Below are positions 1 through 64,000 of a stretch of DNA of 64,000 nucleotides, one piece after another (within the stretch, counting starts at the first letter, position 1; every line of letters begins with the position of its first letter). This stretch comes from an uncultured Spirochaetales bacterium. Lineage in GTDB: Bacteria; Spirochaetota; Spirochaetia; Sphaerochaetales; Sphaerochaetaceae. Under the pieces are notes generated by a model. It was not told the DNA's origin and made no database searches. It worked only from the letters and a program-made list of their open reading frames with translations. The position numbers were made by a program, and so were the translations under genes. Where the stretch lies: positions 62,001 through 126,000 of the forward strand of contig CALXXN010000002.1 in NCBI GenBank assembly GCA_944392695.1, read 5' to 3'.

Positions 1-727
1 ACTGGCGGAGGAGATGGAGAAGCAGGCCAGGTCATTTGGTGTCCGGATCGAGTACCTCCAGGCCCTCTCGTTCAGCAAGGGAGGAGAAGGACGCTTCACC
101 GCCAACACACCAGATGGGCCCATAAAGGCAAAGGCCATCATCCTCGCCATGGGTGCGGGGCACAGGCATCTCGATGTCCCGGGGGAGGCTGAGTACGAAG
201 GCCATGGCGTCAGCTACTGTGCGACCTGCGACGGTCCCTTCTTCCGTGGCAAGGACATCGTCGTTGTCGGAGGTGGTGACACAGCATTGACTGATGCGGC
301 ATACCTGGCCAAGATCTGCCGCAAGGTGCGCCTTGTCCACCGCAGGGTGGCCTTCAGGGCGCAGAAGGCCCTCCAGGACCGCATCGCCTCGATGGACAAC
401 ATCGAAGTGGTCACCCCGCATACCATCCAGGAGATCCAGGGTGATGGGAATATCGTGAAGGCTGTCAAGCTTGATGATGGCAGCGTCCTTGAGACAGATG
501 CCGTCTTCATCTTCACAGGCATCACACCGTCAAGTCAGGCCGCAGAAGGCTTCGTGGCCCTCGACAAGACAGGTTTCATCATCACCGACCACCACATGGC
601 GACAGACGTCCCCGGAGTGTGGGCCTGCGGTGATATCAGGACGACACCCTTCCGCCAGGTCGTGACCGCGGCAGGAGACGGTGCGATCGCCGCCCATATG
701 GCTGACGAATACATCTCTTCGCTTTGA
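1..727 (+). CDS. trxB: Thioredoxin reductase, 5' end outside window
   Basis: NADPH- and FAD-dependent flavoenzyme that reduces thioredoxin in the cytoplasm. The reading frame is open from base 2 with no start inside the window, so an N-terminal stretch of about 70 residues (the first FAD GxGxxG motif) is missing. Visible are the redox-active CATC in YCATCDGPFF, the NADPH-binding VVVGGGDTALTDA with the HRR that follows it, and the C-terminal FAD motif ending in GDIRTTPFRQ and the AAGDG region. About 241 residues are present of a usual 310. It is followed by a strong terminator, so glgA is a separate transcription unit. The family call is firm; a ferredoxin-NADP reductase-like homologue is excluded by the CxxC. 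Confidence 0.95.
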   Translation, partial: LAEEMEKQARSFGVRIEYLQALSFSKGGEGRFTANTPDGPIKAKAIILAMGAGHRHLDVPGEAEYEGHGVSYCATCDGPFFRGKDIVVVGGGDTALTDAAYLAKICRKVRLVHRRVAFRAQKALQDRIASMDNIEVVTPHTIQEIQGDGNIVKAVKLDDGSVLETDAVFIFTGITPSSQAAEGFVALDKTGFIITDHHMATDVPGVWACGDIRTTPFRQVVTAAGDGAIAAHMADEYISSL

Positions 728-772
728 GAGGCAGGGACAGGCTACACACAAGGCACACAAAACCGTTGAAAT

Positions 773-794
773 AAGGCCCTCCGGGGCCTTTTTT
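773..794 (+). terminator. Rho-independent terminator of trxB
   Basis: A 7-bp stem AAGGCCC/GGGCCTT with a TCCG loop is followed directly by a T run. It lies 46 bases after the trxB stop and just before the glgA promoter. Confidence 0.88.
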
Positions 795-796
795 CC

Positions 797-825
797 TTGA
801 CTTGGCAACGCCCATGAGTTGTAAT
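797..825 (+). promoter_or_regulatory. Sigma-70-type promoter of glgA
   Basis: TTGACT, a 17-base spacer and TGTAAT. The -10 box ends 7 bases before the glgA ATG at 833, so transcription would start at or within a base or two of the start codon. No Shine-Dalgarno is present. This suggests a leaderless glgAC message. Confidence 0.6.
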
Positions 826-832
826 TAGCCAT

Positions 833-2275
833 ATGAACATCTTGATGCTGTCTTCTGAATCCGTCCCCTTCTCAAAGTCAGGGGGACTTGCGGATGTCGT
901 AGGTGCGCTCTCGTCCGCATTGGCTTTGTCTGGCAACGAAGTCAGCATTTTCATGCCACTATATGGCTCGATAGACAGTTCCCTGTTCAAGGAAACCGCA
1001 TCCTTTGAAGTCCCCTTGCTCGCAGGTACCCAGACCGTGCATATAATGGAGGCCTGGGTGGGCAGGGTCCGCTACCTGGCCCTCGCCCACCCCTTCTTCA
1101 CGGAACGCAAGGGGATTTACGGGGACACCTCCTTCACGCCCTACCATGACAACTGTGTCCGCTACCTGCTCATGTGCAAAGCCGCAGTCAAATGGGCGGC
1201 CAGGGAGGATGTCGACATACTCCACTGCCATGATTGGACGGCCGGTCCTGCGACCTGGCTTGCAAAGCAGCGTGGCCTGCATCTGAAAAGCGTGTTCACC
1301 ATCCACAACCTCGCCTACATGGGCGAGTTTGCACGTTATGATGTGCTGCAGGCAGCCATCCCGGTGGAAGCCGACATGCTCATGGGTGACGGGCTCTCCA
1401 GGCGCTTCAACATGCTCAAGTGCGGCCTCCTGTATGCAGACTGGATAACCACGGTAAGCCCGACCTATGCACAGGAGATCCAGGGCGCAGCCCAGGGCTG
1501 TGGCATGGACTGGTTGCTCAGGCAGCGCTCGGACAGGCTGTCAGGGGTGATCAACGGAATCGACATGGATGAATGGGACCCATCAAAGGATGCCTTCTTC
1601 AATGAACATTTCTCGGCTGTGGACCTCTCTGGCAAGGCTGCGCTGAAAGCCCGGGTGCAGGAACTTTTCAAACTGCCTGTCGAAGCGGACACAGCGCTTG
1701 TCGCGATGATCAGCCGCCTGGCGGAGCAGAAGGGTTTCGACACCCTGCTTGCAGGTCGTTTCAGCACACTCGAGGCCCTGCTCACGCGCAACAAGTGCCA
1801 GTTCATCATACTGGGTACGGGAGACAAGCGTTACGAAGACAAGCTCAAGGAAATCGCATCAAGGCATGACAACATCAGTGTCAACATCGTCTTCTCCCAG
1901 GAACTCTCCCACCTTGTCGAAGGCGCTGCGGATTTCTTCCTGATGCCAAGCCACTACGAGCCCTGTGGACTCAACCAGATGTACTCACTGCGGTACGGCA
2001 CCTTGCCGATCGCACACCGCACAGGAGGACTGGCTGACACGATCCGCGACATCAGGAGCGAAGGCGCCAGGGGTGACGGCTTCCTCTTCGAGAACGTATA
2101 CAGTGATGAGATCCAGGACTGCTTCCGCCAAGCCATGGACACCTACCAGGACAAGGAAGCCTTGCACCAGGCCCGTGTCAACGGCATGGCTGAGGACTTC
2201 TCCTGGGCAAGATCAGCAAGCCAATACGAGGATATATACAGAAAAGCAAAAGCATTAGGAGGAAACAAATCATGA
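833..2275 (+). CDS. glgA: Glycogen synthase (ADP-glucose)
   Basis: GT5 glycosyltransferase that adds glucose from ADP-glucose to the growing alpha-1,4-glucan. The protein has 480 residues, the normal length for the family. It begins with the GT5 signature MNILMLSSESVPFSKSGG; KSGGLADV at residues 15-22 is the KxGGL ADP-glucose-binding motif. The C-terminal GT-B half holds SRLAEQKGFD and the E-x7-E region around 371-388 (EPCGLNQMYSLRYGT). The start codon has no Shine-Dalgarno but lies just downstream of a -10 box. The stop overlaps the glgC start by 4 bases (ATGA), so the two glycogen-synthesis genes are coupled. No branching enzyme or phosphorylase gene is in the window. Confidence 0.96.
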   Translation: MNILMLSSESVPFSKSGGLADVVGALSSALALSGNEVSIFMPLYGSIDSSLFKETASFEVPLLAGTQTVHIMEAWVGRVRYLALAHPFFTERKGIYGDTSFTPYHDNCVRYLLMCKAAVKWAAREDVDILHCHDWTAGPATWLAKQRGLHLKSVFTIHNLAYMGEFARYDVLQAAIPVEADMLMGDGLSRRFNMLKCGLLYADWITTVSPTYAQEIQGAAQGCGMDWLLRQRSDRLSGVINGIDMDEWDPSKDAFFNEHFSAVDLSGKAALKARVQELFKLPVEADTALVAMISRLAEQKGFDTLLAGRFSTLEALLTRNKCQFIILGTGDKRYEDKLKEIASRHDNISVNIVFSQELSHLVEGAADFFLMPSHYEPCGLNQMYSLRYGTLPIAHRTGGLADTIRDIRSEGARGDGFLFENVYSDEIQDCFRQAMDTYQDKEALHQARVNGMAEDFSWARSASQYEDIYRKAKALGGNKS

Positions 2276-3570
2276 TCCAGAAAGGGAAGAAAGTGATCGC
2301 CATCGTCCTTGGTGGAGGACGTGGCACCAGACTCTACCCGCTGACAATGGACCGCTCGAAACCAGCCGTCCCCTTCGCAGGAAAATACCGTCTGGTCGAC
2401 ATCCCCATCTCGAACTGCCTCAACAGCAACGTCAACAAGATCTACGTCCTGACGCAGTTCAATACGGCCTCACTGCACAACCACATCGTCAACACCTACC
2501 AGTTCGACCAGTTCTCCGGCGGCTTTGTCGAAATCCTGGCTGCCGAGCAGACCTACACATCGGAAAGCTGGTACCAGGGGACTGCGGACGCTGTAAGGAA
2601 GAACATCAAGCACTTCTCAGACCAGAACGCCGACTACATCATCATCCTCTCAGGTGACCAGCTTTACAGCATGGACTTTGGTGAGATGCTCGACCGCCAC
2701 ATCGCAGCCAACGCCGACCTGACCATCGCCGCCAAGCCAATCAGCCGCCAGCAGGCCACAGGCCTCGGCATCATCGGCGCCGATGAGAACGGCATGATCA
2801 CCAGCTTCTACGAGAAGCCGGCTCCTGACATGGACATCAGCGACTACCGCATCCCCGCCAAGCTGATGAAAGACCAGCTGAACAAGGATGTCGATGCATC
2901 CAACGAGTACCTGGCTTCGATGGGCATCTATATCTTCAACGCCAAGGCCCTCGAGGAGGTCCTGAACAACGACAAGACAGATTTCGGCAAGGAGATCATC
3001 CCCGAGACAATCAAGACACGTCCTGTCGCAACCTACCTCTTCGATGACTTCTGGGAGGACATCGGTACGATCAAGGCCTTCTACGAGACCAACCTCAACC
3101 TCGCCTCGATCAACCCGAGCTTCAACTTCTACAACGAGGAGATGCCAATCTACACCCACCGCCGCCACCTGCCTGCGACGAAGATGAACTTCTGCAACAT
3201 CTCCTACTCCCTGGCCAGCGAGGGCTCGATCATCACGAACGCCTACATCGTCAACTCGATCGTCGGTGTCCGCACGATCATCGAATCAGGTGCGTCGCTT
3301 GATGGTGTCTACTGCATGGGTGCAAGCCACTACGAGACTGATGAGGAGAAGGCTGAGAACGCAAGGCGTGGCATCCCGAACATCGGTATCGGCAAGGGCA
3401 CGATCATCCGCAAGGCTATCATCGACCAGAATGTCAGGATTGGTGATGGCTGCCGCATCGGCATCGACGACATCCCACGCCCCGAAGGCGACTACGAGAT
3501 GTACTCGATCCACGATGGCATCATCGTCATCAACAAGAACGCTGTCATCAAGAACGGCACAGTGCTCTGA
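2272..3570 (+). CDS. glgC: Glucose-1-phosphate adenylyltransferase
   Basis: Makes ADP-glucose from ATP and glucose-1-phosphate, the committed and usually allosterically regulated step of bacterial glycogen synthesis. The 432 residues match the family. The N-terminal nucleotidyltransferase domain starts with VLGGGRGTRLYPLT and continues with KPAVPFAGKYRLVDIPISN; the WYQGTADAVRKN and DHLY-like SGDQLYSMDF elements follow. The C-terminal part is a left-handed beta-helix with hexapeptide repeats (IIRKAIIDQNVRIGDG). A strong AGGAGG lies 7 bases before the ATG, inside the end of glgA. A hairpin terminator follows the gene. Confidence 0.97.
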   Translation: MIQKGKKVIAIVLGGGRGTRLYPLTMDRSKPAVPFAGKYRLVDIPISNCLNSNVNKIYVLTQFNTASLHNHIVNTYQFDQFSGGFVEILAAEQTYTSESWYQGTADAVRKNIKHFSDQNADYIIILSGDQLYSMDFGEMLDRHIAANADLTIAAKPISRQQATGLGIIGADENGMITSFYEKPAPDMDISDYRIPAKLMKDQLNKDVDASNEYLASMGIYIFNAKALEEVLNNDKTDFGKEIIPETIKTRPVATYLFDDFWEDIGTIKAFYETNLNLASINPSFNFYNEEMPIYTHRRHLPATKMNFCNISYSLASEGSIITNAYIVNSIVGVRTIIESGASLDGVYCMGASHYETDEEKAENARRGIPNIGIGKGTIIRKAIIDQNVRIGDGCRIGIDDIPRPEGDYEMYSIHDGIIVINKNAVIKNGTVL

Positions 3571-3589
3571 GGAAAGACACATCTGAAGC

Positions 3590-3620
3590 AAGGCCCATGG
3601 TTCATCGCCATGGGCCTTCC
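3590..3620 (+). terminator. Hairpin terminator of glgAC
   Basis: A perfect 11-bp stem AAGGCCCATGG/CCATGGGCCTT with a 7-base loop. The T tract after it is weak (TTCCC). Nearly the same stem recurs at 6642-6670. Confidence 0.75.
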
Positions 3621-3641
3621 CATCCTCCCGGATATTTTTAC

Positions 3642-3671
3642 TTGTAAAGAACAAGTTGACATGCCTATAAT
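3642..3671 (+). promoter_or_regulatory. Promoter of the secreted ankyrin operon
   Basis: TTGTAA, an 18-base spacer and a perfect TATAAT at 3666-3671. The -10 box ends 5 bases before the ATG at 3677 and there is no Shine-Dalgarno, so the message would be leaderless or nearly so. Confidence 0.6.
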
Positions 3672-3676
3672 TCCAC

Positions 3677-5080
3677 ATGAAGAAGCTTGTCCTTGTCCCA
3701 CTCTTCCTCTTGACCCAATTTCTCCTGCTTGCCATGACGCCTGCGGAGTTCGCACTCACATGCTCAGCAAAAGAGATGCAAGAAGCCATCGCTGAAGGGC
3801 TTGATCCAAACATCAACCTTGACTACTCATCCATCAATACAGGCCTCAATGGCAGGGCCTTCAGCATCAACGGCATCCCGATAAGCGTCTACGCATCTGG
3901 TAATCCAGACACAGGGGTACTTGAGACCTTGATTGCCAATGGGGCTGATGTCAGCGAAAAGTCCGAAGTCCTCAAGAAGGCCTTGATGCTTGATTATGCG
4001 ACGCTTGACAGTGTGAAGATTCTGCTGCCCTATTGCAATCCCACACAGGTATTGCCAGATGCGGCCAGCTATTCGACCAATACAGCTGTTGTTGAATACA
4101 TCGCCTCCCAGGTCGGTTCCCTCAACTACAGACGTGGTGGTGGTTCATACTATCTTGCGAAGGCTGTCCAGAATGGAAGTGTCGACAATGCGAAGCTCTT
4201 GATCCGGATGGGAGCGGATATCCATGAGACGACATTGTCCGATGGGTCAGACCCCACGAGGAACCTTCTGATGCTTGCTGCAGAGAGTGGCTCTGTCGAG
4301 ATGTGTGAGTACATCCTCTCCCTTGGCTATGATGTAAATGAAGTGATGGAGCGTAGAACCGCATTGTTCCATGCGAGCAATGACGGAACAGCTCAGTTCC
4401 TCATTGATGCGGGAGCAACAGAACTCTCCACCAGCAGCCAATGGGTAATCACAGAAGCACTCCAGAAGAGCAGACTGGAGCTGGCTGCGTTTTATGTGAA
4501 TACCATAGCTGAGGACGACGAGATACCCAGCTATGTCTACAACTATATCGACCGCTACTATCTGAACAGGTCACAAGCCTATCACAACTATGTGCTCCGC
4601 TTTGCCTCCGGACTCGAAGAGTCAAAGCAAGAGACCTTTAAGAAGCACATCGCGTACAGACTTGTTGATTCAGAGACAGACCTTGGAAGATATGATGCAG
4701 TGAAAGAATATATTACACTCCTCATCGCGCTCGATTATGACTTTGGCACTGAACTCGATGAAGAAGGGAACACTCTTCTCCACTTCGCTGCCATTGCCGA
4801 TGATGAACTCTTCGACTACATCCCCTACTTGCTTGAAGCTGGAGCAGATCCAGATACCCCGGATAACAAAGGAATCACTCCGTTCATCTGGTTACTAAAA
4901 CGTGTTGGCGAAAATGAGGATTCAGACGATGACGAGATATCCATCCTCCTTGAGATGATTGAGCATGGCTGTGACTTGGATGCTGCTGTTACATATCTCG
5001 TAGAAGAAGAGCTTGGAATGGTTAGCCTCGACGTTGAGGCCTTCACCCAAAACATTGCCAAGTTAAGGAGTCAGCTATGA
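3677..5080 (+). CDS. Secreted ankyrin-repeat protein
   Basis: A 467-residue protein with an N-terminal signal peptide (residues 1-25: MKKLVLVP then a Leu/Phe-rich core) and no lipobox cysteine, so it is probably periplasmic or secreted. Ankyrin-like repeats occur in two blocks: roughly 70-235 (NAKLLIRMGADIHE; a unit ending ILSLGYDVNEV) and 360-410 (NTLLHFAAIADDELF, EAGADPDTPDNKGITP). The middle part, about 250-350, is less regular and probably helical. The target is unknown. It heads a three-gene run with the two secreted proteins that follow; the stop overlaps the next start (ATGA). Base composition is slightly more A/T-rich than glgC. Confidence 0.75.
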   Translation: MKKLVLVPLFLLTQFLLLAMTPAEFALTCSAKEMQEAIAEGLDPNINLDYSSINTGLNGRAFSINGIPISVYASGNPDTGVLETLIANGADVSEKSEVLKKALMLDYATLDSVKILLPYCNPTQVLPDAASYSTNTAVVEYIASQVGSLNYRRGGGSYYLAKAVQNGSVDNAKLLIRMGADIHETTLSDGSDPTRNLLMLAAESGSVEMCEYILSLGYDVNEVMERRTALFHASNDGTAQFLIDAGATELSTSSQWVITEALQKSRLELAAFYVNTIAEDDEIPSYVYNYIDRYYLNRSQAYHNYVLRFASGLEESKQETFKKHIAYRLVDSETDLGRYDAVKEYITLLIALDYDFGTELDEEGNTLLHFAAIADDELFDYIPYLLEAGADPDTPDNKGITPFIWLLKRVGENEDSDDDEISILLEMIEHGCDLDAAVTYLVEEELGMVSLDVEAFTQNIAKLRSQL

Positions 5081-5832
5081 AGAGATCAACCTTGACCTTG
5101 ATACTCACGCTTGTCCTCTTAACAACATTGAATGCGGGATTCACCCAGGAATTCACACAGAGCTACGTCATCGACATCCTCGACGTCAATGTCGAAGCAT
5201 CCGTCATCATGGACGATGTCACAGCGACCGCTGAAACAGAAGTCACACTCTCGGGTTCCACTGTCGACTTGCTACCTGATGACATTCATGTCTCCATATA
5301 TTTCCTCGATGAGGATGGCTTTCCATGTGTAATCTATTCACTCGGTGAACAGGAACTGCTCCGCACATCAGGAAGCATGACATTCAGCGAGGATATCCCC
5401 TTCTACCATTTATTCCTCTCATGGGATAGGACCCAGACATCCCCCTATTCTTTCTCATCTATCAGCATCTCCATCCCAGCCTTGCTCCGTATGGAGGAGA
5501 TGGCAGACGCTGATGGCAAACTTGATGCGCACGAAAAGCTCAACGTTGTTCCACCCTTCCTTTATGGATGCTGGAACCTGGATGGGGCTCAAGTCTTCTT
5601 CATGGATGACAGGATGCGCATTGGCCGTAGCGAAGCATTGTTACAGGGGAGGGGCAACGACAGCCTGTCCATCCAAGGCTTCTACGCAGAGAAGGATCTG
5701 TTCATAGCAGGAATAAGGTACAACAGGCAGAACATGCTTGCCGCTTTTGTGAGTACCAATGATGCTGACCGGGTGGATGTGTATCTCGATGGTAAGTACC
5801 TGACAACAATGAGGAGGAGCAGTAATGTATAA
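5077..5832 (+). CDS. Secreted protein, paralogue of the next gene
   Basis: A 251-residue protein with a signal peptide (MKRSTLTLILTLVLL, ending near NAGFTQ). I do not recognise a family. It shares an order of motifs with the next gene: an acidic phrase about a residue change (FLDEDGFPCVIYS here, KFMDAEGNCLHYS there), then PPFLYGCWNLDG versus PEALHGLWFSED, then MRIGRSEALL versus IVIGDSSFLS. The second half, from the YGCW position on, resembles the small beta-rich domains that follow a G-x-W motif in secreted proteins, but this is only an impression. It overlaps its neighbours on both sides by 4 and 8 bases, so the three proteins are probably made together. Confidence 0.65.
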   Translation: MKRSTLTLILTLVLLTTLNAGFTQEFTQSYVIDILDVNVEASVIMDDVTATAETEVTLSGSTVDLLPDDIHVSIYFLDEDGFPCVIYSLGEQELLRTSGSMTFSEDIPFYHLFLSWDRTQTSPYSFSSISISIPALLRMEEMADADGKLDAHEKLNVVPPFLYGCWNLDGAQVFFMDDRMRIGRSEALLQGRGNDSLSIQGFYAEKDLFIAGIRYNRQNMLAAFVSTNDADRVDVYLDGKYLTTMRRSSNV

Positions 5833-6622
5833 TAGGATGAAGAAACTCATATGCCTTTTCGCAATGACACTTGCCCTCCTCCCCCTTGGTGCTTCACAAG
5901 CCAAGTACTTCGAATGCGACACCCAATCTATGGAATTAGGCTACAAACTCCATGCATCATTAAAGCTTGATGGCTACGCAGCCTTCATTATTATTGATTG
6001 CGAGTGGAGCGACCCGACGTACAGGAACCAACCCGTTGATGATACCATCAACGGCTGGTCATCAGAGCAAGTGCTGTTGTTCAAATTCATGGATGCGGAA
6101 GGCAACTGCTTGCATTATTCAACACAACCTCTCACCTTTGACTTGTTTATTGATGAGAATGGAGACGTCCGTAGACGCCGTCTGACATATGATGATTCAT
6201 TTCTTCCTGCAGTGGCCGATAAGATTGACCATGTTGAAATGCTTGTGCTGACCAGACCTGCTGGTTACGTAGCAATTGTTCCTGAGGTGACCATCCCTGA
6301 GGCCCTGCATGGCTTGTGGTTTTCTGAAGATATGGGCTACATCTGGATCACAGAGCATGACATCGTGATTGGAGACTCGTCTTTCCTTTCCCAGCTGCTA
6401 ACTCCAGACTATCACCACATCAGTTATCGTTACACCAACGTTTTCCCAACCTTGGATTTTTCGTCGACTGATAACACATTCACTATTGAAGTTGACATGT
6501 TGAGGCTCAGTCCATACTGCGTGTATTCATTCAGTGTCGAAGACCATGCTGACAATATGACTGTGACAGTGACGGATGACAGAGGTCGTGTCCGTTCACA
6601 GGAAGCGCCTAGGGTTTTGTAG
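5825..6622 (+). CDS. Secreted protein, paralogue of the previous gene
   Basis: A 265-residue protein with a signal peptide (MKKLICLFAMTLALLPLG, cleavage probably after GASQA). The start at 5825 has AGGAGG with a 7-base spacer; an ATG 12 bases later is a possible alternative. The sequence is beta-rich and acidic and carries the same GxW region (ALHGLWFSEDMGYIWITEH) as the gene before it. No known family or catalytic motif is recognised. The 8-base overlap and the common secretion signal point to a joint function with the ankyrin protein, which is inference from gene order. A two-way terminator follows. Confidence 0.65.
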   Translation: MYNRMKKLICLFAMTLALLPLGASQAKYFECDTQSMELGYKLHASLKLDGYAAFIIIDCEWSDPTYRNQPVDDTINGWSSEQVLLFKFMDAEGNCLHYSTQPLTFDLFIDENGDVRRRRLTYDDSFLPAVADKIDHVEMLVLTRPAGYVAIVPEVTIPEALHGLWFSEDMGYIWITEHDIVIGDSSFLSQLLTPDYHHISYRYTNVFPTLDFSSTDNTFTIEVDMLRLSPYCVYSFSVEDHADNMTVTVTDDRGRVRSQEAPRVL

Positions 6623-6641
6623 CAATCCATTGTGGCAAAAG

Positions 6642-6676
6642 AAGGCCCATGGTTCCACGCCGTGGGCCTTCACTTT
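6642..6676. terminator. Two-way terminator between secreted operon and ilvE
   Basis: An 11-bp stem AAGGCCCATGG/CCGTGGGCCTT (one G-T pair) with an A-rich flank on the left and CACTTTTATT on the right, so it can end transcription from both convergent genes. Confidence 0.8.
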
Positions 6677-6692
6677 TATTAGTGAGGACAAA

Positions 6693-7721
6693 TCAGACGA
6701 TCTTGTGGATCCAGCCCTCAGGGCCTTCGACCTCACCCATCTGTATGCCTGTCAGCGTCTCGCGGAGCTTCTTCATCACAGGCCCGATCTCATCCATTCC
6801 ACTTGGAATCCGGATATCACCATCCTTGGTGTGGACAAGGCCCACAGGGCTGATGACCGCAGCCGTGCCACAGAGTCCGACCTCGGAGAAGGAGGACAGC
6901 TCATCAAAGCGTACAGGACGCTCCTCGACCTCGAGTCCAAGGATGTCCTTGGCGACGACCATCAGGCTGCGCCTTGTGATCGAAGGCAGGATGGAAGCCG
7001 ACTTTGGTGTGACGACCTTCTTGCCATCTGCTGTGACGAAGAGGAAGTTGGCACCCCCGGTCTCCTCGATATACGTGCGTGTGGCGGCGTCGAGGTACAT
7101 GTTCTCATTGTATCCCTGCTTGTGGGCCCACTCTCCAGCGTAGAGGCTCATGGCGTAGTTCAGTCCGGCCTTGATGGCACCAGTGCCATGTGGGGCCGCC
7201 CTGTCGTAGTCGGAAAGCATGATCCTGATCGGCTTCACCCCACCCTTGAAGTAAGGACCGACAGGTGTGCAGAACATCCTGAACTCGTATTCAGGAGCAG
7301 GCGCGACACCAATGACAGGGCCAGAGCCATAGATGAAGGGGCGGATGTAGAGCGTCGCGCCACTTCCAAAGGGAGGTACGTAACCAAGGTTCGCCTTGAC
7401 CAGCTCATCAAGGGCGGTGATGAAGTCCTCTGTGGAGATTGATGGCATGACAAGGCGCTCGCAGGTCGACTGCAACCTCTCGGCATTCAGGTCGGGACGG
7501 AAGGCGACTATGGAACCATCCTTGGTCTCATAGACCTTGAGTCCTTCAAAACCAGTCTGTGCGTACTGGAGCACTCCGGCACATTCGCTGATGGTGACAG
7601 TGGCCTTGTCTGTGAGGCCACCCTCCTGCCAGGCACCATCTTTCCAGATACGGCTGTAGCGGTAATCCGTCGGCATGTAACCAAAGCCAAGGGACGACCA
7701 ATCGATGTTCTTCTTGCTCAT
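6693..7721 (-). CDS. ilvE: Branched-chain amino acid aminotransferase
   Basis: PLP-dependent class IV aminotransferase that moves the amino group between glutamate and the 2-oxo acids of Leu, Ile and Val. With the start at 7721 the protein has 342 residues, typical of the eukaryote-like BCAT group (EC 2.6.1.42). The ATG at 7721 is preceded by AAGGAGG with a 9-base spacer; the longer frame from 7766 lacks this support. Recognisable are FGYMPTDYRY near the N-terminus, QTGFEGLKVYE, the PLP lysine in GTGAIKAGLNYA (about residue 184), and EETGGANFLFV followed by SILPSITRRSL. It stands alone with its own promoter and a shared terminator. Confidence 0.95.
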   Translation of the reverse strand: MSKKNIDWSSLGFGYMPTDYRYSRIWKDGAWQEGGLTDKATVTISECAGVLQYAQTGFEGLKVYETKDGSIVAFRPDLNAERLQSTCERLVMPSISTEDFITALDELVKANLGYVPPFGSGATLYIRPFIYGSGPVIGVAPAPEYEFRMFCTPVGPYFKGGVKPIRIMLSDYDRAAPHGTGAIKAGLNYAMSLYAGEWAHKQGYNENMYLDAATRTYIEETGGANFLFVTADGKKVVTPKSASILPSITRRSLMVVAKDILGLEVEERPVRFDELSSFSEVGLCGTAAVISPVGLVHTKDGDIRIPSGMDEIGPVMKKLRETLTGIQMGEVEGPEGWIHKIV

Positions 7722-7767
7722 TCCCCGTTTCCTCCTTGTAGGGCATTCCTGCCCGGTTTTGCTCATG

Positions 7768-7797
7768 TTAATACCAGAGGAGGAAAAATGTGAACAA
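7768..7797 (-). promoter_or_regulatory. Probable ilvE promoter and short leader
   Basis: On the minus strand TTGTTC, an 18-base spacer and TATTAA. The leader to the ATG is about 40 bases and contains a small GGGCA/TGCCC hairpin (7741-7754) before the Shine-Dalgarno. The rest of the space up to 7954 shows nothing I can support. Confidence 0.4.
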
Positions 7798-7954
7798 GTT
7801 GGAAAGGTCTGGAAGTGTGGATTTCATGTCATGAATGTAGTTGATCACCGACATGCATGACCTGTGTCAGCCCAGTGGTGTGGCACCAGATGACAAGCTG
7901 GATCACCTCCTGAGGGGCAATCCTATTCAATACACCAGCAGCCAGGCAGTGGCC

Positions 7955-8353
7955 TCAACAGCAAGCTCCCTCTGCCAGGGCCATGATCACACGGCGGTCA
8001 GAGTCGACGAAGTCAAGAGACGAGAGCTCATCCAGGCTGAGCCAGGCCAGGCGGCTGTGCACAGATAGCTTGAAGTCCTCACTCAAGAGGGTGACCTCAT
8101 GCACATGGAGGTGGTAGAGCGTGTCCTTGTTCGTGAAATCAAGGGAGATGAGGAAACGCCCCACCTCCACCTCGACACCGAGCTCCTCCATGAACTCACG
8201 CTTCAAGGTGTCCTCGACGCCTTCCCCCCAGCGGTTCTTGCCTCCGATGAACTCCCAACGCCCTTCATTGACACTGCCCTCTGTCGAACGCAGCCCGACC
8301 AGGAAGAGGTCTTCCTTCCTTACGATTCCTGCTGTGGTGATCCTCTCGTCCAT
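7955..8353 (-). CDS. Nudix hydrolase
   Basis: A small pyrophosphohydrolase of 132 residues. The full Nudix box is present: G-x5-E-x7-REFMEELGV, starting at GGKNRWGEG around residues 37-60. The surrounding sequence (EGRWEFIGGK, LAWLSLDEL) resembles MutT/8-oxo-dGTP-type members, so a role in cleaning the nucleotide pool is possible, but the substrate cannot be read from sequence. The start is either ATG 8353 or TTG 8359; neither has a clear Shine-Dalgarno. It is the last gene of a minus-strand run after nnr and a small membrane protein. The next gene, ilvE, lies more than 200 bases away. Confidence 0.85.
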   Translation of the reverse strand: MDERITTAGIVRKEDLFLVGLRSTEGSVNEGRWEFIGGKNRWGEGVEDTLKREFMEELGVEVEVGRFLISLDFTNKDTLYHLHVHEVTLLSEDFKLSVHSRLAWLSLDELSSLDFVDSDRRVIMALAEGACC

Positions 8354-8366
8354 ATCCAAAGGATTA

Positions 8367-8750
8367 TCAGAAAAGAATCAAGGATGGGAAGAGGAAGTGG
8401 AAGATGGCAAGCCCCATCAGCAATATGGCGCAGGTCCTGTCAGAAAGTTTCAAGTAGGTCTTCCTGTCCTCGTCAGCGTATCGTGCGTAGTAGAGGGCGA
8501 TGAAGAAAGAGGTCAAGGCGGGGATGAGGTCCCCAAGCACAGCAGGGCCAGGATCCGTTGGGAAGGCCAGGTCCAATATGAACAGCAGGAAGCCTGCAAG
8601 GAAGGCCCCTATCCTCCAGCGCCTGTCGACAATCAGCTTATGCCTTATGGAGAGGAGGAAGCCGAGCTGGAGACGGTACTCATCAAGGAAGAGCATCAGG
8701 GAAGTGAAGACGAAGTAGGCTGTTGTCAGCAGATAGGCCTGCATGCTCAT
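8367..8750 (-). CDS. Small membrane protein, unknown
   Basis: A 127-residue protein with four likely membrane helices (about 5-20, 48-63, 70-90 and 107-125) separated by short charged loops (DEYRLQ, RHKLIVDRRWR, RYADEDRKTYLKLSDR). The layout resembles YhhN-like or other small integral membrane proteins, but I cannot name a family. The start ATG overlaps the nnr stop by 4 bases (ATGA), showing translational coupling to nnr; a second ATG lies two codons further in. Only 13 bases separate its stop from the Nudix gene start. Confidence 0.6.
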   Translation of the reverse strand: MSMQAYLLTTAYFVFTSLMLFLDEYRLQLGFLLSIRHKLIVDRRWRIGAFLAGFLLFILDLAFPTDPGPAVLGDLIPALTSFFIALYYARYADEDRKTYLKLSDRTCAILLMGLAIFHFLFPSLILF

Positions 8751-10153
8751 CTTGTCACCCTCAGTCTTGCGGCAAGTTCGTCAGCGGAGAACCAGCCCTT
8801 GTCCGCCCAGAGCGAGCGTGCAGCCTTCTGATGCAGCTTCACCGCGTCAAGAGCCGAGGCCCTGCCTGATGCCAGGAGGGCGGTCAAGGCCCCTGCGAGC
8901 ACATCCCCGCTTCCCGCGGTCCCCGCAGGAGGGAAGCCACCTTCCACGATATCCACATGGCCACCATCACAGATGTAAGTGTCAGCCGCCTTGAGGATGA
9001 TCGTGGCTCCAATCCGCCTGGCCTCCTCGGTCAGCGCCGCGTAGAAATCATCTGGGCTGGCATGTCCTGCCTTGCCACAGAGCGCCCTCCACTCACCCAC
9101 ATGTGGAGTCAGGTAGATTCCATCGGCCCTGATCAGCTGTGGCAGGAGGTGGATCGCATCAGCATCGATGACAAGACGCCTGGCACCCATCTGGCAGACC
9201 TTGGCGACAAGGCTGCCCGCATCAGCACCACGGCCAAGCCCAGGTCCAAGCAGGACAGCATCATACGGATCCAGGGACTTGAGCGAGCCAAAGGGCCTGA
9301 CCATGACAGAGGCACCGAGGTCCATGCTGACGAGATTGACTATCCGCGACGCGGTGTAGACGGTGAGCATGCCTGCCCCGCAGGCCTGGGCCGCCTTTGC
9401 AGCAAGCCTTGCAGCTCCGATGTACTCACCCGATCCGGCAATCACAGCCACCCTGCCCCTTGAGACCTTGTAATCATCACGTTCCAAGGGATAAGGCAGG
9501 TAGGATGAGGCTTCGTGAAGCCTGACAAGAGGCGCCTCAGGCAAGGCTTCTTGTGGGAAGCCCGGGTTCAGGACCACCTCTGATTTGAAGAACTGATGGT
9601 TGCCAAGGGCCCACAATGCCCTCTTGCCGGCTCCGAATGAGAGGACGCGGTCAGCCATGACCACCTCGCCATAGGCCTCATCACCAATACCCGAGGGGAC
9701 ATCAAGCGACCATATCTGGCCATAACCCATGCCATTGACGGCACGGACCAAGGCGGCCTCTTCCTCCCTCAAGGCGCCTTTCAAGCCAACTCCGGCAAGA
9801 CCATCGATCAGGAGGTCCGCTTTCGAAGGCCCTTCAGCGACAGGGATGCCAAGGAGTGTGCAGCTCCTACGCTGCGCCATACACTCGGGAGTCTCATGCC
9901 GTCCATGGAGGACAATACGGAGACGCCTCCATCCATTGACCCACAGGTGGCGGGCAAGCGCGAGGGCGTCCCCGCCATTATTGCCAGCCCCTGCGAGGAC
10001 CTCGATCGAGGCTTCCTGCGGAAACTCCATTGAAACTACACAATAGGCCATCACGGCCGCAGCCTCCATCAGGCTGAGCGATGGCACTTGATACGCATTC
10101 TGGCTTGTCCTGTCCGCACTTAGGGCCTCTCCGGCGCTGATCAGGGATCTCAT
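8747..10153 (-). CDS. nnr: Bifunctional NAD(P)HX epimerase/dehydratase
   Basis: Repairs hydrated NADH and NADPH. The 468 residues contain both usual domains. Residues 1-200 form the YjeF_N epimerase with the AGNNGGDALALARHL motif and the LIDGLAGVGLKG and SLDVPSGI elements. Residues 225-468 form the ribokinase-like ADP-dependent dehydratase (YjeF_C) with KVSRGRVAVIAGSGEY, LGPGLGR, ADAIHLL, TPHVGEW and the nucleotide-binding GTAGSGDVLAG. Length and order match E. coli Nnr, slightly shorter than its 515 residues. It is the first gene of a minus-strand operon and is divergent from oppB. The start ATG has no evident Shine-Dalgarno. Confidence 0.95.
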   Translation of the reverse strand: MRSLISAGEALSADRTSQNAYQVPSLSLMEAAAVMAYCVVSMEFPQEASIEVLAGAGNNGGDALALARHLWVNGWRRLRIVLHGRHETPECMAQRRSCTLLGIPVAEGPSKADLLIDGLAGVGLKGALREEEAALVRAVNGMGYGQIWSLDVPSGIGDEAYGEVVMADRVLSFGAGKRALWALGNHQFFKSEVVLNPGFPQEALPEAPLVRLHEASSYLPYPLERDDYKVSRGRVAVIAGSGEYIGAARLAAKAAQACGAGMLTVYTASRIVNLVSMDLGASVMVRPFGSLKSLDPYDAVLLGPGLGRGADAGSLVAKVCQMGARRLVIDADAIHLLPQLIRADGIYLTPHVGEWRALCGKAGHASPDDFYAALTEEARRIGATIILKAADTYICDGGHVDIVEGGFPPAGTAGSGDVLAGALTALLASGRASALDAVKLHQKAARSLWADKGWFSADELAARLRVTR

Positions 10154-10244
10154 ATGGTCAATCTACAATTTCCCCTTCCACATCGTCCAGCACCCCGTCA
10201 TGCATTTTTCAGCATGTTTATGCAACTCTTTTGCAAAGCTACTC

Positions 10245-10273
10245 TTGCACAACTGAAAGGAATCCACTATAAA
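10245..10273 (+). promoter_or_regulatory. Promoter of the opp operon
   Basis: TTGCAC, a 17-base spacer and TATAAA, about 30 bases before the oppB ATG. A GAGG stretch precedes the start. Confidence 0.65.
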
Positions 10274-10303
10274 TGTCCCATTGCGAGGATGGAAACACAG
10301 TAA

Positions 10304-11236
10304 ATGACAAAGTACATCATCAAACGCCTCATTGGCATGATTCCCACGTTGTTCATCATTGTGACGCTGAGCTTCTTCATCGTGCGCATAGCGCCAGGTG
10401 GTCCTTTCGATGGTGAGAGGGCCCTTCCAGAAGCCGTCAAGAGGAACATCGAGGCGAAATACCACATGGACGAGCCACTGCTGATGCAATACGGACGCTA
10501 TATGTTCGATGTCATCCGTGGAGACCTCGGTCCGAGCTACAAGTACAAGGACTATGACGTGAACACCCTGATCGCGGGTTCCCTGCCAAACTCAATCGTC
10601 CTGGGAAGCATGGCCATGGCCGTCGCTCTTGTGTTCGGAATATCATTAGGAGTCCTGGCCGCTGTCAAACAAAACACCTTGTTAGACTACATACCAATGT
10701 GTCTTGCCGCATTCGGACTCTCTATTCCGCTCTTCGTGTTCGCGCCCTTGTTACAACAGGTCTTCGCGATGACGCTGGGCTGGTTCCCGACGACTGGCTG
10801 GTTCATGTCCAGCGATGCGCCGCTCAGGACGGCTTTGCTGCCGACCGTGGCGCTGTCCTTCGCATACTACGCCGACATCGCCCGTCTGACCCGTTCCAGC
10901 ATGGTCGAGACACTTAGGAGTGACTACATCCGCACCGCCCGTGCCAAGGGCATGAAGAACAGCACAATCATCTGGAAGCACGCGATGAAGGGTGCCATGC
11001 TCCCTGTCGTCTCCTACCTGGGTCCTGCCTTCGCAGGCATCCTGACAGGTTCGATTGTCGTCGAGCAGGTCTTCCTCGTGCCTGGACTGGGCAAGTTCTT
11101 CGTGCAGTCCTCCTTCAACCGTGACTACACCTTGATCGTCGGTGTCGTCATCGTCTACTCCGTCATCCTGATCGTGATGAACTTCATAGTCGACATCGTC
11201 TATGCCTATCTCGATCCCAGGATCAGCTACAAGTAA
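10304..11236 (+). CDS. oppB: Oligopeptide ABC transporter permease OppB
   Basis: One of the two membrane subunits of a peptide importer. The 310 residues have the canonical OppB/DppB start (KYIIKRLIGMIPTLFIIVTL) and six membrane helices. The conserved ATPase-contact (EAA) loop, beginning RSDYIRTARAKGMKNSTI and continuing KHAMKGAML, is intact. The N-terminal periplasmic part is about 70 residues, as usual (RIAPGGPFDGE, AKYHMDEPL). It is followed after 11 bases by oppC and then oppD and oppF, the standard order. The substrate-binding gene oppA lies downstream at 17137 behind unrelated genes. Confidence 0.95.
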   Translation: MTKYIIKRLIGMIPTLFIIVTLSFFIVRIAPGGPFDGERALPEAVKRNIEAKYHMDEPLLMQYGRYMFDVIRGDLGPSYKYKDYDVNTLIAGSLPNSIVLGSMAMAVALVFGISLGVLAAVKQNTLLDYIPMCLAAFGLSIPLFVFAPLLQQVFAMTLGWFPTTGWFMSSDAPLRTALLPTVALSFAYYADIARLTRSSMVETLRSDYIRTARAKGMKNSTIIWKHAMKGAMLPVVSYLGPAFAGILTGSIVVEQVFLVPGLGKFFVQSSFNRDYTLIVGVVIVYSVILIVMNFIVDIVYAYLDPRISYK

Positions 11237-11247
11237 GGAGGTGGCGC

Positions 11248-12852
11248 ATGGCCCTATTGAAGAAAAACAAGAAGAATGAAAGCGCCACCAACGAGTTCGA
11301 CCAGGTCATCGTCGGCACCAGCCTGACCAAGGAGGCTTGGAAGAGGCTCCAGAAGAACAAGCTCGCCGTGGTCGGTGGCATCATCGTCATCATTTATGCG
11401 TTGGTCGCCATCTGTGCGGACCTGCTTCCGCTCTACCCCTATGACCAGGCGATCACGAGCCACCGCAACCTCCGTCCTTCCCTGACGAAGACCGCAGGTG
11501 AGCTGATGCTCGAGCAGGAGATGAAGAACCTCTTCTTCCAGGCCTGGAGGGGTGGACGCCTCGAAGTGCCAGATGAAGAAGATGCCTTGATCGAGCAGTG
11601 GGTCCGCGAAAGCAAGACCAACAAGGTCTGGGACCTGCTGTATGAACGTGGCATGGCAGCCCTCGAGGACGGATCGTTCACCTGGTCCAGCAGTGAGCAG
11701 AGGCGTATCGACAACGTACTCGAGGATATCGAGACCGAGACATTGATCACGATTGACTCCGTCAGTGCCGACCTGGGCGATGGAATGAAGCGGATTGATG
11801 ACATGTCCTATGACGAGCTCGTCTCACTCTATGCAGGCCTGCTTGGTACGGACGTGGCCACTGTCGAGTCATCCCTTTACAATGAAGTCAGCGCCACTGT
11901 AAGCAACGAGCTGAGGGCTAACGACTCCACACTCAGTGGTGAGGACCTGACCGCCTCCATAGAGATGGAGATGGATGCCATGGGCCGTGATGGCTTCGAG
12001 AACCGCGCCAGCCAGAACCTGGTCGCCTATATCGAGCAGCTCGCACAGCGTGGCGCCAGCAGTGATGTGAACGCCTTGATCTCAAGTGGGGATGCGGTCC
12101 TTCCATACAAGGGAGTCTTCGACCTCTCAAGCGGGCTCCATGTCGAGCTCGAGGTCTCCAGGATGCACGACAGGCACTACTACTGTGGCACTGACTACCT
12201 TGGACGTGACCTGCTCAGCCGCATCATCTATGGCAGCCAGATTTCCATCGCGATTGGTATCGTCGGAACTGTCACCAGCATCTTCATCGGCATCCTCGTC
12301 GGTGCCCTTGCTGGTTACCTCGGTGGCAAGGTCGACTACTACCTGATGCGTTTTGTCGACATCATGTATGGCCTGCCCTACATGCTCCTCGTCATCATCT
12401 GCATGGCGATCTTCGGACGCAACATCGTCAACCTCTTCTTCGCGCTGGCCCTCGTCAGCTGGCTGACCATCGCCCGCATGGTGCGTGGCCAGATCATGAG
12501 CTTGAAGAACCAGGAGTACGTCGAAGCCGCACGTAGCATGGGTGCAGGGACGATGCACATCATCTTCCGCCACATGATCCCCAACAGCCTGTCTGTCATC
12601 ATCGTCTATTCGACGATCCGCATACCGGCCTTCATCATGCAGGAGTCCTTCCTCTCCTTCCTCGGTCTTGGTGTCCAGGCGCCTTACGCCTCATGGGGTT
12701 CCTTGATCGGGGATGCGGTAAGCTCGATGTCGCTCTATCCCTACAAGCTGCTCATCCCATCCATCGTCATGGTCGTCTTCCTCTTCTCGATGAACTTCCT
12801 TGGAGACGGACTCAGGGATGCCTTCGACCCACAGAGCAAGAACCAGTTGTGA
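11248..12852 (+). CDS. oppC: Oligopeptide ABC transporter permease OppC with long insert
   Basis: Second membrane subunit of the Opp importer. It has 534 residues where OppC proteins usually have about 300. The N-terminal tail and first helix (about 40-60) and the last 230 residues are canonical: CGTDYLGRDLLSR near 315, then five helices and the EAA loop QEYVEAARSMGAGTMHII. Between about residues 70 and 300 there are some 190 extra residues, acidic and mostly helical (VDNVLEDIET-like segments), which topology places outside the membrane, facing the periplasm and OppA. There is no frameshift or stop, and codon use looks like that of the neighbours, so the insert is probably real and expressed. 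The Shine-Dalgarno AAGGAGG lies 5 bases before the ATG. Confidence 0.93.
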   Translation: MALLKKNKKNESATNEFDQVIVGTSLTKEAWKRLQKNKLAVVGGIIVIIYALVAICADLLPLYPYDQAITSHRNLRPSLTKTAGELMLEQEMKNLFFQAWRGGRLEVPDEEDALIEQWVRESKTNKVWDLLYERGMAALEDGSFTWSSSEQRRIDNVLEDIETETLITIDSVSADLGDGMKRIDDMSYDELVSLYAGLLGTDVATVESSLYNEVSATVSNELRANDSTLSGEDLTASIEMEMDAMGRDGFENRASQNLVAYIEQLAQRGASSDVNALISSGDAVLPYKGVFDLSSGLHVELEVSRMHDRHYYCGTDYLGRDLLSRIIYGSQISIAIGIVGTVTSIFIGILVGALAGYLGGKVDYYLMRFVDIMYGLPYMLLVIICMAIFGRNIVNLFFALALVSWLTIARMVRGQIMSLKNQEYVEAARSMGAGTMHIIFRHMIPNSLSVIIVYSTIRIPAFIMQESFLSFLGLGVQAPYASWGSLIGDAVSSMSLYPYKLLIPSIVMVVFLFSMNFLGDGLRDAFDPQSKNQL

Positions 12853-12865
12853 GGAGGTTTGCAAG

Positions 12866-13894
12866 GTGAACGATTTCTCTAATGCCAATGTGCTTCTCGA
12901 GGTCAAGGACCTCAAGACCTACTTCAAGACAGACAACGGCATCCTCAAGGCGGTCGATGGTGTCTCCTTCACCGTCCATGAGGGTGAGACAGTCGGACTC
13001 GTTGGAGAGTCCGGTTGTGGAAAGTCCGTCACGAACCTTTCAATCATGCGCCTCGTGCCCTCCCCTCCTGGCAAGATCGTCGGAGGCGAGGTCATCTACC
13101 GCGGCAGTGACATCATGAAGCTTTCCGAGAAGGAGCTGAGGTCGATCAGGGGAAACAAGATCTCCATGATCTTCCAAGATCCGATGACCAGCCTCAACCC
13201 CTATCTCAGGATTTCCACACAGATGATCGAGACGATCCGCCTGCACCAGGACATGACGAAGCAGGAAGCCCGTGAGAGGGCTGTCACGATGCTCAAGCTC
13301 GTAGGCATCCCCTCTGCAGAGACCAGGATCGACTGCTATCCACACCAGTTCTCTGGTGGCATGAGGCAGCGTGTCATGATCGCCATGGCCCTGAGCTGCA
13401 ATGCCGAACTCCTGATCGCAGACGAGCCGACCACGGCCTTGGACGTCACGATCCAGGCCCAGATCCTTGAGCTGATCAAGAGCATCTGCGAGCGTTTCAA
13501 GACCGCTGTCATCCTGATCACGCATGACCTCGGCGTCGTCGCAGGCATGTGCGACAAGGTCTGTGTCATGTACGCTGGGCGTATCGTCGAGAGCGCACCT
13601 ACTGATGAGCTCTATGAGAAGCCAAGCCATCCTTACACACGTGGGCTGATCGCATCCGTCCCCAAGATGGATGGCAAGAAGGAAGAGAAGCTCTTCTCAA
13701 TCGAAGGACAGCCACCAAACGTCATCGACCTGCCGCCCTGCTGCCCCTTCCACCCGCGCTGTGACAAGACCTGTGAGGTCTGCCGCCATGCCTATCCACC
13801 AGTGAAGGAAGTCGGCAAGGACCACTTTGTCGCATGCTGGCTGAACTGCAGCGAGGAGGAGAGGCAGGCCGCCCTCAATGGAGGAAGCAACTGA
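12866..13894 (+). CDS. oppD: Oligopeptide ABC transporter ATPase OppD
   Basis: ATPase subunit that powers the peptide importer. I place the start at GTG 12866: GAGGAGG lies 8 bases before it and overlaps the oppC stop; a longer frame from 12800 would lie inside oppC. The 342 residues contain Walker A GESGCGKSV, the Q-loop FQDPMTSLNPY, the signature FSGGMRQRVMIAMAL, Walker B ELLIADEPTTALDV and H-loop ITHDLGV. The C-terminal oligopeptide-ABC domain carries a cysteine cluster (CCPFHPRCDKTCEVC) typical of OppD, which may hold an iron-sulphur cluster in some relatives. Confidence 0.95.
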   Translation: MNDFSNANVLLEVKDLKTYFKTDNGILKAVDGVSFTVHEGETVGLVGESGCGKSVTNLSIMRLVPSPPGKIVGGEVIYRGSDIMKLSEKELRSIRGNKISMIFQDPMTSLNPYLRISTQMIETIRLHQDMTKQEARERAVTMLKLVGIPSAETRIDCYPHQFSGGMRQRVMIAMALSCNAELLIADEPTTALDVTIQAQILELIKSICERFKTAVILITHDLGVVAGMCDKVCVMYAGRIVESAPTDELYEKPSHPYTRGLIASVPKMDGKKEEKLFSIEGQPPNVIDLPPCCPFHPRCDKTCEVCRHAYPPVKEVGKDHFVACWLNCSEEERQAALNGGSN

Positions 13895-15009
13895 TGGAAA
13901 ACAAAAAGGAAGTCATTCTGTCCGTCAAGGACCTTCGCCAGCACTTTCCCATCGATGGTGGTGGCCTTTTCAAGAAGACTGTCGGTTACATCCGCGCTGT
14001 CGATGGTATCAGCTTCGATGTGTACAAGGGCGAGACTGTCGGCATCGTAGGTGAGTCAGGCTGTGGCAAGAGCACGACGGTGCGCTCGATCGCCCAGCTC
14101 TACAAGCCCACGACAGGCCAGATCCTCTTCAATGGTGTCGACCTCTGCACTGCGGACAAGGACACATTGCTGAAGGAGAGGCGCAACATCCAGATGATCT
14201 TCCAGGACCCCTATGCCTCCCTTGACCCGAGGATGACTGTGCGCAACATCATCCTCGAGCCGCTGAGGATCTACAACAAGCGCGGCCTGCTGGAGAAGAA
14301 GTACACGGAAGAGGAGCTTGAGGAACGTGTCAAGGACCTCATGGAGAAGGTTGGAATCAACAAGGCCTTCGTCAACCGCTATCCACATGAGTTCTCGGGT
14401 GGACAGCGCCAGAGGATCGGAATCGCCCGCGCCCTCGCCCTCAACCCTGAGATCATCCTGGCTGACGAACCTGTGTCGGCACTCGATGTCTCGATCCAGG
14501 CCCAGATCCTGAACCTGATCAGCGACATCCAGAAGGAGATGGGGGTCACCTTCATCTTCATCGCCCATGACCTTGGTGTCATCCAGCACATCTCACACCG
14601 TGTCATCGTCATGTATCTCGGCAAGATCATGGAGATCTCCCCCTCGGACGACCTTTATGCCGACCCGAAGCATCCTTACACGGAGGCCCTGCTTTCCGCC
14701 GCCCCGATCCCAGATCCGAAGGTCGAGCGCAGCAGGCAGCGCATCGTCCTCGAAGGCGATGTCCCCTCCCCTGACAAGGAGAGGCACTGCTGCTACTTCT
14801 ATGACCGCTGCTCGAAGAGGATGGACAAGTGCGCAGCCGCCGTCCCACCACTCTTCGATTGTGGAGGTGGCCACCATGTCGCCTGCTTCCTCTACGATGA
14901 CAAGCCCATCGCAGAGCCAGCCAATGACAAGCCCACCGAAGGTGAGCTGAAGCTCAAGGCGAAGATGGAGAAGAAGGAAAAGAGGAAAGGGGCCTCTCAG
15001 GCCGTCTAA
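13894..15009 (+). CDS. oppF: Oligopeptide ABC transporter ATPase OppF
   Basis: Second ATPase of the Opp importer. The ATG at 13894 shares one base with the oppD stop (TGATG) and has GGAGGA 8 bases upstream. The 371 residues show Walker A GESGCGKST, FQDPYASLDPR, the signature FSGGQRQRIGIARAL, Walker B EIILADEPVSALDV and IAHDLGV, then the C-terminal oligopeptide domain with cysteines (HCCYFYDRCSKRMDKC). The last 40 residues are a Lys/Glu-rich tail (LKAKMEKKEKRKG), longer than in E. coli OppF. A strong terminator closes the oppBCDF unit. Confidence 0.95.
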   Translation: MENKKEVILSVKDLRQHFPIDGGGLFKKTVGYIRAVDGISFDVYKGETVGIVGESGCGKSTTVRSIAQLYKPTTGQILFNGVDLCTADKDTLLKERRNIQMIFQDPYASLDPRMTVRNIILEPLRIYNKRGLLEKKYTEEELEERVKDLMEKVGINKAFVNRYPHEFSGGQRQRIGIARALALNPEIILADEPVSALDVSIQAQILNLISDIQKEMGVTFIFIAHDLGVIQHISHRVIVMYLGKIMEISPSDDLYADPKHPYTEALLSAAPIPDPKVERSRQRIVLEGDVPSPDKERHCCYFYDRCSKRMDKCAAAVPPLFDCGGGHHVACFLYDDKPIAEPANDKPTEGELKLKAKMEKKEKRKGASQAV

Positions 15010-15017
15010 GACCAATG

Positions 15018-15053
15018 GAGGGTTGCTGGAATGACCGGCAACCCTCTCTTTTT
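15018..15053 (+). terminator. Terminator of oppBCDF
   Basis: GAGGGTTGC/GCAACCCTC stem, extended by GG/CC inside, followed by TCTTTTT. Confidence 0.9.
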
Positions 15054-15097
15054 GCCTTTTGGCACATTTCTGGGCTTTCCGGGGTAATCAAGGAGGT

Positions 15098-15820
15098 ATG
15101 AAACCGATCAGGATTGATGGGTTCATCTTAGCCCCCAGCCCGGAGCCCCTCTACAAAGATGAGGTCCTGGAAGACGAGAGGGACTACGTCCCGCCGGAAG
15201 AAGATATGGAGCTTGGCGATGAGGCCTCCTCGCTATGTCTTCGAGATGACATCGCCTTCCATTTCGCGATGGATGACGACAGGGATGCCTTCGCCTGTCT
15301 ACTCAGCACTGTGACAGGCCGCGGCATCAAGAGCGGGGACATCCTCGCAATTGAAGTCCAGAAGAGCCTGCAGCCCATCCCTCCTGCGCACAGGGTCGTC
15401 TATGACGCCTTCGTCTCCACAGTGGATGATGACTTCATCATAGAGATCCAGCTCAAACGACGTAATGACTTCTGGGAACGTGTGCGCTACTACATCGCTA
15501 CAAGCGATGCGACAGACCTGGTCAAGGGTTCCCCATACAGGAAGCTGAGGAAGAAGACCATCATATTCTACTGTGGTTACGACTTCGCAAAAGAAGGCAG
15601 GCCGTTGTATACTTACAAGGTGATGAGGGATGATGGGCAGGATGTAGTCGACTACGGTATGCGCATCATCATCGTGAACGGAACCTACAAGGGCAAGGGC
15701 ATCATCGACATACTCAAATGGCGACATGAAGCAGCGTGCAGGAGGAGTCTTCCACTTCCCTGCCCTTGGCAAGGCTATGAACCGTATCTCAAATGGCTAC
15801 AAGGAGGTCAAGATGAGTGA
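15098..15820 (+). CDS. PD-(D/E)XK nuclease, Rpn/transposase-family type
   Basis: A 240-residue protein resembling the PD-(D/E)XK nuclease family often annotated as transposase (PDDEXK_2, related to Rpn/YhgA). The core is clear: LRDDIAFHFAMDD at the start of the domain, YDAFVSTVDDDFIIEIQLKR carrying the catalytic Asp and the E-x-Q motif, then ERVRYYIATSD. These proteins act as DNA nucleases; some Rpn proteins are phage-defence toxins (known for the family). The ATG at 15098 follows AAGGAGGT with almost no spacer, which is unusual; TTG 15059 lies in the terminator region. The last 30 residues (after ILKWRHE) do not look like the family, which normally continues with a helical tail; that tail is encoded in another frame by the next ORF. 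So this is either a frameshifted gene or a true overlapping pair. Confidence 0.72.
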   Translation: MKPIRIDGFILAPSPEPLYKDEVLEDERDYVPPEEDMELGDEASSLCLRDDIAFHFAMDDDRDAFACLLSTVTGRGIKSGDILAIEVQKSLQPIPPAHRVVYDAFVSTVDDDFIIEIQLKRRNDFWERVRYYIATSDATDLVKGSPYRKLRKKTIIFYCGYDFAKEGRPLYTYKVMRDDGQDVVDYGMRIIIVNGTYKGKGIIDILKWRHEAACRRSLPLPCPWQGYEPYLKWLQGGQDE

Positions 15821-16019
15821 GTATCTGGAACGCTACAAGAGGAAGATCCAGAGGGCTGAAAGGGCGATATACGCTAATCAATTAGCAGCACTCGATGCTA
15901 AACGCCAAGCTGAGAAACTTGAAACAGCAAGAAAGCTTGTCTCTCATGGTGTACCTGTCGACATCATTGCTGATTCCACAGGTTTGGACGCAAATACTGT
16001 CAGCACTTTGAAAATCTGA
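15813..16019 (+). CDS. Small helical ORF, C-terminal tail of Rpn-like family
   Basis: A 68-residue protein starting MSEYLERYKRKIQRAERA, with a basic helical first half and an end (VDIIADSTGLDANTVSTL) that looks like the small C-terminal helix-turn of PDDEXK/Rpn-type proteins. The ATG has a near-perfect AAGGAGGT four bases upstream and overlaps the end of the nuclease gene by 8 bases, in a different frame. The frame stays open upstream to about 15726, so a single frameshift would fuse it to the nuclease. Two readings are possible: the broken tail of one gene, or a separately made small protein. In known rpn genes an internal start yields a small C-terminal antitoxin, which makes the second reading attractive. 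Confidence 0.5.
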   Translation: MSEYLERYKRKIQRAERAIYANQLAALDAKRQAEKLETARKLVSHGVPVDIIADSTGLDANTVSTLKI

Positions 16020-16111
16020 TGAGTATGCGAGGTGATGGAAGGGCTGATCATGCTCCTTTCCATGCCAGATCTTGTTGATACGTACGTGAGGGCCTGCATA
16101 CGTGCAAGCAA

Positions 16112-16331
16112 GAGGAGGTCAAGAGGAGTGAGTATCTGGAACGTTACAAGAGGAAGGTCCAGAAGGCTGGAAGGGCGATGTACGCTAATCAATTAGCAGT
16201 AATCAAAGCTGAACGACAAGCTGAAAAAACTTGAAACTGCAAGACAGCTCATCCCCCTTGGTGTTGATCCGGACATGTTGCTCAATGTAATGAAGTTGGA
16301 CAAGGAGGACATCATTGGGCCTGAGGACTGA
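16112..16331 (+). pseudogene. Decayed duplicate of the small ORF at 15813
   Basis: The DNA from 16112 repeats that from 15801 (offset 311): GAGGAGGTCAAG, then GAGTATCTGGAACG and GCTAATCAATTAGCAG are shared. The start ATG is AGG here and one extra A in an A run (near 16223) shifts the frame. If both are mended, the product has 68 residues, exactly the length of the first copy. Its first 43 codons match closely, but the last 25 differ (LGVDPDMLLNVMKLDKEDI). The similarity begins at the Shine-Dalgarno, not in the upstream nuclease gene. The space between the copies (16020-16111) and after them to 16396 shows nothing else. Confidence 0.7.
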
Positions 16332-16396
16332 AGACCTTGAATGACCAGACGACAGTTTTTCCATCACTAGTCATCAGGCATGGTCATTGGCAAGCC

Positions 16397-16957
16397 CTAG
16401 CGTCTGAAACCAGGTGCAAGTGCTTCCTTGTCAATCTCAAGGGCCAGGCCAGTAGCTGAGGCGAGCATGTTGGCTGTGCGCTCAAGCTTCAAGCCTTGGC
16501 GCCTGGCTGGGACGACTTCGATGTTCACAGTTTCAAGGACATCGCCAGAAAGGCGTATCCTGAGCGCAGCCATCTCCTTATGACGCCAGCTGGGCTTTAT
16601 CGAGCTGGATCCATCAGCAATGCCCTTGTGGAAGTGATGGATTTCTATCGCATCAATGTCATCGTAAGCGAAGATACGTTTAGATGAGAGCGGGCCAAGA
16701 CCATAGACGCAAAGCGCCTCCCTCTTATTGTTGTCGAAACGCCATTCATCCCTGTAGAAAGGCACCAGGAAGAGCATGATGCACAAGAGGATGGGCAAGA
16801 GCGCACTTGGCGCGAAGCCTTCAGCCCTGAAGGCGCCTACGATTCCAAGCAGCAGCACCAGGGCGAATATGGCGCAGATGATCCTCACTCCAAACCCAAG
16901 AGTATATGTGATGACCCCATCACCCTTCTTCCTCAACTCATAAGAGAACATGTCCAC
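16397..16957 (-). CDS. Membrane protein with PH-like domain, unknown
   Basis: About 186 residues. Start taken as GTG 16957: AGGAGG stands 7 bases before it, while the ATGs at 16951 and 16987 have poorer spacing. Two adjacent membrane helices lie at about 20-42 and 50-66, followed by a soluble domain of about 115 residues (FYRDEWRFDNNKREALC, FAYDDIDAIEIHHFHKG, then ALRIRLSGDVLETVNIEVVP). Two helices followed by this beta pattern resemble bacterial PH-domain membrane proteins, but no specific family can be named. It is a single gene on the minus strand, divergent from oppA. Confidence 0.6.
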   Translation of the reverse strand: MDMFSYELRKKGDGVITYTLGFGVRIICAIFALVLLLGIVGAFRAEGFAPSALLPILLCIMLFLVPFYRDEWRFDNNKREALCVYGLGPLSSKRIFAYDDIDAIEIHHFHKGIADGSSSIKPSWRHKEMAALRIRLSGDVLETVNIEVVPARRQGLKLERTANMLASATGLALEIDKEALAPGFRR

Positions 16958-17136
16958 ATGATAACCTCCTGCCCGCTCATGCGGCAAGCAAGCAAGGACC
17001 TTGTCACTGTATACCTCCTACTAATTTGCATACAATCTGCATGAAAATTTGAAAAAATGAATAAAGGCTCTCGACTCACTGTCACATTATGAAGTAAGAT
17101 GCGCTCACAAAGTAATTCCAAACGGAGGTTGAATTG

Positions 17137-18795
17137 ATGAAGAAAGCACTTGCAATCGCACTTATAGCCCTTGTGTCTTTCAGCGCCTTCGCGGGTGGAA
17201 GCGGCGAGACGACGACAACACCGTCCACAAGCACAAGCACCACCACGACGACGAGCACAACCACGACCACAACTGCTGCTCCTGAAAAGGTCTCATTCGT
17301 CATAGCCAATGGCGCAGAGCCTGAATCCCTCGACCCAAGCCAGATCCAGGGTGTTCCTGAGCAAAGGATCTTCGAGGCTCTCTTCGAAGGCCTTGTCGCT
17401 GTCGATCCAGAGACCGCTGATGGCGTCCCCGGTGTCGCGGAGAGCTGGGACATCTCTGAAGATGGCCTGACCTACACCTTCCATCTCAGGGAGGACGCGG
17501 TCTGGTCTGACGGCGTTCCAATCACAGCCCAGGACGTTGTCTATTCCTGGACACGTGAGCTGGATCCTGCCACAGGCAGCCCCTATGCATGGTTCCCTGC
17601 GATGTTCATCGCTGGTGCCACCGAGTTCAACAGTGGTGAGGCTGATGCTTCCGCCCTCCAGATCAGGGCAGTTGACGACCACACCTTCGAGATGACACTG
17701 ATCGGACCACTCCCCTATGTCATCGGCGCCCTGTGCCACTACTCCTTCGGCATCGTGCCTCAGCACGCCATCGAGCAGTATGGAACGGACTGGACCAAGC
17801 CAGAGAACTTCGTTGGCAACGGCCCCTTCGTCCTGACAGAGCACGTCCCACAGGACCGCATCGTCTGCACAAAGAACGAGACTTACTGGGACAAGGACAA
17901 CGTCGAGCTTGACGAGGTCATCTTCCTCGCCTCCGACGATGTCGCCACGAACTACAACATGTACATCTCTGGCCAGGTCGACTGGAACACGGGTATCGAC
18001 CTCAACAGGTTCGACGAGATCCAGATGAGGCTCGACTACCAGGTCTCCCCGCAGCTGTCCACCTACTACTACACGATCAATGTCACAGAGCCACCTCTTG
18101 ACGATGTCCGTGTCCGCAAGGCCATCAGCTACGCCATCGACCGCGAGACGCTGGTCGAGGAAGTCACCCGTGCTGGACAGATCCCCTGCTGGGGCATCGT
18201 TCCTGACATGGCCGGCTACGAAGGCCTCCAGGAAGAAGAGCGCGGTGGTGTCCTCTACGATCCAGAATATGCCCAGCAGCTCCTCGCCGAGGCTGGCTAC
18301 CCCAATGGTGTCGGTTTCCCGACCATCTCCGTCCTGTACAACACGGATGACGCACACCGCTCCATCGCAGAGTTCATCCAGCAGCAGCTGAAGCAGAACC
18401 TGAACATCAACGTCTCCCTTGAGAACCAGGAGTGGGCGACCTACCTCGCCAACAGGAACTCTGGCAACTTCCAGATCGCCCGCGCTGGCTGGGTCGGTGA
18501 CTACCAGGATCCCAACACCTTCCTCGACATGTTCATCACAGGTGCCGGCATGAACGGTGGTAAGTACTCCAACGCTGAGTATGACGCCCTGATCAACCAG
18601 GCTGCCAGGATGCCCGCTGGTGAGGAGCGCTTCAATGTCCTGAAGCAGGCTGAGGACATCCTCATCAACCAGGACCAGGCCATCATCCCACTCTATGTCT
18701 ACGTCTCTCAGAACCTGATCGACCTCGACAAGTGGGGCGGCTGGTATCCAAACACAATGAACTACCATCCGGTCAAGGACATCTACCTCCGCTAA
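17137..18795 (+). CDS. oppA: Peptide ABC transporter substrate-binding protein
   Basis: Periplasmic receptor (SBP_bac_5 family) of the Opp system. The ATG at 17137 has GGAGG 8 bases upstream; a TTG directly before it is possible. The 552 residues start with a signal peptide (MKKALAIALIALVSFSAFAG) without a lipobox Cys. Next comes a Thr/Ser linker of about 25 residues (17212-17275). The binding fold is canonical: GAEPESLDPSQIQGV, VAESWDISEDGLTYTF, DDVRVRKAISYAIDRE, and a C-terminal QAIIPLYVY. It lies 2.1 kb after oppF behind a terminator, so it is a separate unit that may be made in excess of the membrane parts. Confidence 0.93.
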   Translation: MKKALAIALIALVSFSAFAGGSGETTTTPSTSTSTTTTTSTTTTTTAAPEKVSFVIANGAEPESLDPSQIQGVPEQRIFEALFEGLVAVDPETADGVPGVAESWDISEDGLTYTFHLREDAVWSDGVPITAQDVVYSWTRELDPATGSPYAWFPAMFIAGATEFNSGEADASALQIRAVDDHTFEMTLIGPLPYVIGALCHYSFGIVPQHAIEQYGTDWTKPENFVGNGPFVLTEHVPQDRIVCTKNETYWDKDNVELDEVIFLASDDVATNYNMYISGQVDWNTGIDLNRFDEIQMRLDYQVSPQLSTYYYTINVTEPPLDDVRVRKAISYAIDRETLVEEVTRAGQIPCWGIVPDMAGYEGLQEEERGGVLYDPEYAQQLLAEAGYPNGVGFPTISVLYNTDDAHRSIAEFIQQQLKQNLNINVSLENQEWATYLANRNSGNFQIARAGWVGDYQDPNTFLDMFITGAGMNGGKYSNAEYDALINQAARMPAGEERFNVLKQAEDILINQDQAIIPLYVYVSQNLIDLDKWGGWYPNTMNYHPVKDIYLR

Positions 18796-18818
18796 GGAGT
18801 AGGAATCCTACATCAGTG

Positions 18819-18848
18819 AAGAGGGCTGCTACGGCGGCCCTCTTTCTT
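18819..18848 (+). terminator. Terminator of oppA
   Basis: Stem AAGAGGGC/GCCCTCTT with a 10-base loop and TTCTT after it. Confidence 0.85.
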
Positions 18849-18864
18849 CATATACCCACCCTGG

Positions 18865-18894
18865 TTGACCAAGAACGCCCATGGACAATATCCT
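18865..18894 (+). promoter_or_regulatory. Candidate promoter of the TPP-riboswitch operon
   Basis: TTGACC, 18-base spacer, TATCCT. Its start point would fall at the 5' edge of the aptamer, which fits, but the -10 box is only a moderate match. Confidence 0.4.
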
Positions 18895-18896
18895 CA

Positions 18897-19020
18897 CGCT
18901 GTCCGGGGTGGCCACAGGCCTGAGATCATACCCGTAACCTGATCTGGGTAATACCAGCGTAGGGAGCGCAACCGATCCTTTTCCTAATTCCACCTCCACG
19001 ACAAGTCACACAAGGAGGTG
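18897..19020 (+). promoter_or_regulatory. TPP (THI-box) riboswitch with Shine-Dalgarno sequester
   Basis: The conserved aptamer is unmistakable: GGGGTGGCC, then CTGAGA, ACCCGT, ACCTGATCTGGGTAATACC and AGCGTAGGGA (18904-18965). A CGCT/AGCG pairing (18897-18900 with 18965-18968) could be part of P1. Downstream, CACCTCC at 18991-18997 is exactly complementary to GGAGGTG at 19014-19020, the Shine-Dalgarno of thiB. This predicts a translational switch: with thiamin pyrophosphate bound the ribosome site is hidden. There is no T tract, so no intrinsic terminator. The output operon is a thiamin importer, as expected. Confidence 0.95.
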
Positions 19021-19025
19021 CGCAA

Positions 19026-20057
19026 TTGAAGAAACGCACATTGCTGACAATTCTCCTGGCACTCCTGTGCAGCATGGCCCTGATGGCCCAGGCTGCTGGA
19101 GAGGAGACCACGGCCAAGGAGTCAATCACACTTTACTGCTACGACACGTTCTCATCGGAATGGGGCAGCGGCCCTACACTGATCCCCCTCTTCGAGGAAG
19201 AGACAGGCATCCATGTCAATGTCGTTTCAACCGGGGATGCCGTCGAGATGCTCTCACGTGCCATCATGGAGGGAGATGATTGCGAGGCCGACCTGATCAT
19301 GGGTATCAGCGACGACCAGGCTGGCAAGGCCTACGAGTCCGGCCTCTTCACCAGCTATGAAAGCCCGATGCTCGAGTACATCGACGACAGCCTCGAGTTC
19401 GATCCTGAGCACCGCCTGATCCCCTTCGACTATGGTGTCTTCGCCTTCGTCTGGGATAGTGAGAGTGATGTGCCCGCACCGACCTCCCTTGAGGACCTGA
19501 AGGATCCGGTCTACAAGGACAAGATCATCCTGATCGACCCACGCACCTCATCTGTCGGACTGGGGCTCCTCCTTTGGACCATTGATGTCTATGGGGAAGA
19601 TGGCTATCTCGATTGGTGGCGTGCCGTTGGCGAGAACGCCCTGACCATAGCTGATGGCTGGTCATCGGCCTATGGGCTCTTCACAGAGGGGGAGGCCCCC
19701 ATCGTCATCAGCTACACGACAAGTCCTGTCTACCACGTCCTTTGGGAGGATTCCACCCGTTACCAGGCCCTGATTTTCGATGAAGGCCACCACCAGACGA
19801 TCGAGTCGATCGGTATCCTCGCCTCCAGCGACAACAAGGAGGCCGCACAGGCCTTTGTCGACTTCATCCTGAGCGAAGGCCAGGCGGAGACAGCGATCGC
19901 CAATTCGATGTATCCTGTCAACTCCGGGACAGAGCTGCCTGATGCCTATGACTGGGCGCCAAAGCCGGATACGACATTCAGCATGGATCCTGAGTACGTC
20001 GCAGCCAACATCGACCGTTGGACTGATGAATGGACCCAGGCCATGATCGGCCGTTGA
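19026..20057 (+). CDS. thiB: Thiamin/TPP ABC transporter substrate-binding protein
   Basis: Periplasmic receptor for thiamin and its phosphates. The start is TTG 19026, with AAGGAGGTG ending 5 bases upstream. The 343 residues start with a signal peptide (KKRTLLTILLALLCSMALMAQA). Family features include ITLYCYDTFSSEWG, FDYGVFAFVWD, SSVGLGLLLW and SYTTSPVYH, all matching the ThiB/TbpA group. It is the first gene after the TPP riboswitch and is followed by thiP after 13 bases, so function and regulation agree. Confidence 0.95.
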   Translation: MKKRTLLTILLALLCSMALMAQAAGEETTAKESITLYCYDTFSSEWGSGPTLIPLFEEETGIHVNVVSTGDAVEMLSRAIMEGDDCEADLIMGISDDQAGKAYESGLFTSYESPMLEYIDDSLEFDPEHRLIPFDYGVFAFVWDSESDVPAPTSLEDLKDPVYKDKIILIDPRTSSVGLGLLLWTIDVYGEDGYLDWWRAVGENALTIADGWSSAYGLFTEGEAPIVISYTTSPVYHVLWEDSTRYQALIFDEGHHQTIESIGILASSDNKEAAQAFVDFILSEGQAETAIANSMYPVNSGTELPDAYDWAPKPDTTFSMDPEYVAANIDRWTDEWTQAMIGR

Positions 20058-20070
20058 CAAGGAGGTTTTG

Positions 20071-21732
20071 ATGAGGGGGAAGGACCATTTCTACAGCATG
20101 AGCGCACTGCTGCCCATGGCAGTGCTCCTCGCCGTCTTCCTCCTCCCCCTCGCATCCACGTTCTCACGTGCCTTCATCAGCGATGGTGCGTTCAGCCTTG
20201 AGTTGATGAAGGATGTCGTGAGCGACCCATACACCTGGCACCTGCTGCGCTTCACATTGCTTGAATCAATGGTATCAGCAGTGGTGTCACTGCTGCTGGC
20301 GCTCCCAGGTGCCTACCTCTTCGCCAACTACGACTTCAAAGGGCGCAAGCTGATCTTGTCGTTATCGAGCCTCTGCTTCGTGCTACCATCCATACTCGTC
20401 GTACTTGGCTTCGTCATCTTCTATGGCAACTCAGGCGTCATCAACCAGGTCCTCGAAGCCATCACAGGACGCGAAAGCCCATTGAGGATACTCTACTCAT
20501 TCAAGGCCATCATACTTGCCCACGCCTTCCTGAACATGCCCGTGGCCCTCTCATTGCTGAGTGACAGCTGGGAGCACTGGCCACGGAATACGGAAAATGC
20601 GGCCAGGACGCTTGGGGCGCGTCCCTCCAGGGTCTTCTTCAACATCACCCTGCCCCACCTGCTTCCATCGATGCTCTCGGCAGCGATGCTGGTCTTCCTC
20701 TTCTGCTTCACAAGCTTCTCAATCATACTCGTCCTGGGAGGAGGCCCTGAATACACGACACTCGAGGTCGAGATCTACAGGACGAACAACATACTGCTTG
20801 ACAGTTCGAAGGCATCAGCCCTTGCAGTCTTCAGCACACTCATCAACCTCGTCCTGATCCTCCTCAGCAGCTTGGCATCACAGAGGGCCAAGACGCAGGG
20901 AGATGACAGGACAAGCCGCAAACGCAAGGTGGAGAAGACACGCACAAGGATCATCCTCCTCGTCCACAACATCATCCTGCTGTTCTTCATCCTGGGACCG
21001 CTTGTGTCGATAGTCCTACGTTCCTTCCACTCGACATCAAAGCGCTACGGGGAAGGTTTCAGCCTGCGTTCCTACCAGGAGATCTTCTCTGTCGTCAGCA
21101 CGACAGGTGCGATGTCAAGCGCGCTTGAAGGTCTTGTGAACAGCCTGATCACAGCCCTTGTGACAGCGCTTCTGTCCACCACGCTCGCCCTGCTGCTCGC
21201 CTTGCATATATCACATAGGAAGTCCAAGACACTCGAAGTCATAGCGATGATGCCACTTGCCGTGAGCTCTGTCACATTGGGCCTTGGCTGGTCGATCATC
21301 CGGAGCTCGGTCGACTCATCATCGCTCTTCCTGTCCTATCTCTTCGTGATCCTCGCCCACCTGGTCGTCGCCCTGCCATTCGCACTGCGCAGCCTGCTGC
21401 CAGCAGCCAAGTCCCTTGATGGACGCACGCTGCAGGCGGCTTACACCATGGGCGCATCGACAGGCAGGGCCTGCCTTGGCGTGGAGGTCCCTGCCCTGCA
21501 TAGCAGCATGGCAAAGGCCTTCATCTTCTCCTTCGCGCTCTCGATGGGAGAGGTCAATGCGACAATGACGCTGGCGGAGGGACGCGTGGTCACCCTGCCA
21601 ATACTCCTCTACCGCCTGATCAATTCATACAATTACCAGGGGGCCTGCGCCGTAGGCACCCTGTTGATCCTGGCCACCCTGGCCATCTTCATAACATCAC
21701 AAGTCCTCAGTGAGGACAGGAGGACGCCATGA
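20071..21732 (+). CDS. thiP: Thiamin ABC transporter permease, fused two-domain
   Basis: Membrane subunit of the thiamin importer. It has 553 residues, close to E. coli ThiP (536), and consists of two fused permease halves of about six helices each. ATPase-contact loops are seen in both halves (NAARTLGARPSRVFFNITLP near 175-195 and AAYTMGASTGRACLGVEVP near 455-475). The halves are joined by a basic linker (RTSRKRKVEKTRTR). AAGGAGG lies 5 bases before the ATG at 20071. Its stop overlaps the thiQ start by 4 bases. Confidence 0.93.
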   Translation: MRGKDHFYSMSALLPMAVLLAVFLLPLASTFSRAFISDGAFSLELMKDVVSDPYTWHLLRFTLLESMVSAVVSLLLALPGAYLFANYDFKGRKLILSLSSLCFVLPSILVVLGFVIFYGNSGVINQVLEAITGRESPLRILYSFKAIILAHAFLNMPVALSLLSDSWEHWPRNTENAARTLGARPSRVFFNITLPHLLPSMLSAAMLVFLFCFTSFSIILVLGGGPEYTTLEVEIYRTNNILLDSSKASALAVFSTLINLVLILLSSLASQRAKTQGDDRTSRKRKVEKTRTRIILLVHNIILLFFILGPLVSIVLRSFHSTSKRYGEGFSLRSYQEIFSVVSTTGAMSSALEGLVNSLITALVTALLSTTLALLLALHISHRKSKTLEVIAMMPLAVSSVTLGLGWSIIRSSVDSSSLFLSYLFVILAHLVVALPFALRSLLPAAKSLDGRTLQAAYTMGASTGRACLGVEVPALHSSMAKAFIFSFALSMGEVNATMTLAEGRVVTLPILLYRLINSYNYQGACAVGTLLILATLAIFITSQVLSEDRRTP

Positions 21733-22775
21733 GCCACCTTGAGCTGAACGGGCTCTCCCTCGCCTACCAGGGCTTTTCGCTCTCTGTGGACCTCAGCGTC
21801 AACGAGGGTGAGTTCCTGACTATCATAGGACCATCAGGATCCGGGAAGAGCACAGTGCTCTCACTGATCGCAGGCTTGAGGGAACCCTCATCGGGCAGCA
21901 TGCTGATTGATGGCAAGGACGTGACAAACCTACCCGCCCAGAAGCGTGGCGTCAGCCTGGTCTTCCAGGACTACGCCCTCTTCCCTTCGATGAATGTCGA
22001 AGGGAATATCGGCTACGCCATGAAGCTACGCCATGTGAAACGACAGCAGAGGCAGGAGGAGGCCAAGGCGCTGCTGGACTTCGTCCACCTGCCAGGCTAC
22101 GGCAAGAGGAAGGTCAACACGCTCTCAGGAGGAGAGGCCCAACGTGTGGCCCTGGCCCGTGCGCTGTCATCAAGGCCTTCGATCCTGCTTTTGGACGAAC
22201 CGCTTTCCGCACTGGATGCGGCACTGCGCCGCCAGATGAAGGATGAGATCCGCCGGATCCATGACGCCCAGCCAGGCCTTACGACAATCTATGTCACACA
22301 TGACAGGGAGGAGGCATTCTCGATAAGCGACCGCATAGCCATCATGATGGATGGTCATATACGCATGGTTGGTACACCTGAAGAGGTCTACAGGAAGCCC
22401 GACAGTCTTGCGACAGCCCTCTTCACTGGAGAGGGGACCTTGTTGTCAGCCTCGCTTTTCGACTTGTCGATTGATGCCGACCAGGTCTTCTTCCGCCCTG
22501 AATCAGTCAGGTTGAGGGAGCACGCCTGGTCTAATGACAGCAGTGCCTGGTTGTTGCTTGAAGGCGCCGAGGTGGTCAGTGCGGAGTTCCTTGGAAGCCG
22601 CTACCTCCTGGGTCTGAGCTGGAAGGGGCTGCCTTTGATCGCGGAATCACCAACAAGGCCTTCCACACGCACAGTGACAGCCTCTATACTCAAATCGGCG
22701 TTGATGTTCTTCAAGGATGGCCAGGCTGTCAACCAGGTCTTGGTACAATCCAGGTGCTCCGGGGGTAATAGATAG
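21729..22775 (+). CDS. thiQ: Thiamin ABC transporter ATPase with C-terminal extension
   Basis: ATPase of the thiamin importer. Walker A GPSGSGKST, Q-loop VFQDYALFPS, signature LSGGEAQRVALARAL, Walker B SILLLDEPLSALDA and H-loop VTHDREEAF are intact. With 348 residues it is about 115 longer than E. coli ThiQ (232). The extra C-terminal part (DQVFFRPESVRL, VVSAEFLGSRYLLGL) resembles the TOBE-like regulatory domains of PotA/FbpC-type ATPases. The start overlaps thiP (ATGA). The next gene begins 21 bases after the stop and has its own GAGGTG, with no terminator between. Confidence 0.9.
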   Translation: MSHLELNGLSLAYQGFSLSVDLSVNEGEFLTIIGPSGSGKSTVLSLIAGLREPSSGSMLIDGKDVTNLPAQKRGVSLVFQDYALFPSMNVEGNIGYAMKLRHVKRQQRQEEAKALLDFVHLPGYGKRKVNTLSGGEAQRVALARALSSRPSILLLDEPLSALDAALRRQMKDEIRRIHDAQPGLTTIYVTHDREEAFSISDRIAIMMDGHIRMVGTPEEVYRKPDSLATALFTGEGTLLSASLFDLSIDADQVFFRPESVRLREHAWSNDSSAWLLLEGAEVVSAEFLGSRYLLGLSWKGLPLIAESPTRPSTRTVTASILKSALMFFKDGQAVNQVLVQSRCSGGNR

Positions 22776-22795
22776 GCAGAGGTGAAAGAAAGAAG

Positions 22796-23344
22796 ATGAG
22801 GAAGAAAACACTTCTGCTTGTCCTCCTGGCCCTGGCCGCCTGTCAGGCATGGGCCTTGTCATGGACACCATATGCGAGAATCGGCGGTGCGGCACTCTTA
22901 AGCACCAACCTGTCGCTGGAAGACGAGGATGTCCCAGCACGTACATCCTTCGCGCTCTCAATGGACGCCATGCCCCTGTCGATGACGATTGGACGGCACA
23001 GGCTCTCCCTTGGAATCCGGGGGATGCTGGTGTCGGATTCCATCAAATGGCGGCAACGCTACCTCCTTGGCAGCACAAGGGCGGCCCTGCTGGCCTCCTA
23101 CTCCATCCGCCTTGCCGATTGGGAGGTCTACGCCGACCTTGGCGCAGGCTATGGCCAGGTCAACGGTCAGGACATCTCCTTCGCCTACCTTGAGGCTGGA
23201 GCGGGTTTCTGGTACAGGATGACGGAATGGATGGCCTTCGGTCTTGGGTACGAGGGACTGTGGAGGCGTGAATACTTCGACAACATCATCTCCGCCTCGA
23301 TACGTGTCATGCTGCCCGAAGGAATAGTTGGAGGTGGAGCATGA
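22796..23344 (+). CDS. Putative outer-membrane beta-barrel protein
   Basis: A 182-residue protein with a signal peptide (MRKKTLLLVLLALAACQAWA). The rest alternates polar and hydrophobic residues with aromatic girdles (WEVYADLGAGYGQV, FAYLEAGAGFWYRM, MAFGLGYEGLW), the pattern of a small outer-membrane barrel of 8 strands or so, without a known family. The C-terminus does not end in Phe. It lies 21 bases after thiQ in the TPP-riboswitch operon and overlaps the caspase-like gene by 4 bases, so it is probably made with both. It could be an outer-membrane port for thiamin; that is only inference from position. Confidence 0.6.
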   Translation: MRKKTLLLVLLALAACQAWALSWTPYARIGGAALLSTNLSLEDEDVPARTSFALSMDAMPLSMTIGRHRLSLGIRGMLVSDSIKWRQRYLLGSTRAALLASYSIRLADWEVYADLGAGYGQVNGQDISFAYLEAGAGFWYRMTEWMAFGLGYEGLWRREYFDNIISASIRVMLPEGIVGGGA

Positions 23345-24321
23345 GGAAACTGTTCATACTCCTATCCGCCGCCCTGCTGCTGGCATCCTGCGAACTCGCC
23401 TCACCCGCTCCTGGCGGTGGGAGGAGCATCCATTTCATTTCAACCGCCCTGGATTACGAAGGCACCAGTGTCAACACCTTGGAAGGAACACTTGCCGACC
23501 AGCAGGCCATGAGGATGCAGTTGATGCACCTCGCTGCAAGCGAGGGACTCGACTTCTGGTCGACTTCGATCACAGGGCAGGATGGGGAGTACTTCGTCAG
23601 GCGTGAGGACTGGGATGCCGGACGTGGTGTCAAGAACATCGATTCACGGTCCATTGGACGCGATAGTGTGAAGTCGACCCTGCTGGCAGAAATCGCCGCC
23701 TCTTCGACGAGTGTGGCTGAGGACGACCTCTTCATCTTCTACTACGCGGGGCATGGGGCGGACAGCACCGAGGAAGGCAAGACCTCGCTCAACGGAGCCC
23801 TGGTCCTTGGGGATATCGACTTCCCTGCGCTCGGAGACTGGAGGGAGCAGCCAGGCAACCTCAGGAACCTACTGGGCGTGGGTGAGCTGAAGGAAGCCAT
23901 CTCAGCGGTCAAGGGACGCAAGCTTGTCATACTCGACTCCTGCTATTCAGGTTCCATCCTACCTGATGACAGCCATAGCCGGTCTGGAGAGGTCTTGGAA
24001 GCCATCAGAGGCCTCTTCTCACAGCCTGACAGGGGGACGGGGGGCTTCTACTTCCTCTGCGCAGCCCGTGAAGACGAGCTCAGCTACGAGGATGGTGCCC
24101 AGGGCAGGACCCATGGCAAGTTCAGCGCCGCCCTGCTTGAAGCCCTGGGTTATGTCTTCATGGCTGACGGCGTCGAAGGCGTTGGACTGCCCAGCCGCCC
24201 ACTGGTCACATTCAGTTCACTTTGCGAAGCGGTGAAGGGCGCGGGGCTTGAGCAGTGGCAGCACCCTGTCGCATCCCAGAACCTTGTCGACCTTGTGCTC
24301 TTCGACCTGTCAGGACGCTGA
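23341..24321 (+). CDS. Caspase-fold (peptidase C14-like) lipoprotein
   Basis: A 326-residue protein with a lipoprotein signal (LLLASC, Cys 17), so it is membrane-anchored outside the cytoplasm. The caspase dyad is visible: [12 protein letters not shown] (His about 137) and [11 protein letters not shown] (Cys about 201), with the family's aspartate/acidic context. Near the C-terminus is [15 protein letters not shown] followed by [12 protein letters not shown], as in bacterial metacaspase-like proteins. The substrate is unknown; such enzymes usually cut after Arg/Lys or Asp. The start overlaps the barrel gene (ATGA). The 3' end overlaps uvrB by 12 bases on the opposite strand, with no terminator. 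Confidence 0.8.
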
Positions 24322-26382
24322 ATAGTCCCCGGCCTTGACCCGTGCGATCTCGTCTCGGATGGTTGCGGCCTTCTCGAACTCAAGACGCTCGGCGCATTCC
24401 CTCATCTCCTTCTCGAGTAACTTCAGGTATTTCCTCCGGTCCTTCTCGAGGAGGAGGTTGTAACCACTGCGTTGGATCCTGAGCTCCTCGCCCTGGACCT
24501 CCTCGGCGTCCTTCATCTGGCGTTCGAGTATGTCCTCAACCGCCTTGTGGATTGTCGTCGGTGTGATTCCATGCTCCTCGTTGTAAGCCATCTGGACAGC
24601 ACGCCTGTGCTCTGTCTCCTCGATCGCCTCCTTCATCGCATCGCTCATCTGGTCAGCGTACATGATCACATGGCCATTGGCATTACGTGCGGCACGTCCT
24701 ATCGTCTGGATGAGGCTGGTCGCAGAGCGGAGGAAGCCGATCTTGTCAGCATCGAGGATGGCGACAAGTGAGACCTCTGGCAGGTCCAGGCCCTCACGCA
24801 GGAGGTTGATACCGACCAGGACATCGAACTCGCCCTTGCGCAGCGCGGTCAGGATCTCCACACGCTCTATCGTCTCGATCTCGCTATGCAGATAGCGCAC
24901 CCTGAGGCCAAGGGAGGCCAGGTAGGAGGAGAGCTCCTCAGCCATCTTCTTGGTAAGTGTCGTGACCAGGACACGTTCCCCTCGGGCCGTGACCCGGCGG
25001 ATCTCACCATAGAGGTCCTCCATCTGGCCCTCGGTCGCCCTGACCTCGATCTCCGGGTCGAGGAGGCCTGTCGGGCGGATCAGCTGCTCGACGACCCTGG
25101 TGCTCTCCTTCAGCTCCGTCTTGCCAGGGGTTGCGCTGACATAGATCCTCTGGCCGACCTTCTGGTCGAACTCCTCATAGCGCAGGGGCCTGTTGTCGAG
25201 GGCGGAAGGGAGGCGGAAGCCATACTCGACAAGGTTGATCTTGCGAGAGCGGTCACCCTCGTACATCGCCCCGATCTGGGGCAGCGTCACATGGGATTCG
25301 TCGATGAAGACGATGAAATCATCAGGGAAGTAGTCCAGGAGGACGGCAGGACGCTCTCCTGGGGCGCGGCCTGCAAGCTGACGTGAGTAGTTCTCGATAC
25401 CTGAGCAGTAGCCGACCTCACGCAGCATCTCGATATCATACTCGACCCGGCTCTTCAGCCTCTCCTTCTCCAGCAGCTTGCCCTGGGCTTCGAAATACTC
25501 AAGCCTATCAGCAAGCTCGGCTTCGATACGCACGATCGCGGCATCAAGGGCCTCGCGTGGCATGACGAACTGCTTGGCCGGATAGAGTGTGAAGTCCTTC
25601 AGCTCATCAAGCTTCTCAAGCGTCACAGGGTCGAACACGGTGATGGAGACGATCTCATCCCAGTCAAGTGTGATCCTCAGCGCGCTCTCCAGATAGGCTG
25701 GATGGATCTCGATCACATCACCACGAACCCTGAAGGTGCCACGTTCCAAGGCGATGTCATTACGGGTGTAGAGCATGCGCACCAGCTGGTCCAGCTCGGC
25801 CTTGTGGTCGAAGACACCACCCACATGGTAGGAGTGGACCATGTCCTTGATCGACACAGGGTTGCCAAGGCCATAGATGCAGCTGACCGTCGAGATGACG
25901 ACGACATCCCTCCTCTCCATCAAAGAGAAGGATGCTGAGAGGCGGAGGCGGTCGATCTCATCATTGATGTCGGCTTCCTTCTCTATGTAGAGGTCCTTTC
26001 CAGGGACATAGGCCTCAGGCTGGTAGTAGTCGTAAGTCGAGACGAAGTACTCGACCGCGTTGTCAGGGAAGAATGACTTGAACTCCCTGTAAAGCTGGGC
26101 CGCAAGCGTCTTGTTGTGGGAGAGGACCAGTGTCGGGCGGTTGACCCTCTCTATGATCTTCGCCATGGTGAAGGTCTTTCCCGATCCAGTCACACCCTTG
26201 AGCGTCTGGGCCCTGTCCCCTGCTTCAATACCCTTGGACAGGGCATCGACAGCCGCACCCTGGTCCCCTGAGACATCAAAGGGGGCGACGAGCTTGAAGC
26301 GCCCTGAACGGGCTATGGCGCCCTCATGGACATTGACGACATCCGCACCCGCCCATGCGGCGGAGCCCCTGTTCTCACTCAT
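24310..26382 (-). CDS. uvrB: Excinuclease ABC subunit B
   Basis: Damage-verifying helicase-like subunit of nucleotide excision repair. The 690 residues show all landmarks: Walker [11 protein letters not shown] near 63-72, the beta-hairpin region [13 protein letters not shown], motif [12 protein letters not shown], motif V/VI ([28 protein letters not shown]) and the C-terminal UVR domain ([18 protein letters not shown]) that contacts UvrC. An N-terminal extension of about 25 residues precedes the usual start of the helicase domain. The start ATG overlaps the stop of the upstream protease gene by 4 bases. uvrA and uvrC are not in the window. Confidence 0.97.
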
Positions 26383-27635
26383 CTTCCAACAAGCCTCATG
26401 TTCTCTGCTGTCTGCTTCACCAATGGAACCCCCCTGAGGGTGGTTTCCTCCCCAGCCCTGAGCACCGTGACATCAACACGCTGGCCAGGGTTGGTCGATG
26501 CCATGAAGGCATAGTAGTCATCATAGCCATTGATGGCCACACCATCGATCACAGTGATCACATCACCACCAAGATAGACGACGGAAGACCCATACTGCAC
26601 AAGCTGGTTGCCACCCCGCATCCCGGCCCTCTCGCATTCCCCTCCAGGAATGACTTGTGAGACGACCATGCCCTGGGAGACAGGCAGGCCAAGGTAGTCA
26701 GCGATTGTCACATTGAGTTCCAATGCGCTGATGTCCAGGGTGCCACGGGAGACCTCCCCATCACGTATGATGTCACTGGCGACATCGATGACAAGGTCTA
26801 CAGGAATGGCGAAGCTGACACCCTGGGCGCTGCCTGTGGTCGAATAAATCGCAGTCACAAGGCCTACCATGGCACCATGGCTGTCAATGAGCGGGCCACC
26901 GCTGTTGCCAGGGTTGACCGCGGCATCACTTTGAATCAGGCCTGACAGGGATACGCCGGACGAGGAGGTGACCGTACGGTCAAGTCCAGAGACCAGCCCA
27001 CTGCTCAGGCTCCAGGAATAACCATAGGGGCTTCCTATCGCAAGGACCTTCTGCCCGATCACAAGGTCTTCAGCGGATTGGAAGCTGATTGGTTCACAGC
27101 TCACATCGCCCTCGACCTGGATCACGGCGATGTCAGTCACACTATCGGAACCGACAAGGCGCGCATCAGCCTGACGCCCATCGAGGAAGCGTATACGGAA
27201 GGAAGACCCTCCCTCTATCACATGCCTTGCTGTGACGATGTAACCATCGCTTGAGATCACGACACCACAGCCGGCTGCGGAGGAAAGCCTCTCAGGCAGA
27301 TAGATTTCGACCACGCTCACCGAGGCCTTGCTGTATGCGCTGATGTCCTGAAGCTCATCAGCGGAGTAGCGCCAGGAAGCACCTCCGCCATCCTGGAAGA
27401 GGACAAGCCCCTCCTCTCCTTGGAAGATGTTCTCAACATCATAGCCGCCCAGCGCGAGCACGGCGGCAGGGCCGCCCTCCTCTCCTATCCTGGCGACCTG
27501 GTTCCTAAGATCCTCCATGCGCCGTGACCCGGCAACCGCCAGGGTCCAGAGGACCAGGGCCGTGAAAAGGGCCACGGCCACCACGGCAGCGGCGATGCAC
27601 AGCAGGATCTTGGACAGGGGTGCTTTCTTTTCCAT
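26379..27635 (-). CDS. HtrA/DegP-like membrane-anchored serine protease
   Basis: Trypsin-like protease with one N-terminal membrane anchor (about residues 10-35) and the protease part outside. The triad is complete: His in [10 protein letters not shown], Asp in SVTDIAVIQ, Ser in [11 protein letters not shown] single PDZ domain follows (about 310-410: [47 protein letters not shown]). The 418 residues start at ATG 27635; the longer frame would begin at a TTG within the divergent gene's start region. It is a DegS-like quality-control or signalling protease by architecture. It is translationally coupled to uvrB (ATGA). Confidence 0.88.
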
Positions 27636-27658
27636 CGCACCTAAACTACCATTAGGCC

Positions 27659-28444
27659 ATGCGGTGGTCAACAACAGCCCTGGTCAATGGGAAGGCATGG
27701 GATGGAGAGGCAGGAAGGGGCAACGCCTGGACGCGCCCACTGAGTCATGAAGAGATCGAAGAGGCAAGGCGTGGAGGCCTGAGGCCTTGGCTGACACCAT
27801 CCAAGGCCATGCCAGCCAGCTGGATGGACAGGCTTGGCAAGCGCGTGCTCATCCTTGGAGGAGGTGGTGGCCAGCAAGGCCCCCTGCTCGCCGCCCTCGG
27901 ACATGAGGTGACCGTCATCGACGCCTCGATCCGGCAGTGCATGGCTGACAGGGAGGTCGCGAAGCACGAAAACCTCCATCTTGAGAGCATACATGGCGAC
28001 ATGGCCATGCTGTCCGGCTTCGAGGACTCGTCCTTCGACACGGTCATGGCACCACAGTCGTTGAATTTCACAAGCCAGCTCGGACACATCTTCAGCGAAA
28101 CCACCAGGATACTCCGCGATGGAGGACGCCTGTTCTATGGCGTCGCAAACCCATTGATGTACCTCTTCGATGTTGAGGCGCTTTCCCGTGGCAGGATGCG
28201 CATCCGGCATACAATGCCCTTCGATGCAGACAAGTCACTGTCACAGAAGCAGAGGGACAGGTTGACCGCCAGAGGAGGCACGCTGGAATACAGCCACAGC
28301 CTCGAGTCGCTTATCGGATCCCTGTGCAGGCAGGGCTTTGTCATAGAAGACCTCTATGCGGATGAAAGCGGCTTCGAACCGGTCGACAGTTTCATTGGTG
28401 AGTGCTACCTCGCACTAATGGCCCGCAAGCTCAGTAAGAACTGA
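27659..28444 (+). CDS. SAM-dependent methyltransferase
   Basis: A 261-residue class I methyltransferase. Motif I is RVLILGGGGGQQG (about 62-74), followed by an acidic residue ending strand 2 (VTVIDAS), the motif GDMAMLSGFEDSSFD and TTRILRDGGRLFYGVANP. The Q/G-rich motif I is like that of many small-molecule methyltransferases (Methyltransf_11). The substrate is unknown. The start is divergent from the protease gene, only 23 bases apart, and no Shine-Dalgarno is seen. The last 14 bases overlap apbE on the other strand. Confidence 0.85.
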   Translation: MRWSTTALVNGKAWDGEAGRGNAWTRPLSHEEIEEARRGGLRPWLTPSKAMPASWMDRLGKRVLILGGGGGQQGPLLAALGHEVTVIDASIRQCMADREVAKHENLHLESIHGDMAMLSGFEDSSFDTVMAPQSLNFTSQLGHIFSETTRILRDGGRLFYGVANPLMYLFDVEALSRGRMRIRHTMPFDADKSLSQKQRDRLTARGGTLEYSHSLESLIGSLCRQGFVIEDLYADESGFEPVDSFIGECYLALMARKLSKN

Positions 28445-29399
28445 CGACCTCCCCTTCCCCTGTCATGAAGATGGCCTGGAGTCCATCGCGCCGGCAGATC
28501 TCCATCGACGCATCAAGGCCAAGTACGAAGAAGGCCGTCGCATAGGCGTCTGCCAAGGCCCCATCGGGGCTGATGACGCTCACGCTGACCAGGCCGCTCC
28601 GGGCAGGCCAGCCAGTGGAGGGATCCAGGATATGGTGGTAGCGGACCCCATCGATCTCGAAGTAACGCTGGTAGGAACCCGAGGTCACGACGGAGGCGTC
28701 CTGGCATGACACGGTCGTGAAATACCCACTGCTGCCAGTCTGGGGGGTCTGCAAGCCGACCCGCCAAGGACTGCCGTCAGGACGGCTTCCAAGGCAGCAG
28801 ACATTGCCTCCGAGATTGATGATGGCCCTCTCGACACCAAGCTTTGAGAGCTCCTGCGAAGCGAGCATGCCTGCCGCGCCTTTGCCTATGCCTCCAAGAT
28901 CCAGGACCAGGCGGCTGTCCGCCAGGTAGACAGTATGGGCATCCTCATCCAACACCAAGGCATTGATGTCGACAGGCTCAAGCAGGTCCGAGACCTCCTC
29001 CTCAGTGGGTATGCGTGGATCTGGTGATTGGAAGTCCCAGAGATCGGACAAGGCACCCATCAATGGGTTGAAGGCACCGCCTACCGAGAGGCTTAGTTCC
29101 TTCGCCCTTGCGATCAGGTCAAAAACAGGCTCGGAGACCTCGACTGGCCGGATTCCAGCATTCTCATTGATCCGCCAGACATCACTTCCCTCTTCATGCC
29201 TGTCAATCGATGAGGCAAAGCTCCTGAGCGTGGAGAACACAGGGGCCACCGCCTCCCTGTCAGCCCTGCTGTAGACAGTGATTGAACACTGGGTGTCCAT
29301 CATGAACTCATACACGGTATAGGGTTCCCCTTCATGACATGAAGGCAGGAACAACAGACAGATGAACATCAGTATGCAAGCACGGAGCATGAAAGACAT
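28431..29399 (-). CDS. apbE: FAD:protein FMN transferase (lipoprotein)
   Basis: Attaches FMN covalently to a Thr/Ser of target flavoproteins such as Nqr/Rnf subunits, outside the inner membrane. About 322 residues with a lipoprotein signal (ICLLFLPSC). Family marks: FMMDTQCSITVYS, GGAFNPLMGAL, LDLGGIGKGAAG, INLGGNV, HHILDPSTGWPA and the Mg-binding SPDGALADAYATAFF. The start is taken at ATG 29399; an ATG 9 bases later is an alternative, and the longer frame upstream would overlap the next gene. No target flavoprotein gene is in the window. Confidence 0.93.
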   Translation of the reverse strand: MSFMLRACILMFICLLFLPSCHEGEPYTVYEFMMDTQCSITVYSRADREAVAPVFSTLRSFASSIDRHEEGSDVWRINENAGIRPVEVSEPVFDLIARAKELSLSVGGAFNPLMGALSDLWDFQSPDPRIPTEEEVSDLLEPVDINALVLDEDAHTVYLADSRLVLDLGGIGKGAAGMLASQELSKLGVERAIINLGGNVCCLGSRPDGSPWRVGLQTPQTGSSGYFTTVSCQDASVVTSGSYQRYFEIDGVRYHHILDPSTGWPARSGLVSVSVISPDGALADAYATAFFVLGLDASMEICRRDGLQAIFMTGEGEVVSSY

Positions 29400-29486
29400 A
29401 TTAGAACAGGGCTGTGCGGCTTGCAATGGCGCTTGAGGGAGGTTTATCCTCCTCCTGTGGAAGACGTGAAAGCAGGTGGCGGCAGG

Positions 29487-31178
29487 ATGATCACCAACAA
29501 GACCGTACGATGGATCGCCATCGCGCTTTCCTGCGTCGTGCTCGTGGCCGCCATGATCAGCCACAGCCAGCTGATCATACCATCAATCTATGACGACTCT
29601 GTGACAGAGCTGCCAGAGGCTGTCAGCATCATGGTGGATGGAATACCTCATGGCCCTGCCCAGCTCCCATTGACACTCAGCCTCGCTCCAGGAGGTCTTG
29701 CATCAATCAGCACACCCATCAATGGGGAGGCCTTGGCTGGACTTGACTTCCTGCTGATGTTGGACGCGTCAAGCTTCACTCTTTCGGCTGATGACAGGAC
29801 GTTGGTCGAACGCAGGGAGGACGGCTTCCTGGATGTCCATTCCGGCAGGACCTGCCTGATCCCAGGCAGCTTCCCTGCAGACCTCGAGGCCGATGAGCTG
29901 TGCCTTATCATACGCAACACCTCACCATATGGTATGGACGTGACAGTCAATCCACTGGTCATAGGGACACCGGCGCAGATATTCAGCCACCTGAGATACG
30001 CGGTCATGCTGACCATAGGTTACCTGATCGCCCACCTGACACTGCTGGTCCTGATGCTCGGGACACTGCTGATCCTGCGCAAGCGGGGTGCCTCAAGGTT
30101 CCTCCTTCCACTGTGCGCATTCGAGTTGCTGATCACGGCATTGGCGCTCTCAAGCCAGCCCGTCGTCTCCTTCTTCATCCCTGGGGATGCCTTCTGGCAG
30201 TTCCTTGATGAAGCCTCCTACGCCCTCATACCAGTGGTGGTACTCGCATTGGTCAGCGCAGGACACAAAGGCCAGTGGCCGGACAGGCCCTGGACCTGGG
30301 CACTGAGCCTCCTGCCGCCCCTCCTTGCAATCATCGCCCAGCTCCTGAGCGCGTCCGCCCTGGTCGTGGCTCATGAGATCATATTCCTGATGAAGCCTCT
30401 GGCGGCTGTCTTGGTCAGCCTCCTGTGCATGGCCCTGCCACTTGGCCGCAAGAATGTGATTGGAACAAGCCACTATGCCTTCAACACGGCCTTCTGCCTG
30501 ATGCTGGTCATCTCATTCATACTGGACATGCTGCCATCAGATGACCTGTCCACGCTGAACGCGCTGAGGGCTTCGTCCAATGGGCTGAGGCTCCTTGCGG
30601 TGTGCTGCCTGATCGTCTCAGCGGCGGGCGACTACCTGAACCGCGAACGCATCATCATAGGCGAGGTCGAGCTTGGACGCCTCCTGTACAGGGACAGCCT
30701 GTCCAGCTGCATGAACAGGCGCAACTTCGACAAGCTCATGAAGGATGATGACAAGCTCATCGGCCGCAAGCTGCTTGTCATCGTCTGCGATGTCGATGGA
30801 ACGAAGAAGATCAACGACAGCTTCGGGCACAGCGAGGGCGACAAGATCATCAGCGCCTTCGGCCGCTGCCTTGAAACCACATTGCCAGAAGGCTCGCAGA
30901 GTTTCAGGATTGGAGGAGATGAGTTCGTCTGCCTCGTCCCCTCGCAGAAGATCCCCGACCCACACGCCTTCCGGACCCATCTCGAGGAAAGCTTCGCCAG
31001 CAACGCGCCCTACTCTGCGACAATATCCACAGGCTGGGCGTTGTACCAGGGAAACGGTGCCAAGGAAATGGAAGCCGTGATGCATGAAGCAGACCAGATG
31101 ATGTATGAAGTGAAGCGCAGCCGCAAGAAGGTCTTCGGGGACAGGCTCGCAAGCTGGGAGGAGTCCGATGATGGCTAG
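29487..31178 (+). CDS. Diguanylate cyclase, membrane sensor type 1
   Basis: A 563-residue sensor enzyme. An N-terminal helix (about 10-27) is followed by an extracytoplasmic domain of about 150 residues, then a block of about seven to eight membrane helices (about 180-390, the 7TM-DISM style) and a GGDEF domain (about 410-555). The catalytic motif FRIGGDEF is intact, so synthesis of c-di-GMP is expected. The five residues before it (EGSQS) lack the RxxD product-inhibition site. The DxLT-like loop is DSLSSCMNRRNF. The start at ATG 29487 has AGGTGG 13 bases away and AGG at 3, so it is not certain. The stop overlaps the next GGDEF gene by 11 bases. Confidence 0.85.
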   Translation: MITNKTVRWIAIALSCVVLVAAMISHSQLIIPSIYDDSVTELPEAVSIMVDGIPHGPAQLPLTLSLAPGGLASISTPINGEALAGLDFLLMLDASSFTLSADDRTLVERREDGFLDVHSGRTCLIPGSFPADLEADELCLIIRNTSPYGMDVTVNPLVIGTPAQIFSHLRYAVMLTIGYLIAHLTLLVLMLGTLLILRKRGASRFLLPLCAFELLITALALSSQPVVSFFIPGDAFWQFLDEASYALIPVVVLALVSAGHKGQWPDRPWTWALSLLPPLLAIIAQLLSASALVVAHEIIFLMKPLAAVLVSLLCMALPLGRKNVIGTSHYAFNTAFCLMLVISFILDMLPSDDLSTLNALRASSNGLRLLAVCCLIVSAAGDYLNRERIIIGEVELGRLLYRDSLSSCMNRRNFDKLMKDDDKLIGRKLLVIVCDVDGTKKINDSFGHSEGDKIISAFGRCLETTLPEGSQSFRIGGDEFVCLVPSQKIPDPHAFRTHLEESFASNAPYSATISTGWALYQGNGAKEMEAVMHEADQMMYEVKRSRKKVFGDRLASWEESDDG

Positions 31179-32862
31179 GATGCGCGCAAGATGGATCTTC
31201 ACAGCCCTGCTCGTCCTGGGGACCTGCGCCTTGGCCTTGATGCTGGCATCGACGCTGTCCTCACTCACCATACGGCATATGGAAAAGGATTACGAGACTG
31301 TAGGGTCCTGGGACATAAGCCGCAATGGCGTCCTGGTCGCACAGGACGTGTCAGGACTCTGGACAGAGGATGGTGATGTCGACTTCTCAAGCACCTGGGA
31401 GATCCGCTTCGACCTCAAGGATGTGGACGGGGACTACAGGGACCCCGCCCTCTGTTTCAGGAGCTACGGTTCCTCGGTCCTCCTGTACAAGGACGATGCC
31501 CTTGTATGGGCCTACACAGCCTCTGAAAAGGGTTACAGGCCACCATCTTTCGATGGAGGACGCTATGCCCTGATCCATCTGGGGAACGGCTGGAAGGATG
31601 CGGACTACCGCATCGTGATGGTGACGACCTATGCACATGACCCACATAGCTTCCACCCCATCCTGGTCGGTGAGCGCCTGTCCTTGATGATCCACCAGGT
31701 CGGAACCAACCTGCCCTCCCTGCTGGTCGCATGCTCCATCCTCTTCATAGCCTTCCTATTGCTGATCGGCTGCCTGCTTTTCGAGAACAGGACGGCCAAG
31801 GGCAACATGCTCTCGATCCTCCTGTTGTACCTTGCAACAGGACTCTGGATCATCACACAGAACAGGAGCAAGCAGTTCATCGTGGGTAACGTGACCATGG
31901 CACTGGACCTGTCCTGGTTCGTCATGGCCGTCATACCTTCTGTGATGCTCAACTATCTCAGGCGGAACTACCATATGGAGCTGCCCCTGGCGAGGCTCTT
32001 CGATTGGACGGCGACGCTCATGGTCATACTCGAAGTCATCATGTGCACGGCCTATGTCTTCTTCCACCAGTGCATAGACCCGCTGCTGAACCTGATGACC
32101 GCCTTGATGATCGTCTTCTTCATCGCACTCAGCGCCGCCATGGCCATAAGCTGGATGAGGAGCCACTTCGAAGGTGGGCTTGCCGCCACCATGGGCCTCC
32201 TCCTGTACCTCCTGTCAATCAGCATGGAGGGGGTCTTCCTCTCCTCCCCGGACACGATCAGCAACATACAGGTCATGCTCTACCTGCCACTCTACATAGG
32301 CCTCATGGTCTTCCTACTGAGGGCGGTCAAGGAGAGCATGTCATCCTCAAGGACGAATGATGAGAGGCGGCGGGCGATGCACCTGGTCTTCACCGACCCG
32401 ATGACAGGGCTCCTCAACCGCAGGGCCCTTGCCAACAGGCTCAGCCATATAGGCAAGGCTGGCATGGATGGGGACCTTCATATCATCATGTTCGACATCG
32501 ATGGCATGAAGGATTGTAATGACCGCTTCGGCCATGTGATGGGCGACAAGCTGATCCAAAGCTTCGCGGAGAGTCTCAAACAGGCCTCTTCCGACCTTGA
32601 CAAGTACATCTTCCGTTATGGTGGTGATGAGTTCCTGATGATCGTCTACGAGAACGGCCCATTCGACAGCGACAAGGTCATAGCCTCCGTCAGGGACTGT
32701 TTCGCCCAGCTCACCCCGACAGGGAAGTCAGGCTTCTCAGCAGGCTACTCACGCCTTGACGCGGCAACAAGGGAGGACCTTGAGGTGAAGCTGAGGGAAG
32801 CTGACACCCGGATGTACTACGAGAAGATGAGGCGGCGCTCAAAAGAGGGAACCCATCAGTGA
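31168..32862 (+). CDS. Diguanylate cyclase, membrane sensor type 2
   Basis: A 564-residue relative with the same plan: N-terminal helix (10-30), an extracytoplasmic sensor of about 150 residues (7TMR-DISMED2-like: SSTWEIRFDLKDVDG, ALIHLGNGWKDADYR), about seven helices (185-390), then GGDEF (about 405-560) with DPMTGLLNRRAL and FRYGGDEF intact. No RxxD inhibition site is seen (SDLDKYI). The Shine-Dalgarno GGGAGGAG is inside the end of the previous gene. The sensor domain differs from that of its neighbour, so the pair may read two cues into one c-di-GMP pool. The last 24 bases overlap the next gene on the opposite strand. Confidence 0.87.
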   Translation: MMARMRARWIFTALLVLGTCALALMLASTLSSLTIRHMEKDYETVGSWDISRNGVLVAQDVSGLWTEDGDVDFSSTWEIRFDLKDVDGDYRDPALCFRSYGSSVLLYKDDALVWAYTASEKGYRPPSFDGGRYALIHLGNGWKDADYRIVMVTTYAHDPHSFHPILVGERLSLMIHQVGTNLPSLLVACSILFIAFLLLIGCLLFENRTAKGNMLSILLLYLATGLWIITQNRSKQFIVGNVTMALDLSWFVMAVIPSVMLNYLRRNYHMELPLARLFDWTATLMVILEVIMCTAYVFFHQCIDPLLNLMTALMIVFFIALSAAMAISWMRSHFEGGLAATMGLLLYLLSISMEGVFLSSPDTISNIQVMLYLPLYIGLMVFLLRAVKESMSSSRTNDERRRAMHLVFTDPMTGLLNRRALANRLSHIGKAGMDGDLHIIMFDIDGMKDCNDRFGHVMGDKLIQSFAESLKQASSDLDKYIFRYGGDEFLMIVYENGPFDSDKVIASVRDCFAQLTPTGKSGFSAGYSRLDAATREDLEVKLREADTRMYYEKMRRRSKEGTHQ

Positions 32863-33552
32863 ATAGGCCCTGAGGCGTCCCCCTTCAAGGCTCTTGTGAC
32901 CATCAGCATCCCAGAGCTCCAGCACATCACCATGACAGCACGCCACATGCGGACAGAGCTGTTTCCAATCGCAATCCCCGCCAAGGAGGGCGATGTCCTC
33001 ATCCTCGAGTATGATGGCATCAGCATGGGCGGCTGCCTGCAAGACCTGGCGGCGCAGCCTCGCATCGTCATCATGCCGGTAATAGGCGCTCCCAACATCC
33101 AGGACCAGGCGTGGTCGTGGCGTGACGAAGGTCGCAGCATCCAGGATCGAGGAGAAGAGGGGCTGGAGGTACAGGCCTTCAGCGGTGACCACGAGGAAGT
33201 CGACATCGCTGTTCTCCCCCAGTGAGAGCATGAGCTCCTCGCTCGTCGCACTGACGGCGGCGCTTCCGCTTGAGAGCTCGACATCCCTGGATGCACCATC
33301 GCGTATGATGATTCGGCTTGGCAGGTAAGGACTGACCAAGGCGGGGTCGAACATCAGCTTCTCCTTCACCAAGTCCTCGAGCACGACACGGCCCGGTCCG
33401 TCATTCGAGAGCTTGGCCAGCACACTGACCCTGGGGTCGACCTCCCTGCGCACCCTTGCAGCCGTATCGAAAAGGAAACCACCTGCCTTGAACGAAGCCT
33501 GCCTGCCATCCATGTCAGCCACAGCGTTGACGACACCTGCGAAGTAGATCAT
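32839..33552 (-). CDS. Truncated PfkB-like sugar kinase homologue
   Basis: A 237-residue protein whose first half looks like the substrate-binding part of a PfkB/ribokinase-family kinase: MIYFAGVVNAV, AGGFLFDTAARVRRE (the GG motif), VLAKLSNDGPGRVVLEDLVKE and SPYLPSRIIIRDG. The middle (LYLQPLFSSILDAA, RPRLVLDVG, AIILEDEDIALLGG) also fits. The C-terminal anion-hole/catalytic GAGD motif and the last 60 residues are missing; the stop is inside the GGDEF gene. So it either has lost catalysis or has another role. Codon use is normal and the frame is intact, which argues against recent decay. It is divergent from the gene at 33608. Confidence 0.6.
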   Translation of the reverse strand: MIYFAGVVNAVADMDGRQASFKAGGFLFDTAARVRREVDPRVSVLAKLSNDGPGRVVLEDLVKEKLMFDPALVSPYLPSRIIIRDGASRDVELSSGSAAVSATSEELMLSLGENSDVDFLVVTAEGLYLQPLFSSILDAATFVTPRPRLVLDVGSAYYRHDDDARLRRQVLQAAAHADAIILEDEDIALLGGDCDWKQLCPHVACCHGDVLELWDADGHKSLEGGRLRAYSLMGSLF

Positions 33553-33607
33553 CTCAATCCCTCCTCCTCTTCAAAAAAGGCCCCTCTTATGCGATTATCA
33601 AGGGACA

Positions 33608-34060
33608 ATGCTCAAGATACGCAAATGCCAGTGGATAGCCAAGCCCCGTAAGCTGAGGACCAGCTCTTCAACCGACCTCTGTTTCGAATGCTCTGGAGAG
33701 CACCACCTTGTCTGGACGACAGATGAGGACGAGAGGATCAGCTTCAACTGGCAGGGGGATGCCGAGTGCGGCATCGCCATCATCTTCTCCCTCGACCAGG
33801 GCCTCTCGATCCACAAGGAGGCTGATGGGCACACCGTGCTGGAGATGGACTTCCTCGGCATCCGGACCACCAGCTCATGGGACTGTGGTGCTGACAAGGT
33901 GCTGACCGTTGAGAAGAAGGGGGATACTGTCAGTTTCATTTCTGACGGACGCACCCTCCACAGCATGAGCTTCCCCTCCATCGCGGCCAGTGTGTCGATC
34001 TCATTCCATGCCCGTGGCCAGGGTGATGTGGCCTTCCATTTCCACAACGAAGCGCCCTGA
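33608..34060 (+). CDS. Beta-rich cytoplasmic protein, unknown
   Basis: 150 residues with no signal peptide or membrane helix. The sequence is mostly beta strands with many aromatic and Asp/His residues (HHLVWTTDEDERISFNW, WDCGADKVLTVEKKGDTVSF, AFHFHNEAP). It has the feel of a small jelly-roll or DUF1349-type domain but I cannot assign a family. The start is preceded by AAGGGA at a short distance. It precedes glnS by 83 bases, without an evident terminator. Confidence 0.55.
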   Translation: MLKIRKCQWIAKPRKLRTSSSTDLCFECSGEHHLVWTTDEDERISFNWQGDAECGIAIIFSLDQGLSIHKEADGHTVLEMDFLGIRTTSSWDCGADKVLTVEKKGDTVSFISDGRTLHSMSFPSIAASVSISFHARGQGDVAFHFHNEAP

Positions 34061-34143
34061 CGCCTATGGCACAGCTTGGCCGCATGGTGCTAATATGGCC
34101 CCATCCATTACACTGCCGCGTTGGAACGGCATGAGGAGGACGC

Positions 34144-35835
34144 ATGAGCGAGAGCAGCACCAAGCCATTGAACTTCATCGAGAAGATCATCGAAGACGAC
34201 CTGAGGGAAGGGCGCGTACCAAATAACGAGATAGTCACACGTTTCCCACCAGAACCCAACGGCTACCTCCACATTGGGCACATAAAGAGCATCTGCCTGA
34301 ACTTCGGACTCGCACAGAAGTATGGAGGCCGCTGCCATCTCAGGCTTGATGACACGAATCCCGCGAAGGAGGAGAACGAGTACATCGATGCGATCAAGGA
34401 CGACATCCGCTGGCTGGGTTTCGACTGGGGGGAGCACGAGTACTACGCCTCTGATTATTACGACCAGCTCTATGAGATCGCCGTACGCCTGATCAAGGAA
34501 GGCAAGGCCTATGTCGACTCGCTTTCCGCAGAGCAGATGAAGGAGTACCGCGGCACCCTCACCACACCAGGCAAGGAGAGTCCTGACAGGAACCGCAGCA
34601 TAGAGGAGAACCTACGCCTCTTCGAGGAGATGAGGCAGGGCAAGCACCCTGAGGGTTCCTACACCCTGCGTGCCAAAATCGACATGGCAAGTCCCAACAT
34701 GAACCTCCGCGACCCCGCCCTTTACAGGATCAAGTACGCCACCCATCCCCGCACAGGTGACAAGTGGTGCGTATACCCCATGTATGACTTCACACATCCG
34801 ATCAGCGATGCGATCGAAGGCATCACCCACTCGATCTGCACCCTTGAGTTCGAGGACCACCGTCCCGCCTATGACTGGGCCACTTCGATAGACGGCATCG
34901 AGCACACACCGCACCAGTACGAGTTCGCCAGGCTGAACATCAGCTACTGCCTGATGAGCAAGCGCAAGCTCCTCTACCTTGTCAACAACAAGCTCGTCTC
35001 CGGCTGGGACGACCCAAGGATGCCGACCGTCTCCGGTGTCAGGAGGCGTGGTTATTCACCAGAGTCCATGAGGGACTTCGTCGCCCGTGTCGGTGTCGCC
35101 AAGGTCGAGGGTGTCGTCGACTACTCCCTGATGGAGTTCTGCGTCCGTGAAGACCTTAACAAGCGTGCCAAGCGCCTCATGGCCGTCCTCGACCCGCTTG
35201 AGGTCGTGATCGACAACTACCCTGCCGACCAGGTCGAGTACTTCGAGATGGAAGACAATCCAGAAGACCCGGCCTCAGGACGCCACAAGATGAGCTTCAC
35301 AAGGCGTGTCTACATCGAGCGTGAGGACTTCATGGAGGTCCCTGTCAAGGGCTACCACCGGCTCTCCATTGGAGGAGAGGTCCGCTTGAAGGGCGCCTAC
35401 TTCATCACAGCCACGAGCTGCGAGAAGGATGAGGAGGGGAACATCATCCGTGTCCATGCGACCTATGACCCACTCTCCCGTGGAGGGGAAAGCCCAGATG
35501 GACGCAAGGTCAAGGGCACCAGCCACTGGGTCGACGCATCTGATGCGCTCGAGGTCGAGGTCAGGCAGTATGACAAGCTCTTCAAGTCACCTGACCCCGG
35601 GGCTGAGACTGGCAACTACCTTGATGACCTCAACCCGGACTCCCTTGTCGTGATTGAGAAGGCCTATGTGGAGAAGGAGGCCGCCAGCGCCAAGGTCGGA
35701 GACTACCTGCAGTTCGTGCGCAATGGCTACTACTGCCTTGACAGCCGCGACAGCAAGCCGGAGCACCTCGTCTTCAACCGCACAGTGACACTGAAGGACT
35801 CCTGGGCACGTCAGAAGGCGAAGATGGGGATCTGA
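34144..35835 (+). CDS. glnS: Glutaminyl-tRNA synthetase
   Basis: Class I synthetase that charges tRNA-Gln directly. The 563 residues match bacterial GlnRS (about 550). Motifs: RFPPEPNGYLHIGHIKS (HIGH) near the start, LRLDDTNPAKE, the acceptor-stem contact region IEGITHSICTLEF, YCLMSKRK as the KMSKS-like loop, then two C-terminal anticodon-binding beta-barrels (YIEREDFMEVP, AETGNYLDDLNPDSLV). The presence of GlnS means the cell need not rely on GatCAB for Gln-tRNA. A tRNA-Gln(UUG) gene also lies in this window (59905). AGGAGGACGC stands before the ATG. The stop shares a base with the next start. Confidence 0.97.
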   Translation: MSESSTKPLNFIEKIIEDDLREGRVPNNEIVTRFPPEPNGYLHIGHIKSICLNFGLAQKYGGRCHLRLDDTNPAKEENEYIDAIKDDIRWLGFDWGEHEYYASDYYDQLYEIAVRLIKEGKAYVDSLSAEQMKEYRGTLTTPGKESPDRNRSIEENLRLFEEMRQGKHPEGSYTLRAKIDMASPNMNLRDPALYRIKYATHPRTGDKWCVYPMYDFTHPISDAIEGITHSICTLEFEDHRPAYDWATSIDGIEHTPHQYEFARLNISYCLMSKRKLLYLVNNKLVSGWDDPRMPTVSGVRRRGYSPESMRDFVARVGVAKVEGVVDYSLMEFCVREDLNKRAKRLMAVLDPLEVVIDNYPADQVEYFEMEDNPEDPASGRHKMSFTRRVYIEREDFMEVPVKGYHRLSIGGEVRLKGAYFITATSCEKDEEGNIIRVHATYDPLSRGGESPDGRKVKGTSHWVDASDALEVEVRQYDKLFKSPDPGAETGNYLDDLNPDSLVVIEKAYVEKEAASAKVGDYLQFVRNGYYCLDSRDSKPEHLVFNRTVTLKDSWARQKAKMGI

Positions 35836-37019
35836 TGGCATCCTTCGTCGATGTGCACATGCATGCCATGAGCCTCTCAGAGCCCGATTTCGGAGCCTTT
35901 GTGAGCCAGCTCATGAAAGATCCTGCCGCTTCCATCGGAGGCTCCCTGACCAAGGGCTATGTCTTCGGTGGAGGCTGGGGTGATGCGCCAGGTGCCATTG
36001 ACAACACGCTCTCAGCCTTCAACCGCAGCATACAAAGCTGCCTCTGCCTGGTCGATGATGACTTGCAAGGCCGTCTAGGCGATGTCCCAAAGACCTACAT
36101 AGATGACGGCCTCATGCACTTCCGTGGCCAGGTCTATGACGAGGTCGTGGTCTGCCCTCTGGCGATCGACTTCACACGACCGTTCAACCTGAGGCGCAAG
36201 ATCCACTACCCACTGCCTGGTGACAAGGCCCTTGATGACTACCTAGCCCGCACAATCGAAGCGGTCCAGGTCTTCAAGGAGCTCAGGCCCTCTTCCATAC
36301 TCACTTTCCGTCCCTTTGCGGGAATCAATCCGTCAGCACATGATGCTGGTTACATCGAGCGTTTCCTTGAGCGCTGGCTGATCACCGACAGGAGCAGGGG
36401 GCCTTCTGGTGACAGGGCCTTCTGGGGGGTCAAGCTCTACCCTCCCCTGGGGATGCATCCCTGGCCGAAGGACCAGATGGAACGCTTGAAACTCGAGCTG
36501 GTCTACGCTTTCTGCGAGACGCACAAGATACCCATCATCACACACTGCGACGACCAAGGCTTCAGGACGACAAGCCCACGGGAAGCCTGGAATGCGACAG
36601 ATCCGGCATCCTGGATCCCTGTCCTTGATGCCCACCCCGCCCTCAGGATCGACTTCGCCCATGTGGGACGCCAGTACGGCCTGCTGAACCGAGGACAGGG
36701 ACTGCTGGCAGGACGCCAGGGATCTTGGACAAGCACGCTGATCAAGCTGATGAGGGAAGCCGATGATGTCTGGTCTGACATCTCGTTCACAGGAGCTGAC
36801 GCGTCTTTCTACAAGGACTTCCTGAACCAGCTCTCCAACATGGACGGCGAAGCCCAGGAGAAGGTGCGGAGCCGCTTGATGATGGGCACTGACTTCGCAA
36901 TCAACCTGCTGAAGGTCGACTCCTATCCAGACTACCTGTCAAGAGTCGAAGACAGCCTCTTCGATGATGACTTCATAAAGGCCTTGGTCAGTGACAACCC
37001 CCTTGCCTTCCTCTCCTAG
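35835..37019 (+). CDS. Metal-dependent hydrolase, amidohydrolase-like
   Basis: A 394-residue TIM-barrel hydrolase. Metal ligands expected of the superfamily are visible: DVHMHAM at residues 6-12, a THC(D) near 235, FAHVGRQYG near 275 and MMGTDFAIN near 355. Unlike simple amidohydrolases, it has a long first part (residues 20-130) with LTKGYVFGGGWGDAPGA and VVVCPLAIDFT. The substrate is unknown. The start shares one base with the glnS stop (TGATG), so the two are coupled, which tells little about function. The 3' end overlaps the araC gene on the opposite strand by 32 bases. Confidence 0.65.
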   Translation: MASFVDVHMHAMSLSEPDFGAFVSQLMKDPAASIGGSLTKGYVFGGGWGDAPGAIDNTLSAFNRSIQSCLCLVDDDLQGRLGDVPKTYIDDGLMHFRGQVYDEVVVCPLAIDFTRPFNLRRKIHYPLPGDKALDDYLARTIEAVQVFKELRPSSILTFRPFAGINPSAHDAGYIERFLERWLITDRSRGPSGDRAFWGVKLYPPLGMHPWPKDQMERLKLELVYAFCETHKIPIITHCDDQGFRTTSPREAWNATDPASWIPVLDAHPALRIDFAHVGRQYGLLNRGQGLLAGRQGSWTSTLIKLMREADDVWSDISFTGADASFYKDFLNQLSNMDGEAQEKVRSRLMMGTDFAINLLKVDSYPDYLSRVEDSLFDDDFIKALVSDNPLAFLS

Positions 37020-37818
37020 CGCGGTAGGCTGTAGGGCTCATTGAATAAGACTTCCTGAAACAAGTCGAAAAATGGCTGAGCGACTCGAAGCCTGTCTTCT
37101 CAGCAATCCTGGCGACAGGCTCATCAGAAGACTCAAGCAGGCGTGCGGCCTCAGCCAGCCTCATCGACAAGAAGTGCTTCATCGGAGAACTGGACAACAG
37201 CCGCTCAAAAAGCCTGGATGCCTCACGCTGCGAGACAAAGCCAGCCTTGGCGATCTCCTCAAGGCTCAATCGGCGCTCCTTGTTGGCTTCCATGAAATCA
37301 AGCATCCGTGTGAGACGTACATCCTGCACAGGGCCACCATGCCCAATACGCTCTGCCTGCTCATAGCAGAGCATGGCGAAGATGTCGAGGATGCCGGCTT
37401 CAAAGGCGAGCTCGAAGGCGAAACGCCCTTCCTCCAAGGCGTCAATGGACTCCTCGAGCCTGGCCCGGGCACGGGAGGGCAACGTCAGGAACTCCACACC
37501 CCCATGGACCAGTGGGATTATGAACTTATCCTTCGTGAAGTCCTGGGTGAAGAAGCCCTTGCCCAAGCGTATCAATGTGAAGGTCGCATCAGTATTGGCA
37601 AGCAACCTCCTATCAGCGAGGCGGTTGATGAAGAGCGCTGCCGGCATGACCAGGGGGACGTTCGTCTCCTTGAAGAAGAGTGTCACATCCCCCTCCTCCA
37701 TCAAGACAAGTGTCAACTCATCAGAGGCTGGGAAAGCAGGACGTTTCCCCTTCTCAACCGACACCCGTCTCACAGACACGGGAAAGAGTGATGAGTAATA
37801 CAAGAGCGTTTCCTTCAT
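36988..37818 (-). CDS. AraC-family transcriptional regulator
   Basis: A 276-residue regulator from ATG 37818; a GTG at 37863 gives 291 residues, and neither start has a Shine-Dalgarno. Residues 1-165 are a cupin-like sensor part (DELTLVLMEEGDVTLFF). Residues 175-276 hold the two helix-turn-helix units of the AraC family: SLEEIAKAGFVSQREASRLF and VARIAEKTGFESLSHFSTCF, then the usual YSMSPTAYR. The target genes are not evident; the neighbours are a hydrolase and a lipoprotein. The 3' end runs 32 bases into the hydrolase gene. Confidence 0.9.
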   Translation of the reverse strand: MKETLLYYSSLFPVSVRRVSVEKGKRPAFPASDELTLVLMEEGDVTLFFKETNVPLVMPAALFINRLADRRLLANTDATFTLIRLGKGFFTQDFTKDKFIIPLVHGGVEFLTLPSRARARLEESIDALEEGRFAFELAFEAGILDIFAMLCYEQAERIGHGGPVQDVRLTRMLDFMEANKERRLSLEEIAKAGFVSQREASRLFERLLSSSPMKHFLSMRLAEAARLLESSDEPVARIAEKTGFESLSHFSTCFRKSYSMSPTAYRARRGRQGGCH

Positions 37819-37881
37819 GCCATCAGCATGGCTGAAAGCCCAACCACGGTCAACTGTGCACACAAGCCCAGAACATGAAGA

Positions 37882-37902
37882 AGCCCTCCGGAGAAGAGGG
37901 CT
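37882..37902 (-). terminator. Hairpin after the lipoprotein gene
   Basis: AGCCCTC/GAGGGCT stem with a 7-base loop, on the minus strand followed by TCTTC; a moderate terminator between the lipoprotein gene and araC. Confidence 0.6.
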
Positions 37903-37936
37903 CCAGAGGGCGTGAGTGCTTGAATCAGCTGACCCG

Positions 37937-38707
37937 TCAAGGCTGGGAAGGATTAAAACCTGTCATATCATAGATACCAGCGTATGCGCCACCAACAATC
38001 TCAATGACAGTCTTTGTTGTCTCACCACTTTCAACAGTGTAGCTCGTGAACTCTGTGATTCCATCAAAGGCTGGGCTGAATTTGATTCCATACACCTCGA
38101 CAGATTCATTCGGGCTACCAGAACTCGAGGCCTCAAGTGTCAAAGAATAATCAACCTCATCGACAGAGATGACAGCAGTATTCGTTGTGCTGTATGTCTC
38201 ACGACCAGCAACTGAACCCAGAACACCATCACCAATTCTGTCAAACTCATCCTGGACCTGGGCTTGCTCTGTTTCAGTGTAAGAACCAAATGGTTTTCCG
38301 TTCAGGCTTGTGATTTCAATGGTCTGTGCACCGCCATCACCGACCGTGGTCAATGTCGTACCAGCAGTGAGCCATACCATGCCTGGAAGATCCTGATGAA
38401 TCTCGTATGATGTCTCGATTCCATCATTGGTCCATCCAGATACGATCAGATCACCATCGCGGTCGTAGACATAGTTCTCTCCAGCCACCATGGTCATGTC
38501 AGCTCCCGCGATAACAGGCATCAGCTTAGTCATCTGCTCTGAAATGTAGGTTCCAGTGGCCTCGTCAACTTCCTTTGTAGGATCAGGGACAGTGATTGTG
38601 CCGTCTTCGTTGATTCCACCGGAGGGCGTAGATGGTGTGCCGTTGTCACAGGCTGTGAAGCCAAAGACCATCATCAGGGCGAGAAGCAGGACAGTTAGTT
38701 TCCTCAT
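37937..38707 (-). CDS. Lipoprotein, unknown
   Basis: A 256-residue lipoprotein. The start ATG 38707 has AAGGAAGGAAAAC before it; the longer frame has no such support. The signal peptide (MRKLTVLLLALMMVFG) ends with FTAC, Cys 20. A linker of Thr/Pro/Ser/Gly follows (NGTPSTPSGGINED). The rest is beta-rich with internal Thr/Val/Gly repeats (GTTLTTVGDGGAQTIEI) and ends in Pro. I do not recognise a family. It is an isolated gene with a long A/T-rich upstream region. Confidence 0.65.
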   Translation of the reverse strand: MRKLTVLLLALMMVFGFTACDNGTPSTPSGGINEDGTITVPDPTKEVDEATGTYISEQMTKLMPVIAGADMTMVAGENYVYDRDGDLIVSGWTNDGIETSYEIHQDLPGMVWLTAGTTLTTVGDGGAQTIEITSLNGKPFGSYTETEQAQVQDEFDRIGDGVLGSVAGRETYSTTNTAVISVDEVDYSLTLEASSSGSPNESVEVYGIKFSPAFDGITEFTSYTVESGETTKTVIEIVGGAYAGIYDMTGFNPSQP

Positions 38708-38992
38708 GTTTTCCTTCCTTTTGCTGTGATACGGAGGCATAAGCTTCCGGGGTGATATGCCTAATGGAGGAATGAGATAGGTCCTGGATCAAACACACCA
38801 CCGACCAAGAAAGTAAGCTATTTTTTTTTTGCCGTCAAGATTTGCATTGATATCAAAAATATTATCATGCTTATCTGACTTTGATTTTTCCGTTAATTTT
38901 CAAAGTACGGAAGCTCGTTCTGATGTCAGGAGATGCATTCAAGTGTTGAGCATATTGACTCACACGCCACATGCTGCTTCATATTCTCCACC
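38708..38992. other. A/T-rich divergent intergenic region
   Basis: 285 bases between the lipoprotein gene (minus) and the glycosylase gene (plus). The part 38819-38910 is far richer in A and T than the surroundings (a run of eleven T near 38820, ATATCAAAAATATTATCATG). It must hold promoters in both directions. TATTCT at 38982-38987 lies 5 bases before the glycosylase ATG, but no -35 at normal spacing is seen. No RNA gene is seen. Confidence 0.5.
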
Positions 38993-39664
38993 ATGACAGC
39001 AAAGGAAATCCTGGATGCCCTATTGTCAGCCTATGGAAAACCACCATGGTGGTCTGACGACCCATGGACGGTCTGTGTGCAGGCTGTCCTCGTGCAACAT
39101 ACCGCCTGGTCGAATGTGCTGAAGACCTGGGAGACCTATGGCAACCTGCTTGGTGTTGATGATGTGCTTGATGCAAGTGATGAGGAACTTGCCACAAGGA
39201 TACGCAGCTGTGGTTTCGCCAAGGCGAAGACAAGGACGATCAAGGCACTTGCAAGCTTCTATTCCTCCTTGGATTGGGACAAGCCATTCGATTTGGAGGA
39301 GATGAGGAATGGGCTGCTCTCACTCAAGGGCATTGGGGAAGAGAGCGCTGATGTCATACTCACCTACGCCTTCCACCTGCCCTCTTTTGCAATCGACGCC
39401 TACACAAGACGCCTGATGGAGAGGCTTGATGGAAGACCACATGGTGATGAAGAACTCCGGACCTTCTTCGAGGAAGGCCTTGGGCATGACGTGGAACTCT
39501 TCGGACGCATGCACTGGCTCATCCTCGAACAGGGGAAGACACATTGCAGGGCGGTACAGGATTGCACAGGCTGTCCATTGTCACATGCCTGTCTTGGCAA
39601 GTGTGTTGAAATGGATGGCGTGAATGGGAATGGAAACAAACAAGCCGATCAGGATAGTGTTTGA
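38993..39664 (+). CDS. Endonuclease III-like DNA glycosylase (MagIII type)
   Basis: A 223-residue HhH-GPD base-excision enzyme. It has PPWWSDDPWTVCVQAVLVQ and TAWSNVLKT at the start, the helix-hairpin-helix LKGIGEESADVILTYAF, the catalytic Asp in FAIDAYTRRLM, and a C-terminal 4Fe-4S set (C-x5-C-x2-C-x5-C, CTGCPLSHAC). The lysine that gives Nth its lyase activity (LPGVGRKTA) is Glu here, as in MagIII/HP0602-type 3-methyladenine glycosylases. So a simple glycosylase is more likely than a bifunctional Nth. The gene is followed by the MFS transporter after 3 bases, suggesting one transcript. Confidence 0.85.
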   Translation: MTAKEILDALLSAYGKPPWWSDDPWTVCVQAVLVQHTAWSNVLKTWETYGNLLGVDDVLDASDEELATRIRSCGFAKAKTRTIKALASFYSSLDWDKPFDLEEMRNGLLSLKGIGEESADVILTYAFHLPSFAIDAYTRRLMERLDGRPHGDEELRTFFEEGLGHDVELFGRMHWLILEQGKTHCRAVQDCTGCPLSHACLGKCVEMDGVNGNGNKQADQDSV

Positions 39665-39667
39665 TTC

Positions 39668-40858
39668 ATGAGCACCGCACTCCTGATCGTGATCTACGTA
39701 GCCTTCATCTCGCTTGGACTGCCCGACTCCGTCCTTGGCACGGCCTGGCCCTTGATGCACCAGGACCTTGGAGCTTCAATCGGATCGGCAGGGCTGATCA
39801 ACATGGTCGTATCGATTGGCACGATGCTGGCTTCCACCTCGTCACAGCGGGTGATCAAACGGTTCGGGACCCATGCGGTGTCCGCATTCTCAATCCTCCT
39901 GACCCTATGCGCCCTCTTCGCCTTCTCAGCAAGCCATCACCTGGCCGCCGTCCTGATCGCGGCGATCCCACTGGGCTTCGGGGCCGGTGCGATTGACACG
40001 GCACTGAACAACTATGTGGCGAAACACTACAGCGCCATGCAGATGAACCTCCTGCATGCCTTCTGGGGCATAGGCACGATCATCGCACCCATCATGCTCT
40101 CGCGCTTCTTCGACAGTGGCAGGAGCTGGAGGGAGGGCTATGTCATACTAGGCACCTTGCAAAGCATCATCTTCGTCATATTCGTCCTCTCAAGGCCATT
40201 GTGGCGCATACATGCGGATGAGGCGGATGAAGATGGCAAGGCCTCCAAGGTCTACAGCATGAGGGAACTGTTCAAGACACCGGGTGTGCTCCCCTCCTGT
40301 CTTGCATTCACTTTCTACACCTTCGAGGGCACGACGATGCTCTGGCTGGCCAGCCACCTGGTCTATGGACGGGGCATGGACGCATCAACAGCCGCATCCA
40401 TCAGTTCCATGACATACATCGGGATCACAGCAGGCAGGATCTGCACCTCCTTCATCGCTGACAGGGTGAGGCCGGAGACGCTGATCCGTTCCAGCCAGGC
40501 GCTGATCCTCCTAGCAATACTGGCCATGCTGTTCACAGACAGCGCGGTGGCCTTGCATGTGATCATCTTCGCCATGGGCTTCTGCTTCGGTCCAATCTAT
40601 CCTGCGATGGTGCGCCAGACGGTCTCATGCTTTCCTGCGGACAGGTCGGTTGGAATCATTGGGCTGCAGTTCAGCTTCGGCTATTTCGGAAGCCTGGTGC
40701 TTCCCCCACTCTATGGACTGCTCGCATCAGTCCTGGGCCAGTGGCTACTGCCTTGGTACCTGCTTTTCCTCGTCATCGTGCACAGCGCCTGCATGGCCAT
40801 GAAAATCCAATCAACAAAACACGCAAAGGCCGTTGACGAAGTGCCCCCACACAGGTAA
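39668..40858 (+). CDS. MFS transporter, FucP-like
   Basis: A 396-residue transporter with 12 membrane helices. The start (YVAFISLGLPDSVLGTAWP) and GAGAIDTALNNYVA in helix 4 are typical of the sugar-porter-like MFS group around FucP and its relatives with ALNNY. The central loop (RPLWRIHADEADEDG) is short. The substrate cannot be read. It lies directly after the glycosylase gene. No terminator is seen before tRNA-Pro. Confidence 0.85.
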   Translation: MSTALLIVIYVAFISLGLPDSVLGTAWPLMHQDLGASIGSAGLINMVVSIGTMLASTSSQRVIKRFGTHAVSAFSILLTLCALFAFSASHHLAAVLIAAIPLGFGAGAIDTALNNYVAKHYSAMQMNLLHAFWGIGTIIAPIMLSRFFDSGRSWREGYVILGTLQSIIFVIFVLSRPLWRIHADEADEDGKASKVYSMRELFKTPGVLPSCLAFTFYTFEGTTMLWLASHLVYGRGMDASTAASISSMTYIGITAGRICTSFIADRVRPETLIRSSQALILLAILAMLFTDSAVALHVIIFAMGFCFGPIYPAMVRQTVSCFPADRSVGIIGLQFSFGYFGSLVLPPLYGLLASVLGQWLLPWYLLFLVIVHSACMAMKIQSTKHAKAVDEVPPHR

Positions 40859-40875
40859 TAATGGCCATCGTGCTC

Positions 40876-40948
40876 CGGGATGTCGCCTAGCGGCTATGGC
40901 GCCTGCTTTGGGAGCAGGATATCGCTGGTTCGAGTCCAGTCATCCCGA
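40876..40948 (+). tRNA. tRNA-Pro (UGG)
   Basis: Cloverleaf of 73 bases: acceptor CGGGATG/CATCCCG, anticodon stem CCTGC/GCAGG with loop TTTGGGA (anticodon TGG), and T arm CTGGTTCGAGTCCAG. The CCA end is not encoded. A strong terminator follows 8 bases later. Confidence 0.95.
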
Positions 40949-40955
40949 CAACAAG

Positions 40956-40990
40956 ACCCCCGCTTGGAAAGACCAGGTGGGGGTTCTCTC
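40956..40990 (+). terminator. Terminator of tRNA-Pro
   Basis: Stem ACCCCCGCTTGG/CCAGGTGGGGGT (12 pairs with G-T wobbles), 5-base loop, then TCTCTCTTCTT. The next 150 bases to the pucR start hold nothing certain. Confidence 0.8.
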
Positions 40991-41140
40991 TTCTTACATC
41001 TCTTACACATCATTCAAGCACAAGCCGCATGGTATCCGGCCCCCTGTCAGGATTGGCAGATGGGACAATCCACAACAATCAACACTCCGGCCCATGGTGG
41101 TCCTATTACATCACCACGCCTTTGCTGATACTGTATCACC

Positions 41141-42679
41141 ATGAGCCTTACTGTCAGGAAAATCCTTGGGCTGCCCTCCATGCGGGGAGCAAGACTTGTC
41201 GCAGGGGAAGCTGCTGCTGAGCGTACCGTCTCTTCGGTCTCTGTATTAGAGTACTCCACGCCTAATGAGACCCAGCATCAGCTTTTCAATGCGATAAACT
41301 TCGAGGGCAACGAACTTGTGATCACAGCCTTCGCAAACATCTGCAATGACACGGAAGCACAGAAGGCGGTGATCAGGCGTCTTGCGGAAGCAGGGGAAAT
41401 CGGCATACTGCTTTACTATGTAGGCACCTTCGTCCCCTCCATCAATCCTGATGTCATTGCCTGTGCTGACAGTCTGAACTTCGCCTTGATTGAGATGCCA
41501 CACAGCAATTCGCTTCGCTACAGCGATGCCATAAGTGAAATCAGCGAGGCCATTTTCAAGGAAGAAAGCGAAGATACGAATTTTGTCGCTGAGGTCCTTG
41601 AGGATGTGAGCCTGCTGCCCACAGAACTAAGGAGCGTCTCCACCGTGCTGAGGATACTCCGTGACAGGTTGAGGGCCAGCCTCATCCTCTCGGATCTTGA
41701 CAACAGGATCATAAATATCGCGACCTTCCCACATGGTAGGGAAAATGAGTTGAGGGAACGCTTCGAATCCAGGTCCATGGATCCGGGATGGTATGTCTAC
41801 TCTGCCAATATCAGCGGCAGGGGGATGAAGAGCCTCAGGCTCACGATGATAAGGGAGAATGGCAGCGCACTGCTCAACCACCAGATCGCCATGACAGTGG
41901 AGACACTGCACCTTTTCCTTGTCATCTGGTCGCCCAATCACGGCGAGGCGGTCATTGCAGAACTGGTCAGGGCAATATTACAGGATGAGAGCCTGAAAAT
42001 GAGGCGTCTTGCCGCACTGTTCAACATTGATGTCAAGAGTCTGGACACGATGCTTGTCATCAAATACCGCAATGACGCGGACAGGATGCTTGAGGAGGTG
42101 AAGGAAAACCTTTCGCCCTTCCTCCAACGTCCTGTCGTGGATCTTTACCAAGGCAGCATCGTCCTCTTCCTGGCCTCCTGCATGGGGGATGATGTCATCG
42201 ACACGGTCTGTTCAGTACTCGCAGACAAGGACTGCCTGATGATCAGGGCCTTCAACCTCAATGACACCGGCGAAGTCAGGAAGGCCTTTCTTGAGATACA
42301 GCCTTCAATCGAGCTCGCCTGCAGGGTATACAAGAGGAATATCCTGAACCTTGTCGATGTACAACTTGTCAATTACTTCCTATCCGTCCTGGCCAAGGGT
42401 GAGGATGAGATAGCAAAAGTCCTCTATCCTCTCAAGGCACTGGAGGAGACAGAGGATGCCAGCTCGCTCATGGACACGCTGGACACGTTCATCCTTGATG
42501 CTGACCTGAGCACGCTACAGACATCAAGGAAAATGAACGTGCACAACAACACGATCAAGTACAGGATAAGGAGGATATCCTCACTCATGCATGCGGATAT
42601 CACAAAGGCCCCGCAGAACGTGATGCTCTACAGGGCCTTGATGATGAGGCGGATCCTGGATGAGCAGGCCTCAGGCTAA
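41141..42679 (+). CDS. PucR-family purine/ureide catabolism regulator
   Basis: A 512-residue regulator. Residues 1-130 match the PucR N-terminal domain (TVRKILGLPSMRGARLVAG, VSSVSVLEYST, ELVITAFANI). The middle is a poorly conserved GGDEF-like sensor region. The C-terminal HTH_30 domain (LQTSRKMNVHNNTIKYRIRR) is typical of this group. It lies convergent with and next to the hydantoinase-DUF917-permease operon, so it is the likely regulator. There is no Shine-Dalgarno; TACTGT ends 6 bases before the ATG, with TTACAT 17 bases further up as a weak -35. Confidence 0.88.
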   Translation: MSLTVRKILGLPSMRGARLVAGEAAAERTVSSVSVLEYSTPNETQHQLFNAINFEGNELVITAFANICNDTEAQKAVIRRLAEAGEIGILLYYVGTFVPSINPDVIACADSLNFALIEMPHSNSLRYSDAISEISEAIFKEESEDTNFVAEVLEDVSLLPTELRSVSTVLRILRDRLRASLILSDLDNRIINIATFPHGRENELRERFESRSMDPGWYVYSANISGRGMKSLRLTMIRENGSALLNHQIAMTVETLHLFLVIWSPNHGEAVIAELVRAILQDESLKMRRLAALFNIDVKSLDTMLVIKYRNDADRMLEEVKENLSPFLQRPVVDLYQGSIVLFLASCMGDDVIDTVCSVLADKDCLMIRAFNLNDTGEVRKAFLEIQPSIELACRVYKRNILNLVDVQLVNYFLSVLAKGEDEIAKVLYPLKALEETEDASSLMDTLDTFILDADLSTLQTSRKMNVHNNTIKYRIRRISSLMHADITKAPQNVMLYRALMMRRILDEQASG

Positions 42680-44224
42680 GTCGCCCGCCACCTTTATCCT
42701 GATCCTGACCATGTTCCCTGGATAATACTGGAGTGGGACATCCTCAAGCTCCACCACCTCCACGCTGTCCATCTTGGCACCAGCATCGAGGGCTGCAAGG
42801 ACTGCCTCATTGGTCGCGAGCTTGATCGCCTGTTCCCGTTCTATCTCATCATATGAGACCAGCTTCTCATAATATCCGCTGACCTTGCTTATCGCACTTC
42901 CGATTGCATTCGCACAGCCGGAATGCGGCGGTACTATGACTTCTGACGCCCCCTTGAGATCCGCAGGTACTATCACGGAACCACCACCAGCCAGCACCAC
43001 GGTGACGTCAGCACCTGAAAGCTTCATGGAGTCAATGGCCTCCTCGACCTTGCCCCTGATTACGTCCATGGCCTTGCGGGCGACAGCCTCATCAATGGAG
43101 GCCGCCTTTGAACTGTCACCGATATCGGCAAGGCCTAGACGGACTGCCACATCTGTCGCTGTGATGGTGCTGCCGCCAAAGACAAGAGCCTCGCTCGTTA
43201 TCTTGTAGCCTACACTGTCAGGACCTACTGTGACGGATCCGTCATCATGGACACGCACGATGCTTCCACCGCCCAAGCCGATTGAGATCACATCAGGCAT
43301 CCTGAAATTGGTCCTCACTCCTCCGATTGTCACAGCAACCCCGCTCTCCCTTGGGAAACCATTCTGCAAGGCGCCGACATCCGTCGTAGTACCACCTACA
43401 TCGACAACAATCGCATTGGAGAGGCGTGACAGATAACCCGCCCCCCTGATGCTGTTCGTAGGGCCACAGGCAATTGTGAGCACAGGATAGCGGCGCGCCT
43501 CTTCGATGCTCATCAAGGTTCCATCATTCTGGGACAGATACAGTGATACATTATCCAGGCCCTCTTCCCTCAGGCTTTTCTCAAAGCCCTGTGTGAAGGT
43601 CTTTGCGACCTTGTTCAACGCGGCGTTGAGTATTGTGGCATTCTCACGCTCAATCAGGCCCATGGAACCGATTTCCGAGGAAAGTGAGATGTGGACATCA
43701 GGCCCAAGCACCTGGCGCGCGAGCTCACCGGCCCTGGCCTCCTGCTCATTCCTCAGTGTTGAGAACACTCCTGAAATGGCAACAGAGTCGACATGGCCTT
43801 TGATGTCTGAGAAGAAAGCCACCACAGCCTCTTCATCGAGAGGGTTCAACTCCTTTCCATCGTACTCATACCCGCCTCGGATGATGGCGCTCTTGTAAAC
43901 AACCTTCCGCAGGTCCTCAGGCCAGTCTGTCATCGGCTGGATGCCCGCAGTCGCAGGAGCGCCGATACGCAGGACTCCGACAGGGACAAGGTTCTTCCTT
44001 TCCACAATCGCATTCGTACACTGTGTCGTGCCAAGCATCGCCATTGTGATGTCCCTCTTGTTGATACAACCTGAGGCAAGAACGGCACGTACTGCGTTCA
44101 TGATACCAGTGTAGACATCCGATGTGGTCGGTACCTTGACCTGCGAAACAACATCCAGGCCCTCATCTATGATGACCGCATCCGTGTTGGTACCGCCAAC
44201 ATCTATCCCTAGTCTGTAATTCAT
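42671..44224 (-). CDS. Hydantoinase/oxoprolinase family protein
   Basis: A 517-residue member of the HyuA/OplA ATP-dependent hydrolase family. The N-terminal ATPase motif LGIDVGGTNTDAVIID, the second AIVVDVGGTTTDVGAL, and SEIGSMGLIERENATILNAAL and ISIGLGGGS are present. Such proteins open cyclic amides such as 5-oxoproline or hydantoins with ATP. It is shorter than the usual 680 of HyuA, and no separate HyuB is present. It is coupled to DUF917 upstream (4-base overlap). Its 3' end overlaps pucR by 9 bases. The exact substrate is unknown. Confidence 0.88.
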   Translation of the reverse strand: MNYRLGIDVGGTNTDAVIIDEGLDVVSQVKVPTTSDVYTGIMNAVRAVLASGCINKRDITMAMLGTTQCTNAIVERKNLVPVGVLRIGAPATAGIQPMTDWPEDLRKVVYKSAIIRGGYEYDGKELNPLDEEAVVAFFSDIKGHVDSVAISGVFSTLRNEQEARAGELARQVLGPDVHISLSSEIGSMGLIERENATILNAALNKVAKTFTQGFEKSLREEGLDNVSLYLSQNDGTLMSIEEARRYPVLTIACGPTNSIRGAGYLSRLSNAIVVDVGGTTTDVGALQNGFPRESGVAVTIGGVRTNFRMPDVISIGLGGGSIVRVHDDGSVTVGPDSVGYKITSEALVFGGSTITATDVAVRLGLADIGDSSKAASIDEAVARKAMDVIRGKVEEAIDSMKLSGADVTVVLAGGGSVIVPADLKGASEVIVPPHSGCANAIGSAISKVSGYYEKLVSYDEIEREQAIKLATNEAVLAALDAGAKMDSVEVVELEDVPLQYYPGNMVRIRIKVAGDLA

Positions 44225-45306
44225 ACCTTTGCCCTCTCTTCAACTGGAATGTAATCAGTATCGATGCCGAAGTAGCGCGGCCCGACAAGTCCAAGACCAG
44301 CCTCCGTCCTCCAACGCTCATAGCATTCAAGTCCTACGACCAACACCCTCTTGCCATACTTCAACGCATCTGTTGGCACAGGCGTATAGGTGTTGCAGTC
44401 GACAAGGCAAATCAGGTCAGGAACAGTCGCCACGATCCTGCCATCGACAACGGCGGCCAGGTTCTCATTCTGGAATTCCACGTAGGAGGAATGGTTTTTG
44501 TATTCCCCGATACCTTCAAGGACGACCTTGCCGAAATTAAAGGCCCCCCTCACCTCCCTCTTCACATCAACGATCTTCCCTTTGAAGAGCTTGTATCCTC
44601 CCGTGATTTCAAGGAACTCCGCCTCAGTATCCTCACGGCTGGATTCCTTGATGACACGCATCGCAGAACCAAGACGCTCGCTCCTCGTGATGATGTCCCG
44701 TACAGCGTATTTCTTCATTTCGGCACCAGTCATCGTATAAAGGCAGACGGAGACCGAGCCGCCACAAGACATCGTCACGCTCCGGGCAAGTTCCTCAGTC
44801 CACTTGTTGGTTATGGTGTTGAAGATGCAGCTGTTGCCCTTCTCATCAGTCAGTGCCATCGGGGTCGCACTCATCCCACCTAGGGTGAATGTCACCATCT
44901 GGAGCTCCGGGAAGGCCCTGCCCATTCCATCACAATCGACAAGCGGGAGGCCAAGCCTGGCTGCTGCGGCAAAAGGCAGCATGCTGTTGACCCCACCCGC
45001 CTCAATCGGCATGAATGCGTAAATCTTCCTGCCGAAATAGGATTCAACCATCTGGGCAAGGACCTTGTACTCTCCTCCATTGATGGCCTTCTCGCACAAA
45101 ACTGTCGGAGCCCCCATCATCGCAATAGGGACGATGAACGCATCATCAGGGACCTCATCAGGACTGAGCAAGGTGACCTCGCCACACTCCTCAACAGCAT
45201 TGAGGGCGATCAGACGGCCGATGTAGGGATCCCCTCCTCCACCAGCACCGAGCAGTGAGGCCCCGGTTGCGATGTCGTTGATTTCCTTCTTGCCGATTTT
45301 CCTCAT
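44221..45306 (-). CDS. DUF917 family protein
   Basis: A 361-residue protein with the DUF917 hallmark GASLLGAGGGGDPYIG near the N-terminus, PTVLCEKA, MPIEAGGVNSMLPF and GRIVATVPDLICLVD. Members are commonly paired with hydantoinase genes; the role is not established, perhaps as a partner or second subunit. The start has AAGGAGG 10 bases upstream and is 3 bases after the permease stop; the 3' end overlaps the hydantoinase by 4 bases, so the two are coupled. Confidence 0.9.
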   Translation of the reverse strand: MRKIGKKEINDIATGASLLGAGGGGDPYIGRLIALNAVEECGEVTLLSPDEVPDDAFIVPIAMMGAPTVLCEKAINGGEYKVLAQMVESYFGRKIYAFMPIEAGGVNSMLPFAAAARLGLPLVDCDGMGRAFPELQMVTFTLGGMSATPMALTDEKGNSCIFNTITNKWTEELARSVTMSCGGSVSVCLYTMTGAEMKKYAVRDIITRSERLGSAMRVIKESSREDTEAEFLEITGGYKLFKGKIVDVKREVRGAFNFGKVVLEGIGEYKNHSSYVEFQNENLAAVVDGRIVATVPDLICLVDCNTYTPVPTDALKYGKRVLVVGLECYERWRTEAGLGLVGPRYFGIDTDYIPVEERAKV

Positions 45307-45309
45307 GTA

Positions 45310-46560
45310 TCACATTCCTCCTTTGTTCATCAGTTTCTCAAGAATGACATAGCACAGCATTGAGACGGCGATTCCGTTCACAGGGCCGATGAAGAAAACT
45401 ACGACATTCCCCGTCACATAAGCCACGACAGCACCTACGACGAAGGCGATGATCCCTGGAAGATACCATCCTTCTTTCTGGACAAGGTTTTCCTTCCTCC
45501 CCTTTCCCAGCACCCAATACGATGCGATCATCACTCCCGCGATTGGTGGGATGAGCGCGCTGAGGACATTGAGGAAGAACTCGAAGCGGGAAAGCAGACC
45601 TGCGGCGGCGAGCACCGTCCCAAGCACACCAGCAACGGCACATGAGACCCTGAACCTGTCCTCACCAAAACCAAACAGGTTCGATACTGCCAGGCCCCCG
45701 CTGTAGGCATTAGTGACATTCGTTGTCCAGGTGGCAAGGACCAGGGCGACGAGACCGAGCGCTGGCACGCCGACAGCGGCCAGCACAAGGGAGATGTCAT
45801 ACTGGCCAGTCACAATCGAAAGGACCGCGCCTACAAGCATCATGACCATGCCAGAAGGGAAGACCCCTAGGATAGTGCTTTTGACCACATCTTTCCGACT
45901 TGCCGCATAGCGGGAATAGTCACCACTGATGACGCCACCAAGGGCGAAGGATGCGACGACCATGCTCACTGCTGATATGAACGGAAGCCGGGACTGTGGC
46001 GTGAAGGCCTTCATCACAGCCAGGCCATCACCTGAGAATGCGAGTATCATGCTGTATACAAGTACGACCACAAGTGCCGGCACAGCGATATAGTTGAGTA
46101 TTTTCAGCCCATTGTAGCCATATACAGCTGTCAGCAACATGACAATCCCCCAGAACACGCTCGAAAGCCATACGGGGATCTCAAAGCCTGTGAAACTGGC
46201 GATCATTGATGAGAAAGACTCCCCACAGACAGCACTCTGGATTCCGAACCAGCCGACACAGGCTATGGCGAGCATGAGGCTGATTATGAACTGGGCCCCC
46301 TTTCTTCCAAGCACTGAAGCAGCCATGGACACTGTAGGAAGCCCTGTGTCACAGCTTTCCATGCCAATGAGGCACATGTAGGCACAGACAATCCCATAGC
46401 CGACCAGGACGGCCAGCACCACATTCCCCAGGCTCAGGCCTGTCCCAATCACGCCCCCTATCATCAGGCAGGGGATGCAGATCATGCTCCCAGTCCACAC
46501 GAAAGCAAGTGATAGCCAGCTTTGCCTTTCACTTTCCTTGATTTCATACCTGTCTTCCAT
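45310..46560 (-). CDS. NCS1-type cytosine/ureide permease
   Basis: A 416-residue transporter with 12 helices like CodB/PucI. It starts with SWLSLAFVWTGSMICIPCLM and shows VGYGIVCAYMCLIGM, IACVGWFGIQSAVCG and GGVISGDYSRYA, as in cytosine permeases. The uptake partner of the operon probably imports a cyclic amide, purine or hydantoin for the two enzymes downstream. It is the first gene; GGAGGTG lies 7 bases before the ATG. A promoter and an inverted repeat lie upstream. Confidence 0.88.
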   Translation of the reverse strand: MEDRYEIKESERQSWLSLAFVWTGSMICIPCLMIGGVIGTGLSLGNVVLAVLVGYGIVCAYMCLIGMESCDTGLPTVSMAASVLGRKGAQFIISLMLAIACVGWFGIQSAVCGESFSSMIASFTGFEIPVWLSSVFWGIVMLLTAVYGYNGLKILNYIAVPALVVVLVYSMILAFSGDGLAVMKAFTPQSRLPFISAVSMVVASFALGGVISGDYSRYAASRKDVVKSTILGVFPSGMVMMLVGAVLSIVTGQYDISLVLAAVGVPALGLVALVLATWTTNVTNAYSGGLAVSNLFGFGEDRFRVSCAVAGVLGTVLAAAGLLSRFEFFLNVLSALIPPIAGVMIASYWVLGKGRKENLVQKEGWYLPGIIAFVVGAVVAYVTGNVVVFFIGPVNGIAVSMLCYVILEKLMNKGGM

Positions 46561-46587
46561 GATGACACCTCCATCTGGTTTGGGTTG

Positions 46588-46617
46588 AGTATAGATTCAT
46601 GATGAAAGTCTTTTCAT
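46588..46617 (-). promoter_or_regulatory. Permease-operon promoter with inverted repeat
   Basis: Minus strand -10 TATACT at 46588-46593; the -35 position holds TGAAAA, a poor match. Over spacer and -35 lies the perfect palindrome ATGAAAGTCTTTTCAT (46602-46617). It is a good candidate binding site for the nearby PucR protein. From 46618 to 46931 only a GC hairpin and the promoter of the next gene are seen. Confidence 0.4.
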
Positions 46618-46734
46618 TGGCATAAATTACAAATTCGCAACACACTTCTTTGTCCAAAAGGACAAAAGCATGTGCGCAAGTCTCTTCCTGGAATCCTGCA
46701 AAGTCCTCATGCGATGAGCACCACGGGAATGAAA

Positions 46735-46762
46735 GGTGGCGTCCTCAGGGATGGACGCCACC
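46735..46762. repeat. GC-rich 10-bp inverted repeat
   Basis: GGTGGCGTCC and GGACGCCACC flank an 8-base loop. There is no T run on either strand, so it is not a standard terminator. It lies between the permease promoter and the next gene's promoter. Confidence 0.5.
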
Positions 46763-46897
46763 AGGGGGAGGTAGGGAAAGGACTGAGGCAGGCCAGTGTA
46801 GGAAAAGGGTGTGTGTATTGGAGTCTGCGGCCCGCTCCTGACCAGTCCTTGCTTATCTATTACCCCATAGGCCGCAAAAGTGTTCCAAACGTCCTCG

Positions 46898-46926
46898 TTG
46901 CCCATCATGAAGCACTGGAATATAAT
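46898..46926 (+). promoter_or_regulatory. Promoter of the gene at 46932
   Basis: TTGCCC, exactly 17 bases and a perfect TATAAT, which ends 5 bases before the ATG. There is no Shine-Dalgarno: a leaderless message is likely. Confidence 0.6.
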
Positions 46927-46931
46927 CCCAG

Positions 46932-47723
46932 ATGACCATGAAGAGAGCACCTGTGACAGTCTTCCTACTAGCCGTCATCCTTACGGCCTTGCATGCCGAG
47001 GGGCTCTTCTCCAACTACGACTTCACCTTCTACAAGACCGTGAGCGAGTCACTTGCAATCCAGGACAGCTCGAGCATAGGGCTCGACTACACAGGCTTCG
47101 GCTTCATCGGAGAAAGCAGGACCAACGGCCTTTTCGTCAGGCTTGGCTTCCAAGTCCCCTACTCTACATTGGAGAACGTCCTGTACGGAGAAGACGCCAC
47201 GCTTGATGATGACGACTTCACGCTGACGACAGGCCAGGATGCGGACGTGTTTGAGAACGAATACCGGTTCACCGTCCTGCTTGGTCCCGCGCTCCGCTAT
47301 GTCTGGTCGGCTTCCTTCGATGCCTACGCAGGCATTGGCTTGAAACTCGAAGAAGACATCAGCATGCTCGCAAGCGGACGTGGAGGCTGGAGCAACAACA
47401 GCTACTCGACCTACCTGGCCCTCGATTTCGATATCGGGTTCAAGTTCAACCTGGAGCAGAACACCTCCTGCAGGATCGGCATCTATGGCACATTCGAGTT
47501 GATGAGCTACACTTACAGCACGACATCAATCAATGGCGATATACAGAGTGATACAGACAACGTACACTTGAACATAATCGCAAGCGGCAACAGCCGCAGT
47601 CCTCTTGAAGCGGTGGGCTACATATCACTGGGCAAGACATTCTCAAGCGCCATGAGGCCTGTCTACTACCGCTATGAGACAACCTCCCCTGTGCTTGGAC
47701 AGGGCACTCTTGTGGAAATCTGA
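46932..47723 (+). CDS. Putative outer-membrane beta-barrel protein
   Basis: A 263-residue protein with a signal peptide (MTMKRAPVTVFLLAVILTALHA). It shows barrel-like amphipathic strands: FSNYDFTFYKTVSES, FVRLGFQVPYSTL, EYRFTVLLGPALRYVW, FDAYAGIGLKLEE, STYLALDFDIGFKFNL, CRIGIYGTFELMSYTY. It ends VGYISLGKTFSSAM and a short tail. The pattern is like spirochaete outer-membrane proteins of unknown role. It is a single gene with its own promoter, and ends 74 bases before the next gene. Confidence 0.65.
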   Translation: MTMKRAPVTVFLLAVILTALHAEGLFSNYDFTFYKTVSESLAIQDSSSIGLDYTGFGFIGESRTNGLFVRLGFQVPYSTLENVLYGEDATLDDDDFTLTTGQDADVFENEYRFTVLLGPALRYVWSASFDAYAGIGLKLEEDISMLASGRGGWSNNSYSTYLALDFDIGFKFNLEQNTSCRIGIYGTFELMSYTYSTTSINGDIQSDTDNVHLNIIASGNSRSPLEAVGYISLGKTFSSAMRPVYYRYETTSPVLGQGTLVEI

Positions 47724-47797
47724 GCCAACTGTCTTGGAAAAAGCTCCACGACGCCCTATCTTTATAAATGCAAAGAGAAAACATCAGGAGGAGCTTC

Positions 47798-48079
47798 ATG
47801 GCCACAACACTCACAACCAATGAGGAAGTCTATGACTTCATCGGCGAGCTTGCGATAGCTCTTTATTCGAAGAAGATCCAGATCTCACTGGAATCACTGC
47901 GCTCCATACTCGCAGACAGGGGCAAGGACTACAACAACAACCGGGGCATGGCATCTGGTGTAAGCGCCGCCTACCGCCGTTGGAAGGACAAGGACCCTGT
48001 CGTCTATCATGCGATTGCCTACACCTACACCGACAAGGATGGCAACCTCGCCTGGGACAACAAGGGCACGACAATCTGA
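47798..48079 (+). CDS. Small cytoplasmic protein, unknown
   Basis: 93 residues from ATG 47798, which has AGGAGGAG 7 bases upstream; the frame is open upstream to an ATG at 47768 without support. A helical first half (NEEVYDFIGELAIALYS, SLESLRSILADRG) is followed by RGMASGVSAAYRRWKDKDPVV and a short aromatic tail. No family is recognised. It is followed by a strong terminator. Confidence 0.6.
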   Translation: MATTLTTNEEVYDFIGELAIALYSKKIQISLESLRSILADRGKDYNNNRGMASGVSAAYRRWKDKDPVVYHAIAYTYTDKDGNLAWDNKGTTI

Positions 48080-48092
48080 AAGATGGTCACCG

Positions 48093-48118
48093 AGGCCGCA
48101 GGAATGCGGCCTTTCTTA
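48093..48118 (+). terminator. Terminator of the small gene at 47798
   Basis: AGGCCGCA/TGCGGCCT stem with GGAA loop and TTCTTAT after it. Confidence 0.85.
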
Positions 48119-48166
48119 TATCATCCACTCACCAGGTCCTCTTGGTTGATGGCTTGGGGAATAGTG

Positions 48167-48193
48167 AGGGCCAGCCCGCTTTGGACTGGCCCT
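48167..48193. terminator. Hairpin after the efflux operon
   Basis: AGGGCCAG/CTGGCCCT with an 11-base loop, 27 bases beyond the RND stop on the minus strand. No T run, so the role as terminator is uncertain. Confidence 0.45.
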
Positions 48194-48219
48194 TCGCCAT
48201 CATCTGAGGCGATGGAGGA

Positions 48220-51200
48220 TCAAAGGTAATCGTCGATCAGGTCCATCTTCCTCATGTCATACTCACGCAGCTGGTTCTCCAAGGTGTCTGGATCGTCGAA
48301 TCTGGCCTCCCTCCTCTTGTTGAAGATGTAGTAGAGGACCGGGGAGAGCAGGAGCGTCAGGAAGGCGCCTGTCGTGATACCACCAACGAAGGTCAATGCG
48401 ATTGGCTGCATCATCTCTGCACCATCCCCTGGGAAGAAGGCCATCGGAATCAGGCCGAGGATTGTCGTCAAGGTCGTCATCAGGATGGGCCTCAGCCTTG
48501 AGCGGGCCGCTGAGAGACAGGCCTCGCGTACAGGGACCTTGTTCCTGACAAGGCGGTTGATGCAGTCGACCAGGACGATGCCGTTGTTAACGACGACACC
48601 AATCAAGGAGATGATGCCTACGATGCTCATGATCGAGAAGTCCTGTCCATAGATCACGTGTATGGCGACGACGCCAATCAGGAGCAGCGGGATCGTGATG
48701 AAGACGATCAGCGGGTTCAACAACGACTCGAACTGGGCGGCCATGACAGCGTAGACGAGGAAGAGCGCCAGGAGGACGACCATGACCAGGGTCGGAATGT
48801 AGTCGGCGAACATGCTCATCTCACCAGACTGGACCAGGGTGACGCCATCTGGGATGACGAGGTGGTCGGCAAGCGCCTGGTCTACCAGAACCTGGACCTC
48901 GCTTGCACTGTGGCCTTCGGCAAGTCCACCTGTGATGTTGTTGACTCGCCTTCCATCCTCACGGAGGATCGTCCTCGGGCTGGAGGTGTACTCGAAGTCC
49001 GCAATCGTATAGAGCGGCACGAGGCCACCATTGCCCTGGACCATCAAGGAGAGGACATCATCAGGAGTCCTGATCGCACCTGTCTCGAACTTGATGTCGA
49101 GGTCGTAGGTGTCACCGGAGTGGACAGCTGTCAACTCACTGATCTGGTTCTGGCTGAAGGCACCGGCGATTGTCGTGGCAATCTCGCTGTTGGAGATGCC
49201 AAGCGACTGGGCGAGTTCCTTGTCGACCTTGAGGCTGAGGCGTGGCGCGCCATCATCAAGGTCGCTGTCGACATCGATGACCTGTGGTACGTACTCGGCC
49301 AGGATCGCCTGGATGTCATTGCTGACCTGCATGGCAAGCTCAGAGGAGTCGGAGTGGATCTCGATGTCGATCGCGTTAGCACCACCCATGCTGTTACCAT
49401 AGTTGAAGATCCAGGTCGCACCCACATCCTCTGCGGCGAGGGGACGGATCATCGAGGTGACTTCGCTTGCCGAGTAGGTCTGCTCTGTGATCTCAGGCAG
49501 TTCTATCGTGATGCTGCCTGTGTTGGAGGAACCGACAGAGAGCGATATGTTCTCATAACTGTCCTCTGGCAATGTCGCCAGGATGCGGTCCTGCATGTTG
49601 AAGAGGTATTCGGCGGTGACGGAGTTGTCAGTACCAGCAGGCAATGTCAGGCTGATGCTGACCTGGTCGTCTGTCGTCATCGGAGGGTAGAGGCTGAAGC
49701 CCATGCGGCTGAACTGGGTGATCGACAGCAGCAGGAGGAGCACCAGGAAGACAATGAGGAGCATCTTATGCGAGAGACAGTAGTCGAGGACGCGGACATA
49801 GCCGTTCTTCAGCCTCTCCTCCGCCCTGGCGCAGAAGTCGTCAATCCCCTTCAGGAGGCGGTTCTTCAGTGGCTTCTGCGTACGTGTGTTGATCTTAAGT
49901 ATGCTGCCACAGAGTGCCGGGACCAGGGTCACGGCGACGAAGAGTGAGCTGATCAAGGAGATACAGACCGTGATGATCATGTCCTGGAACATGATGCCGA
50001 ACATCTCAAGGTCGTTCTTGTAGATCAGCATGGGAAGGAAGACACAGACCGTGGTCAAGGTCGACGCCGTGATGGCGGCGAACATGTTCTTGCTGCCGAG
50101 TATGGCGGCTATAGCGCTCTTCTCACCACTTTGGCGGATCGTGTAGGTGTTCTCCAGGATACAGATCGAGGCATCGACGATCATGCCGATTCCAAGGATC
50201 AGCCCTGCCATGGTCATCATGTTGATCGAGAGGTCGAAGATGGCCATGAGCATCAGTGTGATCAGGATGCAGATCGGCATCGAGAGTGAGATGATCAGCG
50301 TCGTCTTGATGCCACGCAGGAAGAGGAAGATAATCAAGGCCGCCAGCAAGACACCTTGGTAGGCGCTGTTGTAGACCTCGTCCATCGTATCGGAGATCAT
50401 CTGTGTCGAGTCGTTCTGCAGTGTCAACGTGACACCGACAGGCAGCTGTTCGATGATGCCATCGAGCTCATCGTAGACATTGCTTGCGACACGGGTCTCG
50501 CTGTAATCGGACTCGGCTGAGATCATCAAGGAGATGACACGCTCGCCATTGTAATAGGAACGCCTTGAGGAGCTGTCGTCCTCGAGGGCGATCGTGGCGA
50601 CATCACCAAGGCGGACGGTACGGCTGCCATCTGTGTAGATGACAGTGTCCTCGATATCCTCAAGCGAGGTATAGCGGCCATCGAGGACCATGGTGTAGTT
50701 CATCGTACCCGTCTCAAGGTCGCCCATGGTCTCCTGGACCTCGCTTCCCGTGACAGCTGCAGTGACTGTGGAGAGTGGCAGGCCGTAGGAGTAGAGCTTC
50801 GCAGGGTCGACCGAGATGACATAGGTCATCGAGGAACCACCGAAGACATCGACATTGCCAACACCTTCGACACGCTCGAAGAGGGGCGCGATCGTGTTCT
50901 CAGCGATGTCCTGGAGCTCGTTGAGGGTATAGCCATCGCCTGTGACCATGAAGCTCATGACCTGTGAGGAGGATGACATGATGCTGTTCAGGTTCAACAC
51001 CTGGGTGTCCTCGACGAAGTCAGGCAGCATCCTTGTGATGCGGCTGACCGCGGCATGGACATCATCAGCGGCGCTGTCGATGTCAGTACCATAGTCGAAC
51101 TGAAGGACGACAAGGCAGCTGCCTTCTGAGCACTGTGTCGTCATCGTGTTCAGGTTCTCCATCGAGGAGAGCACGGTCTCAAGGGTCTCAGCGACGCTTG

Positions 51201-51381
51201 TCTCGATTTCATCGGGGCTTGCCGAACCGCAGTCGACCATGACGGTGACGACTGGCATCTCGACATCAGGGATCAGCTCGATATCGAGCTGGGGTATGAA
51301 GACGATGGCGATGACGCAGATCAGTACATAGACCATCGTCATCAGCACTGGCCGTCTTACAGACAGTTCAGATAATGTCAT
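48220..51381 (-). CDS. RND efflux transporter, AcrB/MdtB family
   Basis: A 1053-residue inner-membrane pump driven by protons. It begins SVRRPVLMTMVYVLICVIAI and has the AcrB layout: 12 helices in two repeats, each with a large periplasmic domain. In helix 4 the region LILGIGMIVDASICILENTY carries the acidic pair-forming Asp typical of proton-coupled pumps; the second half repeats the layout with IGVVVNNGIVLVDCINRL. It is the third gene of tolC-MFP-RND. The Shine-Dalgarno GGGGAGG overlaps the adaptor stop. The substrate is unknown; the HAE1-like family is suggested. If the adaptor gene is dead, the pump may not work. Confidence 0.93.
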   Translation of the reverse strand: MTLSELSVRRPVLMTMVYVLICVIAIVFIPQLDIELIPDVEMPVVTVMVDCGSASPDEIETSVAETLETVLSSMENLNTMTTQCSEGSCLVVLQFDYGTDIDSAADDVHAAVSRITRMLPDFVEDTQVLNLNSIMSSSSQVMSFMVTGDGYTLNELQDIAENTIAPLFERVEGVGNVDVFGGSSMTYVISVDPAKLYSYGLPLSTVTAAVTGSEVQETMGDLETGTMNYTMVLDGRYTSLEDIEDTVIYTDGSRTVRLGDVATIALEDDSSSRRSYYNGERVISLMISAESDYSETRVASNVYDELDGIIEQLPVGVTLTLQNDSTQMISDTMDEVYNSAYQGVLLAALIIFLFLRGIKTTLIISLSMPICILITLMLMAIFDLSINMMTMAGLILGIGMIVDASICILENTYTIRQSGEKSAIAAILGSKNMFAAITASTLTTVCVFLPMLIYKNDLEMFGIMFQDMIITVCISLISSLFVAVTLVPALCGSILKINTRTQKPLKNRLLKGIDDFCARAEERLKNGYVRVLDYCLSHKMLLIVFLVLLLLLSITQFSRMGFSLYPPMTTDDQVSISLTLPAGTDNSVTAEYLFNMQDRILATLPEDSYENISLSVGSSNTGSITIELPEITEQTYSASEVTSMIRPLAAEDVGATWIFNYGNSMGGANAIDIEIHSDSSELAMQVSNDIQAILAEYVPQVIDVDSDLDDGAPRLSLKVDKELAQSLGISNSEIATTIAGAFSQNQISELTAVHSGDTYDLDIKFETGAIRTPDDVLSLMVQGNGGLVPLYTIADFEYTSSPRTILREDGRRVNNITGGLAEGHSASEVQVLVDQALADHLVIPDGVTLVQSGEMSMFADYIPTLVMVVLLALFLVYAVMAAQFESLLNPLIVFITIPLLLIGVVAIHVIYGQDFSIMSIVGIISLIGVVVNNGIVLVDCINRLVRNKVPVREACLSAARSRLRPILMTTLTTILGLIPMAFFPGDGAEMMQPIALTFVGGITTGAFLTLLLSPVLYYIFNKRREARFDDPDTLENQLREYDMRKMDLIDDYL

Positions 51382-51392
51382 CTAGACCTCCC

Positions 51393-52331
51393 CTACCCGA
51401 CGATGCTGACAGAAGTTCCATCAACGACTGTGCCAGAGGTGATGACCTGGTCACCTTCCGAGAGGCCTTCACTGACCGCGGCCTCCTGGCTGTCAGAGGC
51501 GAGTACGGTGACAGCTGTTTGTGTGGCGACACCATCCTTGACGACATAGACATAAGCCTCCCCTCCACTGCGGTTGACCGCTGATGCGGGGATGACGATC
51601 ACGTCATCATAGGTCGCGCTGACGACATCCATGGTCACGAAGTCGCCTTCCTTGAGGCCTTCAGTCCCACCTACGACTTCGAACTCAAGGTCGACAGTGC
51701 GTGTGGCCTAGTTGATCTGGAGTGCTATATAACTCAGGACCGCCTCATAAGACTGGCCGTTGGAGGCGCTTGTGAACGAAGCACGTCCACCAAGTGCAAG
51801 CTGGCCTGCCCTGTTCGATCCAATCGAGGCATCGACGGAGAGCTGGCGGTCAGTGTAGATGGTCATGATGGGTGTCGCTGTTGAGACAGTCGTACCGACG
51901 AGGCTGTCGATGCTGGTCACGATGCCACCCTGGGCGGCGGTGACAGGACTGGCCTCATAGACCTGGCCTGGGCGGGATGCGTTGACATAGGCGACGACCT
52001 GACCGGCCTCGACACGGTCACCACGCTTCACCAGGACCTCTGTCAGGGTGCCTGAGACCTCGCTCATGACAGAAAGGTCCCCACGGTCTGCGACAACCTG
52101 GCCATAGACACGGGTGAGCTGGTCATAGCTTCCCGATGTGGCGGTAGTAACAGAGACATTGACGGAAGTGTTTTCCTGGGTGCTTGGTGCATAGCTGACC
52201 GCTTCCTCCGGGGAAAGCAGGCGATAGCCCACCACCACGGCTAGGGCGACACAGATCAGCGTCAATATGATTGTGGAAATCTTCGAGACAATGCCCTCAC
52301 GGAGCTTGTTTTCCTTGTCTGACATGGTCAA
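51393..52331 (-). pseudogene. RND efflux adaptor (MFP) with in-frame amber stop
   Basis: A periplasmic adaptor of 312 codons with a TAG at 51708-51710. The frame continues unbroken after it: the residues before (SYIALQIN) and after (ATRTVDLEFEVVGG) join into one continuous beta-barrel domain. CAG to TAG is the simplest cause, as NQATRTV is family-like. The first part has a membrane anchor (about 18-36) and the lipoyl-like DLSVMSEVSGTLTEVLVKR; the tail ends VTSGTVVDGTSVSIVG. The start is TTG 52331, with AAGGAG 5 bases upstream, or ATG 52325. It overlaps tolC by 4 bases. The downstream part could restart at ATG 51638, but a split protein is doubtful. Confidence 0.85.
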
Positions 52332-53665
52332 CTGTTCTCCTTGTATTGTGATTCAAGCGCATCCAGGTCCACGTCCAGGAGGGATGCGAGGTCATAAGCC
52401 GTACTTATATAGCTGTATTTGGCGTTCACGAGTGAAAGCTGCGAGGTGTAAAGGGAGGTCCTGGCACTGTTGAGGTCGGACAGGGAGAGCTGGCCCGCAT
52501 CATAGGCCGCTTTGGAAAGGTCGTAGCTTTCCTGGGCCACGTCGAGGCTGGCCTGGGCGAGCTTCGCATCATCCTCTGCAGCTGATAGCTGCTGGAGGGA
52601 GGACTCGATTCCTGTCATGAGGCTGTCCTTGGCATCCTGGAGGCTGAGCTTGGCCTGGGTGAGGGAGTCCTGGGCGTTCTTGACAGCGACATCTCCTGAG
52701 GAACTGGGTATCCAGGATGAGATGGGGATGGACATCGACACCGTGACAGATGCGTTGTCCCCGTAATTGCGGCCATTGTAGGAGACAGCATCCTTGTTGA
52801 CACCGAAGCTGTACCCCGCGGACACCGAGAGTGTCGGCCAATAAGAGGAGGCCTTGGTGGAGCTGAGTCCAGCACTGGCAGATGCCACCCCTGCCTCAGC
52901 TGTCCTCAAGGCAAGCGTACCTGCGGCGTGATCATCGTAGAGCGTCTGGGCATCAGGGAGGTCCATGTAGGTCACATCCCCCACTTCCTCGACGACGAAA
53001 TCACCTTCGAGTCCTGTCAGGGAGCGTAGTGTGATTTCTGCAAGACGCAGGCTGCCCTGCTGGCTTGAAAGCGAGCCTTGGGCGGAGAGGAGGTTGTACT
53101 TGGCCTGGCTCAGGGCGAGGCTTGTGGCCTGGCCTGCATCGTATGCCGCCTGGACCGAATCCAGTTCCTCCTGGGAGAGCCTCACGTTCTCCTCGCTCAC
53201 ACGCACGGCCTCGTACATGGCACCAAGGTTGAAATAAGCGTCGATGACACTGTCCTCCACGCTCTTCGTGCTTGATTCAGCTGCGAGATAGGCCAATGAG
53301 CGGGCAGCTTCCTTGACATGCAGCGAGGTGAAATCAGTGGATGCCATCTCCCAGTTGATACCCAGGCTGGCACTTCCAGACCAGGAGCCTGACATGTCGA
53401 CAAGGCTGCCGGTGCCACCAACGCTGCCGGTGCCACCAACGCTGCCAGTGAGGTATAGGTCCGGGATGAAGTCCGTGGCGCTGTCATTGCTCCGCAGCGT
53501 CTGCTGCAAGGTGAGTGACGCGCTCTGAAGGTCGATGTTCTTCGCCGCCGCGCTCTCCAAGGCCTCGTCCAAGGACACTGTCCTTACAGCCTCCCCTTCA
53601 GCTGCGGCCAATGGGGAGAGGACGAGGAGAAGGAGAAGGACAGCGTAAAGGGCTTTGTGATACAA
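52328..53665 (-). CDS. TolC-like outer-membrane efflux protein
   Basis: A 445-residue outer-membrane channel protein. The start is TTG 53665: AGGAGG stands 5 bases before it; the longer frame begins inside the leader. Signal: LYAVLLLLLVLSPLAAA. The OEP domains are clear: TVSLDEALESAAAKN, the coiled-coil stretches SQEELDSVQAAYDAGQAT and SYDLSKAAYDAGQLSLSDL, both repeats ending in the NSARTSLY-like motif. Around residue 75-86 the sequence GSVGGTGSVGGTGS comes from an 18-base tandem DNA repeat. First gene of the efflux operon; the 300 bases upstream show no sure promoter. Confidence 0.9.
   Translation of the reverse strand: MYHKALYAVLLLLLVLSPLAAAEGEAVRTVSLDEALESAAAKNIDLQSASLTLQQTLRSNDSATDFIPDLYLTGSVGGTGSVGGTGSLVDMSGSWSGSASLGINWEMASTDFTSLHVKEAARSLAYLAAESSTKSVEDSVIDAYFNLGAMYEAVRVSEENVRLSQEELDSVQAAYDAGQATSLALSQAKYNLLSAQGSLSSQQGSLRLAEITLRSLTGLEGDFVVEEVGDVTYMDLPDAQTLYDDHAAGTLALRTAEAGVASASAGLSSTKASSYWPTLSVSAGYSFGVNKDAVSYNGRNYGDNASVTVSMSIPISSWIPSSSGDVAVKNAQDSLTQAKLSLQDAKDSLMTGIESSLQQLSAAEDDAKLAQASLDVAQESYDLSKAAYDAGQLSLSDLNSARTSLYTSQLSLVNAKYSYISTAYDLASLLDVDLDALESQYKENS
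53405..53440 (-). repeat. 18-base tandem repeat inside tolC
   Basis: Two perfect units GCTGCCGGTGCCACCAAC (plus strand) and the beginning of a third (GCTGCC). They code for GSVGGT units, a likely slippage site; the frame is kept because the unit is a multiple of three. Confidence 0.8.
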
Positions 53666-53931
53666 GATGTCCTCCTCGTAATCGGTCTTGTCTTTGTAGA
53701 CATAAGATGCCAAAGCAATATGTCCGGGAGGCCAAACATGTGAGGAGCTTCATTGTATCTTGGTAAAGAAATATGTATTCACCCGCCCGGGAGCACACAC
53801 AACCCACACATAGGGGCCATGATGGGCATCAAATGACCCAGATGGTGCGCTTCACGCTGTCATGCACGTGTTTACAACTGTGGGCAGTATGGAGGATGGA
53901 GGAAAGAGACGGATCTGAGGGTAAGCAAAAA

Positions 53932-53956
53932 GAGACCACCTCGGCGAGGTGGCCTC
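53932..53956 (-). terminator. Terminator of the pit-phoU-like operon
   Basis: CCACCTC/GAGGTGG stem with a 3-base loop, extended by GAG/CTC beyond a mismatch. On the minus strand CTCTTTTTGC follows. The space 53666-53931 between this and tolC shows no gene. Confidence 0.85.
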
Positions 53957-53976
53957 ATGTCTTGGACCAGGGTGGA

Positions 53977-54615
53977 TCACGTATTGGTCATGATGACCCG
54001 TTCGACGACATCAGCGACATGCTCCGTGGCATCCGTACACTTCTCCAGGTACATCAGGATCTCCCTCCATTTGAGCATGTTGACAGGGTCATCCTCATCC
54101 TCGTGCAGGTTCCTCATGGCCTTGATGAAGAGGCGGTCGGCATCTTCCTCGAGGGTGTTGATGCGGATGATGTGCTCATGGATCGTCTTGCTGCGTTTGA
54201 AATTCTTGAACTCTTCGAGGAGCGTCACCATCTCACGGCAGCTCTCGACGACGACAGCCACGATCTCAAGCGATGAGGGGAGTATGTCGTGGATGTAATT
54301 GCAGTACATTCGCTGGATGACATCCTCGATCTTGTCAGAGACCTCATCAAGACAGCTTGACAGGAGGGAGATGTCCTCCCTGTCGATTGGTGTCATGAAG
54401 GCCTTCATCAGGACGGCGAGGACCTCATGCTTCTTGGTATCAGCCTCATGCTCGATCTCATGCATGCGGTCGACGTTCTCCTCCAGCTTGGCTGGAGAGA
54501 AGTCCTTCATCGTCTCCTCCAGCAGGAGGGCGGCTCGGAGCGAGCAGCGCGTGCATTCGACGAAGTTGTCGAAGTAGAAATCATCCTTGTTCTTACTTGA
54601 GTTGAATATTGGCAT
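53977..54615 (-). CDS. DUF47 PhoU-like partner of phosphate transporter
   Basis: A 212-residue all-helical protein of the DUF47/TIGR00153 family, with a fold like PhoU. It shows FDNFVECTRCSLRAALLLEE, HEIEHEADTKKHEVLAVLMK, PIDREDISLLSSCLDEVSD and MRNLHEDEDDPVNML. Members usually sit beside PiT transporters and are thought to control them. The gene follows pit after 11 bases, with AAGGAGCC upstream. A strong terminator closes the pair. Confidence 0.92.
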   Translation of the reverse strand: MPIFNSSKNKDDFYFDNFVECTRCSLRAALLLEETMKDFSPAKLEENVDRMHEIEHEADTKKHEVLAVLMKAFMTPIDREDISLLSSCLDEVSDKIEDVIQRMYCNYIHDILPSSLEIVAVVVESCREMVTLLEEFKNFKRSKTIHEHIIRINTLEEDADRLFIKAMRNLHEDEDDPVNMLKWREILMYLEKCTDATEHVADVVERVIMTNT

Positions 54616-54626
54616 AATAAGGCTCC

Positions 54627-55679
54627 TTAGAAGATGAACATGAAGATCTTGGCCATGATGAAGCTGATCAGCCCACAGCCGGGGAAGGTGAAGATCCAGG
54701 TCAGGACCATGTCCTTTACGACGGAGAAATTGATCGCACTGAAACGTTTGGAGGCCCCTACTCCCATGATCGCACTGGTCTTGGTGTGTGTCGTGGAGAC
54801 AGGGATGCCGAAGAGCGAGGACAGCAGCAGGCAGAGCGAAGCCGCGATGTCGGCACTGGTGCCTTGGTACTTCTCAAGCTTGACCATGTCCATGCCGACG
54901 CTCTTGATGATCTTCTCGCCCCCTACACTGGTCCCGACACCCATGACGATGGAACACAGCAGCATCAGCCAGACAGGGATGAGCATGCCTACGACTGAGG
55001 ACTGGCCATTGGAGAAGGCGACCGCAAGGAAGAGGACACCGATGAACTTCTGACCATCCTGTGCGCCATGCATGAAACTCATCGCCGCAGCACCTCCGAT
55101 CTGGGTGTAGGTGAAGAGCTTGTTGGCCTTCCTACGGTCGAGCCAGCTGAAGACGGCCCCGATCAGGCGGCAGATGACATAGCCGGAGATGAAGCCCAGG
55201 ACCAGGGAGGCGAATAGGCCGTAAATGACCTTGACCCACTCATCAAAATTGACGCCGCCCAGACCATTCTGTGTGGCTATGGCGGCGCCGGTGAGTCCTG
55301 CGATGAGTGAGTGTGATTCGCTTGTCGGTATGCCCAACCAGCTTGCCCCTGTCGAATAGACTACTATGGAGAAAAGCGCTGATGCGAGGGCGACAAGGGC
55401 GGTGTGGGTGTCACCTCCGAAATCAACCATGTTGCTTATCGTCGAAGCGACCGAGGCATTGATATGTGTCATGATGAAGACGCCGAGGAAGTTGAAGATG
55501 GCGCTCATGATTATGGCCTTGCGCGTCGAAAGGCAGCGTGTGGTGATACAGGTGGCGATTGCATTGGGCGCGTCGGTCCATCCGTTGACGAAGATGACCG
55601 CCAGTGTCAGCAGGACGGACACCGCCAAAAGTGGTGAACTCATCGCTGCCGAGAGGAAATATGAGAATGATACGTCCAT
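54627..55679 (-). CDS. pit: Inorganic phosphate transporter, PiT family
   Basis: A 350-residue secondary transporter for phosphate with a cation. The start (VNGWTDAPNAIATCITTR) carries the PiT signature, repeated inverted in the second half (SFMHGAQDGQKFIGVLFL). GIPTSESHSLIAGLTGAAIA and GIPVSTTHTKTSAIMGVG are the paired re-entrant motifs. About 10 helices. GGGAGACC precedes the ATG. It is cotranscribed with the DUF47 gene, the standard arrangement. Confidence 0.95.
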   Translation of the reverse strand: MDVSFSYFLSAAMSSPLLAVSVLLTLAVIFVNGWTDAPNAIATCITTRCLSTRKAIIMSAIFNFLGVFIMTHINASVASTISNMVDFGGDTHTALVALASALFSIVVYSTGASWLGIPTSESHSLIAGLTGAAIATQNGLGGVNFDEWVKVIYGLFASLVLGFISGYVICRLIGAVFSWLDRRKANKLFTYTQIGGAAAMSFMHGAQDGQKFIGVLFLAVAFSNGQSSVVGMLIPVWLMLLCSIVMGVGTSVGGEKIIKSVGMDMVKLEKYQGTSADIAASLCLLLSSLFGIPVSTTHTKTSAIMGVGASKRFSAINFSVVKDMVLTWIFTFPGCGLISFIMAKIFMFIF

Positions 55680-55711
55680 TGGTCTCCCGTTTTCACAAAT
55701 ACTTCATATCG

Positions 55712-55739
55712 ATTTTACACAGATTTCCCACTATGTGAA
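55712..55739 (-). promoter_or_regulatory. Promoter of pit
   Basis: Minus strand TTCACA, 16-base spacer, TAAAAT, about 30 bases before the ATG. No clear Pho box. Confidence 0.5.
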
Positions 55740-55803
55740 TAGCTTGGGAGGCAATGAGACAGGAAAAGGCTTGATGAACCAACACCAAGCCTTCCCAATT
55801 GCT

Positions 55804-55877
55804 TACGTCCTGTTGGGCTCGAACCAACCACCTGCTGCTTAGAAGGCAGCTGCTCTATCCAGATGAGCTAAGGACGC
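55804..55877 (-). tRNA. tRNA-Arg (UCU)
   Basis: Cloverleaf of 74 bases on the minus strand: acceptor GCGTCCT/AGGACGT with a terminal G-U pair, D arm GCTC/GAGC, anticodon stem GCTGC/GCAGC with loop CTTCTAA (anticodon TCT), and T arm GTTGGTTCGAGCCCAAC. CCA is not encoded. The stretch up to the radical SAM gene (55878-56055) shows nothing else. Confidence 0.94.
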
Positions 55878-56055
55878 AGGACGGACAGATGTTAGCAACA
55901 ATCACCGCAAAAAGCAACACAATGCCACCTGACCACCCAGCAGCCAATGTCATACGGGAACACCGATATATGGTATTTCATCTATTTTGAAAGTACTAAA
56001 TCCCAAAACCTACAGGAAGCAGAAGGCGCACCCTGGATCATGATAGGCTGTGAAC

Positions 56056-56949
56056 ATGGACACCAAGATACGCCTTACCAACTCGAAGAACATCATCACC
56101 AAGTCAGACCTGCCAGTGTGCGACTACTCAGCCAATCCCTATGTGGGTTGCGCCCATGGCTGCATGTACTGCTACGCCTCCTTCATGAAGCGTTTCACAG
56201 GACATGATGACCAATGGGGTTCGTTCGTGGATGTGAAGACCTGGCCTGCTATCAAGGACGCGGCAAGGTATGATGGCAAGGAGATCTTCCTTTCCTCAGT
56301 CACCGACCCCTACCAGCCAGCTGAGGGCATATACAAGCGGACCCGGACCTTGCTTGAACAGCTCAAGGGAAGCGGAGCAAGGCTCAGCATCTCAACAAAG
56401 AGCGACCTGGTCCTACGGGACCTCGACCTCATAAAGACCTTCCCTGGGGCCCGGGTCGCATGGTCGGTCAACACACTCGATGAAACTTTCAGGGCTGACA
56501 TGGACAGGGCATCAAGCATAGCAGCCCGGCTCAATGCGATGAGGATCTTCCACGAAGAAGGAGTGCACACGACCTGCTTCATCTCCCCCATCTTCCCAGG
56601 AATCACGGATGTCACCGCCATCATTGAACGCGTGAATGGTATCGCGGACCTTGTATGGCTTGAGGACCTGAACCTGCGTGGAAGCTACAGGGCCACCGTC
56701 ATGGACTATATCAGCAACAGGCATCCAGGGCTCGTACCCCTCTACCAGGAGATTTACAACAAGAAGGACAGGACTTACTGGAAGGAGCTTGATGCCACTG
56801 TCGCAACCTACGCAGGAAATGAGGGTCTGGAATACGTCAGGGCCAGTGACAGCCCCACCCCGCCTGCAAAGCCTCCAAGGCTTGTCAACTTCTTCTGCCA
56901 CTCACAGGTCAAGAAGTCCGCACGGATGGCGGAAAACAAGACAAAATGA
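56056..56949 (+). CDS. Radical SAM protein, SPL/Rv2578c-like
   Basis: A 297-residue radical SAM enzyme. The iron-sulphur motif CAHGCMYCYASFMKRF is the C-x3-C-x2-C set followed by YA, as in the SPL-like (spore photoproduct lyase-like) or Rv2578c group. It continues with VDVKTWPAIKD, FLSSVTDPYQPAEG and LSISTKSDLVLRDLDLI, all characteristic of the group. The function of these close relatives is not settled; DNA-repair roles are only assumed from homology. The start is ATG 56056 or GTG 56050, with a weak AGG nearby. It is a single gene. Confidence 0.9.
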   Translation: MDTKIRLTNSKNIITKSDLPVCDYSANPYVGCAHGCMYCYASFMKRFTGHDDQWGSFVDVKTWPAIKDAARYDGKEIFLSSVTDPYQPAEGIYKRTRTLLEQLKGSGARLSISTKSDLVLRDLDLIKTFPGARVAWSVNTLDETFRADMDRASSIAARLNAMRIFHEEGVHTTCFISPIFPGITDVTAIIERVNGIADLVWLEDLNLRGSYRATVMDYISNRHPGLVPLYQEIYNKKDRTYWKELDATVATYAGNEGLEYVRASDSPTPPAKPPRLVNFFCHSQVKKSARMAENKTK

Positions 56950-56968
56950 CTTTCAACTTCCGATTTGT

Positions 56969-57002
56969 CACTTATCAAGTGATTTTTCTGGACTTATAAG
57001 TC
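56969..57002. promoter_or_regulatory. Paired palindromes upstream of ATPase remnant
   Basis: CACTTATCAAGTG (56969-56981) and GACTTATAAGTC (56991-57002), centres about 21.5 bases apart, two turns of the helix. Both share the ACTTAT/AAGT core, so a dimeric regulator could bind both. They lie 22 bases before the ATG of the ATPase fragment. Confidence 0.45.
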
Positions 57003-57023
57003 ATTTCACCCTAAGCCCTGGGC

Positions 57024-57197
57024 ATGTACAGGAAAATAAGCAAGACCCTGGAAGCATGGAAAGCTGAAAGCGCAAGGAAGCCACTGCTGATCAAAGATGC
57101 CAGGCAGGTTGGCAAGACCTATGTCATCAAGGGTTTTGGAGAGATGGCCTTCGATACAATGATCTTCATAGACTTTGAGAAGATGCCAAAAGCATAG
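57024..57197 (+). pseudogene. N-terminal remnant of AAA_14/DUF4143 ATPase
   Basis: 57 codons, then TAG. The sequence (LEAWKAESARKPLLIKDARQ, VGKTYVIKGFGEMAFDTMIF, IDFEK) is the typical start of the large AAA_14-DUF4143 ATPases, with the Walker A GARQVGKT (D for the first G here). The remaining 350 residues are missing; 53 bases later tilS ends on the other strand. So it is a dead fragment, probably from a lost accessory gene. ATG has no good Shine-Dalgarno. Confidence 0.75.
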
Positions 57198-57250
57198 GTG
57201 GTATTCGAACCTGGTCCAAGCACAAGATTCCAGGAAAGGAACAGCCGCCA

Positions 57251-58495
57251 TCACATCATGATGTCATACCCAGGCAAGGTCTCCCAGCCGTCCTTGTGGA
57301 GTGATGGGCTGAGCCTGTTGCGTCCTCCATAGGCAGAGGCGAAGACGGCCTTGACCCCTTCCCTGGTCTGGACGACAAGACCGTACGGACAGCCCCATGA
57401 TGACAACAGGCCGGAGACAGGTCCGACACCTTCCAACACGTCACCAGGCTCTGAGAAACGCACGAAGGCCCCTTCCCCCAGGTCTCCAGGGTCGAAGCGC
57501 AGGGCTTGATACGATGATGAAGGGGCAAGCCCCAATCCACCTGGTATGGAAAGTGAGGGACTGAAGGGCTTTGCGAAACAGCATGGACCTTGATGGACCA
57601 GGATGACATCCTTCCTGGCTGTGAATATGATGCGCCCTGTGGATAGGCGCCCACCTTTCAAAGCAAGCTCCTCGATCCTGGTCCTCATTCCATCAGGAAG
57701 CCTCCCCCTCCCATAACGACCCCAGACCTCGTAGAGGAAGCCATCACGGGAGACCGGATGTGCTTTGAGGAAGGCCTGGCGGTCGAGCCTCAAGGCACCT
57801 CCAAGGTCCTCGGCCTCAAGTGGGGGGAAACGGTCTAGTACTGCCTGCATGTTGTCAGCTATCCGGACAAGCACGGCTTCCTCCTCCACGCTCAAGAGGC
57901 CTTTGAGGGATGACCTGACGCGGTTGCGCAGGCAGAAGTCCTCATCGTTGGTGCTGTCATGACTTGCCACGAGGCCAAGCGAGTCGACATAGGACTCTAT
58001 CTCACTGCGATGCACATCAAGGAGGGGGCGCACTATGCCATCACGATAGCGTCGGATTCCAGAAAGGGATGCAAGCGTACCTCCTTGGACAAGCTTCATC
58101 AGCAGGCTCTCGACCTGGTCATCCCTGTTATGGGCGGTGGCAACAGGCAGGTGCTGGCCAAGCACCTCATAACGCAAGGCCCTGGCAGCCGCTTCTGTCG
58201 TCACCCTGTCTTCCTGGGCACGCCGGCTCACAGCACCACGCTCAAGTGTGACGACCTCCAAGGGGACGCCGAGACGCTGGCAGTTGGCCCTGTTGAGGAC
58301 GAGCTCTGCGGAAAGCTCTTCCTGGCTCCTGATGTTGTGGTTGACATAGATGGCCTTCAATGGCCCTTTGTGGACACGTGATAAGACAGCCAGGAGGCAG
58401 AGCGAGTCATAGCCCCCGGAGAAAGCCACGCTCAAAGCCGAACCCTCCAGGCCATGACGGGCCAGTGCCGCCTTGACAGCCTCTTCAAGAGGCAT
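57251..58495 (-). CDS. tilS: tRNA(Ile)-lysidine synthetase
   Basis: Makes lysidine at the wobble base of tRNA-Ile(CAU), an essential step for AUA decoding. The 414 residues start at ATG 58495; longer frames run across pth. The P-loop SGGYDSLCLLAVL (residues 26-38), the YVNHNIRSQEELSAE region and TAHNRDDQVESLLMKL are typical, with ASLSGI and RPLLDVHRSEIESYV. The C-terminal domain has low similarity, as usual. It overlaps pth by 11 bases and is the last gene of the block. Confidence 0.95.
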   Translation of the reverse strand: MPLEEAVKAALARHGLEGSALSVAFSGGYDSLCLLAVLSRVHKGPLKAIYVNHNIRSQEELSAELVLNRANCQRLGVPLEVVTLERGAVSRRAQEDRVTTEAAARALRYEVLGQHLPVATAHNRDDQVESLLMKLVQGGTLASLSGIRRYRDGIVRPLLDVHRSEIESYVDSLGLVASHDSTNDEDFCLRNRVRSSLKGLLSVEEEAVLVRIADNMQAVLDRFPPLEAEDLGGALRLDRQAFLKAHPVSRDGFLYEVWGRYGRGRLPDGMRTRIEELALKGGRLSTGRIIFTARKDVILVHQGPCCFAKPFSPSLSIPGGLGLAPSSSYQALRFDPGDLGEGAFVRFSEPGDVLEGVGPVSGLLSSWGCPYGLVVQTREGVKAVFASAYGGRNRLSPSLHKDGWETLPGYDIMM

Positions 58496-59051
58496 GGAAG
58501 GAGTTCGCACGTTGTGCGACCTGCTCGAAGGGCATGCCATCAAGCAGCAGGCGCAGGCAGCTGACAGCCTCGTCCTCGACAGCTGATAGCAACCTGGCTT
58601 CCTCATCGCTGAAATGTGTGAGGACATGATCGATGACACTCACACCCTCCGCAGGGCGTCCGACACCGATATACAAGCGGGCGAAACCATCTGGAAGGGC
58701 CGCCATCATGGACTTGAGCCCGTTGTGTCCTGCGGAGGAACCACCACGGCGCAACCTCATGCGGCCGACAGGCAGGTCCATCTGGTCGCAGATGACCAGG
58801 ACCTCGTCGCCTTCCTTCACCACCCTCTTCGCCGCTTCCCCGGATGAGTTCATGAAAGTCAGGGGGAAGACCAGGCGTACGGGATGCCCATCTGCCGGAG
58901 TGACCAGGCAGGAACGGTAATTTGAAAAGGGGCGTCTCACCAGGTGCTTCTGGTAAGACGCCGCAAGCCTTGTGAGGCTGTCGACACCAGCATTGTGGCG
59001 TGTCGCCTCATATTCCGGCCCGGGGTTGCCCAGGCCGAAGATGATCCGCAT
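58485..59051 (-). CDS. pth: Peptidyl-tRNA hydrolase
   Basis: Releases peptides from stalled peptidyl-tRNA. 188 residues, the usual length, from ATG 59051 with ACGGAGA upstream; the longer frame runs through rplY. MRIIFGLGNPGPEYEATRHN has the catalytic His 19 and Asn 9. Other motifs: PLTFMNSSGEA, CDQMDLPVGRMRLRRGGSSA, GHNGLKSMMAAL and ARLYIGVGRP. It follows rplY after 10 bases; rplY-pth is a common pair. Confidence 0.97.
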   Translation of the reverse strand: MRIIFGLGNPGPEYEATRHNAGVDSLTRLAASYQKHLVRRPFSNYRSCLVTPADGHPVRLVFPLTFMNSSGEAAKRVVKEGDEVLVICDQMDLPVGRMRLRRGGSSAGHNGLKSMMAALPDGFARLYIGVGRPAEGVSVIDHVLTHFSDEEARLLSAVEDEAVSCLRLLLDGMPFEQVAQRANSFHAS

Positions 59052-59061
59052 GGCTTCTCCG

Positions 59062-59691
59062 TTACTTTGTCTCTGTGCTCTCAGCAGCAGGAGCGGCCTC
59101 GTCAGCAGCAGGAGCCGCCTCAGCAGGAGCTTCTTCCTTGACGAGCTTGAGGGTTGCGACAGTGGCATCCTCAGGAGTGTGGACCTTGACACCAGCGGGT
59201 ACGGCGATCTGGCCGACACGCAGGACGTCACCAATGTCAAGCTTGCTGACATCGACCTTGATGGCTTCTGGGAGGTCCTTGGGCAGACACTCGATGTCGA
59301 GCTCTGCGATGACCTGCTCAAGCACACCACCATTGCGGCAGCCGACCGGGGTCCCTTCGAGTTCGACGAGGACGTTGGCGCGGAGCTTCTCACCGGCAGT
59401 GACCTGGAAGAAGTCGATGTGCTGGACGATGCCCTTCAGGAGGTTCTCCTGGAAGGTCTTGACGAAGACATGGTGGACAGTGCCATCGACATCCAGCTCG
59501 ATGATCGTCGTGCCTGTGAAGGTGTGCATCTTCATCAGGAATTCCTTGGCGACGACTGCGACGTGGATGGGCTCGCTCTTACCACCATAGATGACTGCAG
59601 GGATGTAACCGGCGCGGACCAGGCGGCGGCTTCCGGCTGAACCGAAATCACTTGTCCTGAGCTTTGCGCTGAGCTTGACTCTTTCGCTCAT
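59062..59691 (-). CDS. rplY: 50S ribosomal protein L25/general stress protein Ctc
   Basis: Binds 5S rRNA. 209 residues, the long CTC form: an L25 domain (residues 1-95: SERVKLSAKLRTSDFGSAGS, GYIPAVIYGG, FVKTFQENLLKGIVQHIDFF) and a second beta domain (100-180), ending in an Ala/Glu-rich acidic tail (EEAPAEAAPAADEAAPAAES). AGAAGGAGAAAG precedes the ATG. It heads rplY-pth-tilS. Confidence 0.97.
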   Translation of the reverse strand: MSERVKLSAKLRTSDFGSAGSRRLVRAGYIPAVIYGGKSEPIHVAVVAKEFLMKMHTFTGTTIIELDVDGTVHHVFVKTFQENLLKGIVQHIDFFQVTAGEKLRANVLVELEGTPVGCRNGGVLEQVIAELDIECLPKDLPEAIKVDVSKLDIGDVLRVGQIAVPAGVKVHTPEDATVATLKLVKEEAPAEAAPAADEAAPAAESTETK

Positions 59692-59839
59692 GTTCTTTCT
59701 CCTTCTACTCTCATTGGCTCTTGGCCAATTACCATGGGATATGGTGCCTCAGGGCACAGTCAACGAGCTTAGCAGAAAAGGAGGCAGGGCTTCAAGCATT
59801 CCCTTGCCACGTATCATGAAATCCATGGAAGATGGAAGA

Positions 59840-59867
59840 AACCCCGTGGGATGCGTCCAACGGGGTT
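59840..59867 (-). terminator. Terminator of tRNA-Gln
   Basis: Minus strand: AACCCCGT/ACGGGGTT stem with a 12-base loop, then TCTTCC. It lies 38 bases after the tRNA 3' end. The remaining part of 59692-60023 shows only the tRNA. Confidence 0.7.
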
Positions 59868-59904
59868 CCTGATATCCATCCAGTCCAACTGGATCATTGT
59901 CTGA

Positions 59905-59976
59905 CAGGGAAGGCAGGATTCGAACCTACGATGCCGGCACCAAAAACCAGAGCCTTGACCACTTGGCGACTTCCCT
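59905..59976 (-). tRNA. tRNA-Gln (UUG)
   Basis: Cloverleaf of 72 bases on the minus strand: acceptor AGGGAAG/CTTCCCT, D arm GCC/GGC, anticodon stem CTGGT/GCCGG with loop TTTTGGT (anticodon TTG), and T arm GTAGGTTCGAATCCTGC. No encoded CCA. It follows spoVG. Confidence 0.93.
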
Positions 59977-60023
59977 GGGCGATGGTGATTCTATTGCATA
60001 GGAGCCTTCTTGGCAATGCCATG

Positions 60024-60293
60024 TCAGTGGCCTTCCTGTGCGACCTTCTCCTGGTAAGCCGCAAGGACCTTGCGGCTCAGCAGCTCACGGAAGCTGCTGT
60101 TTATCGGGTGGACGACATCCTTGTAGCCTCCATTGGCGACAACGCGCGAGGGCATGGCCACGATGAGACGTTCCCCATTGTATATGACCTTGATGTTATG
60201 GACGACGAGGACTGAATCGAAGACGACCGTGGCGAAGGCCCTTAGCTGGTCCTCGCCAGGGACAAGGCGGATCTTGATGTCAGTGATATCCAT
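60024..60293 (-). CDS. spoVG: SpoVG family RNA/DNA-binding regulator
   Basis: 89 residues matching SpoVG nearly end to end: ITDIKIRLV, LRAFATVVFDSVLVVHNIKV, LIVAMPSRVVANGGYKDVVH PINSSFRE (space only marks a break) with the usual C-terminal helix. In spirochaetes and Firmicutes it binds nucleic acids and affects expression of many genes. The gene stands between ispE and rplY, as in many genomes. AGGAAGAGGA precedes the ATG, next to a hairpin in the leader. Confidence 0.96.
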   Translation of the reverse strand: MDITDIKIRLVPGEDQLRAFATVVFDSVLVVHNIKVIYNGERLIVAMPSRVVANGGYKDVVHPINSSFRELLSRKVLAAYQEKVAQEGH

Positions 60294-60301
60294 TCCTCTT
60301 C

Positions 60302-60324
60302 CTCCCAGAATTAGACTCTGGGAG
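60302..60324 (-). promoter_or_regulatory. Leader hairpin before spoVG
   Basis: CTCCCAGA/TCTGGGAG, 8 bp with a 7-base loop. On the minus strand its 3' arm ends just before GAAGAGGAATG, so it touches the ribosome site of spoVG. No T run, so a leader structure is likelier than a terminator. Confidence 0.5.
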
Positions 60325-60351
60325 AAATACTACTACTCTCAGCCAATATTC

Positions 60352-61215
60352 TCAACAGAAAGAGAGCACATTTTCAGGTCTTGACGAGAGCAGAAACGAG
60401 GGGATGATCTCAAATGAGGATGGCGCCGACGCCGCAGCCCTGTCCCTCACCTTTACATCCTGGAAGACAATGAGCTGGCAGCTGCCGGATCCTGTCGTCA
60501 TATCTGCCACGCCCTGGGAGGCGAGGGCCTTGAAAGCCTCATCCCTCCTCATGCCTTGCAGGAAGTCGAAATCATTATGGTAGAGCCTCCCCCACTGGCC
60601 TGCATCCAGGGTCCAGGCAGGAAGCGGACCTGGGATGGAGGACCGGCCATCAAGCAGGCGGTAGGCCTCCTTGGTCTGGACCTTCTCCTCCGGACGGCGG
60701 ACGATCAATACGGGGAAACCAACTGGGGATATGGCTTCGAAGCACTCCCCCCTGCCCCAGACATGCGCGGCGGCAAGGCCTGAGCTGAAGAAGGGCACAT
60801 CAGAGCCCAGGCGCAGCGAAAGCTCCATCAGGCGCTCCTGGCCAAGCTTCACCGGTGATGCCTCCTCCAAGGCCTGCAACATGCCTGCCGCATCTGAGGA
60901 ACCACCTCCAAGCCCTGCCTGGCTTGGTATGCGCTTTGAGACATCAACCGAGAGAGAGAAGGTCCAGCCGCTTTCCTGGCTGTACAGGCGTGCCGCCCTC
61001 TCGACAAGGTCCACCACTCCCTCCTCAAGGTAATCGACATCCCTATGCACAAGGACAGAAGTGGCTGTGGCCGCTTCCAATGAGAGGCGAAGCTCATCAT
61101 GAAGGTCGACCAGGTGGAAGTAACTGTCTATCCCATGGTAGCCATCAGGCCTCCTGGCAAGGACACTGAGGCCTATGTTGACCTTGGCATAGGCCTTGAC
61201 GAGCAGTCTTGTCAT
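60352..61215 (-). CDS. ispE: 4-diphosphocytidyl-2-C-methyl-D-erythritol kinase
   Basis: GHMP kinase of the MEP isoprenoid pathway. 287 residues; KAYAKVNIGLSVLARRPDGY at the start and the ATP motif SQAGLGGGSSDAAG near residue 97-110 are diagnostic. GSDVPFF and the C-terminal TTGSGSCQLIVF follow. The start overlaps the upstream glycosylase stop (ATGA). This shows that the organism uses the MEP pathway. Confidence 0.96.
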   Translation of the reverse strand: MTRLLVKAYAKVNIGLSVLARRPDGYHGIDSYFHLVDLHDELRLSLEAATATSVLVHRDVDYLEEGVVDLVERAARLYSQESGWTFSLSVDVSKRIPSQAGLGGGSSDAAGMLQALEEASPVKLGQERLMELSLRLGSDVPFFSSGLAAAHVWGRGECFEAISPVGFPVLIVRRPEEKVQTKEAYRLLDGRSSIPGPLPAWTLDAGQWGRLYHNDFDFLQGMRRDEAFKALASQGVADMTTGSGSCQLIVFQDVKVRDRAAASAPSSFEIIPSFLLSSRPENVLSFC

Positions 61216-61922
61216 CTGAGACCTCCTTCTTTTATCAGATAGGTCCTGACCATGGCCCCATCATCAGCCCACTGGACGGCTGCAGACCTGTTCAATGGAG
61301 ATGGATGAGGGATCTTCATGTCAGCGTGCCCCAGCTTGGCGAGCATCTTGTCAGCATAGCCGCCAACAGCGACGAAACGCCTGGCACCAAGCAAGCGTAT
61401 CAGCTGGTCCAGGTGGTCAAGGCAGATTTCCTCAAGCCGCTTGCGATAGGACTTCTCCAAGGCCTCAGGTGTCACGTTGCGCCCCTCGCTGTCAAGGAAG
61501 GCGAGCGGGCAGAAGTTCTGCACGGAGGCGTAGGCGAAGAAGTCACTGGCACAGGGATGCTGGGCCCTTATCATCGACCAGAAACGTTTTCCTGACACCT
61601 CGTCGCGTTTGATGTCCCAGCCCAGGATGGGACGCTTGGGATGCTCGATCGCAGGGTGCTGGACAGGGGCGCTGAGGCCTAGGTAGTCCCTGGCCAGGCT
61701 CCTGGCTCCAAAGGGGACTCCCAGCTGCATCATGCCAAAGGGACCGGGGTTCATGCCAAGGAACATGACCTCCCCGCTTCCAGAGAAGCAGCGTTCCTCG
61801 AATTCATCGAACACGGCACGGGCATGGACCAAGGGGTTGTAAGTGAAGAGGCCTTCAGGACTTCCCAGGTCGGAAAGCCCGGCATTCAGGGAGCACACAA
61901 GCCTGTCCAAGGCAGAACACAT
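61212..61922 (-). CDS. SMUG1-type uracil-DNA glycosylase
   Basis: Removes uracil and related bases from DNA. The 236 residues (start ATG 61922; longer frames run across the divergent gene) contain the SMUG1 signature GMNPGPFGMMQLGVPFG at 56-72 and the second motif HPSPLNRSA near the C-terminus, matching family 3 of the UDG superfamily. The start has no Shine-Dalgarno; TATAGT ends 6 bases before it, so it may be leaderless. It is coupled to ispE. Confidence 0.9.
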   Translation of the reverse strand: MCSALDRLVCSLNAGLSDLGSPEGLFTYNPLVHARAVFDEFEERCFSGSGEVMFLGMNPGPFGMMQLGVPFGARSLARDYLGLSAPVQHPAIEHPKRPILGWDIKRDEVSGKRFWSMIRAQHPCASDFFAYASVQNFCPLAFLDSEGRNVTPEALEKSYRKRLEEICLDHLDQLIRLLGARRFVAVGGYADKMLAKLGHADMKIPHPSPLNRSAAVQWADDGAMVRTYLIKEGGLR

Positions 61923-61971
61923 GTAGGTACTATAGCATAAAAGAGGGAGAAAAGGGTACTCTGACCAAGCC

Positions 61972-62733
61972 ATGAAGGATGTGCTGATAAAAGGTGTGAT
62001 CTTCGACAAGGACGGGACCCTCTTCGATTACGGAGAGGTCTGGGGACCTGTGGTCAAGGACTGTGTCGACACGATCCTCATGACCTTCGACCTGAGGAAC
62101 AAGGACAGGATCCGGCGGGAGATCTACCAGATAATCGGCGTGGATGACGAAGGAAGGGTCTATCAGGACGGATTCCTCTTCAACCATGACAAGCTGGTCA
62201 GAATCGTCCTGAGGATCTTCCGCTTCTGTATAGTGAACAGGATCAGCCCTGTCGCCATGTACAGGACGATCACACGCATGCTCAACAGCCAGAACCTGAA
62301 GGTGGTGCGCAAGATCCACAGCATGGACTTCAGCCGCCTCCAGGACCTCTTCGAGGAGCTCGACTCCCGTGGGATGGTGATTGGTGTCGTGACCAATGAC
62401 ATCACAGCCAACACGAAGGCCATACTAGATGGCATGGGCATTTCCCGTCATGTCCGCTTCCTGCGCACCAAGGAATCAAACTGCAGGCGCAAGCCATCCA
62501 ATGAATCAATCAAGCAGTTCTGCACGCTTTTCGGTCTCAAGAGCGAAGAGGTCGCCGTAGTGGGTGACTCTGTCGTCGACATGGAATACGCCAAAGCCGG
62601 CAAGGTCGGCTATACAGTGGCCGTCCTGACCGGCTATGGCAATGGAGAAGTCCTCTCCCAATGGGCGGACGTCGTCTACGACAAGGTCGAGGACCTGGTG
62701 GATGACAACGTCCTGCTACCACCACTCCTGTGA
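61972..62733 (+). CDS. HAD-family phosphatase, Gph-like
   Basis: A 253-residue HAD hydrolase. Motif I is FDKDGTLFDYG with Asp 12 and 14 acting as nucleophile and acid; motif II is VVTNDITAN, and motif IV is GDSVVDMEYAKAGKVG. The cap is of the helical C1 type (about 20-120). It is like phosphoglycolate phosphatase or pyrophosphatase PpaX, but the true substrate is open. It is divergent from the SMUG1 gene with 49 bases between. The 3' end overlaps cysK by 18 bases. Confidence 0.85.
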   Translation: MKDVLIKGVIFDKDGTLFDYGEVWGPVVKDCVDTILMTFDLRNKDRIRREIYQIIGVDDEGRVYQDGFLFNHDKLVRIVLRIFRFCIVNRISPVAMYRTITRMLNSQNLKVVRKIHSMDFSRLQDLFEELDSRGMVIGVVTNDITANTKAILDGMGISRHVRFLRTKESNCRRKPSNESIKQFCTLFGLKSEEVAVVGDSVVDMEYAKAGKVGYTVAVLTGYGNGEVLSQWADVVYDKVEDLVDDNVLLPPLL

Positions 62734-63615
62734 AAGGTAACGCTCTCCTGTATCAGGCAGCATCACCAGGATCCTGGCACCTTCCCCAGCGAGCTTCAGA
62801 GCACCAGAAAGCGCCGCACCAGACGAGATCCCCACAAGCAGGGCCTCCTTGCGTGCCAGCTGGCGTGTCATGTCGATGGCCTCGTCCTCTGTGACCGTGA
62901 CAACCTGGTCGACAAGTGCCGGGTCGTAGAGCCCTGGCACGAAGCCAGCTCCTATGCCCTGTATGCGGTGGCGGCCAGCACGTCCCTCAGAAAGCATCGG
63001 GGAGGCGGCGGGCTCGACTGCCACGATGCGCGTGGCAGGGCTTTCCACCCTGAGCCGCCTTGAAAGCCCCATGATCGTACCAGCGGAGCCGACGGAGGCG
63101 ACGACATGGGTGAGCGTGGAAGCGAAATCATCAAGGACCTCCTGGGCGGTCGTCATCTCATGGGCCCTGGCGTTGTCAGGGTTGGAGAACTGGTCAGGCA
63201 TCCAGGCCCCGGGAGTGCTTGCAACAAGCTCCCTGGCCTTCGCCACAGCGCCCTTCATGCCCTCACCCGCAGGTGTGAGCACCAGCTCCGCTCCAAGTAT
63301 GCCCATGAGCTTGCGCCTTTCAAGACTCATGCTTTCAGGCATGACGAGCACACAGCGGTAACCCCTCACGGCGGCCATGGCCGCGAGGGCGATCCCTGTG
63401 TTGCCACTGGTAGGTTCTACTATTGTGCCACCAGCGCTGAGGAGGCCCTTCTCCTCAGCCCCCTTGATCATGAAGAGGGCCGCACGGTCCTTCGCGGATC
63501 CAAGCGGATTTAAGCGCTCGGCCTTGACGAAGACCTCGGCACCATTGGTGGCGATATGGGACAGCCTGATCACAGGCGTCCGTCCTATGAGCTGTGTTAT
63601 ATCATTATAAATCAT
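62716..63615 (-). CDS. cysK: Cysteine synthase (O-acetylserine sulfhydrylase)
   Basis: PLP enzyme that makes cysteine from O-acetylserine and sulphide. 299 residues, typical of CysK. The PLP lysine is in NPLGSAKDRAAL near residue 42; PTSGNTGIALA, EHGTGGTI-like VASVGSAGTIMGLS and GISSGAALSG are present. The SAGT replaces the usual GTGGT, so the loop is slightly unusual. No Shine-Dalgarno is seen upstream of the ATG. No other sulphur genes are near. Confidence 0.92.
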   Translation of the reverse strand: MIYNDITQLIGRTPVIRLSHIATNGAEVFVKAERLNPLGSAKDRAALFMIKGAEEKGLLSAGGTIVEPTSGNTGIALAAMAAVRGYRCVLVMPESMSLERRKLMGILGAELVLTPAGEGMKGAVAKARELVASTPGAWMPDQFSNPDNARAHEMTTAQEVLDDFASTLTHVVASVGSAGTIMGLSRRLRVESPATRIVAVEPAASPMLSEGRAGRHRIQGIGAGFVPGLYDPALVDQVVTVTEDEAIDMTRQLARKEALLVGISSGAALSGALKLAGEGARILVMLPDTGERYLSQEWW

Positions 63616-63770
63616 GCATGAAGCTTAGCAGGAAGCGGCCAGGCATGGAAGCTGTGCAGGGCTTGCAGAGATTTGTGAAGATGCGTATCCTAAGGATGTT
63701 GTTGGAAACACTTATCCAGCACCGTCCAGGGTTCCGGTTGATATGTAGGAGCCCGGTTTTAAGCGCATAT

Positions 63771-63798
63771 CCCCGTCATGCAAGTGGCGGGGGTTTTT
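63771..63798 (+). terminator. Orphan strong terminator before NusG_II gene
   Basis: CCCCGTCA/TGGCGGGG stem with a 6-base loop, then GTTTTTG. No convincing gene precedes it on this strand: the open frame from 63594 or 63617 has no family or ribosome site. It could end a small RNA or act as an attenuator for the gene at 63853. Confidence 0.8.
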
Positions 63799-63852
63799 GT
63801 CTGCCACCACCTGCTTGCCCAAGCCCATCAACAAGTGGTTATCATTGATGAC

Positions 63853-64000
63853 ATGGGCAAGCCGAGCCACCTGGACATCATCATCCTGATCCTACTTGCC
63901 ATGCTCCTCGTACCACTGTGGGCCTCGCTTGATGTGGGCGGTGGCAGCATGGTCAGCATCCATGCGGATGGAGGTCAGTGGCTCTACCCACTGGACCAGG
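63853..64000 (+). CDS. NusG domain II-like protein, cut by window end
   Basis: The frame runs off the window after 49 codons. A short start (MGKPSHLD) leads into one membrane helix (IIILILLAMLLVPLWAS) and then SIHADGGQWLYPLD, the pattern of NusG_II-domain (PF07009) membrane proteins. Their role is uncertain; they often sit beside an ApbE or a transporter gene. No good Shine-Dalgarno is seen. Confidence 0.6.
   Translation, partial: MGKPSHLDIIILILLAMLLVPLWASLDVGGGSMVSIHADGGQWLYPLDQ

Follow-up and report, generated by a model that had tools for sequence, protein, structure and literature searches.

A recent single-base nonsense allele probably inactivates the adaptor of a BesCAB-type efflux operon in the genome of an uncultured Spirochaetales bacterium. 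The operon lies in the window, by which we mean the whole analyzed stretch of 64,000 nucleotides, and the three nucleotides CTA at positions 51708 to 51710 of the plus strand give a premature TAG in the adaptor frame on the minus strand. The features discussed below are as follows.

52328..53713, minus strand: TolC-family outer-membrane channel gene, intact, 461 aa.
51393..52331, minus strand: whole adaptor frame of a BesA-type, hairpin-less RND periplasmic adaptor, 312 codons, natural end TAG.
51708..52331, minus strand: part before the stop, comprising the membrane anchor, the lipoyl domain, and the first part of the beta-barrel (domain order from the available portion of PMC3807786).
51708..51710, minus strand: premature in-frame TAG, codon 208 counted from TTG at 52331 and codon 206 from ATG at 52325.
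51393..51638, minus strand: part after the stop, open from a GTG, comprising the end of the beta-barrel region and the membrane-proximal domain.
48220..51381, minus strand: RND transporter gene, intact, 1053 aa.

The frame at 51393 to 52331 contained two stops only, the premature one at codon 208 and the natural one, also TAG, at codon 313, which bears out the claim of the preliminary description that a single TAG interrupts an otherwise open frame of 312 codons. We found no second lesion in this frame, of whose two candidate starts the ATG at 52325 is likelier than the TTG at 52331. The sequences before and after the stop were alike in codon-usage score per codon (0.27 versus 0.29) and in GC3 (0.67 versus 0.63), and the premature TAG, at 113708 to 113710 of contig C2, sits well within this contig of 246,592 bases. 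When the window was scanned for same-frame interrupted pairs, four were flagged and the adaptor was the sole true case; the other three were two separate adjoining genes or lay opposite another gene.

It had also been claimed that the family sequence continues on both sides of the TAG and that the flanking tolC and RND genes are intact, and both claims held. TIGR01730 (RND_mfp) gave 117.7 bits on the read-through frame, above the cut-off of 94.9, and matched both separate parts, with 40.2 bits before the stop and 52.5 bits on the 81-aa part after it, neither of which reaches the cut-off. The proteins of 461 and 1053 aa encoded on either side were unbroken and matched their families; the RND gene gave an ACR_tran match of 700 bits and has its own Shine-Dalgarno-like GGGGAGG 5 bases upstream of its ATG. 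The adaptor frame is located between these two genes, in the BesCAB-type order tolC-adaptor-RND. One relative, the uncultured Spirochaetaceae draft L033, has an identical gene order with all three genes unbroken, and its proteins are 35% (TolC), 42% (adaptor), and 60% (RND) identical to those of the window. A plasmid origin of the operon was rejected, as a plasmid collection gave no near match. Elsewhere in the window, an open frame at 46932 to 47723 (263 aa) had no Pfam match at an E value of ≤0.001.

Judged by its sequence, the window adaptor is a hairpin-less RND periplasmic adaptor of the BesA type. Its best solved relative by phmmer was PDB 4kks (E value, 2.3e-15), which we take to be BesA of Borrelia burgdorferi, the entry itself being listed as "Membrane fusion protein." The phmmer alignment to 4kks_A joined the two lipoyl halves with no hairpin-sized insert in the window adaptor. 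According to the available portion of PMC3807786, BesA likewise has no alpha-hairpin between the lipoyl halves, and the BesCAB pump has the same gene order (channel, adaptor, transporter) as the window operon. The premature TAG in the beta-barrel region, however, belongs to the window gene, whereas that portion of PMC3807786 mentions no such stop for BesA.

We then placed the stop among relatives. In a survey of 139 genomes of the family, 82 had an adaptor at an E value of ≤1e-20, with 118 matches summed over genomes, and unbroken copies were present throughout the family. Four of the 118 matches were flagged with internal stops, and on inspection only the window copy was cut in its conserved core. 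The other candidates for interrupted relatives were rejected: the stops of L124 and L139 are at the natural end, just beyond the match, that of L140 is at the extreme N terminus, and that of L023, a distant match, is near the end of a partial match of 75 residues. The alignment took in 44 relatives (30 family-survey loci, 13 loci from another homology search, and L033, whose figures are identical to those of L114, so that the two may be the same genome), drawn mostly from one other genus, g31. L008, which is cut before the stop column, was dropped from the residue count. In that column, a sense residue is present in all 43 relatives that have a letter there (Thr in 22, Ser in 9, Pro in 6, Gln in 2, Ala in 2, Glu in 1, and Val in 1), and the stop is not conserved. 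Since glutamine occurs in only 2 of the 43, the family gives no indication that the ancestral residue was glutamine. The change from CAG to TAG that the preliminary description considered the likely event would be compatible with the relatives but is weakly supported, given that Thr, Ser, or Pro occupies the column in 37 of 43.

By identity, the part after the stop gave no sign of decay: the mean difference, after minus before the stop, was +2.6 points for the window protein (43 comparisons), and it was +5.0 (standard deviation, 6.9) among 903 pairs of relatives. Of 20 near-invariant columns downstream of the stop, the window protein departed in 6, the highest count of the 45 sequences (the others, one of which was compared without its post-stop part, had 0 to 5), and this count, just one above that of the next sequence, is a weak hint that constraint has been relaxed downstream of the lesion. 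A search that included the 139 family genomes turned up no other genome of this species, the best relatives having 42 to 43% protein identity.

The preliminary description had offered pump loss, suppression of the stop, and a base error as explanations. This is the right set, but suppression is disfavored by the tRNA genes, the pyrrolysyl-tRNA synthetase (PylS) search, release factor 1, and the reading of ABC_tran genes. Infernal placed tRNA genes at 45 sites in the genome, and anticodons were assigned by ARAGORN in 38 loci and the window, which cover all 45 sites and yield 46 genes after removal of repeats. The search for an amber suppressor tRNA that had been proposed earlier was thereby carried out, and none of the 46 genes called, a set lacking tRNA-Ile and tRNA-Ala-TGC, has a CTA anticodon. 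Those two genes are absent from the calls for this genome (G000), probably because the rRNA operon is missing from the assembly; as the set is incomplete, the lack of a CTA anticodon is not proof. Release factor 1 is present (528 bits), and PylS gave only weak matches under the cut-off, as in 12 of 13 control genomes with matches. Furthermore, TAG is the natural stop of the adaptor gene itself and of 4 among the 35 long frames of the window, all 75 ABC_tran matches across the genome are free of internal stops, and RNA folding after the TAG, where a structured readthrough signal was sought, was no better than that of shuffled sequences (z = −0.5). On these grounds, recoding of TAG as pyrrolysine or another residue was rejected, and none of the results points to a novel reading of the genetic code. 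Readthrough due to sequence context or a suppressor tRNA, which would yield a full-length adaptor, would fit the well-conserved and undamaged frame after the stop, but it is very improbable in view of the above and of the fact that no relative has the stop.

The main rival to a nonsense allele is an error in the assembly consensus, or a minority strain's base that entered it, with the gene intact in the population; we regard this as rather unlikely. The lesion is a lone one in a frame that is otherwise perfect and has normal codon use on both sides, the undiminished identity after the stop fits an error equally well, and the genome, probably a metagenome-assembled one, is a draft of 39 contigs with 96.49% completeness and 0.7% contamination. 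On the other hand, this draft has no excess of broken genes, as the ABC_tran matches and the lack of any other interrupted gene in the window attest, and short-read drafts have low consensus error rates. A genuine allele is favored by the position of the stop inside a conserved protein, the sole such interruption among the 118 matches, by the patchy occurrence of the pump (9 of 16 genomes of the genus), and by an intact second adaptor-RND pair on contig C8. Nonsense-mutation pseudogenes are familiar from bacteria, and the window frame resembles them in being conserved and otherwise open with one internal stop, although here a base error is a possible alternative.

It is still less credible that the gene has been split, so that translation restarts at the GTG at 51638 or the ATG at 51632 to give two pieces, or so that translation of the downstream RND gene is maintained. 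An AAGGA lies about 10 bases upstream of the GTG, and the 81-aa remnant retains its RND_mfp score of 52.5 bits; however, by eye the remnant lacks an export signal, family members have ordinary coding sequence in the restart region, a strong ribosome-binding site of its own serves the RND gene, and no other adaptor among the 118 matches is cut by a stop here, although one gene, in G002, falls on two contigs. Restart at this GTG is possible but unsupported. We consider it just as far-fetched that the TAG serves, in one species, as a point of low-level readthrough or restart that meters the adaptor relative to the transporter.

With a genuine nonsense allele, ribosomes would stop at codon 206, counted from the ATG, and the cell would make at most a truncated adaptor, of 205 residues. 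Of the adaptor domains, this product would retain the anchor, the lipoyl domain, and a portion of the beta-barrel; it would be deprived of the barrel end and the membrane-proximal domain, which should contact the transporter; the available portion of PMC3807786 describes the beta-barrel and membrane-proximal domains as interacting with the inner-membrane transporter. The RND protein may still be made from its own ribosome-binding site. By analogy with the domain roles given in the same portion of PMC3807786, we infer that the tripartite pump would not function. Provided that the base is genuine, the operon would be a further example of pump loss in a spirochete clade in which the pump is already patchy, and it would call for caution with gene lists that score a pump as complete from two intact neighbors. 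The finding has no bearing on open questions of decoding. The original observation is correct and its explanation ordinary: the gene is of a known kind, and it carries either a nonsense allele or an erroneous base.

At an E value of ≤1e-20, the adaptor was absent from the remaining 7 of the 16 genomes of the genus, and by these sequence matches the pump appears patchy and dispensable in this clade. The window adaptor was closest to those of genus g31 members (42 to 43%), with 38% or less within its own genus except for adaptor fragments of G002 at 41 to 43%. This closeness to g31, together with the patchiness in its own genus, may reflect transfer, paralogy, or repeated loss. In G002, adaptor matches occur on two contigs, L008 (G002:C9:3-575) and G002:C30:33526-33987, with overlapping query ranges, which would represent either a break between contigs or a genuinely split gene. 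The second RND system of the window's genome lies at G000:C8:38816-42367 (L031; L109), where an unbroken adaptor frame of 358 aa precedes an RND frame of 1079 aa that is likewise unbroken. Unlike the window adaptor, the second adaptor (L031) has, by eye, a hairpin-like stretch.
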